This document shows, piece after piece, positions 1 to 45,732 of a stretch of 45,732 nucleotides of DNA. A program made the translations under genes and the position numbers. Each line of letters opens with the position of its first letter. Positions within the stretch are counted from its first letter, which is position 1. The notes under the pieces are model-generated. The model did no database searches. It was not told where the DNA came from and was given only the letters and a program-made list of their open reading frames with translations. The stretch comes from Acidobacteriota bacterium (lineage in GTDB: Bacteria > Acidobacteriota > Vicinamibacteria > Marinacidobacterales > Marinacidobacteraceae): positions 1-45,732 of the forward strand of contig VXNL01000027.1 of assembly GCA_009840635.1 (NCBI GenBank), in the 5' to 3' direction.

Positions 1-52
1 CCCCCCCCCCCCCCCCCCCCGCGCCCCCCCCCCCCCCCCCCCCCCCCCCCCC
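1..52. other. poly-C tract, probable assembly-end artefact
   Basis: The first 52 bases are C except for a GCG interruption at 21-23. Read on the other strand this is a contig that ends in poly-G, the usual signature of two-colour sequencing chemistry running off a fragment. The glycosyltransferase reading frame cannot be trusted through it. I treat it as artefactual, not as biological low-complexity DNA. Confidence 0.7.
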
Positions 53-478
53 GCCGCTCCGGACCTGGCGAACCGGGTCCGCTTCCGGGGACCGCTGGGA
101 CCGGCGGCGCTCGCCGGATTGCTCCGAGACAGTGTCCTGCTCGCCGTTCCCTCCACGCACGAAGGGTTCGGGATCGTCTATCTGGAAGGGTTCGCCTTCG
201 GGCTGCCCGCACTCGCCGCCGCGTCAGGAGGCGCGGAGGAAGTGGTGAGCGACGGCGAGACCGGCTGGTCGATCCGCGAGGCCGCGTCAGGGAGCGCTTC
301 GCGGCGGATCGCCGACCGCCTGGACACTCTCGCCGCAGATCGCGGCCGGCTGGCGGCGATGGGGCTGCGCGCCGCCGAACGTCACCGCAGCCATCCCACC
401 TGGGCCGCGAGCGCCGCCGCGGTCGAGGACCTCTTCACGCTCCCGGAAGCGAGCGGACGGAGAGGCGGGGATCAGTGA
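53..478 (+). CDS. glycosyltransferase family 4, C-terminal fragment
   Basis: This is the C-terminal part of a GT4 (glycosyl transferases group 1) enzyme; its 5' end is lost at the window edge. The visible frame begins around base 53. It contains the sequence VRFRGPL, then PSTHEGFGIVYLEGFAFGLP, which holds the EX7E motif of retaining GT-B glycosyltransferases, then ASGGAEEVV and DGETGW, the standard nucleotide-sugar-binding half of the fold. Family members move a sugar from an NDP-sugar to a lipid, polysaccharide or small acceptor; the acceptor cannot be told here. The stop overlaps, tail to tail, the stop of the convergent AlkB-GlnE gene by 7 bp. Confidence 0.85.
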   Translation, partial: AAPDLANRVRFRGPLGPAALAGLLRDSVLLAVPSTHEGFGIVYLEGFAFGLPALAAASGGAEEVVSDGETGWSIREAASGSASRRIADRLDTLAADRGRLAAMGLRAAERHRSHPTWAASAAAVEDLFTLPEASGRRGGDQ

Positions 479-2943
479 TGAGTCTCTGACGAGGCCGCTT
501 CAGCGTCCACACCGGCGGCGAGCGGCAGCGGCGGCGTCATCCCCTCGATCGCTCCGATGTCGGCCGCGGCGCACGCCGCGATCTCGGGAATCCGAGCGGT
601 CAACACGTCGAAGTCGTCCGCCTTCCCGGCGGCCGCAATGGCCGCCTTGACCTCGTCCGGCGCCTCCTCGGCCGTGGAGCCTTCCTCCACCACCAGTTGC
701 AGGATCCCGCGGAGGTTCCGCCACTGCTTCGCGGCAGCCGCAAGCCGTCCGCCGGAGGCGCCCGGAACGAACCCGTGATCGGCGGCGGCCTCCAGCACCG
801 AGCCCGCGTCGAGAGCGAACAGATCCGTCTCCGGCCCGGCGTGCTTCAGTTGGAGGTAGCGGGCTGCGCGTTCGACGTCGCGGAAACCGCCCTGCATGTC
901 GTCGAGGGACATGAGCCCGGGCTCCGCCGCGCCGAAGGCCCCACCGGCCAGGTGGGACATCATCGTCCGGCGCGCGGGGCTCCCGGCCAGGATCTCGCGC
1001 CGCAACGCTTCGAACCGCGCCGCGAGGTCGGAACGGCCCGCCGCAAAGACACACCGCGCGCGAGTCAACTGGAGGAGTTCCTCCCCAGGCCCCACCTCGC
1101 GGTGGTAGTCCCGAAAACCCGAGAACGCGCGGACGCGGTGCAGCGGAGCCACGCGGGGGAGCGGCGCCAACAACAGGTTGTCGCGGGAAAGCATCCGCAG
1201 CGCGTTCCGGGCCCGATGGTAAAGCGCGTCGAAGTACTCCGGCGGGCCGCCCTCGTACAGGAACAGGATGTCGAGCTCCGCTCCCAGGAACCGGTCGCCG
1301 CTGGCCAGGTCGCCGAAGACGACCGCGCAGACCGAGCTCGCGGGGTCCGGGGAACTCCGTTCGGCGAAGTCCTCGCGGACCGCCGACAGCACGGCCGAGA
1401 TCGAGGCTTCGGCCACCCGGGACGCCACCGTGCCCGCCTCCGCGGGCGTCAGGTTGCCGCGCATGAGGTGGACGCCGAGCTGGAAGAGCTTCCCGTTGGA
1501 CCACTCCCGGGCGACCCCGACCGCCTCGCCGGCGTTTTGGGTGTGGGTGGCCGCGAGCTGCTCCTTCATCTCGTCCGTACCGAGTTCGTGCGTCCAGTAG
1601 AGCCGGACCAGCCCGCGGCGCGCGATCCTCTCGAACTCGGCGTCCACGCCGAAGCCGTCGGGCAGGTCCAGGTCGGTGAACTCCCTGGTCCGGAGACTGT
1701 CGAGCAGTTCCGGCGTCCGGTTCATCCAGCCGGCCAGCCGGGGGGCGCCGGCGATGATCTCGGCGATGGCGTCGAACGCCTCCGGGCGGGCCGCGAACGC
1801 GGGGCTGTCGTAGGCGCGCCAGTCCTCGATGTCGGGATAGAAGTAGGCGCGCTGCCGGTCGAGCAGGGGGTCCATGAGCTTGAACCAGCGGCTCGGAAAG
1901 AGGGCCAGACTGTTCATCTGGGAGTACCGGTCCGGGAGCTGCGGCGACTCCTCCTTGCCGTAGTGCTGCAGCAGCGGATAGCGCCGGTTGGAGGCCGCGT
2001 GGTGGTCGGCGTGCCGCTGCATGTTGTAGTAGAGCCAGTTGGTGAACTTGTAGTCCGCGCTCCAGGCGTGGCGGGGCAGGACGCGCTCGAAGCGGCCGCT
2101 GGGCATACGGACCCGCCGGAGCCCGTAGTGCTGGACGTAGTTGCTGACCTTCATGGAGAAGACCACGCTGGAGCACGCGACCGCGTAGATGAGGACCGCC
2201 CAGACGCCCCCCAGCGCGTAGACCAGCGCGTACCAGGCGCCGGCGAACAGCACGTAGCGCCAGAAGGGATTGGAGTAGTGCCAGACCGGCAACCGGCTGC
2301 GCGCCAGGCGCTTCTTCTCGAACTTCCACGCCCCGGTCAGGTTGCTCGCGATCTCCCGGGGCAGATACCGCCAGAAGCTCATCCCCCGGGGCGCCGATCC
2401 GGGATCCGCCGGGGTGCAGACCATGGGGTGGTGGATGTAGACGTGCTCCGTCGCGTAGTGCGGGTAGGACGCGGACGCCAGGACGAACTCGCCGAGGTGG
2501 CGCTCCCAGGAGGAGCGGCGGTGGACCAATTCGTGGCCGACCACGAAGACCGTCTGCCCGACCAGGACCAGGACGACGGCCATCACTGCGGTTTCCCAGG
2601 CGGCGAGGTGTCCCGCCGCCAGCATCTGCCAGAGCCCGAACGCGAAGACCGCCGGCCACAGCACGGCCCACGACCAGGCGGACAGCTTGTAGACGAACAG
2701 GCGGCTCTCCGGCGTCTTGTCCGGATCCATGTTCCGCTCCTGCATGCCGAACATCTGGTCGAACTTGTCGGCGACCGCGAGAAAGACGAAGGGGCCCGCG
2801 AACCACCACCCGCCGTTCAGCGCCGCCAGCACCACCAGTGGGAAGATCAGCAGCGGAGCGAAGTAGGGGAGCGCGTTCCCGAGCGACGGCTCCACGAGAA
2901 CCGCCCGGGACGCCGCCGCGCCGGTCGAGCCTCCGGACTCCAT
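472..2943 (-). CDS. AlkB-type alkane/fatty-acid hydroxylase fused to a GlnE-like adenylyltransferase half
   Basis: An 823-residue protein in one uninterrupted frame. Residues about 1-365 are an integral-membrane di-iron hydroxylase of the AlkB branch of the fatty-acid-desaturase superfamily: several hydrophobic helices, His boxes HELVH (137-141), EHVYIHH (166-172) and QRHADHH (309-315), and the AlkB signature NYVQHYGL (268-275). Residues about 385-823 follow the order of one GlnE (glutamine synthetase adenylyltransferase) half: a PRLAGWMNRTPELL helix, then a nucleotidyltransferase core GDLASGDRFLGAELDILFLY (544-563), then GGFRDVERAARYLQLKHA. The usual Asp-x-Asp metal pair reads Glu-Leu-Asp (556-558), so activity is uncertain. 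I chose ATG at 2943 because GGAGG lies 5 nt upstream; a GTG at 2949 overlaps that ribosome site. It follows the CDP-alcohol phosphatidyltransferase gene by 25 bp, probably in one operon. Expected role: terminal hydroxylation of an alkane or acyl chain. What the GlnE part does is unknown. Confidence 0.85.
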   Translation of the reverse strand: MESGGSTGAAASRAVLVEPSLGNALPYFAPLLIFPLVVLAALNGGWWFAGPFVFLAVADKFDQMFGMQERNMDPDKTPESRLFVYKLSAWSWAVLWPAVFAFGLWQMLAAGHLAAWETAVMAVVLVLVGQTVFVVGHELVHRRSSWERHLGEFVLASASYPHYATEHVYIHHPMVCTPADPGSAPRGMSFWRYLPREIASNLTGAWKFEKKRLARSRLPVWHYSNPFWRYVLFAGAWYALVYALGGVWAVLIYAVACSSVVFSMKVSNYVQHYGLRRVRMPSGRFERVLPRHAWSADYKFTNWLYYNMQRHADHHAASNRRYPLLQHYGKEESPQLPDRYSQMNSLALFPSRWFKLMDPLLDRQRAYFYPDIEDWRAYDSPAFAARPEAFDAIAEIIAGAPRLAGWMNRTPELLDSLRTREFTDLDLPDGFGVDAEFERIARRGLVRLYWTHELGTDEMKEQLAATHTQNAGEAVGVAREWSNGKLFQLGVHLMRGNLTPAEAGTVASRVAEASISAVLSAVREDFAERSSPDPASSVCAVVFGDLASGDRFLGAELDILFLYEGGPPEYFDALYHRARNALRMLSRDNLLLAPLPRVAPLHRVRAFSGFRDYHREVGPGEELLQLTRARCVFAAGRSDLAARFEALRREILAGSPARRTMMSHLAGGAFGAAEPGLMSLDDMQGGFRDVERAARYLQLKHAGPETDLFALDAGSVLEAAADHGFVPGASGGRLAAAAKQWRNLRGILQLVVEEGSTAEEAPDEVKAAIAAAGKADDFDVLTARIPEIAACAAADIGAIEGMTPPLPLAAGVDAEAASSETHH

Positions 2944-2968
2944 CGTCACCTCCGTAACAGAGCCTTCG

Positions 2969-3922
2969 TCATCCTGACTGGGATTCCGACGATGCTACCA
3001 CCGGCCGACCCCGCCCCACCGGGCGCCGCCCCGGGCGAACCAGCCAGCCGAAGAAGAACGCCGCAAGCCCCCACGACCCGACGGGCAGCCCGGCCAGCCT
3101 GAGGATGCCGAGAGCGACGGCGGCCGCGGCGGCGATGCGGCTCATCGGCCGGCGCAGGCGCCCGAAGAGCCCCGTCAGGCGGCGCGACCCGGCGCTTTCC
3201 GGATCGAGACGGCCGGTCCTGATCAGATAGTCGCGAGCGAAGCCGATCAGGAACGGAAGGCCCAGCGCGAGCGTCGAGGGCGGCGCCCACTCCGGTTCGA
3301 TGAAAGGCGCGAGGCACACGGCGACGAGACCCATCTGGAAGCCGGCGAGACGGCGCCGGAAGGGGCTGGATGGCAGTTCGACCAGACGGCGGCCCCAGCG
3401 CTTCTCGGCGAACAGGGCGGCGCCGAAGAGGTAGCGCCCGAAACCGGCGAGCAGGTACCACGCGGGCAGCGTCCCGCTCGCGAAGACCGCGATTCCGCTG
3501 GCGGCGGCCAGACCCAGCGCATCGGCCTCGGCGTCGAGCCGGGCGCCGAACGCGCTCGTCGTGCGGGTTCGCCGGGCGATGGCGCCGTCGGCGTAGTCGC
3601 CCAGCGCGGCCGCGGCATAGACCAGGCAGGGCATCCAGCCGGCGAGCGCCAGCCCGGCGTCGGACGTCAGCGTCGCGGCGAGCCCGCCCCCGGCGAGCAC
3701 CGCGAGGGCCCCCAGCCGGACGAGGGTCAGCCGGTTCGCGAGGCCGAGCGGCCGGGGCGCCGGCTCCCGGGCGGCGAACGCCACCACCCCGCTGAAGATC
3801 GCGAAACCGAGCAGGCCCCCGCCGAGCGGAAGCCCGGCCAGGAGAATCCCGGCGGCGCACACCGCACCTCCGGCGGCGGTGGCGAACCGCCAGAGTTCGT
3901 TCCCGTCCCCGCTGTCCCTCAC
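2969..3922 (-). CDS. CDP-alcohol phosphatidyltransferase family membrane protein
   Basis: A 317-residue integral-membrane enzyme of the CDP-alcohol phosphotransferase family, which joins a CDP-linked lipid or alcohol to a second alcohol in phospholipid synthesis. The catalytic signature D-x2-DG-x2-AR-x8-G-x3-D-x3-D is complete (Asp109, Asp112, Asp130, Asp134), preceded by the typical ANRLTLVR segment at 62-69. Hydrophobic segments lie on both sides. It is longer than the usual PgsA (about 180-200 residues), so it may belong to a different acceptor subgroup; the substrate cannot be assigned. Start is GTG with no clear ribosome site. The fused alkane hydroxylase gene follows 25 bp downstream, so both may act on membrane lipid or acyl chains. 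Confidence 0.8.
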   Translation of the reverse strand: MRDSGDGNELWRFATAAGGAVCAAGILLAGLPLGGGLLGFAIFSGVVAFAAREPAPRPLGLANRLTLVRLGALAVLAGGGLAATLTSDAGLALAGWMPCLVYAAAALGDYADGAIARRTRTTSAFGARLDAEADALGLAAASGIAVFASGTLPAWYLLAGFGRYLFGAALFAEKRWGRRLVELPSSPFRRRLAGFQMGLVAVCLAPFIEPEWAPPSTLALGLPFLIGFARDYLIRTGRLDPESAGSRRLTGLFGRLRRPMSRIAAAAAVALGILRLAGLPVGSWGLAAFFFGWLVRPGRRPVGRGRPVVASSESQSG

Positions 3923-4054
3923 CGTGGCGCAGCCGAGCCTAACTCACAGCAGAGGGGCCGGGGTGCCGTGTCGGATCCGGCACGACGGGCCGCGGGCGAC
4001 TTCCCCTTCGGTCATACTTCGCATGGACGCGCCGTTACAAGGGGAGGTGACAGC

Positions 4055-7000
4055 GTGATAGCAGCGACATTCTTGACAGTGGGGTTCCTGTTGGCGCCGG
4101 GGCTCGCCGCCGCGCAGGACGGCGGCATTTCGGGCACGGTGACCGACTTCGGCGGCGGGGCGCTCCCCGGGGTGACCGTCGAGGTGTCGGGCCCGGCGCT
4201 GCCCGGTCCGCGGGTGGTCGTCACCGACCGCCGCGGGGAGTTCGCGGCCGCGGAGCTGCCCCCCGGCGACTACCTCGTCACCTTCAGCCTGGCCGGGTTC
4301 GAGCAGCTCGAGCGGGAGGTGGCAGTGGCCGCGGGAGACACCCTCACGGTGGACGCGGAGTTGCAGCTCGGGGGGCTCTTCGAGGAGGTCACGGTGTCCG
4401 TGACCGGCACCGCCATCGAGGCGCCCGCCATCAACATGCCCCACGCGGTGACCGTGGTCAGCCGCGAGACGCTGGAACAGCAGGGAAGCACCCAGCTCGT
4501 CGATCTCTTCCGGAACCTGACGGTCAGCCACGGCGTGGTCGGTGAACGGAACAGTTGGTACAACTCGAACCAGCCGGCGACCCTCACCGAGAACGTGGCC
4601 AACGTCAACCTGCGCGGGCTGGGCGCCTCCCGGACGCTGGTGCTCTTCAACGGCCGGCGCCACGTGCCGGTCCCGGCGCGGCTGATCGGCGGGCGGTTCG
4701 TGGACGTGAACACGATCCCCTCGATCGCCGTCGGCCGGCTGGAGGTGCTGAAGGAAGGGGCGTCGGCCACCTACGGCTCGGACGCGGTCGGCGGCGTCGC
4801 CAACTTCGTGACCCGCAGCGACTTCCGGGGCTTCGAGATCAACGTCGCGCACGACTACTTCGACGGCGGGGGCGACACCACCGTCGCCGGCATCTGGGGC
4901 CTCGACATCGGTTCCTCCAGCGCGGTCTTCGCCATGGAGCGGGTGGGCCGCCAGGAGCTGCAGATGGTGGAGCGCCCCTGGACGCTCGACCGCCTCAGCG
5001 AGTACCCGCCGGGGACCCGCGGGGGCTGGTCGAGCCTCGGCAACCCGGGAACCTTCGCGGTGGGCGCGCCGGCGCCGTGGACCGCGGACGTCTTCGATCC
5101 CCGCTGCACCGAATTCGGCGGGATCGACGAAGGCTGGACGTGCCGGTTCCGTTACGCCCCTTTTGACAACCTGATCGACGAGCAGCAGCAGACGCGCGCC
5201 TTCCTCGAGATCAACGGCCCGCTGAGCGAGGGGATCGAGTACCACCTCGAGGGACTCTGGTCCGACGCCGTGATCCCGAACTGGTACACCACGCCGTCCT
5301 ACCCGCCGTTTCCCCTCACCAGCACCACGATCATGGAGGTGGCGGCCGACCATCCGGGCCGCCAGGCGTTCTGCGCCGCCTATGCGGGCGACCCGAAGGC
5401 CGACCCGAACGGGGCCTGCCTGGAGGACGCCCCCTGGTACCTCAACGGCCGCCCCTACGGGAACTCCGGTCCGGGGCGCCGGCTGCGCCGCGAGTCGCGC
5501 ACCCAGCGGATCGCCGGCGACCTCCACGGGGAGTTCACGGTGGGCGGGCGGGACGCCCACTGGGACTTCGGCCTCAGCTACTCGCGGGCCGAGGGGAACC
5601 TGAACCTGCCGGCGGTCTATACGGACCGGATCTTCCGCGCCTTCCGCGGCTTCGGCGGTCCGGGCTGCGGCGTCGGAGTGACCGCGGATCCGGCCTCCCC
5701 CGCCGGCATGGCGCTCGGGCCGCTCGGCGGCGCGGTCGCGGGCCAGGGGCCCTGCATGTACTTCAACCCGTTCAGCAACGCGATCCAGTTCTCCGAGCAG
5801 CCGGGGTCGGCGCTCGAGAACACCGCCAACCCGGACTACATCGCCAGTCTGGCGAACTCCGAGGAGCTGCGGCTGTGGCTCAACGAGGAAGTGGACCTCT
5901 TCAGCACCACGGACATGTTCGTGGCCGACTTCACCGTGAACGGCAACCTGGTCGAGAACGTGGCCGACTTCGCCGTCGGGTACCAGTACCGGCGAACGCA
6001 GGCCGACGGCAACCCGAACGACCCGGGCGACGTGACGGTCAACCCCTGCCCGGTCGCGGGCGACATGAGTTGCGCCGTGGGGAAGCGGTTCGGGCCCTAT
6101 CTCTTCACGAACGTCCACCGCCCCTACGACGCGAGCCAGCAGGTGCAGCGGCTGTTCGGCGAGCTGGCCCTGAAGCTCGGACCTCGCATAGACACCCAGA
6201 TGGCCGCCAACTACGAGTTCTACAACGTGGCCGGCAGCCGGGTGAACAGCTTCGATCCGAAGTTCGGTTGGCGCCTCCAGGCGGCCGAGAACCTGGACTA
6301 CTCGCTGTCCTTCCGGGGCTCGGTGCAGACGACCTTCCGGACGCCCTCACTGGACGACCTCAACACCAGCCCGCTGACCACCCTGGAGTGGATCTCGGAG
6401 ACCGGCGCCTACCAGGCGGTAGACCGGTTCGGGCGCACCGACCTCGTGCCCGAGCGGGCGTTCACCTTCAACACGGGGGTGGTGCTCTTCCTGCAGGGGG
6501 GCGTGGAGGCGACGGTGGACTACTGGCGCTACGACTTCGAAGACGTGATCGGGTCCATGCCCTACGACTCCATCTCGAGCATCTACGCCAGCGGCGATGC
6601 GGCCAGCCGGAACGCGGTCGCGCCGTTCATCATCTGTCCCGGCGGCCGGGCCTCCGAGCTGGCGGTCGCGGACCGGTGCGAAGCGCAGAACCTCCAGCGC
6701 ATCCAGATCGACCTGGTGAACTGGCCGGGACTCACCACCTCGGGGATCGACACCCACCTGGCGGCCCGCACCGACGCCGGCCCGGGGCAACTCTCGCTCG
6801 CCTGGGACTCCACCTACACGCTCCGCTACGACACCAAGGAGTTGTTGCTCGAGGGCACCGACCTGGTCCTGCGAGAGGAAGAGGAGGCCGCCGGCTTCCT
6901 GAACTTCGCGCACCCGATCGCGGTGCCGCTGCCCCGCTGGAAGAGCCGCTGGCAGGCCGCCTACAACTGGAGCGACTACCGGCTGGCGAGCTACGTGAAC

Positions 7001-7243
7001 TACGTCTCGTCCTACGAGGACCAGGGGGACGACGAGATCGTGCCCGTGATCGATCCGTTCCTCACCTGGGACATGAGCTTCCTGTGGCGCGCTCCCGGCG
7101 GAGTGAACCTCACGGTCTACGGCCTGAACCTGACCGGGCGGATCCCCCCGTGGGTCAACATCGAGCAGGCCTACGACGGCTTCACCCACGACCCCAAGGG
7201 GCGCCGCATCAAGGCGTCGCTGAACTGGCGCTTCGGGAGCTGA
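4055..7243 (+). CDS. TonB-dependent receptor with N-terminal CarboxypepD_reg-like domain
   Basis: An outer-membrane active-transport porin of about 1062 residues. I place the start at GTG 4055, 5 nt after GGGGAGGTGA, giving a clean signal peptide that ends ...GLAAAQD. The upstream GTG at 3968 would add a charged, non-signal N-terminus. Then come a carboxypeptidase-regulatory-like beta-sandwich (ISGTVTDFGGGALPGVTVEV), a plug domain with VTVVSRETLEQQG, NVNLRGLGASRTLVLFNGRR and VGRLEVLKEGASATYGSDAV, and a long beta-barrel ending in RRIKASLNWRFGS. This architecture is common in Acidobacteriota, Gemmatimonadota and Bacteroidota. No TonB box, siderophore gene or SusD partner is visible, so the ligand is unknown. 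Transcription converges on the DUF2272 gene. Confidence 0.93.
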   Translation: MIAATFLTVGFLLAPGLAAAQDGGISGTVTDFGGGALPGVTVEVSGPALPGPRVVVTDRRGEFAAAELPPGDYLVTFSLAGFEQLEREVAVAAGDTLTVDAELQLGGLFEEVTVSVTGTAIEAPAINMPHAVTVVSRETLEQQGSTQLVDLFRNLTVSHGVVGERNSWYNSNQPATLTENVANVNLRGLGASRTLVLFNGRRHVPVPARLIGGRFVDVNTIPSIAVGRLEVLKEGASATYGSDAVGGVANFVTRSDFRGFEINVAHDYFDGGGDTTVAGIWGLDIGSSSAVFAMERVGRQELQMVERPWTLDRLSEYPPGTRGGWSSLGNPGTFAVGAPAPWTADVFDPRCTEFGGIDEGWTCRFRYAPFDNLIDEQQQTRAFLEINGPLSEGIEYHLEGLWSDAVIPNWYTTPSYPPFPLTSTTIMEVAADHPGRQAFCAAYAGDPKADPNGACLEDAPWYLNGRPYGNSGPGRRLRRESRTQRIAGDLHGEFTVGGRDAHWDFGLSYSRAEGNLNLPAVYTDRIFRAFRGFGGPGCGVGVTADPASPAGMALGPLGGAVAGQGPCMYFNPFSNAIQFSEQPGSALENTANPDYIASLANSEELRLWLNEEVDLFSTTDMFVADFTVNGNLVENVADFAVGYQYRRTQADGNPNDPGDVTVNPCPVAGDMSCAVGKRFGPYLFTNVHRPYDASQQVQRLFGELALKLGPRIDTQMAANYEFYNVAGSRVNSFDPKFGWRLQAAENLDYSLSFRGSVQTTFRTPSLDDLNTSPLTTLEWISETGAYQAVDRFGRTDLVPERAFTFNTGVVLFLQGGVEATVDYWRYDFEDVIGSMPYDSISSIYASGDAASRNAVAPFIICPGGRASELAVADRCEAQNLQRIQIDLVNWPGLTTSGIDTHLAARTDAGPGQLSLAWDSTYTLRYDTKELLLEGTDLVLREEEEAAGFLNFAHPIAVPLPRWKSRWQAAYNWSDYRLASYVNYVSSYEDQGDDEIVPVIDPFLTWDMSFLWRAPGGVNLTVYGLNLTGRIPPWVNIEQAYDGFTHDPKGRRIKASLNWRFGS

Positions 7244-7252
7244 CGGCCATCG

Positions 7253-7269
7253 CCCCGCCCCGGGCGGGG
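7253..7269. terminator. GC hairpin between convergent genes
   Basis: CCCCGCCC followed by one C and GGGCGGGG forms a near-perfect hairpin just after the TonB receptor stop and before the convergent DUF2272 stop. There is no T-run, so it is a weak intrinsic terminator at best, or a 3'-end stabiliser. Confidence 0.35.
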
Positions 7270-7278
7270 TAATGCTGG

Positions 7279-8340
7279 CTAGCTCCCCGGGCCGGCGGCG
7301 CGGGCCGGGGACGGGATCAGGTCCGCCACTGCGGCCGGAAGCCGGACCCCCGGCGCGGCTTCGAGCGCCTGCAGGGTAGGGCTGGCGCTCAAGGCATCGT
7401 TCCCGATGGGGTCGGCCCGGAGTTTCAGGTGGGCGAAGAGCCGGCGGGTGGGAGCGAGGCGTCCGTTCCTGAGAGCGGCGGGCATCAGCTTGAGGCCGAC
7501 CGTCCCCCGCACATTGCCGCCGATGGTGAGGATGCGCTCCCGGTCCGGCTCCAGCCCGACGACGACGTCGCAGTGCATCCGGGCGCCGACGCCGAGGTTC
7601 CGGCGGCGCTGGGCGATCGAGGTGTAGCTGCTCCGCCGGCTGCTGCAGAGCAGGTCGCCCGGCTCGACGGCGGCCTCCCCGATGTCGTAGGCGACGAACG
7701 CGGCCGGCAGGGATTCTGCGTCGGACGACGCGGAGGACGCGTCGCGGGCCCGGATCGCCTGATCCACGTAGAAGTGGTGCGCGATGGCGCGCTGGAACCG
7801 GTCCGTGCTGCCGAGTCCGCCCTCGCACATCACCCAGGAGATGAAGGCGGCGGACCAGGGATCGCGCCAGCGGGAGGTCAGGCCGCCCGGCCCGTTCCAC
7901 CGCCCGTTCTGGCGGTCGATCATCCACGGCCCGCGCGGGGTCGCCGCCCAGTACCCGGCGATGGTCGGCGCGATGCGCACGCCCTCCGCCGCGTTGGCGG
8001 GCCTCCACCACCATCGCCTCGAGCCCCGCGAGCTCCGGGTGCGCGTCGAGGGTCCGGTCTGATCGATCACGTAGAACCCGAAGAAGGCCCACTCCTGGGC
8101 CGCGATATCCACGATGCGCCGCCGGGTCTCCCCGGCCGGCAGGTCCCGGCAGGCGGTCGAGCGGACGCTCATGCGCCCCGGAGCCCCGTGCACGAGCGCC
8201 GAGGGCGGGGTGGCGTCGAACTGCTCGGCCGACAGCCGCTCGAACGGGGTCGTCTGCGGCCAGGCGCTGCCCGGCGCGGCCAGCATCGCCGCGGCAACGG
8301 CGAGCGCGGGCGGAATCGTCTTGCTCCAGATTCCCTTCAT
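7279..8340 (-). CDS. DUF2272 domain protein, exported (internal frame disturbance)
   Basis: A 353-residue secreted protein with an N-terminal signal sequence ending GSAWPQ. DUF2272 hallmarks are clear: WSAAFISWVMCEGGL, IAHHFYVDQA, VEPGDLLCSSR and HCDVVVGLEPDRERILTI, a papain-like NlpC/P60-type layout with candidate Cys, His and Asp. The family's activity is not well established. Residues about 94-113 are a basic, Trp-rich stretch (STRTRSSRGSRRWWWRP), while the neighbouring frame reads a normal RTLDAHPELAGLEAMVVEA. This points to two compensating single-base indels between about 8008 and 8062, real or from sequencing. It is last in a three-gene operon, 34 bp after the sulfatase-like gene. Confidence 0.75.
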   Translation of the reverse strand: MKGIWSKTIPPALAVAAAMLAAPGSAWPQTTPFERLSAEQFDATPPSALVHGAPGRMSVRSTACRDLPAGETRRRIVDIAAQEWAFFGFYVIDQTGPSTRTRSSRGSRRWWWRPANAAEGVRIAPTIAGYWAATPRGPWMIDRQNGRWNGPGGLTSRWRDPWSAAFISWVMCEGGLGSTDRFQRAIAHHFYVDQAIRARDASSASSDAESLPAAFVAYDIGEAAVEPGDLLCSSRRSSYTSIAQRRRNLGVGARMHCDVVVGLEPDRERILTIGGNVRGTVGLKLMPAALRNGRLAPTRRLFAHLKLRADPIGNDALSASPTLQALEAAPGVRLPAAVADLIPSPARAAGPGS

Positions 8341-8374
8341 TCCAGATATCGCCGCGGGTCGAGGTGGAAAATTA

Positions 8375-9958
8375 TCAGGGCACGGCGCCTGCGGCGCTCC
8401 GGTCCGGGAAAAACTCCGTGAGATCGTGGGGGAAATCGCTCATCCGCCACGAGGTGCCGGTCTCGGGAATGAGCGTGCGGGTGAAGCCGCGTTGTTCCCA
8501 TGGTTCCAGGAGTTGCGGATCCCGGGCAAAGAGGTGCATGGGCGTCGCCCACGTGTCGGAGTCGTGGAGCGAGAGCTTCGGCGGCTGGTGATCGCCGATA
8601 ACCGCGACCAGCGCCGGGCGGGGCGCGAACTCGCGCAGGAACCCGCCCACCACGCGGAACTGGTACTCCAGGCTCGTCACGTAGCGCTCGGACAGTTCGG
8701 CCAGGTCCCGGTAGTCGTCGTGGGCGATCGAGCGGAGGGGTCCCTCGTAGGCGGTCCCCGCGTCGAAGCGGCTCCAGGGGGTGACGTACGGCGGCACCGG
8801 CCAGTAGGGGATGTGGCTCATGATGAGGGAGACCTTGGCGAACAGCGGGCGGTCCGCGGTGCGGATTTCCCGCTGGTGGAGCGCGTAGAGGGTGTACTGG
8901 TCCGGAACCTCCCACCACCCCATCGCCGGCCCCCGGTAGCCGATTCCCTCCCGGTCGTAGATGCGGTCGAAGCCGTACCAGGCGCCCTCCGGCCACTCGC
9001 CCTGGATTCCCGGTTCGAAGGCGACGGTCCGGTATCCCGCCTCTCCGAGCAGACGGACGAGGCTGGCCCGCCCGGACCCGATCAACGCCCGGTAGAGCGC
9101 TTCGCGCTCCACCCAGACGCCCGAGAGCAGCGAGGCGTGGGCGCGCCAGGACCCCCCTCCGAAGGTGGGGCTCTGGACCTGCGCCGAGCGGTAGTCGAAG
9201 CCGCCGGCCTGCGCGTCTTCGGCCCAGCGCGCGGCCGCGGCCTCGAGCGCGGCGCGCCGCCCCGGATCCTGGAACGCCGCCACCCCATAGGACTCGAGGA
9301 AGATCACGTAGAAGTCGGCGCCCGCCAGGTCGGGAGCGCCGGGGAGCGGTGGATCGGTGATGGAGGCGGGCGGCTCGGCGGCCGGGGCGGCCGCAAGGTC
9401 CCGGGCGGCCAGCAGGGCAGAACCTCCGGGCGGGGAGAGCCACGGGAGGGCGAGCAGGACGAAAGCGGCGGCCGCGAATCCGGCGCGGCGCCGCCGGCCG
9501 AGGCGGGCTGCCGCTTCCGCGAGGATGCCCAGCGCGCGGACGATGAGCAGAAGCAGGCCGCCCAGGAGGAGGCCGCCAAGCGGAACCAGAACCGCCGGGG
9601 TCAGTACCGGACTCACGGTTGCCAGCATTTCCGCCACGTTCCCGAGGTGCGGCAGGTCGCCAGCCGGGTCGAGCGGGCGCCCGAGCAGTTCGAGGGCGAT
9701 GAGGCCCGCGATCCGCGCGGAGGCCGCCACCAGCAGGGTCAGGGCGAGGAGAACCCGAAGCCAGCGGGGAGACCACCGGCCGCCGAGCAGGGCTCCGGCG
9801 CCCACCAGCACGAGCAGGTCCGGGGAGACTGCGGCCGTCGGGCGTACCCACGGGGCAGCCGAGGAGAACGAGATCGTCAGGAACAGGTTCAGGCCGACGA
9901 GCACCAGGGCGGCGCGCAGCCAGGAGCCTCGTTCGGAATGGGGGGCCTCGCCCGTCAC
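8375..9958 (-). CDS. membrane-anchored sulfatase/alkaline-phosphatase superfamily protein
   Basis: A 527-residue protein. The N-terminal ~175 residues hold about five hydrophobic segments; the rest is an alkaline-phosphatase-superfamily hydrolase or transferase domain of the LTA-synthase/phosphoethanolamine-transferase type. Landmarks are FYVIFLESYG (metal-binding Glu), SPTFGGGSWRAHASLLSG with the candidate Thr/Ser nucleophile, SHIPYWP, and VIGDHQPP with the distal Asp-His metal ligands. Such proteins add or remove phosphate-linked groups on envelope glycans or lipids; the substrate is not evident. The GTG start overlaps the stop of the upstream gene (GTGA at 9955-9958), so translation is coupled. 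Confidence 0.8.
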   Translation of the reverse strand: MTGEAPHSERGSWLRAALVLVGLNLFLTISFSSAAPWVRPTAAVSPDLLVLVGAGALLGGRWSPRWLRVLLALTLLVAASARIAGLIALELLGRPLDPAGDLPHLGNVAEMLATVSPVLTPAVLVPLGGLLLGGLLLLIVRALGILAEAAARLGRRRRAGFAAAAFVLLALPWLSPPGGSALLAARDLAAAPAAEPPASITDPPLPGAPDLAGADFYVIFLESYGVAAFQDPGRRAALEAAAARWAEDAQAGGFDYRSAQVQSPTFGGGSWRAHASLLSGVWVEREALYRALIGSGRASLVRLLGEAGYRTVAFEPGIQGEWPEGAWYGFDRIYDREGIGYRGPAMGWWEVPDQYTLYALHQREIRTADRPLFAKVSLIMSHIPYWPVPPYVTPWSRFDAGTAYEGPLRSIAHDDYRDLAELSERYVTSLEYQFRVVGGFLREFAPRPALVAVIGDHQPPKLSLHDSDTWATPMHLFARDPQLLEPWEQRGFTRTLIPETGTSWRMSDFPHDLTEFFPDRSAAGAVP

Positions 9959-11085
9959 CGGAACGGCGGGAGGGGGCGCTCCAGTCCGAAGTGCCGGTCG
10001 AGGGCCTCGAGGCCGAGCAGCAGGTGGGCGCCGACGTAGAGAAAGGCGTCGCCCGGGATGCGGTCGGCCACGGCATTCGAGACCAGGAACGGCGCGAAGG
10101 CCCGGATCGCGGTTTCGTCCCGGCGGCGGACGCCCATCTCGGTCAGCGTGCCCCAGATCTCGATTCCGGGACGTTTCTGCCGCGCCTCCTCCGCCGTGCG
10201 CCCGTAGTAGGCGAGCTTGAGACCCGGCATCCGGTCGCGGCAGAAGGCGAGCACGCGCGAGGCCACCTCCGGCGCGCCTTCGAGCACGGTCGCCGCGATC
10301 GCGGCGGCGTTCGAGGTCTGGACGATGTCGTTCGGCGAATACAGCAGCGTCCGGCGGTCGTCGAACAGTGTGGCCATCTCCGGCTGGAACACGTCGTAGA
10401 TCAGTCCCGCCGGCGAGCGCGCGGCGCGGACGACCTCGTAGCTTCGCGCCGCCAGCTTCGCGAAATCCTGCCGGCCGGTGTGCCGGGCCACCCGCGCGAC
10501 GTAGTCGGGGGCGTAGTCCACCAGGAAGGAGTTCGTGGCGAAGTCCCGGCTGCCGAAGTTGAAGTAGTTGCGGATAAGGAGCAGGCCGGCGGCATCGCTC
10601 GCGTGCCGCGCGTAGCCGTCCAGGATCGTGAGCGCCAGGTCCCGGTCCTCGTTCGCACCGAAGGCGAGCGCGCCCTCCCAGAGCCCCTCGGAGACCCGCA
10701 GCGCTTCGGTCGTCCCGGAAGCGTCGGGCGCGTCTTCCTCATCGGTGGGGACCGGCGTGCGCCGCCAGAGCACGAAGCCGCGGGTGTACGGATCGTCGGG
10801 CTCGTCCACGATCAGCCGGCGAACGGCGAAACTGCGAAGCGCCGCGTACATCTCGCGGTCGCCGAGCCGCGACGCCACCCGCAGGAGCTCACCCACGTCC
10901 ACCGCGTAGGCGAAGCCGTCGGCCCGCGCCAGGTCACCGGCGAGCACCCTGCCCCGCACGTCCTGGTGGAGTGCAATCAGCGCCTCCCGCGTCGCTTCGG
11001 GCCCGGGCCAGATCGACGCCCGGCACGAACCGGCGGCAACGGCCAGGGCCAGCCCGGCCGCCATCCAGGTCCCGCTGCGCCCCAT
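9955..11085 (-). CDS. putative lipoprotein with an all-alpha barrel-like domain, unknown function
   Basis: A 376-residue protein, first gene of the minus-strand operon. The N-terminus is a signal sequence ending LAVAAGSC, a plausible but imperfect lipobox with Cys21. The body is alpha-helical with recurring aromatic and acidic segments (GFAYAVDVGELLRVAS, SEGLWEGALAFG, LIYDVFQPE, YSPNDIVQTSNAAA) that resemble (alpha/alpha)6-barrel glycoside hydrolases such as the GH8-like group. I cannot confirm a family or catalytic residues. A TATTCT box lies 7 nt before the ATG, so the mRNA may be leaderless. The partner sulfatase-like gene suggests action on an envelope or exported polysaccharide. Confidence 0.6.
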   Translation of the reverse strand: MGRSGTWMAAGLALAVAAGSCRASIWPGPEATREALIALHQDVRGRVLAGDLARADGFAYAVDVGELLRVASRLGDREMYAALRSFAVRRLIVDEPDDPYTRGFVLWRRTPVPTDEEDAPDASGTTEALRVSEGLWEGALAFGANEDRDLALTILDGYARHASDAAGLLLIRNYFNFGSRDFATNSFLVDYAPDYVARVARHTGRQDFAKLAARSYEVVRAARSPAGLIYDVFQPEMATLFDDRRTLLYSPNDIVQTSNAAAIAATVLEGAPEVASRVLAFCRDRMPGLKLAYYGRTAEEARQKRPGIEIWGTLTEMGVRRRDETAIRAFAPFLVSNAVADRIPGDAFLYVGAHLLLGLEALDRHFGLERPLPPFR

Positions 11086-11092
11086 CCGCCCG

Positions 11093-11098
11093 AGAATA
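11093..11098 (-). promoter_or_regulatory. -10 box of a leaderless promoter
   Basis: TATTCT on the minus strand, 7 nt upstream of the ATG at 11085. With normal -10 to start-site spacing, transcription would begin at or next to the A of ATG. No Shine-Dalgarno sequence is present. Confidence 0.45.
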
Positions 11099-11112
11099 AG
11101 GGAACGTCGCGC

Positions 11113-11175
11113 GCCGGCTTGGAACGCCGGCTTCCAGCCGGCACGCGCGGCGCCCCCCCACCGGGAGAACTGGCG
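11113..11175. repeat. dispersed GC-rich palindromic repeat (copy 1)
   Basis: GCCGGCTTGGAACGCCGGC and the following CTTCCAGCCGGC form nested inverted repeats. The same core recurs at 15747-15773 and, reversed, at 26930-26958. The right part, CCACCGGGAGAACTGGCG, also matches the element near 34260. It is a REP-like, probably non-coding structured element. Confidence 0.6.
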
Positions 11176-11243
11176 CGCCGCGCACGCCGCAACCCCCCAT
11201 CCTCAGGACACACACGCTGGACCTTGCCGCCATCCGACCCGCC

Positions 11244-11505
11244 AAGTGCATGGAGTTCCCCGCCAAGTGCATGGAGTTCCCACCATCCGAACCCCCAAGT
11301 GCATGGAGTTCACCGCTATCCGACCCCTCAAGTGCATGGAGTTCACCGCTATCCGACCCCTCAAGTGCATGGAGTTCGCGCCGTCCGACTCCCCGAGTGC
11401 ATGGAGTTCCTGCCCGCCGAACCGCCAAGTGCATGGAGTTCCCACCAACCGACCCGCCAAGTGCATGGAGTTCGCGCCAGCCGACCCGCAATGTGCATGG
11501 AGTTC
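11244..11505 (+). repeat. nine-copy array of AAGTGCATGGAGTTC
   Basis: Nine direct copies start at 11244, 11265, 11297, 11330, 11363, 11395, 11427, 11459 and 11491. Seven are exact; copy 6 has G at position 1 and copy 9 has T at position 2. Steps are 21, 32, 33, 33, 32, 32, 32 and 32 bp, about three helical turns, so most copies lie on one face of the DNA. The 17-18 bp spacers are themselves related, with a shared CCGACCC-like core. Each unit is a quasi-palindrome around CATG. The mix of 32 and 33 bp breaks any reading frame, so the array is not coding. It lies between two divergent promoters, upstream of the M14 peptidase gene. Confidence 0.9.
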
Positions 11506-11555
11506 CTCCCGGAATCCGCTACCGGGACGCGTTCCTCCCGCGCGAACCCACCCCC

Positions 11556-11561
11556 TACAAT
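11556..11561 (+). promoter_or_regulatory. -10 box upstream of the M14 peptidase gene
   Basis: TACAAT lies 51 bp downstream of the last repeat of the array. The -35 region is poor (TCCTCC at 11533-11538), which would suit activator-dependent transcription. The implied 5' leader is about 34 nt and contains GGAAGGAGG. Confidence 0.45.
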
Positions 11562-11601
11562 GGGCGGTTCCCTGCTGGCCGCCCGGGAAGGAGGCACTGC
11601 G

Positions 11602-14600
11602 ATGCGTACTTCCGCCGTTGTTCTGAGTCTTGCCGCTGTGCTGGCCGCCGCCCCGGCGGCCGCGCAGCCGGAGTCGCTCGCCGCGCTCTACGCGTTGGGC
11701 GGGGCCGTTTCCGACACGAACGGGGACGGGGTCGCCGACCGGTTGAACGCCCGGGTCGTGCTGCCCGGCTCCCCCTCGGCGGCCGAGGTCGCGATCGCCG
11801 CGGACCTCGCCGCCCGGCTCGGATTCGAGACCCTGGCGCTCGACCTCCCGTTTCCCACCGACGCGGAGATGGAGATCGCCGTGGGCGACGAGGCGCTGTC
11901 CCGGCTGGGCGTGTCCGGGATGGGCGATCTGGCCGCCGGACGGGGCGCCGTCGAACTGCACACCGCGGGGGATTCCGTGATCGTCGCGGTCCGCGGCGGG
12001 GACGACGCCGGCCTCGCGGCCGCCGCGGCGTGGCTCGCCTCCCGGGCGCCCCACGTCTTCCGGACGGACGGCGAGTCCCTCGGGGACGTTGAGGCGGCGG
12101 TCATGAGCGCCGCCGGGGACTCCGCCACGGCCGCTCACACGGTGCGGGTGGAAGTCGAAGCCGGCGCGAACTCGCTGGCCTCCGCGGATGTGCGCGTCGC
12201 CACGGCCGATGCCGCCGCCGCGAACGCCGTCACCTCCGCCATCGAGTCCGCCGACGACCTGCGCTTCGACAGCCTCGCCACCCTCCGGGTGGTCGCCGCG
12301 CATGACGGCGGGGAGTCGGAGGCGTCGGTGAGCCACGACCCGCCCGCGGAGGAACCCGGACCCATTGCGGGCCGCCCCGGTTCCGGCGCCAAGGACGACC
12401 TCGCCCTCGGCGTCCTCTACGAGCCCGCGGGACTGCTGGGCGATTCGAACGGCGACCGCATCCCCGATCGGCTGGACTCGCGATTGGCGGTGACCGCCGA
12501 AGACCCGGGGGGCACGGTCGCGCTCGCCGCCCGGCTGGGCCTCGAGTCGTCGGGAATGGACTTCCCGGTGGCGGCCGCCGCGGGCGAGATCGACGAGCCG
12601 GGCGCCGCGCCGACCCTGGTGGTCATCGGGACCGCCGGCGAGAACCCGCTGCTCGCGGATCTCGCGGTTCCCGATCTCGGAGCCGGCGAGGGCTTCGTCG
12701 GGGTGATCCCGGAGGCGTTCGGCAAGAAGCCAGCCCTCGCGATCACCGGCGGCGACCAGGCCGGGCTGTCCCGCGCTCTCTACCAGACGGCCGTGGGCCT
12801 GCCCCACCTGGACGCCGCGAACCGCAAGAAGGACCACCCCACGGTCGACGCCGTCGAGTTCAACACCTGGAAGTTCCTCACGCAGCGAAGCCCCGGCGGG
12901 CAGGCGGCGGCGGCGCTCTACAAGCTGGAACGGATCGCGGCGGAGGTTTCCCATCTCGGGATCGAGAGTTCGAAGATCCTGGTTTCGATCAAGGACCCGG
13001 CACCGGGGCTCGACGACTTCGTCGCCGCGGCGGCGGAGCGGCTGGGACTCGGTGACGCGACCGTCGAACTCGATGACCGGAACGTGGACAACGCGGCCGT
13101 CCTCCACGAGGAGGAGTTCGCGGTCCCCTCCGAGGTCGAGGAGTTCCGGGGCATCGTGCAGGAGCGGCTGCTCCCGGCCGTCGGCCGGGGCGACCGGGTC
13201 CGCGTCACGGTCTTCCTGAGCGAGCCGGCCGCCGTACGCCACTCGCTCCGTGACGAGCTGGTGGCCGAGCTACGCGGCCGGGGCGCTTCCGTCTCGGACG
13301 GCGACGTCGTGGTCCTCTCGGCCTACCGTCAGGGCTACAGCTGGATCGAGGAAGTGGTCCTGCCCCGGCTGCTGGCCCTTCGGGAGGACGGGACGCCGAC
13401 GGCGCGCGTCCGGCTGCTTTTCCGCGAGCACCGGCCGCCGCCGGAATGGCCGCAGCAGGCGATGCACACCCCGCTGCGCTGGCAGCACGCCATGTTCCCC
13501 GCCGACGAGATCATGGCCGAGGCGCTGGCGCTCGATCTGGGGGATGTGGGGTTCGAGTTGCGCACGGAAGCGGACGCCCCCGCCTACCGGGTGGTTGCCG
13601 AGGACGCGAACGGCGAGGTCCTGCTGAACGAGACGTTCGAGCCCCGGCTCGTCTCCCGCCCGTTCTTCGACCGGTATCCGGACTACGAGCTGATCCAGGT
13701 CACCACCGGGGGGATCACCGCCGAAGTGGATGGGGAGACCGTGGTGGACGAGCGGATCCGCATGGACGCCGAGGCGTTCTGGGACCACTACCAGTCGGAC
13801 ACCCTGGCCCGCGTCTACGACTACATCATGGAGCTTCACGACGGGAAACCGCGGGGGCCCGCGGATGCGCCGTACTTCGGCCAGTTGAAGGTAGTGCTCT
13901 CACTCTCGGAACCGGAGCGTCTGCTGGGGGTGGAACAGGAGGTCGAGTCCACCCACGACGCGATGCACGAGGACATCTACTTCGTGACCCACTCCTTCCT
14001 GCGCCACATCGGGCGGAACTCGCTGGGCACCGAGCTGACCTACGGCGGTCGGGTGATCCCGGAGATGCGGGGGAAGACCGACGGCACGCCCGGGACCGCG
14101 CACATCCTGTTCACGGGCTTCAAGACCAGCCGGCCGGCGATCGTGGTGGACTACACGACCGCCGACGGACGGACCGGCACCGTGCGGCGGAACATCCCAA
14201 AGGTAGAGGTGGGCCGCCCGAAGGCGATGACCGCGCGGGTGAGCGCCGGGAACGACGGGCTGGACAGCCTCCGGCTCTGGGTAAAGGTCGATACGGACGC
14301 AGACGAGCGGGACTACTACGTGGCACGCCACGGCGAGGACGACGCCGACGAGCGGATCATGTCCGCCGCGCAGGTCACGAGGGTCATGGAGCTGTTCGGG
14401 GAACTGCGCGGAGCCGGCCACTATGCGGACGAGCTGGCGTTCGCGGGGCTCGGCGAACTGGAGATCGCCGCCGCCTGGGACTGGGGATACGGGCCGGACA
14501 CGCAGCGCGTGGGGACCCTGGCGGCGAATGGGGAGCCGCCGCCCTTCCCGGACATCATGAACTTCCGGGACGCGACCGGGAACGACGACGAGCTCGTGCA

Positions 14601-15726
14601 GTGGGACTCCCCGATCTCGCCTCCCGAGGCCTACGGGATCCTGGCGCGGATGTCCGAGTTCCCCGAAGCCACCGTTTACCAGATCGGCGAGAGCTACCTG
14701 GGCCAGTCCACCTGGGCGATGGACCTGATGCCGCCCATGGACGCGACGCACTGGTCGCAGCGGAAGGCGAGCCTGCTGAAGCCGACCATCGTCTACAGCG
14801 CCCGGCAGCACGCGAACGAGGTCTCCTCCACGTCGCACGTCCTGCGGCTCGCCGAGATGCTGCTCACCGATCCCGAGCGCACGAAGAACCTCGACAAGGT
14901 CAACATCGTCTTCCACCCCGTCCAGAACCCCGACGGCGCCCAACTCGCCTGGGACATGCACCAGTACAACCGGGACCACATCCTGCACGCCGGCTACTGG
15001 GCGTCGCTCGGAATCGACTCCACGACGGACAGCGACGAGCCGATGCCGATCTATCCGGAGGCTGAGGTCCGCCCGCGTCTCTGGCGGATGTGGCTTCCGG
15101 ACATCTTCCTGAACCCGCACGGCTACCCGGCGCACCAGCTCGTCCAGCTCTTCAGCGAGTTCAGCGGACTGGTCCGGGCCGGCCGACGCACCGAGCGGAA
15201 CTGGGGGTTCAACAAGGGCTGGTTCATGCCCGGCTTCGACGTGGTGGACGACCCCGAGCTGCCGCGCCACAAGGACGCGGCGATCAAGATCCGCGGCTAC
15301 ATCACGAACGCCATCCAGGACACGAGCCTGGTGAGGACGATGAACGAGCGGACCTACGACCGCTACCGCCGCTACGGGATGCAGTTCGAGCCCGAGGTGT
15401 TCCATATGGATCTGCACAACGGGGTGAACATCCAGATGCCCATCAAGGGCCGGCGTGCGAGCTCCCCCGGGCGTGGAGGCCGCGGCTACGACCCGAAGAT
15501 CACCATCTGGGCGGGGGGCACCGAGGCTCCGGACGAGCCGGCCTACGGCGACTGGATGGTGGTCGTGGCATCAGCCGGCCTCGCCTGGGATACCGCGGTT
15601 CTGCAGTACCTGCTGGACGGCGACCACCAGGTCAACCGGAACACGAGCGAGTTCTTCGGCGGGGTTTCGATCCGGCTGGATCGGCCAAGGCCGCCTGAAG
15701 AGAGCGAGGAGGAAGAGGAGGAGTAG
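11602..15726 (+). CDS. large exported M14-family zinc carboxypeptidase with two N-terminal repeats
   Basis: A 1374-residue secreted protein; ATG at 11602 follows GGAAGGAGG by 7 nt, and the signal peptide ends APAAAQP. Residues about 25-260 and 268-430 are two related domains, each opening with a calcium-loop-like motif: DTNGDGVADRL at 38 and DSNGDRIPDRL at 281. The metallopeptidase domain lies near residues 1030-1340. It has YSARQHANE (zinc ligands His1070, Glu1073), VQNPDG (1107-1112), NPHGYPAHQ with His1173 as probable third ligand, and EPEVFHMDLHNG holding the candidate catalytic Glu. It ends in a run of glutamates. The size and double N-terminal domain are unusual for M14 enzymes. Likely role: degradation of peptides outside the cytoplasm. 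The repeat array sits directly upstream. Confidence 0.85.
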   Translation: MRTSAVVLSLAAVLAAAPAAAQPESLAALYALGGAVSDTNGDGVADRLNARVVLPGSPSAAEVAIAADLAARLGFETLALDLPFPTDAEMEIAVGDEALSRLGVSGMGDLAAGRGAVELHTAGDSVIVAVRGGDDAGLAAAAAWLASRAPHVFRTDGESLGDVEAAVMSAAGDSATAAHTVRVEVEAGANSLASADVRVATADAAAANAVTSAIESADDLRFDSLATLRVVAAHDGGESEASVSHDPPAEEPGPIAGRPGSGAKDDLALGVLYEPAGLLGDSNGDRIPDRLDSRLAVTAEDPGGTVALAARLGLESSGMDFPVAAAAGEIDEPGAAPTLVVIGTAGENPLLADLAVPDLGAGEGFVGVIPEAFGKKPALAITGGDQAGLSRALYQTAVGLPHLDAANRKKDHPTVDAVEFNTWKFLTQRSPGGQAAAALYKLERIAAEVSHLGIESSKILVSIKDPAPGLDDFVAAAAERLGLGDATVELDDRNVDNAAVLHEEEFAVPSEVEEFRGIVQERLLPAVGRGDRVRVTVFLSEPAAVRHSLRDELVAELRGRGASVSDGDVVVLSAYRQGYSWIEEVVLPRLLALREDGTPTARVRLLFREHRPPPEWPQQAMHTPLRWQHAMFPADEIMAEALALDLGDVGFELRTEADAPAYRVVAEDANGEVLLNETFEPRLVSRPFFDRYPDYELIQVTTGGITAEVDGETVVDERIRMDAEAFWDHYQSDTLARVYDYIMELHDGKPRGPADAPYFGQLKVVLSLSEPERLLGVEQEVESTHDAMHEDIYFVTHSFLRHIGRNSLGTELTYGGRVIPEMRGKTDGTPGTAHILFTGFKTSRPAIVVDYTTADGRTGTVRRNIPKVEVGRPKAMTARVSAGNDGLDSLRLWVKVDTDADERDYYVARHGEDDADERIMSAAQVTRVMELFGELRGAGHYADELAFAGLGELEIAAAWDWGYGPDTQRVGTLAANGEPPPFPDIMNFRDATGNDDELVQWDSPISPPEAYGILARMSEFPEATVYQIGESYLGQSTWAMDLMPPMDATHWSQRKASLLKPTIVYSARQHANEVSSTSHVLRLAEMLLTDPERTKNLDKVNIVFHPVQNPDGAQLAWDMHQYNRDHILHAGYWASLGIDSTTDSDEPMPIYPEAEVRPRLWRMWLPDIFLNPHGYPAHQLVQLFSEFSGLVRAGRRTERNWGFNKGWFMPGFDVVDDPELPRHKDAAIKIRGYITNAIQDTSLVRTMNERTYDRYRRYGMQFEPEVFHMDLHNGVNIQMPIKGRRASSPGRGGRGYDPKITIWAGGTEAPDEPAYGDWMVVVASAGLAWDTAVLQYLLDGDHQVNRNTSEFFGGVSIRLDRPRPPEESEEEEEE

Positions 15727-15746
15727 GAACCCGGAGCGGCGGGTAC

Positions 15747-15773
15747 GGCTTGGAACGCCGGCTTCAGCCGGCA
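15747..15773 (+). repeat. dispersed palindromic repeat (copy 2)
   Basis: GGCTTGGAACGCCGGCTTCAGCCGGCA, the same element as at 11113 and the reverse of 26930-26958. It is followed by a second inverted repeat, GGGCCTCCGGCCC. It lies 20 bp after the M14 stop and may act at the transcript end. Confidence 0.65.
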
Positions 15774-15850
15774 CAGCGGGCCTCCGGCCCGCGACGGCGT
15801 GCCGTCGAACGAGCCGGATCACAGACAGGGGCTCGCAACACCCTCCCCTC

Positions 15851-15856
15851 TAGAAT
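15851..15856 (+). promoter_or_regulatory. -10 box of a leaderless promoter
   Basis: TAGAAT lies exactly 6 nt before the GTG start of the DUF167 gene at 15863, and there is no Shine-Dalgarno sequence. The spacing places transcription initiation at the start codon. Confidence 0.5.
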
Positions 15857-15862
15857 TTCGGC

Positions 15863-16243
15863 GTGCCGGAATCGCGTTCCCTCACCGGGGTCATTCTGCA
15901 GGTCTGGGTCACTCCACGGTCCTCTCAGGAGCGGCTCACGCGACTGAAGGACGGGAGGATCAAGGCCTACGTCTCCCCTCCCCCCGAGCGCGGCAAGGCG
16001 AATGTCCGGCTGATCACGCTCCTCGCCGATCGGCTCGGGGTTCCGCGTAGTGCGGTCCAGATCGTCGCCGGAACGGCCCATCCCAAGAAACTGGTTCGGG
16101 TCGCGGGCCGCACCGAGGCCGAGGTCGAAGAGCGGATCCGGCCCCTGCCGTCGGGGCAACCCTTGAAGCCGGGGGGGCGCCGCTGGCGCGATCGCCGCGG
16201 TTTAATCAGAAGGCGGCGGAGGCGCGCCGCGCGATCGAGCTGA
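15863..16243 (+). CDS. DUF167 (YggU-like) protein
   Basis: A 126-residue protein whose first ~95 residues are a DUF167 domain: VILQVWVTPRSSQERL, DGRIKAYVSPPPERGKANVR, LADRLGVPRSAVQIVAGTAH and KKLVRVAG. The family is widespread and structurally known, but its function is unsettled. The last ~25 residues (an Arg-rich tail) are unlike the family and come entirely from a 97-bp element duplicated at 17485. The gene overlaps the convergent dehalogenase-like gene by 42 bp within that element. Start GTG at 15863 is supported by the leaderless -10 box. Confidence 0.85.
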   Translation: MPESRSLTGVILQVWVTPRSSQERLTRLKDGRIKAYVSPPPERGKANVRLITLLADRLGVPRSAVQIVAGTAHPKKLVRVAGRTEAEVEERIRPLPSGQPLKPGGRRWRDRRGLIRRRRRRAARSS

Positions 16244-16260
16244 TCGGGCTGCGGCGTCCA
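16164..16260 (+). repeat. 97-bp duplicated element, copy A
   Basis: About 80% identical by eye to 17485-17580, with long exact blocks such as ATCAGAAGGCGGCGGAG and TGATCGGGCTG. Copy A contains the last codons of both the DUF167 gene and the convergent dehalogenase-like gene. Copy B lies in a non-coding gap. Confidence 0.75.
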
Positions 16261-17218
16261 GGTAGCGCCGTGGGAACTGGTTTCGCCGCAGGAACGCGCG
16301 AAGCACCGAGGCGACCTCGTCGGGCGCCTCTTCCGCCAGGAAGTGCCCGCACCGTTTGAACTCGCGGCACTCGTAGTCCCACATGGCGGACCTCCATCGA
16401 TCGAGTTCCTTTCGGCGAAAGGCCCTGTCCCTGCACCCCCACAGGATGAGTACCGGCTTGTCCGCAAAGCGGGCGTGTTCCTTCCAGATCGAGTCCAGCC
16501 AGTCGCGCGCTCCCACGATGTGTCCGGGCAGCGCGGCGCTCGCGCAGCGCTTCTCCGGGTCCGCCTGCGCGTTCCGGTAGTGCTCCATGACTTCGGGCGT
16601 GAGCACGCTCCGGTCGCCGACCGCCATCGGCATGAGCCGGTTCACGAAGAAGTTGCGGCGCCTGACGAGGTACTGCCCGAGCGGGCTCGACATGAAGAAG
16701 GAGAAGGACCGGAAGTGGAGGTCGCCTCCGACCGGCCAGCACCAGGTGTTCGAGATGACGATGCGACGGACCCGCCCCGGTTGTTTTCGGGTGCAATCCA
16801 GACCGATGGGCCCTCCCCAATCCGACATGTACAACGTGATATCCCGGAGCTCGAGGTGGTCGAGGAGCGCCGCGAGGTTCCGTGCGTGCGTTTGCGGATG
16901 ATGGTCTTCCGACGAGCTGCTCCGCGACGAGAGGCCGAAACCGATGTGGTCGGGCGCGATGCACCGAGCGTGCGAACGAAGCGCCTTGACCAGGTGGCGG
17001 AACTCGAAGGACCAGCTCGGGTTCCCGTGGACGAAGACGATGGGGTCACCGGAACCCTCGTCCACGAAATGCATCTGCTGGCCCGAGGGGGTCGCAAAGA
17101 ACCTGCTCTCGAAGGGGAACAGGTCGTCGGAAACCCACTCTGGGCGGACGACGGACTCACGGTGACCCACGCGGGGTATCGTTCCATAGTTTCCCTGCGA
17201 ACGAAAACATAAGGCCAA
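16202..17218 (-). CDS. haloalkane-dehalogenase-like alpha/beta hydrolase
   Basis: An alpha/beta-hydrolase-fold protein of up to 338 residues. It has HGNPSW (64-69), whose Asn and Trp correspond to halide-stabilising residues of haloalkane dehalogenases. The nucleophile elbow SDWGGP carries Asp133 followed by the second halide Trp. A late acid lies in WGCRDRAF, and the catalytic His lies in CGHFLAEEAPDEV. These features fit hydrolytic C-halogen cleavage, but specificity cannot be read from sequence. The start is unsure: TTG at 17218 is longest, and GTG at 17170 would still keep the whole fold. The final ~20 residues come from the duplicated element described at 16164. Confidence 0.8.
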   Translation of the reverse strand: MALCFRSQGNYGTIPRVGHRESVVRPEWVSDDLFPFESRFFATPSGQQMHFVDEGSGDPIVFVHGNPSWSFEFRHLVKALRSHARCIAPDHIGFGLSSRSSSSEDHHPQTHARNLAALLDHLELRDITLYMSDWGGPIGLDCTRKQPGRVRRIVISNTWCWPVGGDLHFRSFSFFMSSPLGQYLVRRRNFFVNRLMPMAVGDRSVLTPEVMEHYRNAQADPEKRCASAALPGHIVGARDWLDSIWKEHARFADKPVLILWGCRDRAFRRKELDRWRSAMWDYECREFKRCGHFLAEEAPDEVASVLRAFLRRNQFPRRYLDAAARSARSRGAPPPPSD

Positions 17219-17374
17219 GACAATAGGTGCGTTATCAACAGCACGCGGAAGCTGCGGCAGTTCCCGGGATTCCTGGTTTCGGGCCGTGCTCCGCCCTGGC
17301 GGGGCGTGTCATTCATCGCTGTGCGGGCGCGCCGCGCGTGCCGGTCTGGAGGCCGCCACCGCGAGGACCGGCCG
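17219..17374. other. gap holding a dispersed repeat, no gene seen
   Basis: This is the first part of the 423-bp gap before the LVIVD gene. No convincing reading frame is present. From about 17334 the sequence GCGTGCCGGTCTGGAGG and its continuation match 34241-34282, marking another member of the dispersed repeat set. Confidence 0.55.
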
Positions 17375-17444
17375 CCGGTCCCGGGCCTCCGCGCGCTCTG
17401 CGCGGATCGGCGAAAACGTGGTTTCGACCGCCTTTGGCGGTCGA
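17375..17444 (+). repeat. 70-bp direct repeat, left copy
   Basis: It matches 18942-19011 at 67 of 70 positions. It contains a perfect hairpin, CGACCGCC-TTT-GGCGGTCG. Together the two copies bracket the LVIVD gene. Confidence 0.85.
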
Positions 17445-17484
17445 GTCGAACTCGGATTCTCTCGCCGGATTCATCCTGCAGGAC

Positions 17485-17580
17485 TGAAGCCGGGGGGCCG
17501 GCGCTGACGCTCTCGCCACGGCTTGATCAGAAGGCGGCGGAGACGCGTGGCGCGATCGAGTTGATCGGGCTGCCGCGTCC
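17485..17580 (+). repeat. 97-bp duplicated element, copy B
   Basis: This is the second copy of the element at 16164-16260. Its minus strand could encode a tail resembling the dehalogenase-like C-terminus (ending PPPSD in one frame, SAAF in another), but there is no gene here to carry it. Confidence 0.75.
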
Positions 17581-17626
17581 GGCGTTCCGCCAGGATGACG
17601 CCCGCCGCGGCAAACGGGCGGATTGC

Positions 17627-17632
17627 TACACT
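17627..17632 (+). promoter_or_regulatory. extended -10 promoter box
   Basis: TGCTACACT has both the TGn extension and the -10 hexamer, ending 9 nt before the TTG start of the LVIVD gene at 17642. The greA promoter has the same TGC extension. Confidence 0.45.
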
Positions 17633-17641
17633 CCGCGCCCT

Positions 17642-18910
17642 TTGCGCAGGCTACTGTCAAGGTTCCGTGAGCCGCATCGGTACCGCTGGCTGACCAGCGC
17701 GGCCGTGTGCGTCGCGATCCTCGGCGGCTGCGGGTCCGACCAGCCACCAACCGCTCCGCGTGTTGCGAGCGACTTGCCGCCGCCGCCCCCGCCACTCGGC
17801 ACCGGCCCCGAGCCGTGCGTCAATGGCCGCGCGGGCGACTTCCCCTGCGACGGCATCTCACTGCGCAGCCGGACGACTCTCACCGTGATGGGCGGCACCA
17901 GCGGCAACGACATCTGGGGTTGGTCCGATGGGGAGGCAGGCCCGGAATACGCCCTGATGGGTCTGAACACCGGCACGGCCTTCGTGGACGTCTCCAACCC
18001 GGAAGACCCGGTCTTTCTCGGGCGGCTTCCCAGCGCGACCGAGGCTTCGTTCTGGCGGGACATCAAGGTCTATCGGGACCACGCATTCATCGTCGCGGAC
18101 AACGCCGGCGCCCACGGCATGCAGGTGTTCGATCTGGCGCGGCTCAGGGGGTTGACGGCGTCCCGAACATTCGAGGCCGATTTCGTGTACCGCGAGTTCG
18201 GGCCTGCCCACAACCTGGCGATCAACGAGGAGACAGGCTTCGCCTACGCGGTATCAACGGACACCTGCGAAGGTGGTCTGCACATCATGGACCTCCGCGT
18301 GCCGACCAATCCGCAGTTTCGGGCCTGCCACGCAGAGGCCCCGGTACACGATGTCCAGTGTGTCGTCTACCGCGGGCCCGACGTCGAGCATGTCGATCGG
18401 GAGATCTGTGTCAGTTCCGCCGAAGGCCACGTCGCGGTGGTGGACGTCACCGACAAGTCCGCGCTCCGGACCCTGTCCTCCATCATCTACCCGGAATTCA
18501 GCTTCGTCCATCAGGGATGGTTGACGGCGGACCACCGGTTCTTCCTGCTGGGAGATGAGGGGGACGAGACCGATTTCGGCGTGCCCACGCGCATGCACGT
18601 GTTCGACGTTTCAGACCTCGACGCTCCGGAGTACCTCTTCCCGCACGAGTTGGAAACCCAGGCGACGGACCACAATCTGTACGTGCGAGGCAACCTCGTC
18701 TTCGCGGCGAACTACAGCTCCGGCCTCAGGGTCCTGGAGATCGGCGATCTGGCGAACCGGGAGCTCGAGGAGGTCGCCTTCTTCGACACGTTCCCGCAAA
18801 ACGACGATGTCGACCTCTGGGGCGCCTGGAGCGTGTATCCCTACCTGCCGTCGGGAACGGTGATCGTCAGCGACATGCGCAACGGGCTGTTCGTCCTTTC
18901 GCTGCCGTAA
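17642..18910 (+). CDS. LVIVD-repeat / choice-of-anchor-B family lipoprotein
   Basis: A 422-residue exported protein. TTG at 17642 is the only start giving a full signal: a basic n-region, then SAAVCVAILGGC, a lipobox-like end. A Pro-rich linker precedes a beta-propeller-like domain with repeated blocks of the type FVDVSNPEDPVFLGRLP, QVFDLARL, VAVVDVTD, HVFDVSDLDAPEYLF and RVLEIGDL. It also has the family landmarks NDIWGW near the start of the domain and SDMRNGLFVLSL at the very end. The family is common in marine and soil bacteria and its molecular role is unknown; surface binding is a reasonable guess. The gene is flanked on both sides by copies of a 70-bp repeat. Confidence 0.85.
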   Translation: MRRLLSRFREPHRYRWLTSAAVCVAILGGCGSDQPPTAPRVASDLPPPPPPLGTGPEPCVNGRAGDFPCDGISLRSRTTLTVMGGTSGNDIWGWSDGEAGPEYALMGLNTGTAFVDVSNPEDPVFLGRLPSATEASFWRDIKVYRDHAFIVADNAGAHGMQVFDLARLRGLTASRTFEADFVYREFGPAHNLAINEETGFAYAVSTDTCEGGLHIMDLRVPTNPQFRACHAEAPVHDVQCVVYRGPDVEHVDREICVSSAEGHVAVVDVTDKSALRTLSSIIYPEFSFVHQGWLTADHRFFLLGDEGDETDFGVPTRMHVFDVSDLDAPEYLFPHELETQATDHNLYVRGNLVFAANYSSGLRVLEIGDLANRELEEVAFFDTFPQNDDVDLWGAWSVYPYLPSGTVIVSDMRNGLFVLSLP

Positions 18911-18941
18911 CGCGGCGCTGCGAACCGTGGACCGGGGGATG

Positions 18942-19011
18942 CCGGTCCCGGGCCTCCGTGCGCTCTGCGCGGATCAGCGAAAACGTGGTCTCGACCGCCT
19001 TTGGCGGTCGA
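18942..19011 (+). repeat. 70-bp direct repeat, right copy
   Basis: It differs from the left copy (17375-17444) at three positions and keeps the perfect CGACCGCC/GGCGGTCG hairpin. It is followed by GCCGGCCGGAGGCCGGCGCTC, which resembles the REP-like element seen at 26930. Confidence 0.85.
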
Positions 19012-19049
19012 TGCCGGCCGGAGGCCGGCGCTCCGAGCCGTTCCCCGCC

Positions 19050-20372
19050 CTAGGGCAAGTGTTCGCGGGTGAGGTTGCGGGGGCCGGTCTCGGTGACCAG
19101 GACGTTGTCCTCGATGCGGACGCCGCCGTAGGGCGTGAGGGCATCGACGGCCTCCCAGTTGATCGCGTCCCGGTTCTTCCCGTTCCGCCAGCCGTCGAGC
19201 AGCATGTCGATGAAATAGACGCCTGGTTCCACCGTCAGGACGTGGCCCGGCTCGAGGGTGCGGGTGCTGCGGAGCATCGGATGCGCCTTCGGCGGCGGGG
19301 CGCGGCGGCCATCGGGATCGGCCAGGTGGCCTCCCACGTCGTGCACCTGGATGCCCAGAAAGTGGCCGAGCCCGTGCGGGAAGAAGACCCGGCTAAGACC
19401 GCTCGCGACGGCTTCCTCGGCGGACACGTTGATGACGTTCTCGTCCTTGAGGACGCCCGATAGCGCGAGGTGCGCCTCGTGGTGGAGCTCCGCCCAGGGA
19501 CGCCCGGCCCGCACGTCCTCGCAGAGCGCCTGCTGGGCGCCTTCCATCGCCGCGATCAGGGAGCGGAAGCGGTCTTCCGCCGAGGAGGCGGCAAAGGTCC
19601 TGGTGATGTCGGAGGCGTAGCCGCGAACGCGCGCCCCGGCGTCGATCAGGAGACTCCGTCCGTTCCGCACGTCCGGCCGCTTGCCCTCGTAGTGGAGAAC
19701 GGCGCCCTTCTCGTTGAGCCCGACGATCGTCGGATAGGGCAGATCCGCTTCCAGTCCGCCGACCGCGGCGAGGAAGGCGCGGTGCACCTCCAGCTCGCTG
19801 CCCCCGTCCTGGAAAGCGGCCTCCGCGGCGATGTGTCCCTCGGCCCCCACGCGGTTCGCCTCGCTGAGGCACTCCACCTCATAGCCCGTCTTGATCGCGC
19901 GGCGCCAGTCGAGCCGGGTCAGGAGCGCCGGCGGGTTGTGCGCGAGCCCGAGGGTTTCCGAGACGCCCCCGCTCTCCGCGATTCCGGCAGACCGTCCCTT
20001 CGGGAGTCGCTTCGTGATTTCGGAGATCTGCCGCTTGCGGGTGCCGCACTCGGCGATCCTGAACCCTTCGGTCCAGAAGGCGTCCCCGATCCGCTGTGGC
20101 TCGTACCAGAAGTCGTCGGGGGAAAGGGTCGCCAGAAACGGCTTCTTCCCCGGACGGATCAGGAGAAGGTGATCGGGTCCCTCCCAGGGACAGAAATGGA
20201 GGAAGTGGGCGTTCGCACGGTAGGGAGCCGGCTGGTCGTCCCGGAAATAGAAGTACTGCGGACCCGAGGCCAGGACCAGCGCCGCGTAGCCGGTCTTCCG
20301 GAGATCCTCGGCGATTCCCTCGAGGCGGATTTCGAGATGTTCGCGAAACAGGCTGGTGAGATCGTCGGTCAT
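19050..20372 (-). CDS. pepQ: Xaa-Pro dipeptidase (PepQ / OPAA type)
   Basis: A 440-residue M24B metallopeptidase that cleaves Xaa-Pro dipeptides in the cytoplasm; some members also hydrolyse organophosphates. All five metal ligands fall where expected for the bacterial PepQ/OPAA branch: Asp244 and Asp255 (LLIDAGA, GYASDITRTF), His337 (FPHGLGHFLG), Glu382 (TVEPGVYF) and Glu421 (VRIEDNVLV). Length also matches that branch. I chose ATG at 20372; longer in-frame starts add a low-complexity Pro/Arg-rich stretch antisense to the neighbouring gene. TATCCT lies 9 nt upstream, so the leader is 0-3 nt. Divergent from the glutaminyl cyclase gene. Confidence 0.93.
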   Translation of the reverse strand: MTDDLTSLFREHLEIRLEGIAEDLRKTGYAALVLASGPQYFYFRDDQPAPYRANAHFLHFCPWEGPDHLLLIRPGKKPFLATLSPDDFWYEPQRIGDAFWTEGFRIAECGTRKRQISEITKRLPKGRSAGIAESGGVSETLGLAHNPPALLTRLDWRRAIKTGYEVECLSEANRVGAEGHIAAEAAFQDGGSELEVHRAFLAAVGGLEADLPYPTIVGLNEKGAVLHYEGKRPDVRNGRSLLIDAGARVRGYASDITRTFAASSAEDRFRSLIAAMEGAQQALCEDVRAGRPWAELHHEAHLALSGVLKDENVINVSAEEAVASGLSRVFFPHGLGHFLGIQVHDVGGHLADPDGRRAPPPKAHPMLRSTRTLEPGHVLTVEPGVYFIDMLLDGWRNGKNRDAINWEAVDALTPYGGVRIEDNVLVTETGPRNLTREHLP

Positions 20373-20381
20373 GGTGCGCGG

Positions 20382-20387
20382 AGGATA
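20382..20387 (-). promoter_or_regulatory. -10 box upstream of pepQ
   Basis: TATCCT on the minus strand, 9 nt before the pepQ ATG. It implies a leaderless or nearly leaderless transcript. Confidence 0.4.
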
Positions 20388-20425
20388 CGCCGCCACCGCG
20401 CGTGGGTCATGCCATGATTCGCGCC

Positions 20426-21295
20426 ATGGCCGATCGCAGGAGCGCAACCGGGCTCCTGGTCTGGCCGCTCCTGCTGGTGCTGGCCGCGTGCGGCGACTCC
20501 CAGGGCAGTCCGGCCTCGGCGGCATCCCCAGCGGAGCCCGCGCCGGCCCCTGCGCCACCCCCGGAACCCCCTCCCCCGCCGGAGTCCGACCCGCCCGAAG
20601 TCTTCGGTTACCGGGTGGTCCGGGAGTTCCCGCACGACCCGCGGGCGTTCACCCAGGGGCTCTTCTTTCACGACGGCTTCCTCTACGAGAGCACGGGACT
20701 CCGGGGTGAATCCACCCTCCGGCGGGTCGAGCTCGAGACCGGCGAGGTCCTGGAGCAGCGCGCACTGCTGCCGCAGTTCTTCGGCGAGGGGGCAGCCCTC
20801 GCGGGGGACTACATCTACCAACTGACCTGGGAAGCCGAAATCGGTTTCGTCTACACCCGGGAGCCGTTCCGCCTAGTGCGCGAGTTCCGCTACTCCGGCG
20901 AGGGGTGGGGGCTCACTTTCGACGGGGAGCACCTGGTGATGAGCAACGGCACCGACGAGCTGCGCTTTCTGGATCCGGACACGCTGCGCCAGGTCCGGAC
21001 GCTCCGGGTGACCGCCGACGGGGAGGCGCTCCCGCAGTTGAACGAGCTGGAGTGGATCGAGGGGGAGATCTGGGCGAACATCTGGACCCAGGATCGCATC
21101 GCCCGGATCCGGCCAGATACCGGAGAAGTCACGGCTTTCGTCGATCTGACCGGCATCCTGCCGGGCGCGCTCCGGCGGCAGTATCCGGAGTTGGACGTCC
21201 TGAACGGCATCGCCTGGGACCCGGAGAACGGCCGGATCTTCGTGACCGGGAAGAAGTGGCCGACGCTCTTCGAGATCGAGTTGGTCGAGCCGTGA
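20426..21295 (+). CDS. glutaminyl-peptide cyclotransferase, lipoprotein
   Basis: A 289-residue beta-propeller glutamine cyclotransferase that converts N-terminal Gln of exported peptides to pyroglutamate. Family landmarks are FPHDPRAFTQGL, FLYESTGLRGEST, GEGWGLTFDGEHLVMSNGT, LNELEWIEGEIWANIW and DVLNGIAWDPENGRIFVTGK, whose terminal TGK-KWP is typical. The N-terminus is a lipoprotein signal with LLVLAAC, followed by a Pro/Ala/Glu-rich linker. ATG at 20426 is preceded by CATGAT with a 7-nt gap, again suggesting a leaderless start. It heads a four-gene overlapping operon with a sodium symporter. Confidence 0.9.
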   Translation: MADRRSATGLLVWPLLLVLAACGDSQGSPASAASPAEPAPAPAPPPEPPPPPESDPPEVFGYRVVREFPHDPRAFTQGLFFHDGFLYESTGLRGESTLRRVELETGEVLEQRALLPQFFGEGAALAGDYIYQLTWEAEIGFVYTREPFRLVREFRYSGEGWGLTFDGEHLVMSNGTDELRFLDPDTLRQVRTLRVTADGEALPQLNELEWIEGEIWANIWTQDRIARIRPDTGEVTAFVDLTGILPGALRRQYPELDVLNGIAWDPENGRIFVTGKKWPTLFEIELVEP

Positions 21296-21537
21296 GCGCC
21301 GGGATGGGCCTTCGGAAGCGCCACCGGATCGGCTTCTGGGTCGGCTTCGCTGTCCTCCTGCTGAGCATCTGGCCGCTCTATCCCTGGATCGCGGGTATCC
21401 GGCCGCTCGTTCTCGGAATGCCGTTCTCCATGTTCTGGCTGGTGCTGATGATCGCCACCGTGTTCTTCACCTTCCTCACGATCTTCACGAAGGACCGCGA
21501 GGACGACGAAGCCCTCGACCGGGAGTACCAGGAGTAG
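21292..21537 (+). CDS. DUF3311 small membrane protein
   Basis: An 81-residue protein with two hydrophobic helices (FWVGFAVLLLSIWPLYPWI and LGMPFSMFWLVLMIATVFF) and an acidic C-terminal tail. Length and the LVLGMPFSMFW block fit DUF3311, a family usually encoded directly upstream of SSF symporters, as here; it may be an accessory subunit. GTG at 21292 overlaps the previous stop (GTGA). ATG at 21304 is an alternative start. Confidence 0.8.
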   Translation: MSAGMGLRKRHRIGFWVGFAVLLLSIWPLYPWIAGIRPLVLGMPFSMFWLVLMIATVFFTFLTIFTKDREDDEALDREYQE

Positions 21538-21546
21538 GCCCCAGCC

Positions 21547-23031
21547 ATGGACGCCTGGGTCATCGTCTTCCTGACGACCATCGCCTACCTGCTCGTCACG
21601 CTGGCGATCGGGGTGGTCTCGGGGCGGAACGTCTCGAACACGCCCGAGGGCTACGTCGCGGGCGACCGCAGCCTCGGCTTCCTCGTCCTCTACTTCATCA
21701 TGGGGGCGTCCATCTACAGCGCCTTCGCGTTCCTCGGGGCGCCGGGCTGGGCGTATTCCCGCGGGGCGGCGGCGTTCTACATCGTCTCCTACGGGACGGT
21801 GGGCCTCCTGCCCTGGTACTTCCTCGGGCCGCGGATCGCGATGCTCGGCCGCCGGTTCGGGTTCGTGACCCAGGCCGAGTTCTTCGCCCACCGGTTCGAG
21901 AGTCCGAAGGCGATCCCCGCGATCATGGCGGTGATGAGCGCGGCGGCGCTCATCCCGTATCTCGTGATCCAGATGAAGGGAGCGGGCTACGTCTTCTCGG
22001 TGGTCACCGAGGGACGGATGCCGGAATGGGCGGGCGCCGCGCTCGCCTACGGTGTGGTGCTCATCTACGTCGCCCGCAGCGGCGTCATGGGCGTGGGCTG
22101 GACGAACACCTTCCAGGGCATCCTGATGCTCAGCCTCGCGTGGGGCCTCGGGCTCTACCTCCCCTGGAAGCTCCACGGCGGGATCGGACCGATGTTCGAG
22201 GAACTGGCCGCGAGCGCGCCCGAGCTGCTGGTCGCGCCGGGGCTCGACGCCGCGGGGTCCCCCTGGGGGTTCGGGGCCTACTCGAGCGCGGTGCTCATCT
22301 CCGTTCTGGGCTTCTCGGTGTGGCCGCACTACTTCATGAAGATCTACGCGGCCCGGAGCGTCCGGACGCTGAAGCGGATGGTCGTCTTCTACCCCACCTT
22401 CCAGATCTTCCTGATCCCGGTCCTGTTCATCGGGTTCGCCGGCGTCATGACCTATCCGGGAGTGGAGCAGGCCGACACCATCCTGCCGACGATCCTGATG
22501 GACCTCGATCTCTCGGCCATCACCGTCGGGCTCTTCTGCGCCGGGGCGCTCGCCGCCTCCATGAGTTCGGGAGACGCGATCCTGCACGCCGGGGCGTCGG
22601 TACTGGTCAAGGACCTCGAAGTGCCGCTCCGCGGGGTCCGCCGGACGCCCGCCGCCGAGACCCGGCTCATCCGCTGGATGGCGCTCGGGATGGGCTCGCT
22701 CGCCTACTACCTCGCGGTGGGCTCGGAGGCGTCGCTGGTCAGTCTTCTGCTCATGTCCTACGGCGCGATCGCCCAGTTCTTCCCGCTGATGATCGCCGCC
22801 ATGTTCTGGCGGCGGGCCAGCCGCGAGGGCGCCGTCTACGGACTCCTCGCCGGCTGCGCGGTGACTCTCGCCCTGAACATCTGGCCCGAGTTCGCCCTCC
22901 TCGGAGTCCATCCGGGCATCTACGGAGCGGTGGCGAACGTCCTGGTCATGGTGCTCGTGTCGCTCCGCACCGATCCTCCGGCGCCGGACCGGATCGAGCC
23001 CTACATGATGCGGACCGCGGGGAATCGGTGA
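21547..23031 (+). CDS. sodium:solute symporter family (SSF) transporter
   Basis: A 494-residue polytopic membrane protein with about 13 hydrophobic segments. SSF features include the early GYVAGDRSLGF block, SIYSAFAFLGAPGWAYSRG, the long GVMGVGWTNTFQGILM helix and the ALAASMSSGDAILHAGASVL segment of the sodium-site region. It resembles the pantothenate/amino-acid branch, but the substrate is not determined. It starts 9 bp after the DUF3311 stop, consistent with a paired unit. Sodium coupling would suit a marine or saline habitat (inference). Confidence 0.88.
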   Translation: MDAWVIVFLTTIAYLLVTLAIGVVSGRNVSNTPEGYVAGDRSLGFLVLYFIMGASIYSAFAFLGAPGWAYSRGAAAFYIVSYGTVGLLPWYFLGPRIAMLGRRFGFVTQAEFFAHRFESPKAIPAIMAVMSAAALIPYLVIQMKGAGYVFSVVTEGRMPEWAGAALAYGVVLIYVARSGVMGVGWTNTFQGILMLSLAWGLGLYLPWKLHGGIGPMFEELAASAPELLVAPGLDAAGSPWGFGAYSSAVLISVLGFSVWPHYFMKIYAARSVRTLKRMVVFYPTFQIFLIPVLFIGFAGVMTYPGVEQADTILPTILMDLDLSAITVGLFCAGALAASMSSGDAILHAGASVLVKDLEVPLRGVRRTPAAETRLIRWMALGMGSLAYYLAVGSEASLVSLLLMSYGAIAQFFPLMIAAMFWRRASREGAVYGLLAGCAVTLALNIWPEFALLGVHPGIYGAVANVLVMVLVSLRTDPPAPDRIEPYMMRTAGNR

Positions 23032-23630
23032 CGTCGCCCTACCTCAGGGACCTCCGGTGGCTCATCGCGATCTTCCACAGCCCGAAACGCACCTTCGCCG
23101 AGATCGGCGAAACGCCAGGCGTCGCGGTCGTGGCGGCAGTGCTGCTCCTGCTCCTCGCTGTCGCCTCTGCCTCCGGCGGGAACCCGGCCGGCGGCAGCGG
23201 GGTAACGGCAGCCTTCCTCGTCCCGGCGCTGGTGGCGATCGGCTGGCCCTTCGTCGTGTCCGGTTTGTACCTGTTCGTTTTCGACCTCTTCGGCGCCGAA
23301 GCCCGCTACCGGGTGATCCTCTCGGTGGCGCTCCACGCCATGTGGTTCGTCCTCGTGGTCGATCTGGTGTTGGGACTGGCGGGGCAACTCGTCGTGGACG
23401 GGAACTCGTTTGGGGTCCGCGAGAGGCTGATCTCCTCGTTCGGGGTCGATGCGGCCCTGGCCCGCGAACTGGGCTTCATGCTCGACCCGCTGGAAATCGG
23501 CCGGCTGCTCTTGATGGGGCTTGGCTTCGCCATCGCCCTGGACATCGCGCGTTGGATGTGCTTCGCGGTCGTGTTCGCGGGATGGCTCGGTTTCCACCTG
23601 CTCCCCGTGATTCGGTTCCTGCTCTTCTGA
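23028..23630 (+). CDS. YIP1-family membrane protein
   Basis: A 200-residue protein. After the N-terminal LIAIFHSPKRTFAEIGETP, typical of bacterial YIP1-domain proteins, it has about five hydrophobic segments. The molecular role of the bacterial family is not known. GTG at 23028 overlaps the symporter stop (GTGA), so it is translationally coupled and is the last gene of the cyclase-DUF3311-symporter operon. Confidence 0.7.
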   Translation: MTSPYLRDLRWLIAIFHSPKRTFAEIGETPGVAVVAAVLLLLLAVASASGGNPAGGSGVTAAFLVPALVAIGWPFVVSGLYLFVFDLFGAEARYRVILSVALHAMWFVLVVDLVLGLAGQLVVDGNSFGVRERLISSFGVDAALARELGFMLDPLEIGRLLLMGLGFAIALDIARWMCFAVVFAGWLGFHLLPVIRFLLF

Positions 23631-23698
23631 GGCCTCTCGTGGATCATCCAGTCCGCCCTCGGCGCCGCGTGCTGCGACAATCGCCAGAGGCAATCCGT

Positions 23699-25843
23699 AT
23701 GGCCAGAGACGGCGCGATGTGTATGGCGCTCCTGCTCACGCTTCTCACGGCCGGGCTCTGGTCTCCGGCGCCCGGATGGGCGCAGGGCGTCACCACCTCC
23801 GATCTCGAGACCGCGGCCGGGAACACCTCCGAGTGGCTCATGTACGGCCGGGACTACCACGCCCACCGCTACGTGGAGCTGGACCAGATCACCCCGGACA
23901 ACGTGGGGAACCTCGATCCGGTCTGGGTGTTCGCCACCGGCGGCGCGAACCGGGGTCTCGAGGCCACGCCGCTCCTTCACGAGGGCGTGATCTACCTGTC
24001 GGCCGATGAGTCCCGCGTCTTCGCAGTCGACGCCCGCACCGGCGGGAAGCTCTGGGGCTACGACCCCGAGATCGGCGTCGAAGTGGAGCGCGTGTTCTGC
24101 TGCGGCTCCATCAACCGCGGGGTGGCCCTCTTCGGCGATCTCGTCTACGTCGGCACCATGGACGCCCGGCTGGTGGCGCTCGACAAGGACACCGGCGAGG
24201 TGGTCTGGGAGGTCGAGGTCGCCGACTGGGAGCATGGCTACAGCATCACCGGCGCGCCGCTCGTGGTGAACGGAATGGTCCTGACCGGCATGGCCGGCGG
24301 CGAGTACGGGGTGCGCGGCTTCGTGAAGGCGTACGACGCCGCCACCGGAGAGCACCGTTGGACCACCTACACCATCCCCGGGCCCGGCGAGCCGGGCAAC
24401 GAGACCTGGCCGGGCGACACCTGGAGGAACGGCGGCGGCCCCACCTGGACCACCGGCGTCTTCGATCCCGAGCTGAACCTCGTCTACTGGAACACCGGAA
24501 ACGCGGCCCCCTGGAACTGCCAGGTGCGGAAGGGCGACAACCAGTGGACCGCGGCCACCATCGCGATCGACGCCGATGACGGGAGCATCCACTGGGGCTT
24601 CCAGTACACCCCATGGGACTGCTGGGACTACGACGCGGTCAGCACGCCCGTGCTCGCCGATGTCACCCTGCCCGGCCACGGGCCGGTGAAGGCGCTCTTC
24701 CACCACGACAAGAACGGCTTCTTCTACGCGCTGGACCGCACGAACGGGCGCTTCCTCTACGGCGACCCCATCGTCCCGGGCATCAACTGGGCCTTCGGAC
24801 TCGACCCCGAGACCGGTCGTCCGGACGTGAACCCGGACATGGTGGCCCAGTCAGGCGGCCCGGAAGTCGGTCCCATCATTCCGAGCCTCGAGGGCGCGAT
24901 CGACTGGCAGCCGCTGGCCTACAACCCGGAGCGCCAGGCGCTCTATTTCATGTCCAACCAGTGGGCGATGGGCTACCGGTTCTGGGCGGAGGACGAGTTC
25001 GAGCCGCCGACGCTCGGGCAGTGGTACCTGGGCGCGGACTACCAGCAGTACCTGACGAGCGAGAACCCGGGGAACTTCGTCGGCTTCGACGTGGTGAACC
25101 GCGAGGTGCTGTGGCGGGTGGTAAGCCCGGCGCCCTTCTGGGCGGGCGCGGTCGCCACCTCCACGGGGCTGGTCTTCACCGGCGACATGCGCGGCTACTT
25201 CATGGCGATCGACGGCGCGAGCGGCGAGGTGCTCTGGCAGTTCCAAACCGGCTCGGGGATCATCGGAAGCCCCATCACCTACGAGCTCGACGGCGTCCAG
25301 TACGTCGCGGTCCCTTCCGGAGGGATCGGCGGCGACATGACCTTCTACTACACCGAGCCGAAGGCCGGGAACCTGTGGGTGTTAGCGCTGGACGGCGCCC
25401 GTCCGGTGCGCGAACAGGCGGGGACGAATCTGGTCACCCTGCCCGGCGGACTGCCCCGGGTGGGCGAGCCGGGCGCCACCCTGGGCGGACGGGTGCTCCC
25501 GGGGTATGGCTTCCCGCCGACGGAAGGCCAGGAACCGGTCCGGACCCCGCCCCCGGCCGCTCCGCCGGCAACACCGGCCGGCGAGGAAGCCAACCCGCTC
25601 CTGGACGACGAAGCGGCGATCGCCGCCGGTGAACGGATCTATCGCTCCGCGTGCGTCGGATGCCATCTGGCGGGCGCCGGAGCGGGAGAGAACGTCTTCC
25701 GGAGCCGGCTGACCCACCGCCGGTTTTACGAGGTCGTCGCGGACGGGGTCGAAGAGAACAACATGCCGGCCTTCGGGGAACTGCTCACGGCCGACGAGAT
25801 CTGGCAGGTCCACGCGTATCTGATGTCGCGCGACCGTCCCTGA
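23699..25843 (+). CDS. PQQ-dependent alcohol dehydrogenase with C-terminal cytochrome c (quinohaemoprotein)
   Basis: A 714-residue periplasmic enzyme with a signal peptide ending GWAQ. The eight-bladed PQQ propeller is clear: a vicinal Cys pair (134-135, VFCCGS), INRG, the GGGPTWTTGVFDPELNLVYW blade, WNTGNAAPWN, and the catalytic TPWDCWDYDAV with Asp310 and Asp312. The residue two after the catalytic Asp is Asp, as in lanthanide-dependent enzymes, not the Ala/Ser/Thr typical of calcium enzymes. After a Pro-rich linker comes a haem c domain, CVGCH at 652-656 with distal Met in NNMPAFGELL. It oxidises an alcohol and passes electrons to the haem. ATG at 23699 follows AGAGG by 9 nt. Confidence 0.9.
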   Translation: MARDGAMCMALLLTLLTAGLWSPAPGWAQGVTTSDLETAAGNTSEWLMYGRDYHAHRYVELDQITPDNVGNLDPVWVFATGGANRGLEATPLLHEGVIYLSADESRVFAVDARTGGKLWGYDPEIGVEVERVFCCGSINRGVALFGDLVYVGTMDARLVALDKDTGEVVWEVEVADWEHGYSITGAPLVVNGMVLTGMAGGEYGVRGFVKAYDAATGEHRWTTYTIPGPGEPGNETWPGDTWRNGGGPTWTTGVFDPELNLVYWNTGNAAPWNCQVRKGDNQWTAATIAIDADDGSIHWGFQYTPWDCWDYDAVSTPVLADVTLPGHGPVKALFHHDKNGFFYALDRTNGRFLYGDPIVPGINWAFGLDPETGRPDVNPDMVAQSGGPEVGPIIPSLEGAIDWQPLAYNPERQALYFMSNQWAMGYRFWAEDEFEPPTLGQWYLGADYQQYLTSENPGNFVGFDVVNREVLWRVVSPAPFWAGAVATSTGLVFTGDMRGYFMAIDGASGEVLWQFQTGSGIIGSPITYELDGVQYVAVPSGGIGGDMTFYYTEPKAGNLWVLALDGARPVREQAGTNLVTLPGGLPRVGEPGATLGGRVLPGYGFPPTEGQEPVRTPPPAAPPATPAGEEANPLLDDEAAIAAGERIYRSACVGCHLAGAGAGENVFRSRLTHRRFYEVVADGVEENNMPAFGELLTADEIWQVHAYLMSRDRP

Positions 25844-25856
25844 GAGACGGTCGTCC

Positions 25857-25911
25857 CCGGCGGCATAGCCGCTGGCAGCGACGGTTTGCACGCTGTCGCT
25901 GGCGCACGCCC
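25857..25911. terminator. two consecutive hairpins after the dehydrogenase gene
   Basis: CCGGCGGC-ATA-GCCGCTGG is followed by a second stem, CAGCGAC...GTCGCTG, with a 13-nt loop. Neither has a T-run. They lie between the dehydrogenase stop and the VapB promoter and may end or stabilise the upstream transcript. Confidence 0.4.
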
Positions 25912-25920
25912 GCCGTGGCG

Positions 25921-25926
25921 TAAGGT
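25921..25926 (+). promoter_or_regulatory. -10 box of a leaderless promoter
   Basis: TAAGGT lies 6 nt before the GTG start of the VapB-like gene at 25933. There is no Shine-Dalgarno sequence in between. Confidence 0.4.
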
Positions 25927-25932
25927 AGGTGT

Positions 25933-26151
25933 GTGTCACGCACCACCGTAGACATCGATGACAAGGCCTGCGCCGCCGTCATGCGCCGCTACGGGCTGAC
26001 TTCGAAACGGGAAGCCGTCAACGTGGCGCTCCGCCTGCTCGCTGCCGAACCCCTGCCCCTTGGTGAAGCCCGGCGTCTTCGTGGATCGGGCTGGGTCGGC
26101 GATCCGAAGGAAATGCGCTGTCGTCGCATCCGCTCGCCTGCCTCCGAGTGA
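25933..26151 (+). CDS. VapB-type antitoxin (DUF2191), orphan
   Basis: A 72-residue protein that reads like a type II VapB antitoxin: RTTVDIDDKACAAVMRRYGL, then TSKREAVNVALRLLA (ribbon-helix-helix DNA-binding part), then RRLRGSGWVGDPKEMR, the usual C-terminal toxin-binding motif. The expected VapC PIN-domain gene is absent; the next gene (TGATG overlap) is a membrane protein. The last ~10 residues are unlike VapB tails, as if the 3' end was joined to new sequence. It may be a relic or may neutralise a toxin encoded elsewhere. Confidence 0.75.
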   Translation: MSRTTVDIDDKACAAVMRRYGLTSKREAVNVALRLLAAEPLPLGEARRLRGSGWVGDPKEMRCRRIRSPASE

Positions 26152-26876
26152 TGGAAGCCAGCGGCTTCGAGACGTTCGGAACGCCACACCTGGTGGCGAT
26201 GTCGCTGACGCTGGCGCTACCGGCGCTGCTCGCGGTGGTCGCCCGCCGGCTCGGCGGGGCAGCGCCGAAGGCCATCGCGTGGCTCCTCGCCGGGATGCTG
26301 CTCGCAAACGAGCTCACCTACTGGACCGTGCGGATCAGCCAGATCGGGCTGGACGGCTGGATCCGGAACCACATGCCCCTCCACCTGTGCGGCGTCGCGG
26401 TGTGGTTGACCGCCCTGACGCTCCTGTTCCGCAACGAGAAAACCTACGAGATCGTCTATTTCTGGGGCCTGGTCGGCGCCGCCAACGCGGTCCTCACGCC
26501 CGGCGGGCTGGCGGTGGACTTCCCTCAGTACCGCTTCTTCCAGTATTTCGTCGCCCACTCGGGCATCGTGACCGGGGTGCTCTTTGCGACCTGGGGCCTC
26601 GGGATGCGGCCGACGCTGCGCGGGATGTTCCGGGCGTTCGGCTATCTGGCGGCCTTCGCCGCGTTCGTAGCCGTGGCCAACCTGGCGCTCGGCTCGAACT
26701 TCATGTGGCTCTCGGGGCCGCCGCCCGGCACGGTGTCACCCTTCTTCGCGGCGCCGTGGCCGTGGTATCTGCCGATCCTGGCGGCGGTCGGCCTCACCAT
26801 GTTCTTCGTGGTGCTGTCGCCGTTCCTCCTCAGCGACTGGTGGCCGAGACGGGCAGGCGCGGCGGAAGAGAAGTGA
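26151..26876 (+). CDS. YwaF / TIGR02206 family membrane protein (TMEM164-like)
   Basis: A 241-residue protein with about seven hydrophobic helices. The family pattern is visible: FGTPHLVAMSLTLALP at the start, WIRNHMPLHLCGVAVWL, FPQYRFFQYFVAHSGIV, and LGSNFMWLSGPPPGTVSPF. Bacterial members are uncharacterised; the animal homologue TMEM164 has been linked to ether-lipid acyl transfer, so a lipid role is possible. ATG at 26151 overlaps the antitoxin stop (TGATG), so the two are co-translated. Confidence 0.8.
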   Translation: MEASGFETFGTPHLVAMSLTLALPALLAVVARRLGGAAPKAIAWLLAGMLLANELTYWTVRISQIGLDGWIRNHMPLHLCGVAVWLTALTLLFRNEKTYEIVYFWGLVGAANAVLTPGGLAVDFPQYRFFQYFVAHSGIVTGVLFATWGLGMRPTLRGMFRAFGYLAAFAAFVAVANLALGSNFMWLSGPPPGTVSPFFAAPWPWYLPILAAVGLTMFFVVLSPFLLSDWWPRRAGAAEEK

Positions 26877-26929
26877 TGCGCGTCCCGGACGCTTGAGCGA
26901 TACGCGCTTCGCGGCCCCGCGCGCCGCGG

Positions 26930-26958
26930 TGCCGGCTGAAGCCGGCGTTCCAGGCCGG
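26930..26958 (-). repeat. dispersed palindromic repeat (copy 3, reversed)
   Basis: TGCCGGCTGAAGCCGGCGTTCC is the reverse complement of the core at 15752-15773, followed by AGGCCGG. It lies between two convergent gene ends. Confidence 0.65.
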
Positions 26959-26967
26959 TAGCGCGCC

Positions 26968-28575
26968 CTAAGGCCGATCGGCCTCCCGCGCCGCGCGGAA
27001 CTCGCTGGTCTCGCTCCACTCGGGCCAGATGTCCGCGTCGGCGAGACGCCGGCCCATCTGGTAGAGGAACTCGAGGTCGTCCACCATGCCCGAGAGGTCG
27101 TACCAGTCCTGCACCTCGTCGCCCGGCTTGTGGTACGCCTCGGCCACGTAGGTGGCGCGGGCCTCCATCCCGAAACCGGGGGGCTTGCCGATGAAGTCCA
27201 CCCCACCGTCGGGGTAGAAGGCGGGAATCCCGACCTTCGCGAACTCGAAGTGGTCCGAGCGGTAGTAGAAGCCCTTCTCCGGTTCGGGGTCGGGGGTCAG
27301 AAAGCGTTCGCTCTCGGCGGCGACCGCGGCGGCGATGTCATCCAGTTCCGACTGCCCGAGGCCGACCACGGTGATGTCGTTGGTTCGTCCCCAGACGTTC
27401 ATCCCGTCCATATTGATCGCCGCGACCGTCTCCGCCGACGGATAGAGCGGGTTCTGGGCATAGTGACGCGACCCGAGCAGCCCGGTCTCCTCCGCCGTCA
27501 CCGCGAGGAACAGGATGCTGCGGCGCGGCGCGCCCTCGGCGACGAAAGCCCGCGCCAGCGCCAGCAGGCCGGTGGTGCCGGTGGCGTTGTCGAAGGCGCC
27601 GTTGTAGATGTTGTCGCCCTCCATCCCGAGCACCGTGCCGAGGTGGTCCCAGTGCGCGGTGTAGATGACCGTCTCGCTCGGCGCTTCCGATCCGGGAATG
27701 CGGGCTACCACGTTGTTGGAGTCGATCTCGCGGTGCGACGTCTCGAGCGTGAAGCTCGCGGTGACCCCAAGCGGGATCGGAGTGAAGTCCGGGTAGGTGG
27801 CCGCCCGGCGCGCCACCTCGAAATCCAGCCCGGCGGCACTGAAGAGCGAGACCGCCTGCTCCCGGGAGATCCACCCCTCGACCTCCAGCCGGTCCAGGTT
27901 GCCGCCGGGGGTCCTCAGGGCGAACTGCTCGCCCGTCCAGGACCCGCTCACCACCTCCCAGGGATATCCCGCCGGACCGGTCTCGTGGATGATCAGCGCA
28001 CCGAGCGCCCCCATCGCGGCGGCCTTTTCGAACTTGTAGGTCCAGCGGCCGTAGTAGGTCATCGCATCACCGCCGAAGTGGTGCTCTCCGGGAGGATCGT
28101 TCACCAGCACCACCAGGATCTTGCCGGCGACGTCCGTGTCCCCGAAGTCGTCCCACCGGTACTCCGGCGCCTGGACGCCGTAGCCGACGAAGAGCAGTTG
28201 TCCGGACGCATTGACCTCGGGTACCACCCGCTGCGTCCAGGCCACGAAGTCCACCGCGGGCTCCCAGTCGCCCCCGGGGTCTGACGAGGCCCGCATCGTG
28301 ATCGCGGTCGAACCCACGAGGGGCACGGCCTGCACCCAGGTTCCGTCGGGATTCCCGGGTTCGAGTCCGAGTTCCTCGAAGCCGGCGGTCAGGTAGGCGA
28401 CGGTCTTCTCTTCTCCGGGGGACGCGGGCGCCCGCCCGCCGAACTCGTCCGAGGACAGCGTGGAGATGTGCGCGAGGAGACGGTCCTCGTCGAAACGCGC
28501 GCCGCCACAGCCGGCGAATGGCAGGGCTGCGATCAGGGCGACCACGGAAGCCGCCGGGGTCAGGGGGCGAAGCAT
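26968..28575 (-). CDS. M28-family zinc aminopeptidase, lipoprotein
   Basis: A 535-residue lipoprotein: ATG at 28575 follows AAGGAGGAG by 5 nt, and the signal ends LPFAGC (lipid Cys23). A protease-associated (PA) domain occupies about residues 130-290. The M28 peptidase core has all ligands: His in TAHWDHLG, Asp in NGAFDNATGTTG, Glu-Glu in AEETGLLGS, Asp in NMDGMN and His in AYHKPGDEV. It should release N-terminal amino acids from peptides at the cell surface or periplasm. It is divergent from a small membrane protein gene, and its 3' end abuts a REP-like element. Confidence 0.93.
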   Translation of the reverse strand: MLRPLTPAASVVALIAALPFAGCGGARFDEDRLLAHISTLSSDEFGGRAPASPGEEKTVAYLTAGFEELGLEPGNPDGTWVQAVPLVGSTAITMRASSDPGGDWEPAVDFVAWTQRVVPEVNASGQLLFVGYGVQAPEYRWDDFGDTDVAGKILVVLVNDPPGEHHFGGDAMTYYGRWTYKFEKAAAMGALGALIIHETGPAGYPWEVVSGSWTGEQFALRTPGGNLDRLEVEGWISREQAVSLFSAAGLDFEVARRAATYPDFTPIPLGVTASFTLETSHREIDSNNVVARIPGSEAPSETVIYTAHWDHLGTVLGMEGDNIYNGAFDNATGTTGLLALARAFVAEGAPRRSILFLAVTAEETGLLGSRHYAQNPLYPSAETVAAINMDGMNVWGRTNDITVVGLGQSELDDIAAAVAAESERFLTPDPEPEKGFYYRSDHFEFAKVGIPAFYPDGGVDFIGKPPGFGMEARATYVAEAYHKPGDEVQDWYDLSGMVDDLEFLYQMGRRLADADIWPEWSETSEFRAAREADRP

Positions 28576-28692
28576 CGAACTCCTCCTTGGGAGGGAACAA
28601 AGTCTGCCAGAATCCCGTCTTTGTTGACGTTCCGCGCCGTCGGCGCGGATTCCCGACCGACCGGAGGTTGCTCCGGAACAGGAGCCCCTTCG

Positions 28693-29181
28693 ATGCCGAC
28701 TTCCTTCTCCTCCGCCTGGGCGCTCGTCCGCACCCCGGTCCTGATCACCCTCGCGGTCACCGCGGTCCGCCTGCTCGGGGCCCTCGGCGGCTTGCCGGAT
28801 TTCCTCGTGAACCGCGAGGCCGGCGGCGCCGGCGCCATCATCGGGATCGTGTGGCTGTCGCCCATCTTCGCGGTCTGGTTCGGGAGGCGGCACGCGAGCG
28901 CCGGGGAAACCGGCTTCGTCAGCGCGCTGCGGACGAACTTCGTCTACGGGCTCGGTGCCCGGATCCCGGTCATCCTGATCATGCTGTTCGCCACCCTCGG
29001 AGACTGGGGTACCCACTACGACGCCTACCCGCCGGACATGGAGGCGACGATGGGCCTCATGGGCCAGTGGTTCTGGGGTGGGTTCGTCCCGCAGGTCCTC
29101 TTCTGGCTCGTGTTCTGGACGACCCTGCTCGGCGGCCTCATTACCTGGCTGACCGCGAAGTTCAGCGCCCGGAGCGCCTGA
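28693..29181 (+). CDS. small integral membrane protein, unknown function
   Basis: A 162-residue protein with four predicted hydrophobic segments (VLITLAVTAVRLLGALGGL, IIGIVWLSPIFAVWF, IPVILIMLFATL and FVPQVLFWLVFWTTLLGGL). I do not recognise a family. ATG at 28693 lies 8 nt after a GGAG. The stop is 4 bp before the TTG start of the DinB/YfiT-like gene, so both are probably transcribed together, divergently from the M28 peptidase. Confidence 0.65.
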   Translation: MPTSFSSAWALVRTPVLITLAVTAVRLLGALGGLPDFLVNREAGGAGAIIGIVWLSPIFAVWFGRRHASAGETGFVSALRTNFVYGLGARIPVILIMLFATLGDWGTHYDAYPPDMEATMGLMGQWFWGGFVPQVLFWLVFWTTLLGGLITWLTAKFSARSA

Positions 29182-29185
29182 CCCT

Positions 29186-29725
29186 TTGGCCTCAGACAGC
29201 GCGGACCTCCGCTTCCCGATCGGCGACTTCGCCGACCCCGGCGTGATCACCGAGGATCACTTGGGCACCTGGCTCAAGGACCTCGCCGCCCTGCCGGGGG
29301 ACCTGCGCAGGACCGTGACCCCGCTCGACGACGCGCAACTGGACACGCCCTACCGTCCCGGAGGGTGGACAGTGCGCCAGGTGGTCCATCACCTCCCCGA
29401 CAGCCACCTGAACTGCTTCCTGCGCTTCCGCTGGGCCCTGACCGAGGACCGTCCGGTCATCAAGCCCTACGACGAAGCGGCGGTGGCGGAACTCCCGGAC
29501 TACCGGTCGGCGCCGGTCGGGCATTCGCTCGACCTGCTCGACACCCTGCACGCACGCTGGGTGGATCTGATCCAAAGCCTCACTTGGGACCAGCTCCAGC
29601 GGACGTTCGTGAACCCGGAGTCGGGCGAAGGTTCACTCGCCCGCATGGTCGGGGTCTACGCCTGGCACGGACGGCACCATCTCGCGCACATCGAGCAGGC
29701 GCTCGCGCGCGAAAACGGCGGCTGA
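29186..29725 (+). CDS. DinB-superfamily YfiT-like transferase or metal-dependent hydrolase
   Basis: A 179-residue four-helix-bundle protein of the DinB/YfiT superfamily. The three metal-binding histidines are in place: VVHHLPDSHLN in the first part, and HGRHHLAHIEQAL near the C-terminus with the H-x3-H pair. PYRPGGWTVRQVVHH is the classical YfiT block. Relatives include bacillithiol S-transferases and maleylpyruvate-isomerase-like proteins; the thiol cofactor here is unknown. Start is TTG at 29186, the only in-frame start that keeps the N-terminal RFPIGDF segment. It converges on an unknown gene 12 bp away. Confidence 0.85.
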   Translation: MASDSADLRFPIGDFADPGVITEDHLGTWLKDLAALPGDLRRTVTPLDDAQLDTPYRPGGWTVRQVVHHLPDSHLNCFLRFRWALTEDRPVIKPYDEAAVAELPDYRSAPVGHSLDLLDTLHARWVDLIQSLTWDQLQRTFVNPESGEGSLARMVGVYAWHGRHHLAHIEQALARENGG

Positions 29726-29737
29726 CAGGCAGCAGCC

Positions 29738-30142
29738 TCAGTAAGCGACCGACAGCCGGAAGCGCGCGCCCGCCCGGGCGGCCGCCGAGAGGACGGCCTC
29801 CAGCTCGGTGAGTTCGGTGAGCAGCGTGTCCTCACCGGGAAAGGCGTCCGGATCCGCGGAGACCGTCGCAAGCAGCGTCTGGACCAGGCGCAGTCCATCG
29901 TGGGCGTCAAACCATCCCGCCGGGGTCACGGCGTCCACGTCCGAATCGAAATTCAGATCCGACGCGAGGATCTCGGACTCCTCCGGACTCAGGCTGACGA
30001 ATTCGTCGAGCGGCCGCAGGCCGGCCTCCTCGGCGGCCTCCGAGAGTTCCCAGCGCGCCTGATTGAGGGCGTACCCCTCGAACCCCTCGGGAGTGACCCC
30101 GGCGACCTCACGGTCGAGGGCCACCGAGATGCCTACGCCCAA
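29738..30142 (-). CDS. hypothetical acidic protein
   Basis: A 134-residue soluble, acidic protein with no recognisable domain, signal or membrane segment. Its N-terminus, GVGISVALDREVAGVTPEGF, looks like a beta-hairpin start. The rest is largely helical, with an LDEFVSLSPEE segment and an acidic stretch around NFDSDVDAV. Start TTG at 30142 lies 7 bp after the stop of the DUF1684 gene, so it is probably the second gene of that transcript. Codon use matches its neighbours, which supports a real gene. Confidence 0.6.
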   Translation of the reverse strand: MGVGISVALDREVAGVTPEGFEGYALNQARWELSEAAEEAGLRPLDEFVSLSPEESEILASDLNFDSDVDAVTPAGWFDAHDGLRLVQTLLATVSADPDAFPGEDTLLTELTELEAVLSAAARAGARFRLSVAY

Positions 30143-30148
30143 CGGGTG

Positions 30149-31066
30149 TCAGTCGGTGTTCGCGAAAGCGGGGTGGTACGCCATCTCCCCGGCTTCGACG
30201 CGCATGGGCAGCCGGTTCTGCGCCGGGGGCGTGGGACAGGTGGTGAAGGCGTTGAAGCCGCAGGGCGGGTTCACGGCACGGTTGAAGTCCACCACGGCGC
30301 GTCCGTCCTCGGGCGGCGGCGCGGTCAGGAAACGCGCCGAGCGATAGGTCTCCGCTCCGCTCGTGCCGTCCGACATGACGAAGAACAGGTTGCCGTTCGC
30401 ACGGGTGAAGGCCATCATCCGGACTTCCTGCCCCTCCCAGTCGAAGACGAACTCCCCGTCGGAGACGTACTCCTCGATGTCTCCGCGGATGTTGATCGCC
30501 TCCACGTGGAGCCGCTCGGGGAAACGCTCGAAGGCGCCGGCCACGCGGAACCGCGGATCGAGCGGGAACCACTTCCGTCCGGTGAAGTTCGTGCGCAGCG
30601 GGTTGTCGAGGTCGCGCAGCCGGAGGGCCCGGCGCTCACCGCTGTAGTGAAGCCAGAACCAGAGGCGGTCATCGAGGTGGAGCGCGCCGTCCTCGCCCAG
30701 CACGAGTTCGCCTTCGGTGAACGGCTCGCCTCCCACGGTCGCGGTCACTCCCTCGGCCACGCGGGCGAACGCCTTCCCCTCCGCCGTCCACGAAACCGTC
30801 ACCGCCACCTCGGGAAACCGGTCGGGCAGACGCAGGTCGGCATCCTCACCGCTGCCGACGACGTGATCGCGGACGGTGAGGAAGTGCAGATCGGCCACCG
30901 TCAACCAACTCCGGTCCGCTGTCAGTTCGTCCTCGACCCGCTGGCGGTAGGCCTCCTCCCCCTCACGCCACGCCGCTTCGTCCAACGGCGCGGGGCCGCT
31001 CGTACAGGCGGTTCCGGCGAGCAACAGGATGGCGAGCAGGAAACCGGAACCGAGGTAAGTACGCAT
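30149..31066 (-). CDS. DUF1684 family lipoprotein
   Basis: A 305-residue protein. ATG at 31066 gives a lipoprotein signal ending LLLAGTAC. DUF1684 (COG3358) landmarks are all present: WREGEEAYRQRVEDEL, LTVADLHFLTVRDHVVGS, NPLRTNFTGRKWFPLDPRFR, SGAETYRSARFL and the closing VDFNRAVNPPCGFNAFTTC with CPTPPAQNRLPMRVEAGE. The family is common but uncharacterised. A TACAAT box exactly 6 nt before the ATG, with no ribosome site, supports a leaderless start. Confidence 0.88.
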   Translation of the reverse strand: MRTYLGSGFLLAILLLAGTACTSGPAPLDEAAWREGEEAYRQRVEDELTADRSWLTVADLHFLTVRDHVVGSGEDADLRLPDRFPEVAVTVSWTAEGKAFARVAEGVTATVGGEPFTEGELVLGEDGALHLDDRLWFWLHYSGERRALRLRDLDNPLRTNFTGRKWFPLDPRFRVAGAFERFPERLHVEAINIRGDIEEYVSDGEFVFDWEGQEVRMMAFTRANGNLFFVMSDGTSGAETYRSARFLTAPPPEDGRAVVDFNRAVNPPCGFNAFTTCPTPPAQNRLPMRVEAGEMAYHPAFANTD

Positions 31067-31072
31067 GGAGAG

Positions 31073-31078
31073 ATTGTA
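31073..31078 (-). promoter_or_regulatory. -10 box of a leaderless promoter
   Basis: TACAAT on the minus strand, 6 nt before the ATG at 31066. A weak TTGCCC lies about 19 bp further upstream. This is the clearest case of the leaderless pattern in the window. Confidence 0.55.
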
Positions 31079-31206
31079 AGTTCGCGGAGCGAACCCAGGG
31101 CAAATCCGACTGCTGCGCACCGCGAACGAGCCAAGGAAGCTGTCGGCAGCGGCGTGGGAGGTCTTCAGCCCGCACGCAAGATCGCGCGTGTAGGCCCGCC
31201 CGTCGC

Positions 31207-31410
31207 TCAGGCGGTGAAGAGACGCATGAAGATGGCCGCCAGGGTCACGACCAGCAGGGAGAGTGCGCCCCAGATGAAGCGAACCTCTTTCTTGAGCACC
31301 GCGACGTCCGTCTTGACGGTTACGAGATCCGTCTTCACGGTCGCGAGATCCGCCGCGACCCGGTCAAGGGTGGCGGCGACCGACTGGATCTGGGCGCCGA
31401 CGGTGCGATC
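31207..31410 (-). pseudogene. coiled-coil plus membrane-anchor fragment without a proper start
   Basis: This minus-strand frame of 67 codons reads as a real protein end: VAADLATVKTDLVTVKTDV (heptad-like coiled coil), LKKEVRFIWGALSLLVV and TLAAIFMRLFTA (one membrane helix), then a stop. It lacks an ATG; GTG at 31338 would give only 43 residues and cut the coiled coil. A TGA at 31411-31413 separates it from the next fragment in the same frame. It could be a decayed gene or the tail of a short one. Confidence 0.45.
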
Positions 31411-31569
31411 TCACCAGCGACCGAGTTCCGCCCTCGGCGTCTCCGGCAGGGTCTCGGCGAGGAGCCAGCGGGCGAAGAGGATGCCCTCGCGGTATCCGGC
31501 CGTGCTGATCCAGTTCTGAGGCGCCGGATGGTGGCTGAGGTGGATTTGCTTTGTGCGGGGTTCGTGCGG
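31411..31569 (-). pseudogene. gene remnant (52 codons between two stops)
   Basis: Open minus-strand frame with strongly protein-like content: KQIHLSHHPAPQNWISTAG, then YREGILFARWLLAETLP, then ETPRAELGRW and TGA. It has no start codon and begins right after an in-frame TAG, so it looks like the C-terminal end of a gene that lost its 5' part. I do not recognise the family. It lies just downstream of the cytochrome/toroid gene on the same strand. Confidence 0.45.
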
Positions 31570-31581
31570 CTAGCGATCCCG

Positions 31582-32769
31582 CTAACGCTCCTCGGACGAA
31601 GTACCAGTCAGGGAACTCGTGACCGCGAGGGCCATCACCGGGTAGAGCGTCCCGGTATACGTGATGAAGTGCCATGTCTCGGTATTGAGTGACTTCGTCC
31701 ACCAGCGGCCCGACTCTCTCTGGTTCCGCCTGAGCCACTCCACGCCTCGCTGCACGGCGGGGTGCGTTGGCGGCACGCCCGCGGACGACAGCACTACGAC
31801 CGCCAGACCGGTCTGGTGGCCATCGCTCGCGGGATCGCCGAAGTCCGCCTCGGCTCGCAGGCGTTCCGCGCGGTTGCCCCGGCCCCACTCCTCGGGCCGA
31901 GCGAACGAGCGAATCGACCAGCCCCCGTCCGGGCGCTGACGGTCCAGGATCACCCTGACGATGTCCTGCTTCTGGTCGGCGCTGACCACGCCCGGGAGAT
32001 ACCGGTCCGCCCAGAGCAACGCCACGCGAGCGTAGTCATGGGGAGGAGGGACCTCCCGCAGGTACTCTCGCAGACCGGCTATCTGCCTCTGCAACTCGGG
32101 GGAGGTGGCCTGCTCGAGCCATCCCGGAGCCAGACCCAGACTCATGGCCGCGACGGTCGCGACCTGATACGCGTCGGACTCGAACGGCGGCCATGTGTCC
32201 GGCGAGTGCCACGCCCCGTCGTCCCGCTGAAGGCTGAACATGAGCTGAAAGGCCTGCTCGGTTTCGGGGGACAGCCGCCGGTCCACGTACGCATCCCAGG
32301 ATGCCAGAGACGCGGCCAGATGCACGACTTCCGCGGGGTTCACATCCTGCTGGAGCTCTCCGGGGTCCGCGGCGAGCCTGTCCTGAAGGCGCGCTTCGAG
32401 GAAGGCCCGCCAGCTTTCATCGGGCTGACCGAGACTCTCGGCGAGCTGCGGACGAACGATCCCGTACCAGCCCGTGGTGTGACACGAGACGCAGCCGCGG
32501 TTGTTCGCCCAGGCCTTGGCTCCATCCTCCAGGTAGGTGATCGCGCGCTCGATGGACAGATTCTCCGCCATCGGTTCATCCGCCGACGCCGGCGGGATGG
32601 AGATCTCTCCGAAGTGATACTGGTACAGGCTGTGGTCACCCCACTGCGCGTGAAGCTCGGAGCCGAGAAGCGAAATCCCAGCGGACAGTCCGATGGCGGC
32701 GAGCGTGAGTCTCATAACCGATCGCAATCCCAAGAGGTCCTTGTGTTGGGGGCTGAGGCTACGATCCAT
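31582..32769 (-). CDS. exported c-type cytochrome fused to a terpene-cyclase-like alpha/alpha toroid
   Basis: A 395-residue protein. A signal-like segment (MRLTLAAIGLSAGISLLGS, from residue 19) is followed by a single haem c motif, CVSCH at 93-97, in the context NNRGCVSCHTTGWYG. From about residue 150 come repeated helix pairs with QW-type motifs (RDDGAWH, RPDGGWS, RESGRWW), as in prenyltransferase/squalene-cyclase toroids, but without the catalytic DXDD of cyclases. The haem sits in the first helical repeat, so the toroid may be a scaffold around an electron-transfer site. Start is ATG at 32769 or ATG at 32715; the latter begins directly at the signal peptide. Confidence 0.75.
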   Translation of the reverse strand: MDRSLSPQHKDLLGLRSVMRLTLAAIGLSAGISLLGSELHAQWGDHSLYQYHFGEISIPPASADEPMAENLSIERAITYLEDGAKAWANNRGCVSCHTTGWYGIVRPQLAESLGQPDESWRAFLEARLQDRLAADPGELQQDVNPAEVVHLAASLASWDAYVDRRLSPETEQAFQLMFSLQRDDGAWHSPDTWPPFESDAYQVATVAAMSLGLAPGWLEQATSPELQRQIAGLREYLREVPPPHDYARVALLWADRYLPGVVSADQKQDIVRVILDRQRPDGGWSIRSFARPEEWGRGNRAERLRAEADFGDPASDGHQTGLAVVVLSSAGVPPTHPAVQRGVEWLRRNQRESGRWWTKSLNTETWHFITYTGTLYPVMALAVTSSLTGTSSEER

Positions 32770-32932
32770 CGTAGACGCTCTTTCGCTGCCACGCAAAGAC
32801 ACGCGCGCGGGCGTGGCTCGTCGCGGAGGATGCGACCGTTTAGCGGGGGCGGCGGGGCCTGCGTGCGGCTCGCGCCGCACTTGCGGCGCTGCGGCGCGAA
32901 GCGCCGGGCGGTTCGGGAGCGGGGGACCGGCG
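32770..32932. repeat. gap with GC-rich inverted repeats
   Basis: Between prfB and the cytochrome/toroid gene. GTGCGGCTCGCGCCGCAC is a perfect hairpin sequence, followed by GGCGCTGCGGCGCGAAGCGCC with further self-complementarity. No gene is seen. Confidence 0.45.
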
Positions 32933-34088
32933 CTACGAGCCTGGACGACGGGAACCCGGACCGTCGCCCGCCCCCGCTCCCGAACCGCTCGACGTCGATG
33001 AGGCCGCGAGCGTCAGGCCGGCCTTGATGAAGCCGTCGAGGTCGCCGTTCATCACCCGGTCCACGTCCCCCACCTGGTGGTTCGTGCGGTGGTCCTTCAC
33101 CATGCGGTAGGGCTGGAACACGTAGGAACGGATCTGATTCCCCCAGGTGTTGTCCCCGAGGCTCTCCTTCTCCGCTTCCTCCCGGGCCTTCCGTTCGCGC
33201 ACCGCCCGGTCGTAGAGACGCGCCCGCAGAACCTTCATGGCGCTGTCCCGGTTGCGGTGCTGAGAACGCTCGTTCTGGCAGGAGACCACGATCCCCGTCG
33301 GCAGGTGGGTGATGCGGACGGCGGAATCGGTGACGTTCACGTGCTGGCCGCCCTTCCCGCTTGCCCGGAAGGTGTCAATGCGGAGGTCGTTTTCGTCCAC
33401 TTCGATCTCGATCCGGTCGTCGAGGTCCGGAAAGGCAGCCACCGAGGCGAACGACGTGTGGCGGCGGTGCTGGGTATCGAACGGGGACATCCGGACGAGG
33501 CGGTGGACTCCTGACTCGACGCGCAGGCGGCCGTAGGCGTGATCGCCCTTGACTTCGAAGGTGGCGCCCTTGATGCCCGCTTCCTCCGCGGGTTGGCGGT
33601 CGAGAAGCTCGATCTCGAACCCCCGGCCCTTGGCCCACCGGATGTACATGCCGAGGAGCATCTCCGCCCAGTCCTGGGCGTCGGTCCCGCCCGCGCCGGG
33701 GTTGATGGTGACGATCGCGTCCTCGGCATCGTGCTCGCCGGCGAACAGCCGCCCAAGTTCGAATTCGTCGAGCTGGTTCTCGAGTCGGTCGAGGTGCTCA
33801 CGGAAGTCCTCGGCGACATCTTCACCTTCCCGGATCCACTCCGCCAGCGTCTCGACCGCGTCCATCGACCGCTCGAAGGCGTTGCTCCGCTCCAACTCGG
33901 CAAGCACGCTCGCCCGGCGCCGGGACAGCGACTCGCCGTCCCCCGAAGCCGACCACACCGCCGGATCGCTCAGGCGCTCGTCGAGCTGGGCGATCTCCTC
34001 GCTCAGGCGATCCCGGTCAAAGAAACCCCCGGGCGACGACGGCGCGACCGCCCAGGTCCTGGTAGCGGTCGAGCAGTTCCTGACTCAT
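32933..34088 (-). CDS. prfB: peptide chain release factor 2, with programmed +1 frameshift
   Basis: RF2 recognises UAA and UGA and triggers peptide release. The first 23 codons run from ATG 34088 (GGAG 8 nt upstream) to ...ARGFL, then an in-frame TGA at 34017-34019. Skipping one base after CTT (34020-34022) continues as DRDRLSEEIAQLDERLSDPAVW and the rest of RF2, so the product is about 384 residues. The shift site is classical: an internal GGGGG (34026-34030), TTT, CTT, TGA, C, with the same spacing as in E. coli. Low RF2 lets the ribosome shift and make more RF2. Domain evidence: the SPF tripeptide in VRMSPFD for stop-codon choice, and SGKGGQHVNVTDSAVR for catalysis. A Ser/Gly-rich tail ends the protein. 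Confidence 0.95.
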
Positions 34089-34117
34089 GAGTGGTTCTCC
34101 GCCGGCGGAAGGCTCGA

Positions 34118-34123
34118 ATTCTA
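34118..34123 (-). promoter_or_regulatory. -10 box upstream of prfB
   Basis: TAGAAT on the minus strand, 29 nt before the prfB ATG. This leaves room for the GGAG ribosome site, so prfB appears to use a normal leader. Confidence 0.4.
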
Positions 34124-34222
34124 GTGCGGTGTCCCGGAAACGCATGCCATTGGCGAGCTACGAGGGACGGGAGAAGTCCGCGCCGAGATCGGAGCCGCAG
34201 TTTCCGAGTGGGATTGCGACGT

Positions 34223-34282
34223 GCGCGGTGCGGAGCACCGCGCGTGCCGGTCTGGAGGGCCCCACCGGGAGAACTGCCCGGC
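34223..34282. repeat. perfect hairpin plus dispersed repeat copy
   Basis: GCGCGGTGC-GGA-GCACCGCGC is a perfect 9-bp stem. It runs into GCGTGCCGGTCTGGAGGGC and CCACCGGGAGAACTGCC, which match the elements near 17334 and 11158. This is another mosaic member of the intergenic repeat set. Confidence 0.6.
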
Positions 34283-34290
34283 GTTGCCGA

Positions 34291-34323
34291 GAAGTCTGCG
34301 CCGCATTCTGCGGCGCAGACTTC
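34291..34323 (-). terminator. perfect 14-bp stem-loop at the end of the SPOR gene
   Basis: GAAGTCTGCGCCGC-ATTCT-GCGGCGCAGACTTC is a perfect 14-bp inverted repeat whose edge touches the SPOR gene stop codon. It lacks a T-run but is stable enough to mark the transcript end. It may also belong to the repeat set found in the other gaps. Confidence 0.55.
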
Positions 34324-35057
34324 TAACGGCTCGTGACCAGGGTCGCGAACTGCTCGCTTTCGAGCCGCGCCGCCAGATCCCGGGCCGCCTCACGGCTCTC
34401 GAACTGGCCGACGCGCACCCGGAAGATCCCGGCCGGCGTGCCCTCCAGGTAGCCCTCGATTCCCCGCGCGGCGAGCTGCTCCAACATCCGCTCGGCGGCC
34501 GCCCGGTCGCGGAAGGCGGCGACCTGGATGGTGAACTTCCCGGAGGCGGCCGGCTGCGGTCGGTCGGCCGCCCGGGACGGCGCCGGGTTCGCGGCGCGCG
34601 GTTCGGGGGCCGCCTGGGTCCGGTTCGCGAGCTGCTCGGGGCTCGTGGAGGCCGTGCGGGCCGGAGGCCGCGCCGCCGGCGTCGCTCGGGCCGGGGCCGA
34701 AGTCGCGGGCCGGGCCGCCCGGGCCGGCTGATCCCGGGCAGTCGTCTCCCGAGCCGGAGCGCGCGCCGCCGTCCTCCCGGCGGGTGTCGGCTCGGAGCGG
34801 ATCGGGAGGCGGAGGGTGTCTTCCTCGGGCGCCTCGGCGACGGAGGCGGGGGCCGCTTTCGCCGCTGGGGGAGCCGGGACCGGGCTAGTGCGGCGGGCCA
34901 TCATCGCCTCCGCCGCATCGGGAGCCATACCGCGTCCGATGACGATCCCCCCGACGAAGACGCCCACCACGATCACGATGAGCAGCCCGAACAACATGAC
35001 GAGTTGCCGCGTCGTGAACTGGACGTCGTAGTGGTCGCTGTCGTGGTGGCCGTGCAT
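34323..35057 (-). CDS. SPOR-domain inner-membrane protein
   Basis: A 244-residue bitopic protein. A His-rich cytoplasmic start (MHGHHDSDHYD) leads to one membrane helix (LVMLFGLLIVIVVGVFVGGI), then a long Ala/Pro/Arg-rich periplasmic linker (about 50-170) and a C-terminal SPOR domain: KFTIQVAAFRDRAAAERMLE, LAARGIEGYLEGTPAGIFRV, RVGQFESREAARDLAARL. SPOR domains bind denuded peptidoglycan at the division septum, so a cell-division or wall role is likely. ATG at 35057 follows GGGAGG. Confidence 0.9.
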   Translation of the reverse strand: MHGHHDSDHYDVQFTTRQLVMLFGLLIVIVVGVFVGGIVIGRGMAPDAAEAMMARRTSPVPAPPAAKAAPASVAEAPEEDTLRLPIRSEPTPAGRTAARAPARETTARDQPARAARPATSAPARATPAARPPARTASTSPEQLANRTQAAPEPRAANPAPSRAADRPQPAASGKFTIQVAAFRDRAAAERMLEQLAARGIEGYLEGTPAGIFRVRVGQFESREAARDLAARLESEQFATLVTSR

Positions 35058-35208
35058 GGAAACCTCCCGGGAATGGCGCGTCGGGACGCTCCGTGCGCAG
35101 CGTTTCCCCGCACCTTTGTTATGACACTAACAGAAGTTACGGAGAATTTCTAAAGCGTTACTTGAAGGTACTTGGTCTGGCGGGCACCCGCGCGGTCGGC
35201 CGCGGCGG

Positions 35209-35991
35209 TCAGTCCTTCGAGGAATCCTTGCCCGAATGCAGCTCGAGGAAGGGTTTCACCAGGTCGAGCGGGAGGGGGAAGATGATGGTCGAGTTCTTCT
35301 CGGTGGCGATCTCGGTCAGCGTCTGCAGGTAACGGAGCTGGGCGCCAAGTGGGTGCTGGCCCACGATCTCGGCCGCTTCGGCGAGCTGCGCGGAGGCCTG
35401 GAACTCGCCCTCGGCGTGGATGACCTTGGCGCGCTTCTCGCGTTCCGCCTCGGCCTGGCGCGCGAGCGCCCGGGTCATTTCGCCCGGCAGGTCCACGTGC
35501 TTGACCTCGACGGAGGCCACCTTGATCCCCCAGGGATCGGTGCTCTTGTCGAGGATGCCCTGCAACTGGACGTTCAACTGGTCGCGCTGCGAGAGCAGGT
35601 CGTCGAGGTCCACCTGACCGAGGACGCTGCGGAGCGTGGTCTGCGCGAGCTGCGAGGTCGCGTACAGGAAGTCCTCGACCTCGATGACCGCCTTCGTCGG
35701 GTCCACCACCCGGAAGAACACCACCGCGTTCACCTTCACGGACACGTTGTCGCGGGTGATGATGTCCTGGGGCGGCACGTCGAAAGCGATGAGTCGCAGG
35801 CTGATCCGCACCATCCGATCGATGGGCGCGAAGACCAGCACCAGGCCCGGGCCCCGGGGCCGGGGCAACAGCTTGCCGAAGCGGAAGATCACGCCGCGCT
35901 CGTACTCGTTCAGGATCTTGATCCAGTTGAGGATGAAGATGACCGCGAAGGCGATCGCCACCAGGGCTCCCAGGGGAAGTCCGAAAGTCAT
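35209..35991 (-). CDS. slipin (stomatin/SPFH band 7 protein)
   Basis: A 260-residue membrane-anchored SPFH protein. An N-terminal hydrophobic helix ([18 protein letters not shown]) precedes the band 7 domain: [72 protein letters not shown] and [20 protein letters not shown] charged coiled-coil tail follows ([20 protein letters not shown]). Slipins form membrane microdomain assemblies and are partners of NfeD proteases. Its ATG overlaps the NfeD stop (ATGA), as in many slipin-NfeD operons. Confidence 0.92.
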
Positions 35992-37337
35992 GTATCAGCT
36001 CCTTGCTTGACAGAGTCATCGGAGGCCGGGCCGACGCGGAGCACCAACCCGTCCACCGCAAGCACCTTGACGCGCTCGCCAGCGTTCACCGGTGCTGCCG
36101 CGACAGCGTCCCAGAACTCGCCGTGGACGAACACCTTGCCCTCGCCACCCGGCGGAATATCGCTGCGCACGGTGGCCACCAGACCGATCATCCCTTCCCG
36201 CCCGGTGACCGCGGGACGCCGCTGGGCGCGGACCACCAGTTGACCGAGGAAGAACACCAGGACCACGAATACCAGGACGGACGGAACGACGAGTCCCCAG
36301 GTCAACGTCAGTGCGGGCGTGGGCAGGGATTGCTCCTCGAAGAAGAAAAGAAGACCGATCACCAGCGCCACCGCTCCCGACAGCCCCATTATGCCGAACG
36401 ACGGCGTGAGGGCCTCCGCGGTCAGGAGACCGATTCCAGCGAGCAGGAGCAGCACTCCGAGAAGACTGACCGGCAGGAAGTTGAGGCCGAAGGCGGCCAG
36501 CAGGAGCGCGATGCCTCCGAGAATGCCCGGGATGAGCAGGCCGGGGTTCGAGAACTCGAGGTAGAGCCCGAGCAGGCCGATCATCCCGAGCAGCACCGCC
36601 AGATTCGGGTTGGCGATCACCGAAAGAGCCCGGTCCCGGAAGCTCATCTCGGTCTCCACGACGAGCGCGTCCGCGGTATCGAGCGTGACCTCGGTGCCGT
36701 CGATCCGGGTCACCGTCCGGCCGTGGACGGCCGCCAGGAACGCCTCGGTGTTGTCGGCTACGAGGTCGATGAGACCGGCCTCGAGCGCTTCCGAGGCCGT
36801 CCAGCTCCGCGCCTCCGTGACGCCCTGCTCGGCGAGGGCGACGTCGCGCCCCCGGCGCTCGGCGATGGACCTCAGGTAGGCCGCGGCGTCGGATTCGACC
36901 TTCCGGCTCAGGGTCTCGGGCATCTCGCCGCCCGTTCCGGCGATGGGAGTCGCCGCGCCCATATTGGTCCCCGGGGCCATCCCCGAAACGTCGGCCGCCA
37001 GGGTGATCAGGTACCCGGCTGAGGCGGCCCGGGAGCCGGAGGGACCCACGAAGACGGCGACCGGCACCGCGCTGTTCAGGATCGCCTCGATGATTTCCCG
37101 CATCGCGGTGTCGAGGCCTCCCGGAGTGTCGAGGCGGATCAGGACCAACCCCGCGCCCGCCTCCTCCGCCGCCGAGATCGTCGTCAGCACCCGGCGGGCG
37201 GACACCGAGTGAATGATGTCCACCACGTCTACCTGATGGACGTCCGGGGCGGCCGCCGCGACGGATGGCGGTCCCGCGACGGCAAGGCAGAACCCGACGG
37301 CGGTGATGGCCCGGCGGCGCCCGTCTGACGTTCTCAA
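35988..37337 (-). CDS. NfeD-family membrane serine protease
   Basis: A 449-residue protein with a signal sequence. It has a ClpP-like serine protease domain (about 35-235), several membrane helices, and a C-terminal NfeD beta-barrel ([20 protein letters not shown] to the end). The catalytic Ser106 lies in [10 protein letters not shown] and the general-base Lys146 in [18 protein letters not shown]. The 40-residue gap matches the archaeal Ser97/Lys138 pair of PH1510. Such enzymes cleave stomatin-type partners, and the slipin is encoded next. TTG at 37337 overlaps the greA stop, so greA, nfeD and the slipin gene form one coupled operon. Confidence 0.92.
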
Positions 37338-37810
37338 GAGGAATCCCGGTCGTGAATGGTGCGGAGTTCGCGGATCTCGAACTCCCGCTCGCCGAGCGGC
37401 GTGTGCACGCTCACCTCATCTCCCACCCGGGCTCCCATGAGCGCCCTCCCGATCGGGGAGCCGGTGGACACCTTCCCCGCCGCGGCGTCCACGTCCTCGC
37501 TGACCACCAGCTCGTACCGGAACTCCTCGTCGGTGTCCAGGTCCATGACCGCGACCTGGCTGCCGAGCGATACCCGGTCCGCCGGAATGTTGTCCATGCT
37601 CACCATGGACAGGTCCGCGAGCCGGCCCTTGAGTTGCGCGAGCCGGACGGCGACGTAGTTCTGCCGCTCCTTCGCGGCTTCGTACTCCGCGTTTTCGGAC
37701 AGATCGCCGTGCTCGCGGGCCTCCTTGATCTGTTTGGGAAGCCGCAGGTGCAGCTCTTCCTCGAGTTCGCGCACTTCCGCCTCGAGGCGGGCGCGGAAGG
37801 ACAGTGTCAC
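37334..37810 (-). CDS. greA: transcription elongation factor GreA
   Basis: A 158-residue Gre factor that rescues backtracked RNA polymerase by stimulating cleavage of the transcript. The N-terminal coiled coil (FRARLEAEVRELEEELHLRL) leads to the GreA tip motif DLSENAEYEAAKERQ with the acidic residues that reach the active site. The C-terminal FKBP-like domain includes GSQVAVMDLDTDEEFRY and GSPIGRALMGARVGDEVSV. I chose GTG at 37810, which gives the standard length; longer frames add an Arg-rich non-GreA stretch. An extended -10 (TGCTATTCT) lies about 40 nt upstream. It heads the greA-nfeD-slipin operon. Confidence 0.95.
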   Translation of the reverse strand: MTLSFRARLEAEVRELEEELHLRLPKQIKEAREHGDLSENAEYEAAKERQNYVAVRLAQLKGRLADLSMVSMDNIPADRVSLGSQVAVMDLDTDEEFRYELVVSEDVDAAAGKVSTGSPIGRALMGARVGDEVSVHTPLGEREFEIRELRTIHDRDSS

Positions 37811-37852
37811 GAGTAGCCGAGAGCCTTTCTGGAACGAGAACCGATCAAAATC

Positions 37853-37858
37853 AGAATA
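37853..37858 (-). promoter_or_regulatory. extended -10 box upstream of greA
   Basis: TGCTATTCT on the minus strand: TATTCT with a TGn extension, about 43 nt before the greA start. It shares the TGC extension with the LVIVD promoter at 17624. Confidence 0.45.
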
Positions 37859-37914
37859 GCACCGCCGGCGCCTCGTTCGCGCGGCCGGGACGGCCCGGCG
37901 CCGCGCCGGGGAAA

Positions 37915-37932
37915 CCGCCGCTCTTGCGGCGG
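37915..37932. other. 7-bp hairpin between greA and the peroxiredoxin gene
   Basis: CCGCCGC-TCTT-GCGGCGG is a perfect stem in the 183-bp divergent gap, next to other GC palindromes (GGCGCCGCGCC). It may be an operator or another REP-like unit. Confidence 0.35.
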
Positions 37933-37993
37933 GCACGGCCAGCGGGCATGATCCGCACTCCGAACCAGATGGTGCAACCGAGGGAGGTTCTCC

Positions 37994-38623
37994 ATGCAAC
38001 ACATCAAGAGCCGCCGGTTGTCCGGCGTCCTGGCGCTCGGGCTCGCCGCCGGGCTGGCCGCGGTCGCGGGAACTCCTGACGCCGTGGCGCAGGACGTCTC
38101 GCTCAGGGTGGGAGACAAGGCGCCGATGTTCCCCAATCCGCTGCCATCCAGCGCGGGCGAGTCGCCGGGCGCGACGAAGCTCGATCTGAGCGCCGCCCTG
38201 GGAAAGAAGAACATCGTGCTGGCCTTCTACGTGGCCGACTGGACGGGTGGTTGAACGCTCCAGTTTTCGTCCTACAAGGACGACATCCAGAAGTTTCTGG
38301 ATGCGGACACCCAGGTCTTCGGCATCAGCGTGGACACCCCCTTCTCCCAGTGGAACTGGCTCCAGAACATGGGCGAGGAATCCGGAATGATGGTGGCGCC
38401 GGCCGCCGAGGGTGAGTTGCCTGGACTGGTTCTGCTGTCGGACCGCCAGGCGGAAGTGGTGGGCGCCTATGGCGTCACGCCGCTCGAGATCAACGGGGCG
38501 ACCTACGCGTCGCGCGCGACCTTCGTGATCGACCGTGAGGGCATCCTTCAGTACGTCAACTACGACTACCAGATCCGTGAGGACTACGAACCGCTGATGG
38601 AAGTCCTGGCCGGGCTCGAGTAA
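37994..38623 (+). CDS. exported peroxiredoxin with in-frame TGA at the peroxidatic cysteine (probable selenoprotein)
   Basis: A 209-residue AhpC/TSA-type peroxiredoxin if TGA 38252-38254 is read as selenocysteine 87. ATG at 37994 follows GGGAGG; the signal peptide ends DAVAQ, so the enzyme acts in the periplasm. The local motif ADWTGG-(TGA)-TLQF aligns with the family's T-x-x-C active site, Thr three residues before the Cys. The conserved Arg follows in YASRATFVIDREG. Downstream of the TGA the frame stays open and protein-like to the end (GISVDTPFSQWNWLQ, VVGAYGVTPLE, YDYQIREDYEP). The protein has no cysteine at all, hence no resolving Cys. Two hairpins lie 18 and 37 nt after the TGA. Alternative: a nonsense mutation or base error turning TGC or TGT into TGA. 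Confidence 0.85.
38267..38303 (+). promoter_or_regulatory. candidate bacterial SECIS: two tandem hairpins after the TGA
   Basis: Hairpin 1 is TCGTCC-TACAA-GGACGA (38267-38283), with its loop beginning 18 nt after the TGA. Hairpin 2 is CATCCAGA-AGTT-TCTGGATG (38284-38303), a perfect 8-bp stem with loop beginning 37 nt after the TGA and a G in the first two loop bases, a known bSECIS trait. Both loops fall in the 16-37 nt distance range reported for bacterial SECIS elements. Which one binds SelB cannot be decided by eye. Confidence 0.55.
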
Positions 38624-38655
38624 CGGCCCGCCAGGCCAGTCCGGCTCCCCGGCCC

Positions 38656-39390
38656 GTGTCGCCCGCGCCGCCGGCCCTCGTGGTCGCCATGCGCCACGGG
38701 CCGGCGAACGCCCTCGACCCCGTGCTGGTCCGAGAGCTGCGGGCGAGCCTCGATGAAGCGGAACAAAGCGGCCGGCCGCTGGTCCTGACCGGGAACGGCC
38801 GTTTCTTTTCGGCCGGCCTCGACCTCGCCGGACTGCCGGAGGACCGGGACGAAATGGGTGAGTTCGTTGACGCCTTCGACGAATTCGTCCGCCGGCTCTT
38901 CCTCTTCCCCTGCCCCACCGTCGCCGCGGTGAACGGCCACGCGGTGGCGGGCGGCGCGATCCTGGCGACCGCCTGCGACGTCCGCATCGGAGCCACCGGC
39001 GCCTACCGGATCGGCGTCTCCGAGGTCCAGCTCGGGGTCATCTTCCCGGCGGCGGCTTTCGAGGTCCTGCGGGCGGCCGTTCCGCCGGAGCGGACCGCGG
39101 AGGTTCTCCTGCGCGGCCGGCTCACGGGACCCGAGGAAGCCCTCGCGAACGGCTTCCTCCACGAACTGGCGGAGCCGGAGGCACTGCCGGCGCGGGCGGC
39201 GGAGCGGGCCGAAGAGCTGGGCGCCCTCCCTCGCGAGGCCTACGCCCACACCAAGCAGGAACTCCGCGCCGGGTTTGCCGAGCGGGCCCTGAGCCTGGCC
39301 GCCGAGAAGCGCGAGGGGTTCCTGGACACCTGGTTTTCGGAGGAATCGAAGGCGCGCCGCGCGGCGATCCTGGGCAGCAGGAAGAGGTAG
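38656..39390 (+). CDS. enoyl-CoA hydratase/isomerase (crotonase) family protein
   Basis: A 244-residue crotonase-fold protein acting on acyl-CoA thioesters. Oxyanion-hole segments are clear (GNGRFFSAGLDL and NGHAVAGGAILATACDVRIG), followed by GVSEVQLGVIFPAAAFEVL, where hydratases carry a catalytic Glu. The C-terminal helices (AEERALSLAAEKREGFLDTW-like) are of the usual kind. Only part of the hydratase catalytic pair is evident, so isomerase or hydrolase activity is equally possible. GTG at 38656 lies 32 bp after the peroxiredoxin stop, without a clear ribosome site. Confidence 0.85.
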   Translation: MSPAPPALVVAMRHGPANALDPVLVRELRASLDEAEQSGRPLVLTGNGRFFSAGLDLAGLPEDRDEMGEFVDAFDEFVRRLFLFPCPTVAAVNGHAVAGGAILATACDVRIGATGAYRIGVSEVQLGVIFPAAAFEVLRAAVPPERTAEVLLRGRLTGPEEALANGFLHELAEPEALPARAAERAEELGALPREAYAHTKQELRAGFAERALSLAAEKREGFLDTWFSEESKARRAAILGSRKR

Positions 39391-39457
39391 CGGCAGAGGG
39401 AGAGCGCTTCGTGCCGGCGCTTCAGGCGTTTGCCGCGGGGTGACGAACGGAGTGGGG

Positions 39458-40102
39458 ATGGCGATGACGGCAGGCGACGGCCTGAATCACGAAGAAGAGT
39501 TCGAGCGGGCCTGGACCGATCGCGGCAACACGCGCATCGAGTTGCCTCCGGTTGATGTCAACCGGGTACTCGGCGGGCACTACCGGACAGGCGAACCGCT
39601 CACGTTCACCCGGACCATGTTGTGGGACATGGAGGTGAAGAAGGCGTTCCGGCCCGACCTCTATATTCCGTCCGTCGTGACCGAGGGCAGCGCCCGCACG
39701 TGGGACCGGCGGGCGGCCGCCGGGGGCGCCGAGGCCTTCGTGCGATGTTCCGAGCAGCGCCTCCGGCTGGACCCGGCGAGGCGCGGGTTGGTCCTGGAAC
39801 GGGTCTTCCTCAACCCCGCGCGCCAGAGCGCCACCTTCATCGGCGCGGCGGAGCTCCTCGACGAGGACGGCAACCTGCTTCGAGCCGGCAGGGGACAGCC
39901 CCTGTTTCACGTCGAGCATTCGGCCGGGGGGGAGGAATCCCGACCGCTCAACCGGTGGCGTATCGTCTATCTCACCGAGAGACCGAAGCAGGAACTGATC
40001 GACCGCTTCACAACTGCCGGGGAGGCGTGGCTCCGTGAGTTCTTCGAGGTCTACATCCGGCGGGACCTGAGGATGGAACTGACCCGCCGGAGAGATGCCT
40101 GA
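39458..40102 (+). CDS. hypothetical protein beside an extradiol-dioxygenase-like gene
   Basis: A 214-residue soluble protein of unknown family. ATG at 39458 has GGAG 5 nt upstream; GTG at 39440 is less likely. Recognisable stretches are EFERAWTDRGNTRIELPPVD, MLWDMEVKKAFRPDLYIPSV, LERVFLNPARQSATFIGAAE and an amphipathic C-terminus WLREFFEVYIRRDLRMEL. There is no signal or membrane segment. It sits 34 bp before a VOC dioxygenase-like gene on the same strand, so a role in aromatic or acyl-CoA catabolism is possible but only contextual. Confidence 0.65.
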   Translation: MAMTAGDGLNHEEEFERAWTDRGNTRIELPPVDVNRVLGGHYRTGEPLTFTRTMLWDMEVKKAFRPDLYIPSVVTEGSARTWDRRAAAGGAEAFVRCSEQRLRLDPARRGLVLERVFLNPARQSATFIGAAELLDEDGNLLRAGRGQPLFHVEHSAGGEESRPLNRWRIVYLTERPKQELIDRFTTAGEAWLREFFEVYIRRDLRMELTRRRDA

Positions 40103-40136
40103 TGCAGGGTGCCAAACCCGAGAGGGTTCGCTTCCG

Positions 40137-41054
40137 ATGAAGGTCCGGGACCTCCGCCACGTGGGGCTGCTGTCGCCCGCGATCGAGGCGCAGGCCGCGT
40201 TCTACCTCGAGACCTGGGGACTGCAGTCGGCCGGCAAGGACCGTCACGCGCTGTACTTCCGCGGGTCGTCGCCGGAGCATCACATCCTCAGCCTGCATGC
40301 GGCCGACCGGCGCGGACTGCACCACCTGGCCCTCCGCGTTGATGGCCGTGAGGCAGTCGACGCGGCGGCCACCGAACTCGAGCGCCACGGCGTCCGCATC
40401 GTGGCGCCGCCTCACGAGTTGGAGAAACCCGGCGGCGGCTACGGGTTGCGCCTGCTGGATCCGGAGAACCGCTGCATCGAGCTTTCGGCCGGGGTGGCCG
40501 GTCACGCGAACGGCTGGTCCGCCAGCCGGGTCGAGCCCCGCCGGCTCTGTCACGTGGTCCTGAACACCGCGCGGTTCGAGCAGGTCGTCGAGTTCTATAC
40601 CGACGTGCTGGGGTTCCGGGTGTCGGACTGGATCGAGAACCGGATGGCGTTCCTGCGCTGCAGCCGGAAGCACCATGTTCTCTCGTTCAGCCGCGCGGAT
40701 CACGCATCCGTCAACCACGTCGCGTACGTGATGACGAACGTGGACGGCGTGATGACCGGTCTCGCCAACCTTCGCGCCCGCGGGCAGGAGGCCGGCTGGG
40801 GACCCGGGCGCCACGGACCGGGCAACAACATCTTCGCCTACTTCAGGGACCCGGCCGGCTACGTGTGCGAGTACACGAGCGACATGGAGCACATCGCCGA
40901 CGAAGCCGTCCACGAACCCACGGTGTGGGAGCGGACGCCCGAGACTGTGGACCGCTGGGGTACGGCCGGACCCGCCAGCGCCGAAATCCGGAAGGTCATG
41001 GCCGGCGATCCGGATCCGGGTTGGGCCATGGATCACAAGACCCCGACGACATAG
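40137..41054 (+). CDS. extradiol-dioxygenase-like VOC superfamily protein
   Basis: A 305-residue two-domain vicinal-oxygen-chelate protein of the catechol 2,3-dioxygenase / dihydroxybiphenyl dioxygenase type. The C-terminal domain carries the 2-His-1-Glu iron triad: His in RLCHVVLNT, His in SVNHVAYVM and Glu in AGYVCEYTSD. Also present are VEFYTDVLGFRVSDW and FAYFRDPAGYV. The expected reaction is ring cleavage of a catecholic substrate; which one is unknown. I chose ATG at 40137, which starts directly at MKVRDLRHVGL; ATG at 40095 would overlap the upstream gene. Confidence 0.88.
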   Translation: MKVRDLRHVGLLSPAIEAQAAFYLETWGLQSAGKDRHALYFRGSSPEHHILSLHAADRRGLHHLALRVDGREAVDAAATELERHGVRIVAPPHELEKPGGGYGLRLLDPENRCIELSAGVAGHANGWSASRVEPRRLCHVVLNTARFEQVVEFYTDVLGFRVSDWIENRMAFLRCSRKHHVLSFSRADHASVNHVAYVMTNVDGVMTGLANLRARGQEAGWGPGRHGPGNNIFAYFRDPAGYVCEYTSDMEHIADEAVHEPTVWERTPETVDRWGTAGPASAEIRKVMAGDPDPGWAMDHKTPTT

Positions 41055-41092
41055 GCCGCAACCCCGCCCAGCAGCGACCGGGCGCGGCCCGT

Positions 41093-42124
41093 TCAGGGTT
41101 TCGCGCCGAACAGGCGGAGGACCTCGCCAGCGGTCATGTCGCCCACCTGACGCTCAAGCCCGGCCGTACGGACCGGGACAACCGCCCGGTCGAAGCGGCG
41201 TCTCTCGCCCTCGGCGAGACGGATGAACTCGACACCGGCAGCCCGCGCCATCCGCAGGGCCTCGGCGCCGGCGCTGCGCCACGCTTCGGCCCCGGCTGCG
41301 GACAGCGAGGCATCCGTGGCCTCGTCGATCCAGCCTCGCTCCTCGGGAGTCAGGGATGCGTACACGTCTCGATTCATCAACAGGACGAACGGCAGCCCTG
41401 ACGCGGGAAGCCAATCGGTCAGGTAGTTGGCGGGTTCGTGCAACTGGAAGGTCGAGATCCCCGAAGGAGAGATGGCGACGCCGTCGATGACCCCGGTGGT
41501 GAGACTCTGGTGGACCACCGTTCCCGGCTGCATCACGGCGCTGGCGCCGAGCGCCTCGATGAACGGGATGAGGCTCCGCGAGGAGACCCGAATCTTGAGC
41601 CCGCCCATGTCTTCGAGGGTCCGGACGGGTGTGTCGCGGGTGAGCAGCACCGGGGCGGCATTGGACCAGATCCCCAGGACCTTCGCGTCGTACTCCCGCT
41701 CCAGGACCGGCAGGGCGCGGCGGAGAGCTTCGGTGCAATCCCTGGCGGTCTTGCAGATGCCCGGGGTGCCGATCAGGTCGGTCTTCGGAAAGAGGTCGGC
41801 GGTGTAGGAAGGCACCGCGAGTGCGATGTCGGCCACCCCGCTGACCAGAATCGAGTACTGCGCCGCGGGCGACGAGTTCAGGGCGCCCGCGGGGAACTGC
41901 CTTACCGTCAGCGTGCCGTCCGACAACTCGGCGAGTTCCTGGGCCAAGGGCGTGAACACGGCCTCGTTCAGGGGATGATCCGCCGGCAGGAAATGCGCCA
42001 GCGACAGTTCCCTGGTATCCGGCGCTCCTCCGCATCCGGAGGCGGCGAACAATCCGGCCGCAAGAACGAGAATCCGCCTCGGCGGCGCCGCTTCAGGACG
42101 CACGCGGCGAGGTGGCCGAAACAC
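41093..42124 (-). CDS. dctP: TRAP transporter substrate-binding protein DctP
   Basis: A 343-residue periplasmic solute receptor for a TRAP system. The N-terminus is a lipoprotein signal with LFAASGC. DctP features: LSLAHFLPADHPLNEAVFTP, LTVRQFPAGALNSS, LVSGVADIALAVPSY, LEDMGGLKIRVSSRSL with the conserved ligand-binding Arg, GALNSSPAAQYS and VHQSLTTGVIDGVAISPSGI. TRAP ligands are usually carboxylates; here the ligand is unknown. Start GTG at 42124 overlaps the NCS2 gene by 32 bp; GTG at 42103 is possible. It is separated from its dctM/dctQ partners by the NCS2 gene. Confidence 0.92.
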   Translation of the reverse strand: MFRPPRRVRPEAAPPRRILVLAAGLFAASGCGGAPDTRELSLAHFLPADHPLNEAVFTPLAQELAELSDGTLTVRQFPAGALNSSPAAQYSILVSGVADIALAVPSYTADLFPKTDLIGTPGICKTARDCTEALRRALPVLEREYDAKVLGIWSNAAPVLLTRDTPVRTLEDMGGLKIRVSSRSLIPFIEALGASAVMQPGTVVHQSLTTGVIDGVAISPSGISTFQLHEPANYLTDWLPASGLPFVLLMNRDVYASLTPEERGWIDEATDASLSAAGAEAWRSAGAEALRMARAAGVEFIRLAEGERRRFDRAVVPVRTAGLERQVGDMTAGEVLRLFGAKP

Positions 42125-43856
42125 GGAGAGTGAGGATGTCCGTGTTGTGAAACTGCCGGTGTCGCACGGAGGACGCGAAGTGCCGGAGCAGCCGAAGGGA
42201 TATCTCCTGATCCAGACGTTCCGCCCTGGTCGGCGTGCCCAGCCAGGCGAGGCGGTCCTGGAGATTGAACTCGTCGCCGCTTCCCGCCCCGACCCTGAAC
42301 TCCAGAACGGCTTCGTCGTCCTCCCGGCAGGCGGTCACCAGCAGCTCGCGTCTCCCGCCGTCCGCTGATTCCTCCGCCTCCTCCGCTTCCCGGCGGGCCT
42401 GCAGGAGCGTGAGCAGCGCCTCCTCGGTGGCGGCTTCCAGCCGTCCCAGCGCTGCCTCCAGGCCGTTCGAGGCGGCGAACCCCTGAACGAACTCCGTGAT
42501 CCGGGGCAACTCGGAACCGTCGAGCCGGCCCCTGAGCCGGCTCTTCCGGCGCACCGTCAGCACCGTGAGCCCGAACGCGACCAGGCCGCCGGTGATCAAT
42601 CCGTTGCTCAAGAGACCGCCCGCGAACACCGCGAAGGTCTCGGGAAAGATCATGTCGAACTCGAAAGCGACGCCCGTCCAGAACGAGAGGCCCGCGATCA
42701 GGCCGTTGCGCGTGTTCGTCCCCATACTCGTCACGACTTCCCGCATCCCGACCGTGAACAGCGTCGCCATGACCACGGCGATGGCAGCGGCCACGACGGC
42801 GCCGGGGATCGCGAGAACGAGAGCGAGCGCCTTCGGCAGGAAGGCCAGGACAACGAAAGCCGATCCGGCCACCACGCCGATGCTGCGCGCTGCGGCGCCC
42901 GTGACCTCGACGGCGGCCACCGCTCCCGGAAACAACGTGGCGGGCATCGTTCCCGCCACGCCCGCCAGGAGGCTGCCGGCGCTTTCCGCGGTCAGGGCGC
43001 GCTGCACCGCCCGGTAGTCGACCGCGCGGGACCGGCGCCGCGCCACCCGCTGGGCGGCGACCGCGACCGCGACCGACTTGGTCGAGCCGACCAGCGTCAC
43101 GAACAGGAACGCCGGCAGCAGTCCCCAGAACGCGGGCCCGAACTCGAGGTCCAGGCCGGGCAACCGGCCGGCCGGAAGGCCGATCCAGGCGGCATCCGCG
43201 ACCCGTCCCGTGTCGTAGATGCCGAAGAATGCGCCGACGAGCGAACCGGCGACGATGCCGGTCGCCGGGGCCCAGAGGCGCAGCGCTCCTCTCCCCCGGA
43301 GCGAGAGCCCCACGGTGGCGCAGATCGTCACGCCGGCGCTCAGCGGCGCGGCCAGCGGGGGAGCACCGGCGGGCAACTCGTTCAGCATGCCGAAGAGAAT
43401 CGGCATGACGGTCACGGGGAGGAGCATGAGGACCGTGCCCGTGACGACGGGGGTGAAGAGACGGTGGAGCAGCGAGAGCCGCGCGGAGACCACCGCCTGG
43501 ACAACCGCGCAAACGACGACCAGCGTGGCCAGCAGTCCCGGCCCTCCCCGGATGAGGGCCTCCGCGCAGACGGCGACGAAAATCGCCGAGCTGACGTGCG
43601 TCAGCGCGTAACCCGCCCCGATCCGGCCCACGCGCAGGGCCTGCACGATCGCGGAAACGCCGCACACCAATACCGAAACGCAGACCGCCCAGGACACGAG
43701 CGCCTCGGCGCCGCCGGCGCGGAACGCGATCGTCGGCAGGAGCACGGTCCCGTTCACGCAAAGGGCCGCGGACTGCAGACCGAGCGCCAGCGAGATCGGC
43801 CGGGGAGGCCGGTCGTGGACCTCGTAGCGGAGGTCTTCGCCGCGGCCTGCCGTCAC
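42093..43856 (-). CDS. NCS2 (xanthine/uracil-type) permease with C-terminal kinase-like ATPase-fold region
   Basis: A 587-residue protein. Residues about 20-430 form a nucleobase:cation symporter-2 core of roughly 14 helices: ALGLQSAALCVNGTVLLPTI, GRIGAGYALTHVSSAIF, LLHRLFTPVVTGTVLMLLPV, FLFVTLVGSTKSVAV, SAGSLLAGVAGTMPATLFPG and GMREVVTSMGTNTRNGLIAG. Residues about 440-587 are soluble (LPRITEFVQGFAASNGLEAA, RLEAATEEALLTLL, ELLVTACREDDEAVLEFRV, ILTLRV). They resemble an anti-sigma/histidine-kinase-like ATPase fold, but without the N-box Asn. It may sense or regulate; this is inference. It lies between dctM and dctP. Confidence 0.82.
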   Translation of the reverse strand: MTAGRGEDLRYEVHDRPPRPISLALGLQSAALCVNGTVLLPTIAFRAGGAEALVSWAVCVSVLVCGVSAIVQALRVGRIGAGYALTHVSSAIFVAVCAEALIRGGPGLLATLVVVCAVVQAVVSARLSLLHRLFTPVVTGTVLMLLPVTVMPILFGMLNELPAGAPPLAAPLSAGVTICATVGLSLRGRGALRLWAPATGIVAGSLVGAFFGIYDTGRVADAAWIGLPAGRLPGLDLEFGPAFWGLLPAFLFVTLVGSTKSVAVAVAAQRVARRRSRAVDYRAVQRALTAESAGSLLAGVAGTMPATLFPGAVAAVEVTGAAARSIGVVAGSAFVVLAFLPKALALVLAIPGAVVAAAIAVVMATLFTVGMREVVTSMGTNTRNGLIAGLSFWTGVAFEFDMIFPETFAVFAGGLLSNGLITGGLVAFGLTVLTVRRKSRLRGRLDGSELPRITEFVQGFAASNGLEAALGRLEAATEEALLTLLQARREAEEAEESADGGRRELLVTACREDDEAVLEFRVGAGSGDEFNLQDRLAWLGTPTRAERLDQEISLRLLRHFASSVRHRQFHNTDILTLRVSATSPRAS

Positions 43857-43965
43857 TCCGCTACCCCCATCCCGGCCCGTTCCGTGCGAGAACCGGACTC
43901 ACGTGCGCCCATCCTCACCCCCCGTCCGGACGCCGTTCCCATCGGATGGGACGGCCTGCTCTCGG

Positions 43966-44003
43966 GACTCCCCATTATGGAGCACCGCATCCCGAGGGGA
44001 GTC
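43966..44003 (-). terminator. inverted repeat between dctM and the NCS2 gene
   Basis: GACTCCCC and GGGGAGTC form an 8-bp stem with a 22-nt loop, 5 bp after the dctM stop. The loop contains CATAAT on the minus strand, a possible -10 box for the NCS2-dctP transcript. The 152-bp gap also has CCCATCGGATGGG, a small palindrome. Confidence 0.4.
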
Positions 44004-44008
44004 GCCCC

Positions 44009-45316
44009 TCACCCGTACATCGCGTTCGGCAGGTCGGTGGCCAGTCCGGGCAGGAGTGCGATCAGAATGAGCGCCGCTAGCAGCGCGAGCCAGAACGGCG
44101 CGATGCCGCGAAACATCGTCCGGACCGGCACGTCGGGGGCGACGCCCTTGACGACGAAGATGTTCAGCCCGACGGGTGGAGAGATCAGGCCCATCTCGAG
44201 GGTGATGACGATCATCACCCCGAACCAGATCATGTTGACCCCCAGCGACTCGAGGATCGGCTGCACCAGGGGCACGGTCAGCACGAGCATCGCGAAGCCG
44301 TCGAGGAAGGTGCCGAGCACGATGAACATGACCAGCACCAGCGCGACGACCTGAGCGCCCGAAAACCCCTGCTGGCCGACCCATTCCGATGCGACGAACG
44401 CGATTCCGCTGAGTCCGAGGAATACCTTGAACACGAACGCGCCGGCCAGCACCAGAAAAGCGGTGCCACTCGCCTTCAGGGTGGCGCCAACCACCTCGAC
44501 CACGGTCTTCCGGTTCAGCGCGCGCCGCACGGCGGCCGCAATCAGCGTCAGCATCGCCCCCACGCCCGCCGCCTCGATGGCGGAGAAGATGCCGGCGTAG
44601 ATGCCCCCGATGGTCACGATGACGATCCCCAGGATCCACAGCGCCCTCCCGGTGGCCCGGAGACGGTCCCGCCACGAAACGGGCGCCCGGGAGTACGGAG
44701 CCTTGTCCGGGTCGCGCCTGACGACGATCCAGACAGCGAGAACGAACAGGAGGGTGAGCAGAATCCCGGGCAGCACCCCCGCCATGAACAGGCGTCCGAT
44801 GCTCTCCTCGGTGATGATCCCGTAGATGACGAGTCCCGCCGAGGGCGGGATCAGGATTCCGAGCGTTCCGCCGGCTGCGATGGCCCCCGTCGCCAGCGAG
44901 TCGTCGTATCGGAACCGCCGCATCTCGGGAAGCGACACGCGGCCCATGGTCAGGGCGGCGGCCAGCGACGAGCCCGACAGCGCCGAGAATCCGGCGCACG
45001 CGATGATCGACGCGGACGCGAGGCTGCCCCGGACGCGGCTGAGCCAGCCATGCGCGGCCCGGTACAGGTCGTGACTCATCCCGGAGACCACAGCCAGATT
45101 GCCCATCAACATGAACAGCGGCAGGATGGTGAGCGGATACCGGGAAGACACCGCGAACATCTCTCCCGCCACCACCGGCACGACGGCGCCCGGGCGGATC
45201 CCGGCGATTCCGGCCAGGCCCACCAACAGCATCGCGAGCCCCACGGGGACGCGGATCAGAAGCAGGACGAGCAGCGCGGCGAAGCCCAACAGGGCGATTT
45301 CGGTTCCGCCCATCAT
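44009..45316 (-). CDS. dctM: TRAP transporter large permease DctM
   Basis: A 435-residue membrane protein with about 12 hydrophobic segments, the ion-coupled transport subunit of a TRAP system. DctM landmarks: IRVPVGLAMLLVGLAGI, PLFMLMGNLAVVSGM, ACAGFSALSGSSLAAALTMG, GTLGILIPPSAGLVIYGIIT, LGTFLDGFAMLVLTVPLVQP and EMGLISPPVGLNIFVVKGV. ATG at 45316 overlaps the dctQ stop (ATGATG), so translation is coupled with dctQ. Confidence 0.95.
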   Translation of the reverse strand: MMGGTEIALLGFAALLVLLLIRVPVGLAMLLVGLAGIAGIRPGAVVPVVAGEMFAVSSRYPLTILPLFMLMGNLAVVSGMSHDLYRAAHGWLSRVRGSLASASIIACAGFSALSGSSLAAALTMGRVSLPEMRRFRYDDSLATGAIAAGGTLGILIPPSAGLVIYGIITEESIGRLFMAGVLPGILLTLLFVLAVWIVVRRDPDKAPYSRAPVSWRDRLRATGRALWILGIVIVTIGGIYAGIFSAIEAAGVGAMLTLIAAAVRRALNRKTVVEVVGATLKASGTAFLVLAGAFVFKVFLGLSGIAFVASEWVGQQGFSGAQVVALVLVMFIVLGTFLDGFAMLVLTVPLVQPILESLGVNMIWFGVMIVITLEMGLISPPVGLNIFVVKGVAPDVPVRTMFRGIAPFWLALLAALILIALLPGLATDLPNAMYG

Positions 45317-45732
45317 TCGTCCGGTTCGTTCGGGTCTTCCGCGTTCCAGACGGCGAGCCCCAGCAGCAGTTGGGACGCGAGCAGCAGCCCGTAGATGGCC
45401 ACCGACGCGCCCAGCGCGTAGTAGAACGGCGTGTGCGGTATCGACACGCTGCCGGTCACCGCGCCGCAGGGAAGGCCGCAACTGCCGTGAACGAACAGGG
45501 CATAGGCCGCCATCGCGGTGACTGCCACGCCGAGCAGCCGGGCGACGGCGTCCGTGATCCGGGTGAGGCGCCGGCCCGTGAAACGCCCGATGAGGTTGAC
45601 GCACACATGAGAACCCTCACGCGCCCCGTGGGCGATCGCCGCGGCCACCACCACCGCGAGCGACATCGTGGAAACGTCCTCGATCCAGAGCAGGGAATCG
45701 TTCAGGACGTAGCGCCAGAAGACCTCGGCCAC
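45313..45732 (-). CDS. dctQ: TRAP transporter small permease DctQ, N-terminus beyond the window
   Basis: The last 139 or so residues of the small TRAP permease; the 5' end lies past the window edge. Family features are VFWRYVLNDSLLWIEDVSTM, IAHGAREGSHVCVNLI and four hydrophobic helices. A Cys-rich periplasmic-type loop (HGSCGLPCGAVTG) between helices 3 and 4 is unusual. It works with DctM and DctP. Confidence 0.9.
   Translation of the reverse strand: MAEVFWRYVLNDSLLWIEDVSTMSLAVVVAAAIAHGAREGSHVCVNLIGRFTGRRLTRITDAVARLLGVAVTAMAAYALFVHGSCGLPCGAVTGSVSIPHTPFYYALGASVAIYGLLLASQLLLGLAVWNAEDPNEPDE

Follow-up and report, generated by a model that had tools for sequence, protein, structure and literature searches.

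What does a peroxiredoxin gene encode when the codon for its peroxidatic residue is TGA? The question is raised by a locus in a stretch of 45,732 nucleotides from an Acidobacteriota bacterium, the whole of which is referred to here as the window and which is contig 103 of a 3.58-Mb genome (92% complete). Translation of positions 37994-38623 with TGA read as selenocysteine (Sec, U) gives a single frame of 209 residues with zero Cys, in which the sole TGA is codon 87 (38252-38254), lying within the motif FYVADWTGGUT and followed by 122 sense codons and a TAA stop. This translation, together with an AhpC-TSA domain match that spans the TGA, bears out the initial annotation, made from the sequence alone, of a peroxiredoxin frame broken only at the peroxidatic codon at 38252; its statement that the frame continues downstream also stands, with 122 sense codons plus the stop in place of the 123 codons that it had counted. 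We put at roughly 0.8 the probability of the reading that we favor, in which the TGA almost certainly specifies Sec and the product is likely an exported, Cys-free peroxiredoxin, predicted to reduce peroxides by means of selenium and to depend on an external thiol for its regeneration. The gene and its surroundings are as follows.

37994..38623, plus strand: peroxiredoxin gene with in-frame TGA, 209 residues including Sec, then TAA (translation, Pfam match, orthologues).
37980..37987, plus strand: GAGGGAGG, an RBS-like stretch ahead of the ATG, read by eye.
37334..37810, minus strand: greA, divergent upstream neighbor, context only.
38656..39390, plus strand: enoyl-CoA hydratase family gene, downstream neighbor, context only.

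Ten strong orthologues (67 to 95% identity) were found among 14 genomes of the order, and with the window's gene they make up a clade of 11 members from 5 genera, 7 of the members belonging to one genus. In the same scan, G001 (66% complete) and G010 gave no match to the window gene, and G011 gave a weak match only, with TGC. G005 has, beside its strong match, a second weak match (L046, G005:C74; 34%) with one in-frame TGA. The greA and enoyl-CoA hydratase flanks were recognized at 9 of the 11 clade loci inspected, the exceptions being L066 and L067.

The residues on which the assignment to the peroxiredoxins turns are the following.

38231..38233, plus strand: Val80, at the Pro position of PxxxTxxC (alignment).
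38243..38245, plus strand: Thr84, the catalytic Thr of TxxU (alignment).
38252..38254, plus strand: TGA, predicted Sec87, at the peroxidatic position (translation, orthologues, homologues).
38267..38269, plus strand: Ser92, at Sec+5, where several Cys relatives (BCP/PrxQ-like) have a second Cys (alignment).
38513..38515, plus strand: Arg174, the conserved active-site Arg (invariant in 30 alignment rows).

Pfam AhpC-TSA (PF00578) matches residues 39-188 with 82 bits (cut-off 26; E 4.5e-23), and 104 PDB entries match the sequence at E 0.001 or better, the best being 2ywn, a peroxiredoxin. An AlphaFold2 model (30 rows) has a pLDDT of 87.6 and a pTM of 0.80, and its best fold matches in the PDB are Bcp4, AhpC2, and BCP, with the 1-Cys enzyme AhpE lower down. 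The Thr (or Ser) expected three residues before the peroxidatic residue and the later Arg, both of which the initial annotation had reported as kept, are present as Thr84 and Arg174; the third active-site feature, the Pro of PxxxT(S)xxC, is replaced by Val80. Superfamily placement holds despite Val80, on the strength of the domain score, the fold, and the other residues. Narrower assignments were rejected: PrxU (NF040737) scores 44.4 bits against a curated cut-off of 270 and Prx-SUH (NF045827) 20.6 bits against one of 298, and the Prx-like thiol:disulfide oxidoreductases (UxxC/UxxU) do not fit a protein that has U-T-L-Q and no Cys. PHROGs returned one weak match of unknown function (E 1.1e-6).

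With Val in place of the motif Pro, no Cys to serve as resolving residue, and flanking genes (greA and enoyl-CoA hydratase) neither of which is a redox partner or reductase gene, the product might be a selenoprotein that acts not as a peroxidase but as a peroxide sensor or thiol-redox relay. We regard this as rather improbable, as Thr84, Arg174, and the fold are all kept and 1-Cys peroxiredoxins exist (AhpE, entry 1xxu). The loss of the motif Pro could alter the activity of the predicted peroxidase.

The location of the enzyme is suggested by its N terminus.

37994..38089, plus strand: predicted Sec-type leader, residues 1-32 (hydrophobic leader in 11 of 11 members; cleavage after AVA is a by-eye guess).

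In a hydrophobicity scan complemented by inspection by eye, the N termini of all 11 members open with basic residues that lead into a hydrophobic stretch and, in most, an A-x-A-like end, in keeping with the Sec-type signal peptide originally proposed, and the protein is likely exported. A cytoplasmic protein that uses cytoplasmic thioredoxin is quite improbable: other peroxiredoxins are cytoplasmic, and the leader call comes from a simple scan and the eye, not from a signal-peptide predictor, but every member has the leader, and the domain begins after it, at residue 39.

Several lines of evidence bear on how the TGA is read. It stands at the same codon in all ten strong orthologues, such that 11 of the 14 order genomes, the window's included, each have one in-frame TGA there. 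Downstream of it, six comparisons within the genus give a dN/dS against the window of 0 to 0.12, and three wider ones give 0.18 to 0.30 (L033 left out); the part after the TGA is under purifying selection. Of the 193 class genomes searched, 17 gave a match at E 1e-14 or better, namely, the 11 clade members and six weaker matches, three of which have TGA inside. In a sample of 396 genomes of the phylum, 15 match at 1e-18; these are the window's own and 14 others at 40 to 46% identity, all 14 with one TGA inside, and at the 9 loci read (of 11 fetched) the TGA lies in FYV(L/F)AFTGGU in every case. Species genomes scanned with alignment A1 yielded at least 525 confirmed loci, of which 80 were kept. 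In these at least 80 related loci, TGA occupies the aligned codon in 51 and TGC or TGT in 29, proportions that are not those of nature, since the scan patterns favor this motif. The 80 include the ten window-clade orthologues, which account for ten of the 51 (L060-L069 and L024-L033 denote one set of ten genomes, counted once). The peroxidatic position thus carries an in-frame TGA with Cys homologues, as in Sec peroxiredoxins of the TxxU type.

The machinery for Sec decoding is complete in the window's genome, where selA (494 bits; cut-off 267.9), selB (297; 242), selD (248; 125), and tRNA-Sec (69.7; 47) all exceed their cut-offs and ARAGORN calls the last as tRNA-SeC(tca). tRNA-Sec is above cut-off in 13 of the 14 order genomes, the miss being G013 (75% complete), which still has the peroxiredoxin gene. 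The checks put forward in the initial annotation, for Sec machinery in the same genome and for Cys or TGA codons in homologues, therefore both came out in its favor. Because the TGA is conserved, the Sec machinery is complete, and Sec and Cys interchange among homologues, Sec decoding at the peroxidatic site is almost certain, and on this comparative evidence the gene is almost certainly that of a selenoprotein.

Reading of the TGA as another residue, such as Trp by readthrough or genetic code 4, has in its favor that 6 of 13 fetched database relatives (P0002-P0005, P0008, and P0013) have Trp at the site. These proteins, however, come from contigs of 0.9 to 1.9 kb and would fit a code-4 gene call, to judge from the proteins and not their DNA; moreover, TGA serves as an ordinary stop elsewhere (in orthologue L031 and in the DsbD N-terminal-domain gene of a cluster described below), the sense-codon loci have Cys at the site in 29 of 29 cases, and the Sec machinery is complete, so that recoding to Trp is very unlikely. 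An internal stop is the usual sign of a pseudogene, but a nonsense mutation or miscalled sense codon is next to impossible here, with the same TGA in 11 genomes of 5 genera and in 51 of at least 80 related loci and with a downstream dN/dS below 1, and conservation and dN/dS rule out a pseudogene, frameshift, or sequencing error for the clade.

On contig 18 of the same genome (L002:222-1842, minus strand) lies a cluster of three redox genes. The first encodes a Prx-like protein whose Sec is part of U-P-F-C, the second a DsbD N-terminal domain that stands by itself, and the third an OsmC-like protein whose frame has a TGA after ATGG; the second and third genes overlap by ATGA. The Prx-like and OsmC-like proteins are likely two further selenoproteins.

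Selenocysteine insertion at the TGA would call for an RNA element, and two hairpins are predicted immediately downstream in the window clade; with numbering from the T of TGA, they lie at 16-32 (loop ACA) and 33-52 (loop AGUU).

38267..38283, plus strand: hairpin 1, 7 bp, loop ACA without G, proposed spacer hairpin (folding).
38284..38303, plus strand: hairpin 2, best SECIS candidate, with an 8-bp stem and loop AGUU (unchanged across all 11 members; model as given in the available text of PMC13188914).

Columns 30-52 are invariant in all 11 members, 7 of which are of one genus, and the folding z scores of three members are -3.7, -2.8, and -3.2. In the five divergent members (window and L030-L033), the six hairpin-2 codons, which include the less used TTT and GAT, are identical in 6 of 6 cases, against 25 of 88 comparable codons elsewhere (Fisher p 0.0009, an optimistic value for a region picked after folding), and codons +1 to +16 are identical in 9 of 13 cases, against 22 of 81 elsewhere (p 0.008); codons +100 to +105 are likewise identical in 5 of 6. 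The bacterial SECIS model, as set out in the available text of PMC13188914, has a loop of 3 to 9 nt with G in its first two positions, a stem of 4 to 16 bp, a UGA-to-loop distance of 16 to 37 nt, and an energy of -7.5 or lower. Hairpin 2 lies within all of these bounds (AGUU, 8 bp, 37 nt, which is the limit, and -10.4 kcal/mol), and hairpin 1 lies at the usual distance from the TGA but fails the loop-G rule. Among the 897 TGA triplets of the window, a 7-bp G-loop hairpin lies in range of 13, and only one, TGA 38252, is followed by two tandem perfect stems of at least 7 bp. Rfam showed no SECIS family and nothing at gathering score, with four weak sub-gathering matches at E up to 10. The same rule finds a G-loop stem in each of the genome's two other selenoprotein candidates, at 21 nt in the Prx-like gene of L002, where the stem is not the minimum-energy fold, and at 19 nt in the other.

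A different hairpin is found in the wide family of Acidobacteria Sec peroxiredoxins (34 rows, 32 distinct), where a hairpin with a G-starting loop at +18 to +39 is paired in 94.1% of cells. One of its pairs changes from U-A to C-G in 5 of 32 sequences and another is changed on both sides in 3. Both sides of a pair changed together 8 times, where shuffles gave 1.4 and none of 500 reached 8; but as many as two pairs with such a change occurred in 156 of 500 shuffles, and RNAalifold alone recovered 4 pairs of the hairpin at -0.6 kcal/mol. For the window clade, our prediction, in line with the published SECIS rules, is that hairpin 2 would be the SelB site and hairpin 1 a shortener of the spacer.

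The absence of Cys, which the initial annotation had noted for the window protein, extends to all 11 members: the ten orthologues have no Cys from 55 residues before Sec to the end, and the leaders of all 11 are Cys-free as well. In a count that took in 46 of the 51 Sec forms (five read later were left out), exactly one Cys follows Sec in 34 of 34 members of the wide Acidobacteria family, 98 to 105 residues on, and none follows it in 10 window-clade members and two Zixibacteria forms. L070, the Cys relative with the shortest tree path to the clade, has its second Cys at +5, where the window clade has Ser. Because there is no Cys in the clade, its members look like 1-Sec enzymes, and since no resolving Cys is present in the chain, an outside thiol would have to finish the cycle. 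On contig 58 (L140), three genes in a row encode a CcdA-like membrane protein (DsbD_TM), a cytochrome c, and a CVPC-bearing redoxin that we call TlpA-like; this cluster, which is not adjacent to the peroxiredoxin gene, is our likeliest candidate for the electron donor.

Sec and the motif Pro are associated. Among the at least 80 related loci, 49 of the 51 Sec forms have Val or Ile at the Pro position of PxxxTxxC, whereas all 29 Cys forms have Pro there (44 of 46 and 26 of 26 in the first count, with 5 and 3 more read later). Pro is kept in two Zixibacteria Sec forms (L117 and L138) and, outside the 80 loci, in five class-level Sec forms (L036-L038, L040, and L041), a second class-level Sec peroxiredoxin group with FYPKAFTGGU or FFPKAFTAGU. 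L034, a relative of this second group, has TGC, possibly a recent Sec/Cys switch. In a tree of 83 rows, from which six near-copies (L060-L065) were dropped and in which the Sec and Pro columns were masked, 6 Sec/Cys changes are needed, 3 of them forced by starred branches; the window clade groups with Cys forms with a support of 92, not starred and with long branches flagged. The AU test does not reject a single clade of all 44 Val/Ile Sec forms (p 0.313), and Sec may have arisen once or twice in these forms. Parsimony gives 3 changes of Pro, and of three supported independent pairs one is concordant and two do not differ. The Sec-proline link is thus a strong association, not an absolute one, and perhaps reflects one or two events. 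The Sec peroxiredoxin of L131, a MAG titled Bacillota, falls inside the Acidobacteria clade, by transfer or mis-binning.

In the mechanism that we propose, SelB would deliver Sec-tRNA at the TGA under the direction of an RNA element within codons 92-104, of which hairpin 2 would be the SelB-binding part by the published model and hairpin 1 would shorten the effective spacing. After predicted export via the Sec pathway, Se- would attack peroxide to give Se-OH, as peroxiredoxin chemistry suggests; an outside thiol would form a selenenyl-sulfide, and a second thiol would release the enzyme, as in a 1-Cys-type cycle. The electrons may be supplied by a thioredoxin-like protein of the periplasm, which would in turn receive them from a CcdA-like membrane protein. 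Only tentatively do we go further and suggest a selenium-only, Cys-free periplasmic peroxidase made via a two-hairpin SECIS, in which hairpin 1 would fold the spacer so that SelB binds hairpin 2 at the far edge of its distance range, with the change from Cys to Sec accompanying, in most of the Acidobacteria Sec peroxiredoxins considered here, loss of a near-universal active-site Pro; taken as a whole, this is doubtful.

The closest relative among 5.8 billion proteins has 41% identity, and none of the orthologues turned up there as an intact protein, as would happen if gene calling ended at the TGA; the expectation that automatic annotation would split the gene fits this. The six Trp-bearing database peroxiredoxins carry FTGGW, and similar genome loci have TGA; they are probably code-4 calls of Sec codons, as far as can be read from their sequences. 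These 13 fetched proteins suggest that Acidobacteria Sec peroxiredoxins are partly miscalled, with Trp for Sec, or missing from protein databases.

PrxU of Eubacterium acidaminophilum is reportedly a TxxU-type Sec peroxiredoxin, the subject of a 2001 paper, and the TxxU kind of selenoperoxiredoxin is one known since 2001 to 2005. With TxxU proteins and PrxU the window protein shares the peroxiredoxin domain and, as predicted here, Sec as the peroxidatic residue of a TxxU motif; it differs by its leader, its lack of Cys, Val for the motif Pro, and a PrxU-model score far below the cut-off. AhpE and other 1-Cys peroxiredoxins (PDB 1xxu and 4x0x) share the fold, and catalysis without an in-chain resolving Cys would, by analogy, be alike, but AhpE has Cys where the window protein has predicted Sec. 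AhpE is reduced via mycothiol/mycoredoxin and is not known to have a leader. The best fold match is to BCP/PrxQ (Sulfolobus Bcp4, 3hjp; E 3.3e-15); at Sec+5, where L070 has Cys, the window protein has Ser92. The wide Acidobacteria Sec peroxiredoxins (FYVLAFTGGU; L072 and others) share the position of the Sec codon and mostly have Val or Ile for Pro, whereas the Cys at 98 to 105 residues after Sec and the G-loop hairpin 23 nt after the TGA are both lacking in the window clade. Sec at the peroxidatic site of peroxiredoxins, which the initial annotation had given as known, appears in the available text of PMC1088965, PMC1794560, and PMC13188914; the first and last of these describe TxxU proteins (43 Sargasso Sea genes; COG1225) in which a peroxiredoxin domain has Sec as its peroxidatic residue, and the last calls PxxxTxxU highly conserved. 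The portions available of PMC1794560 report 12 TxxU peroxiredoxin genes and 4 selenoproteins in Acidobacteria, and those of PMC12013277 report 3 known selenoprotein genes in an Acidobacteriota strain, in both cases without names, and members of the wide family may already be in print. Among the open-licence PMC papers listed on Sec peroxiredoxins, Acidobacteria selenoproteomes, SECIS elements, and 1-Cys forms, no title or abstract beginning describes this protein.

If our reading is true, it adds a Sec-only, Cys-free exported peroxidase to a known kind of selenoprotein. Three questions would follow: which partner restores a 1-Sec peroxidase in the periplasm, whether the motif proline is less needed when the chemistry is that of selenium, and whether folding of the UGA-to-SECIS spacer sets the effective SelB distance.
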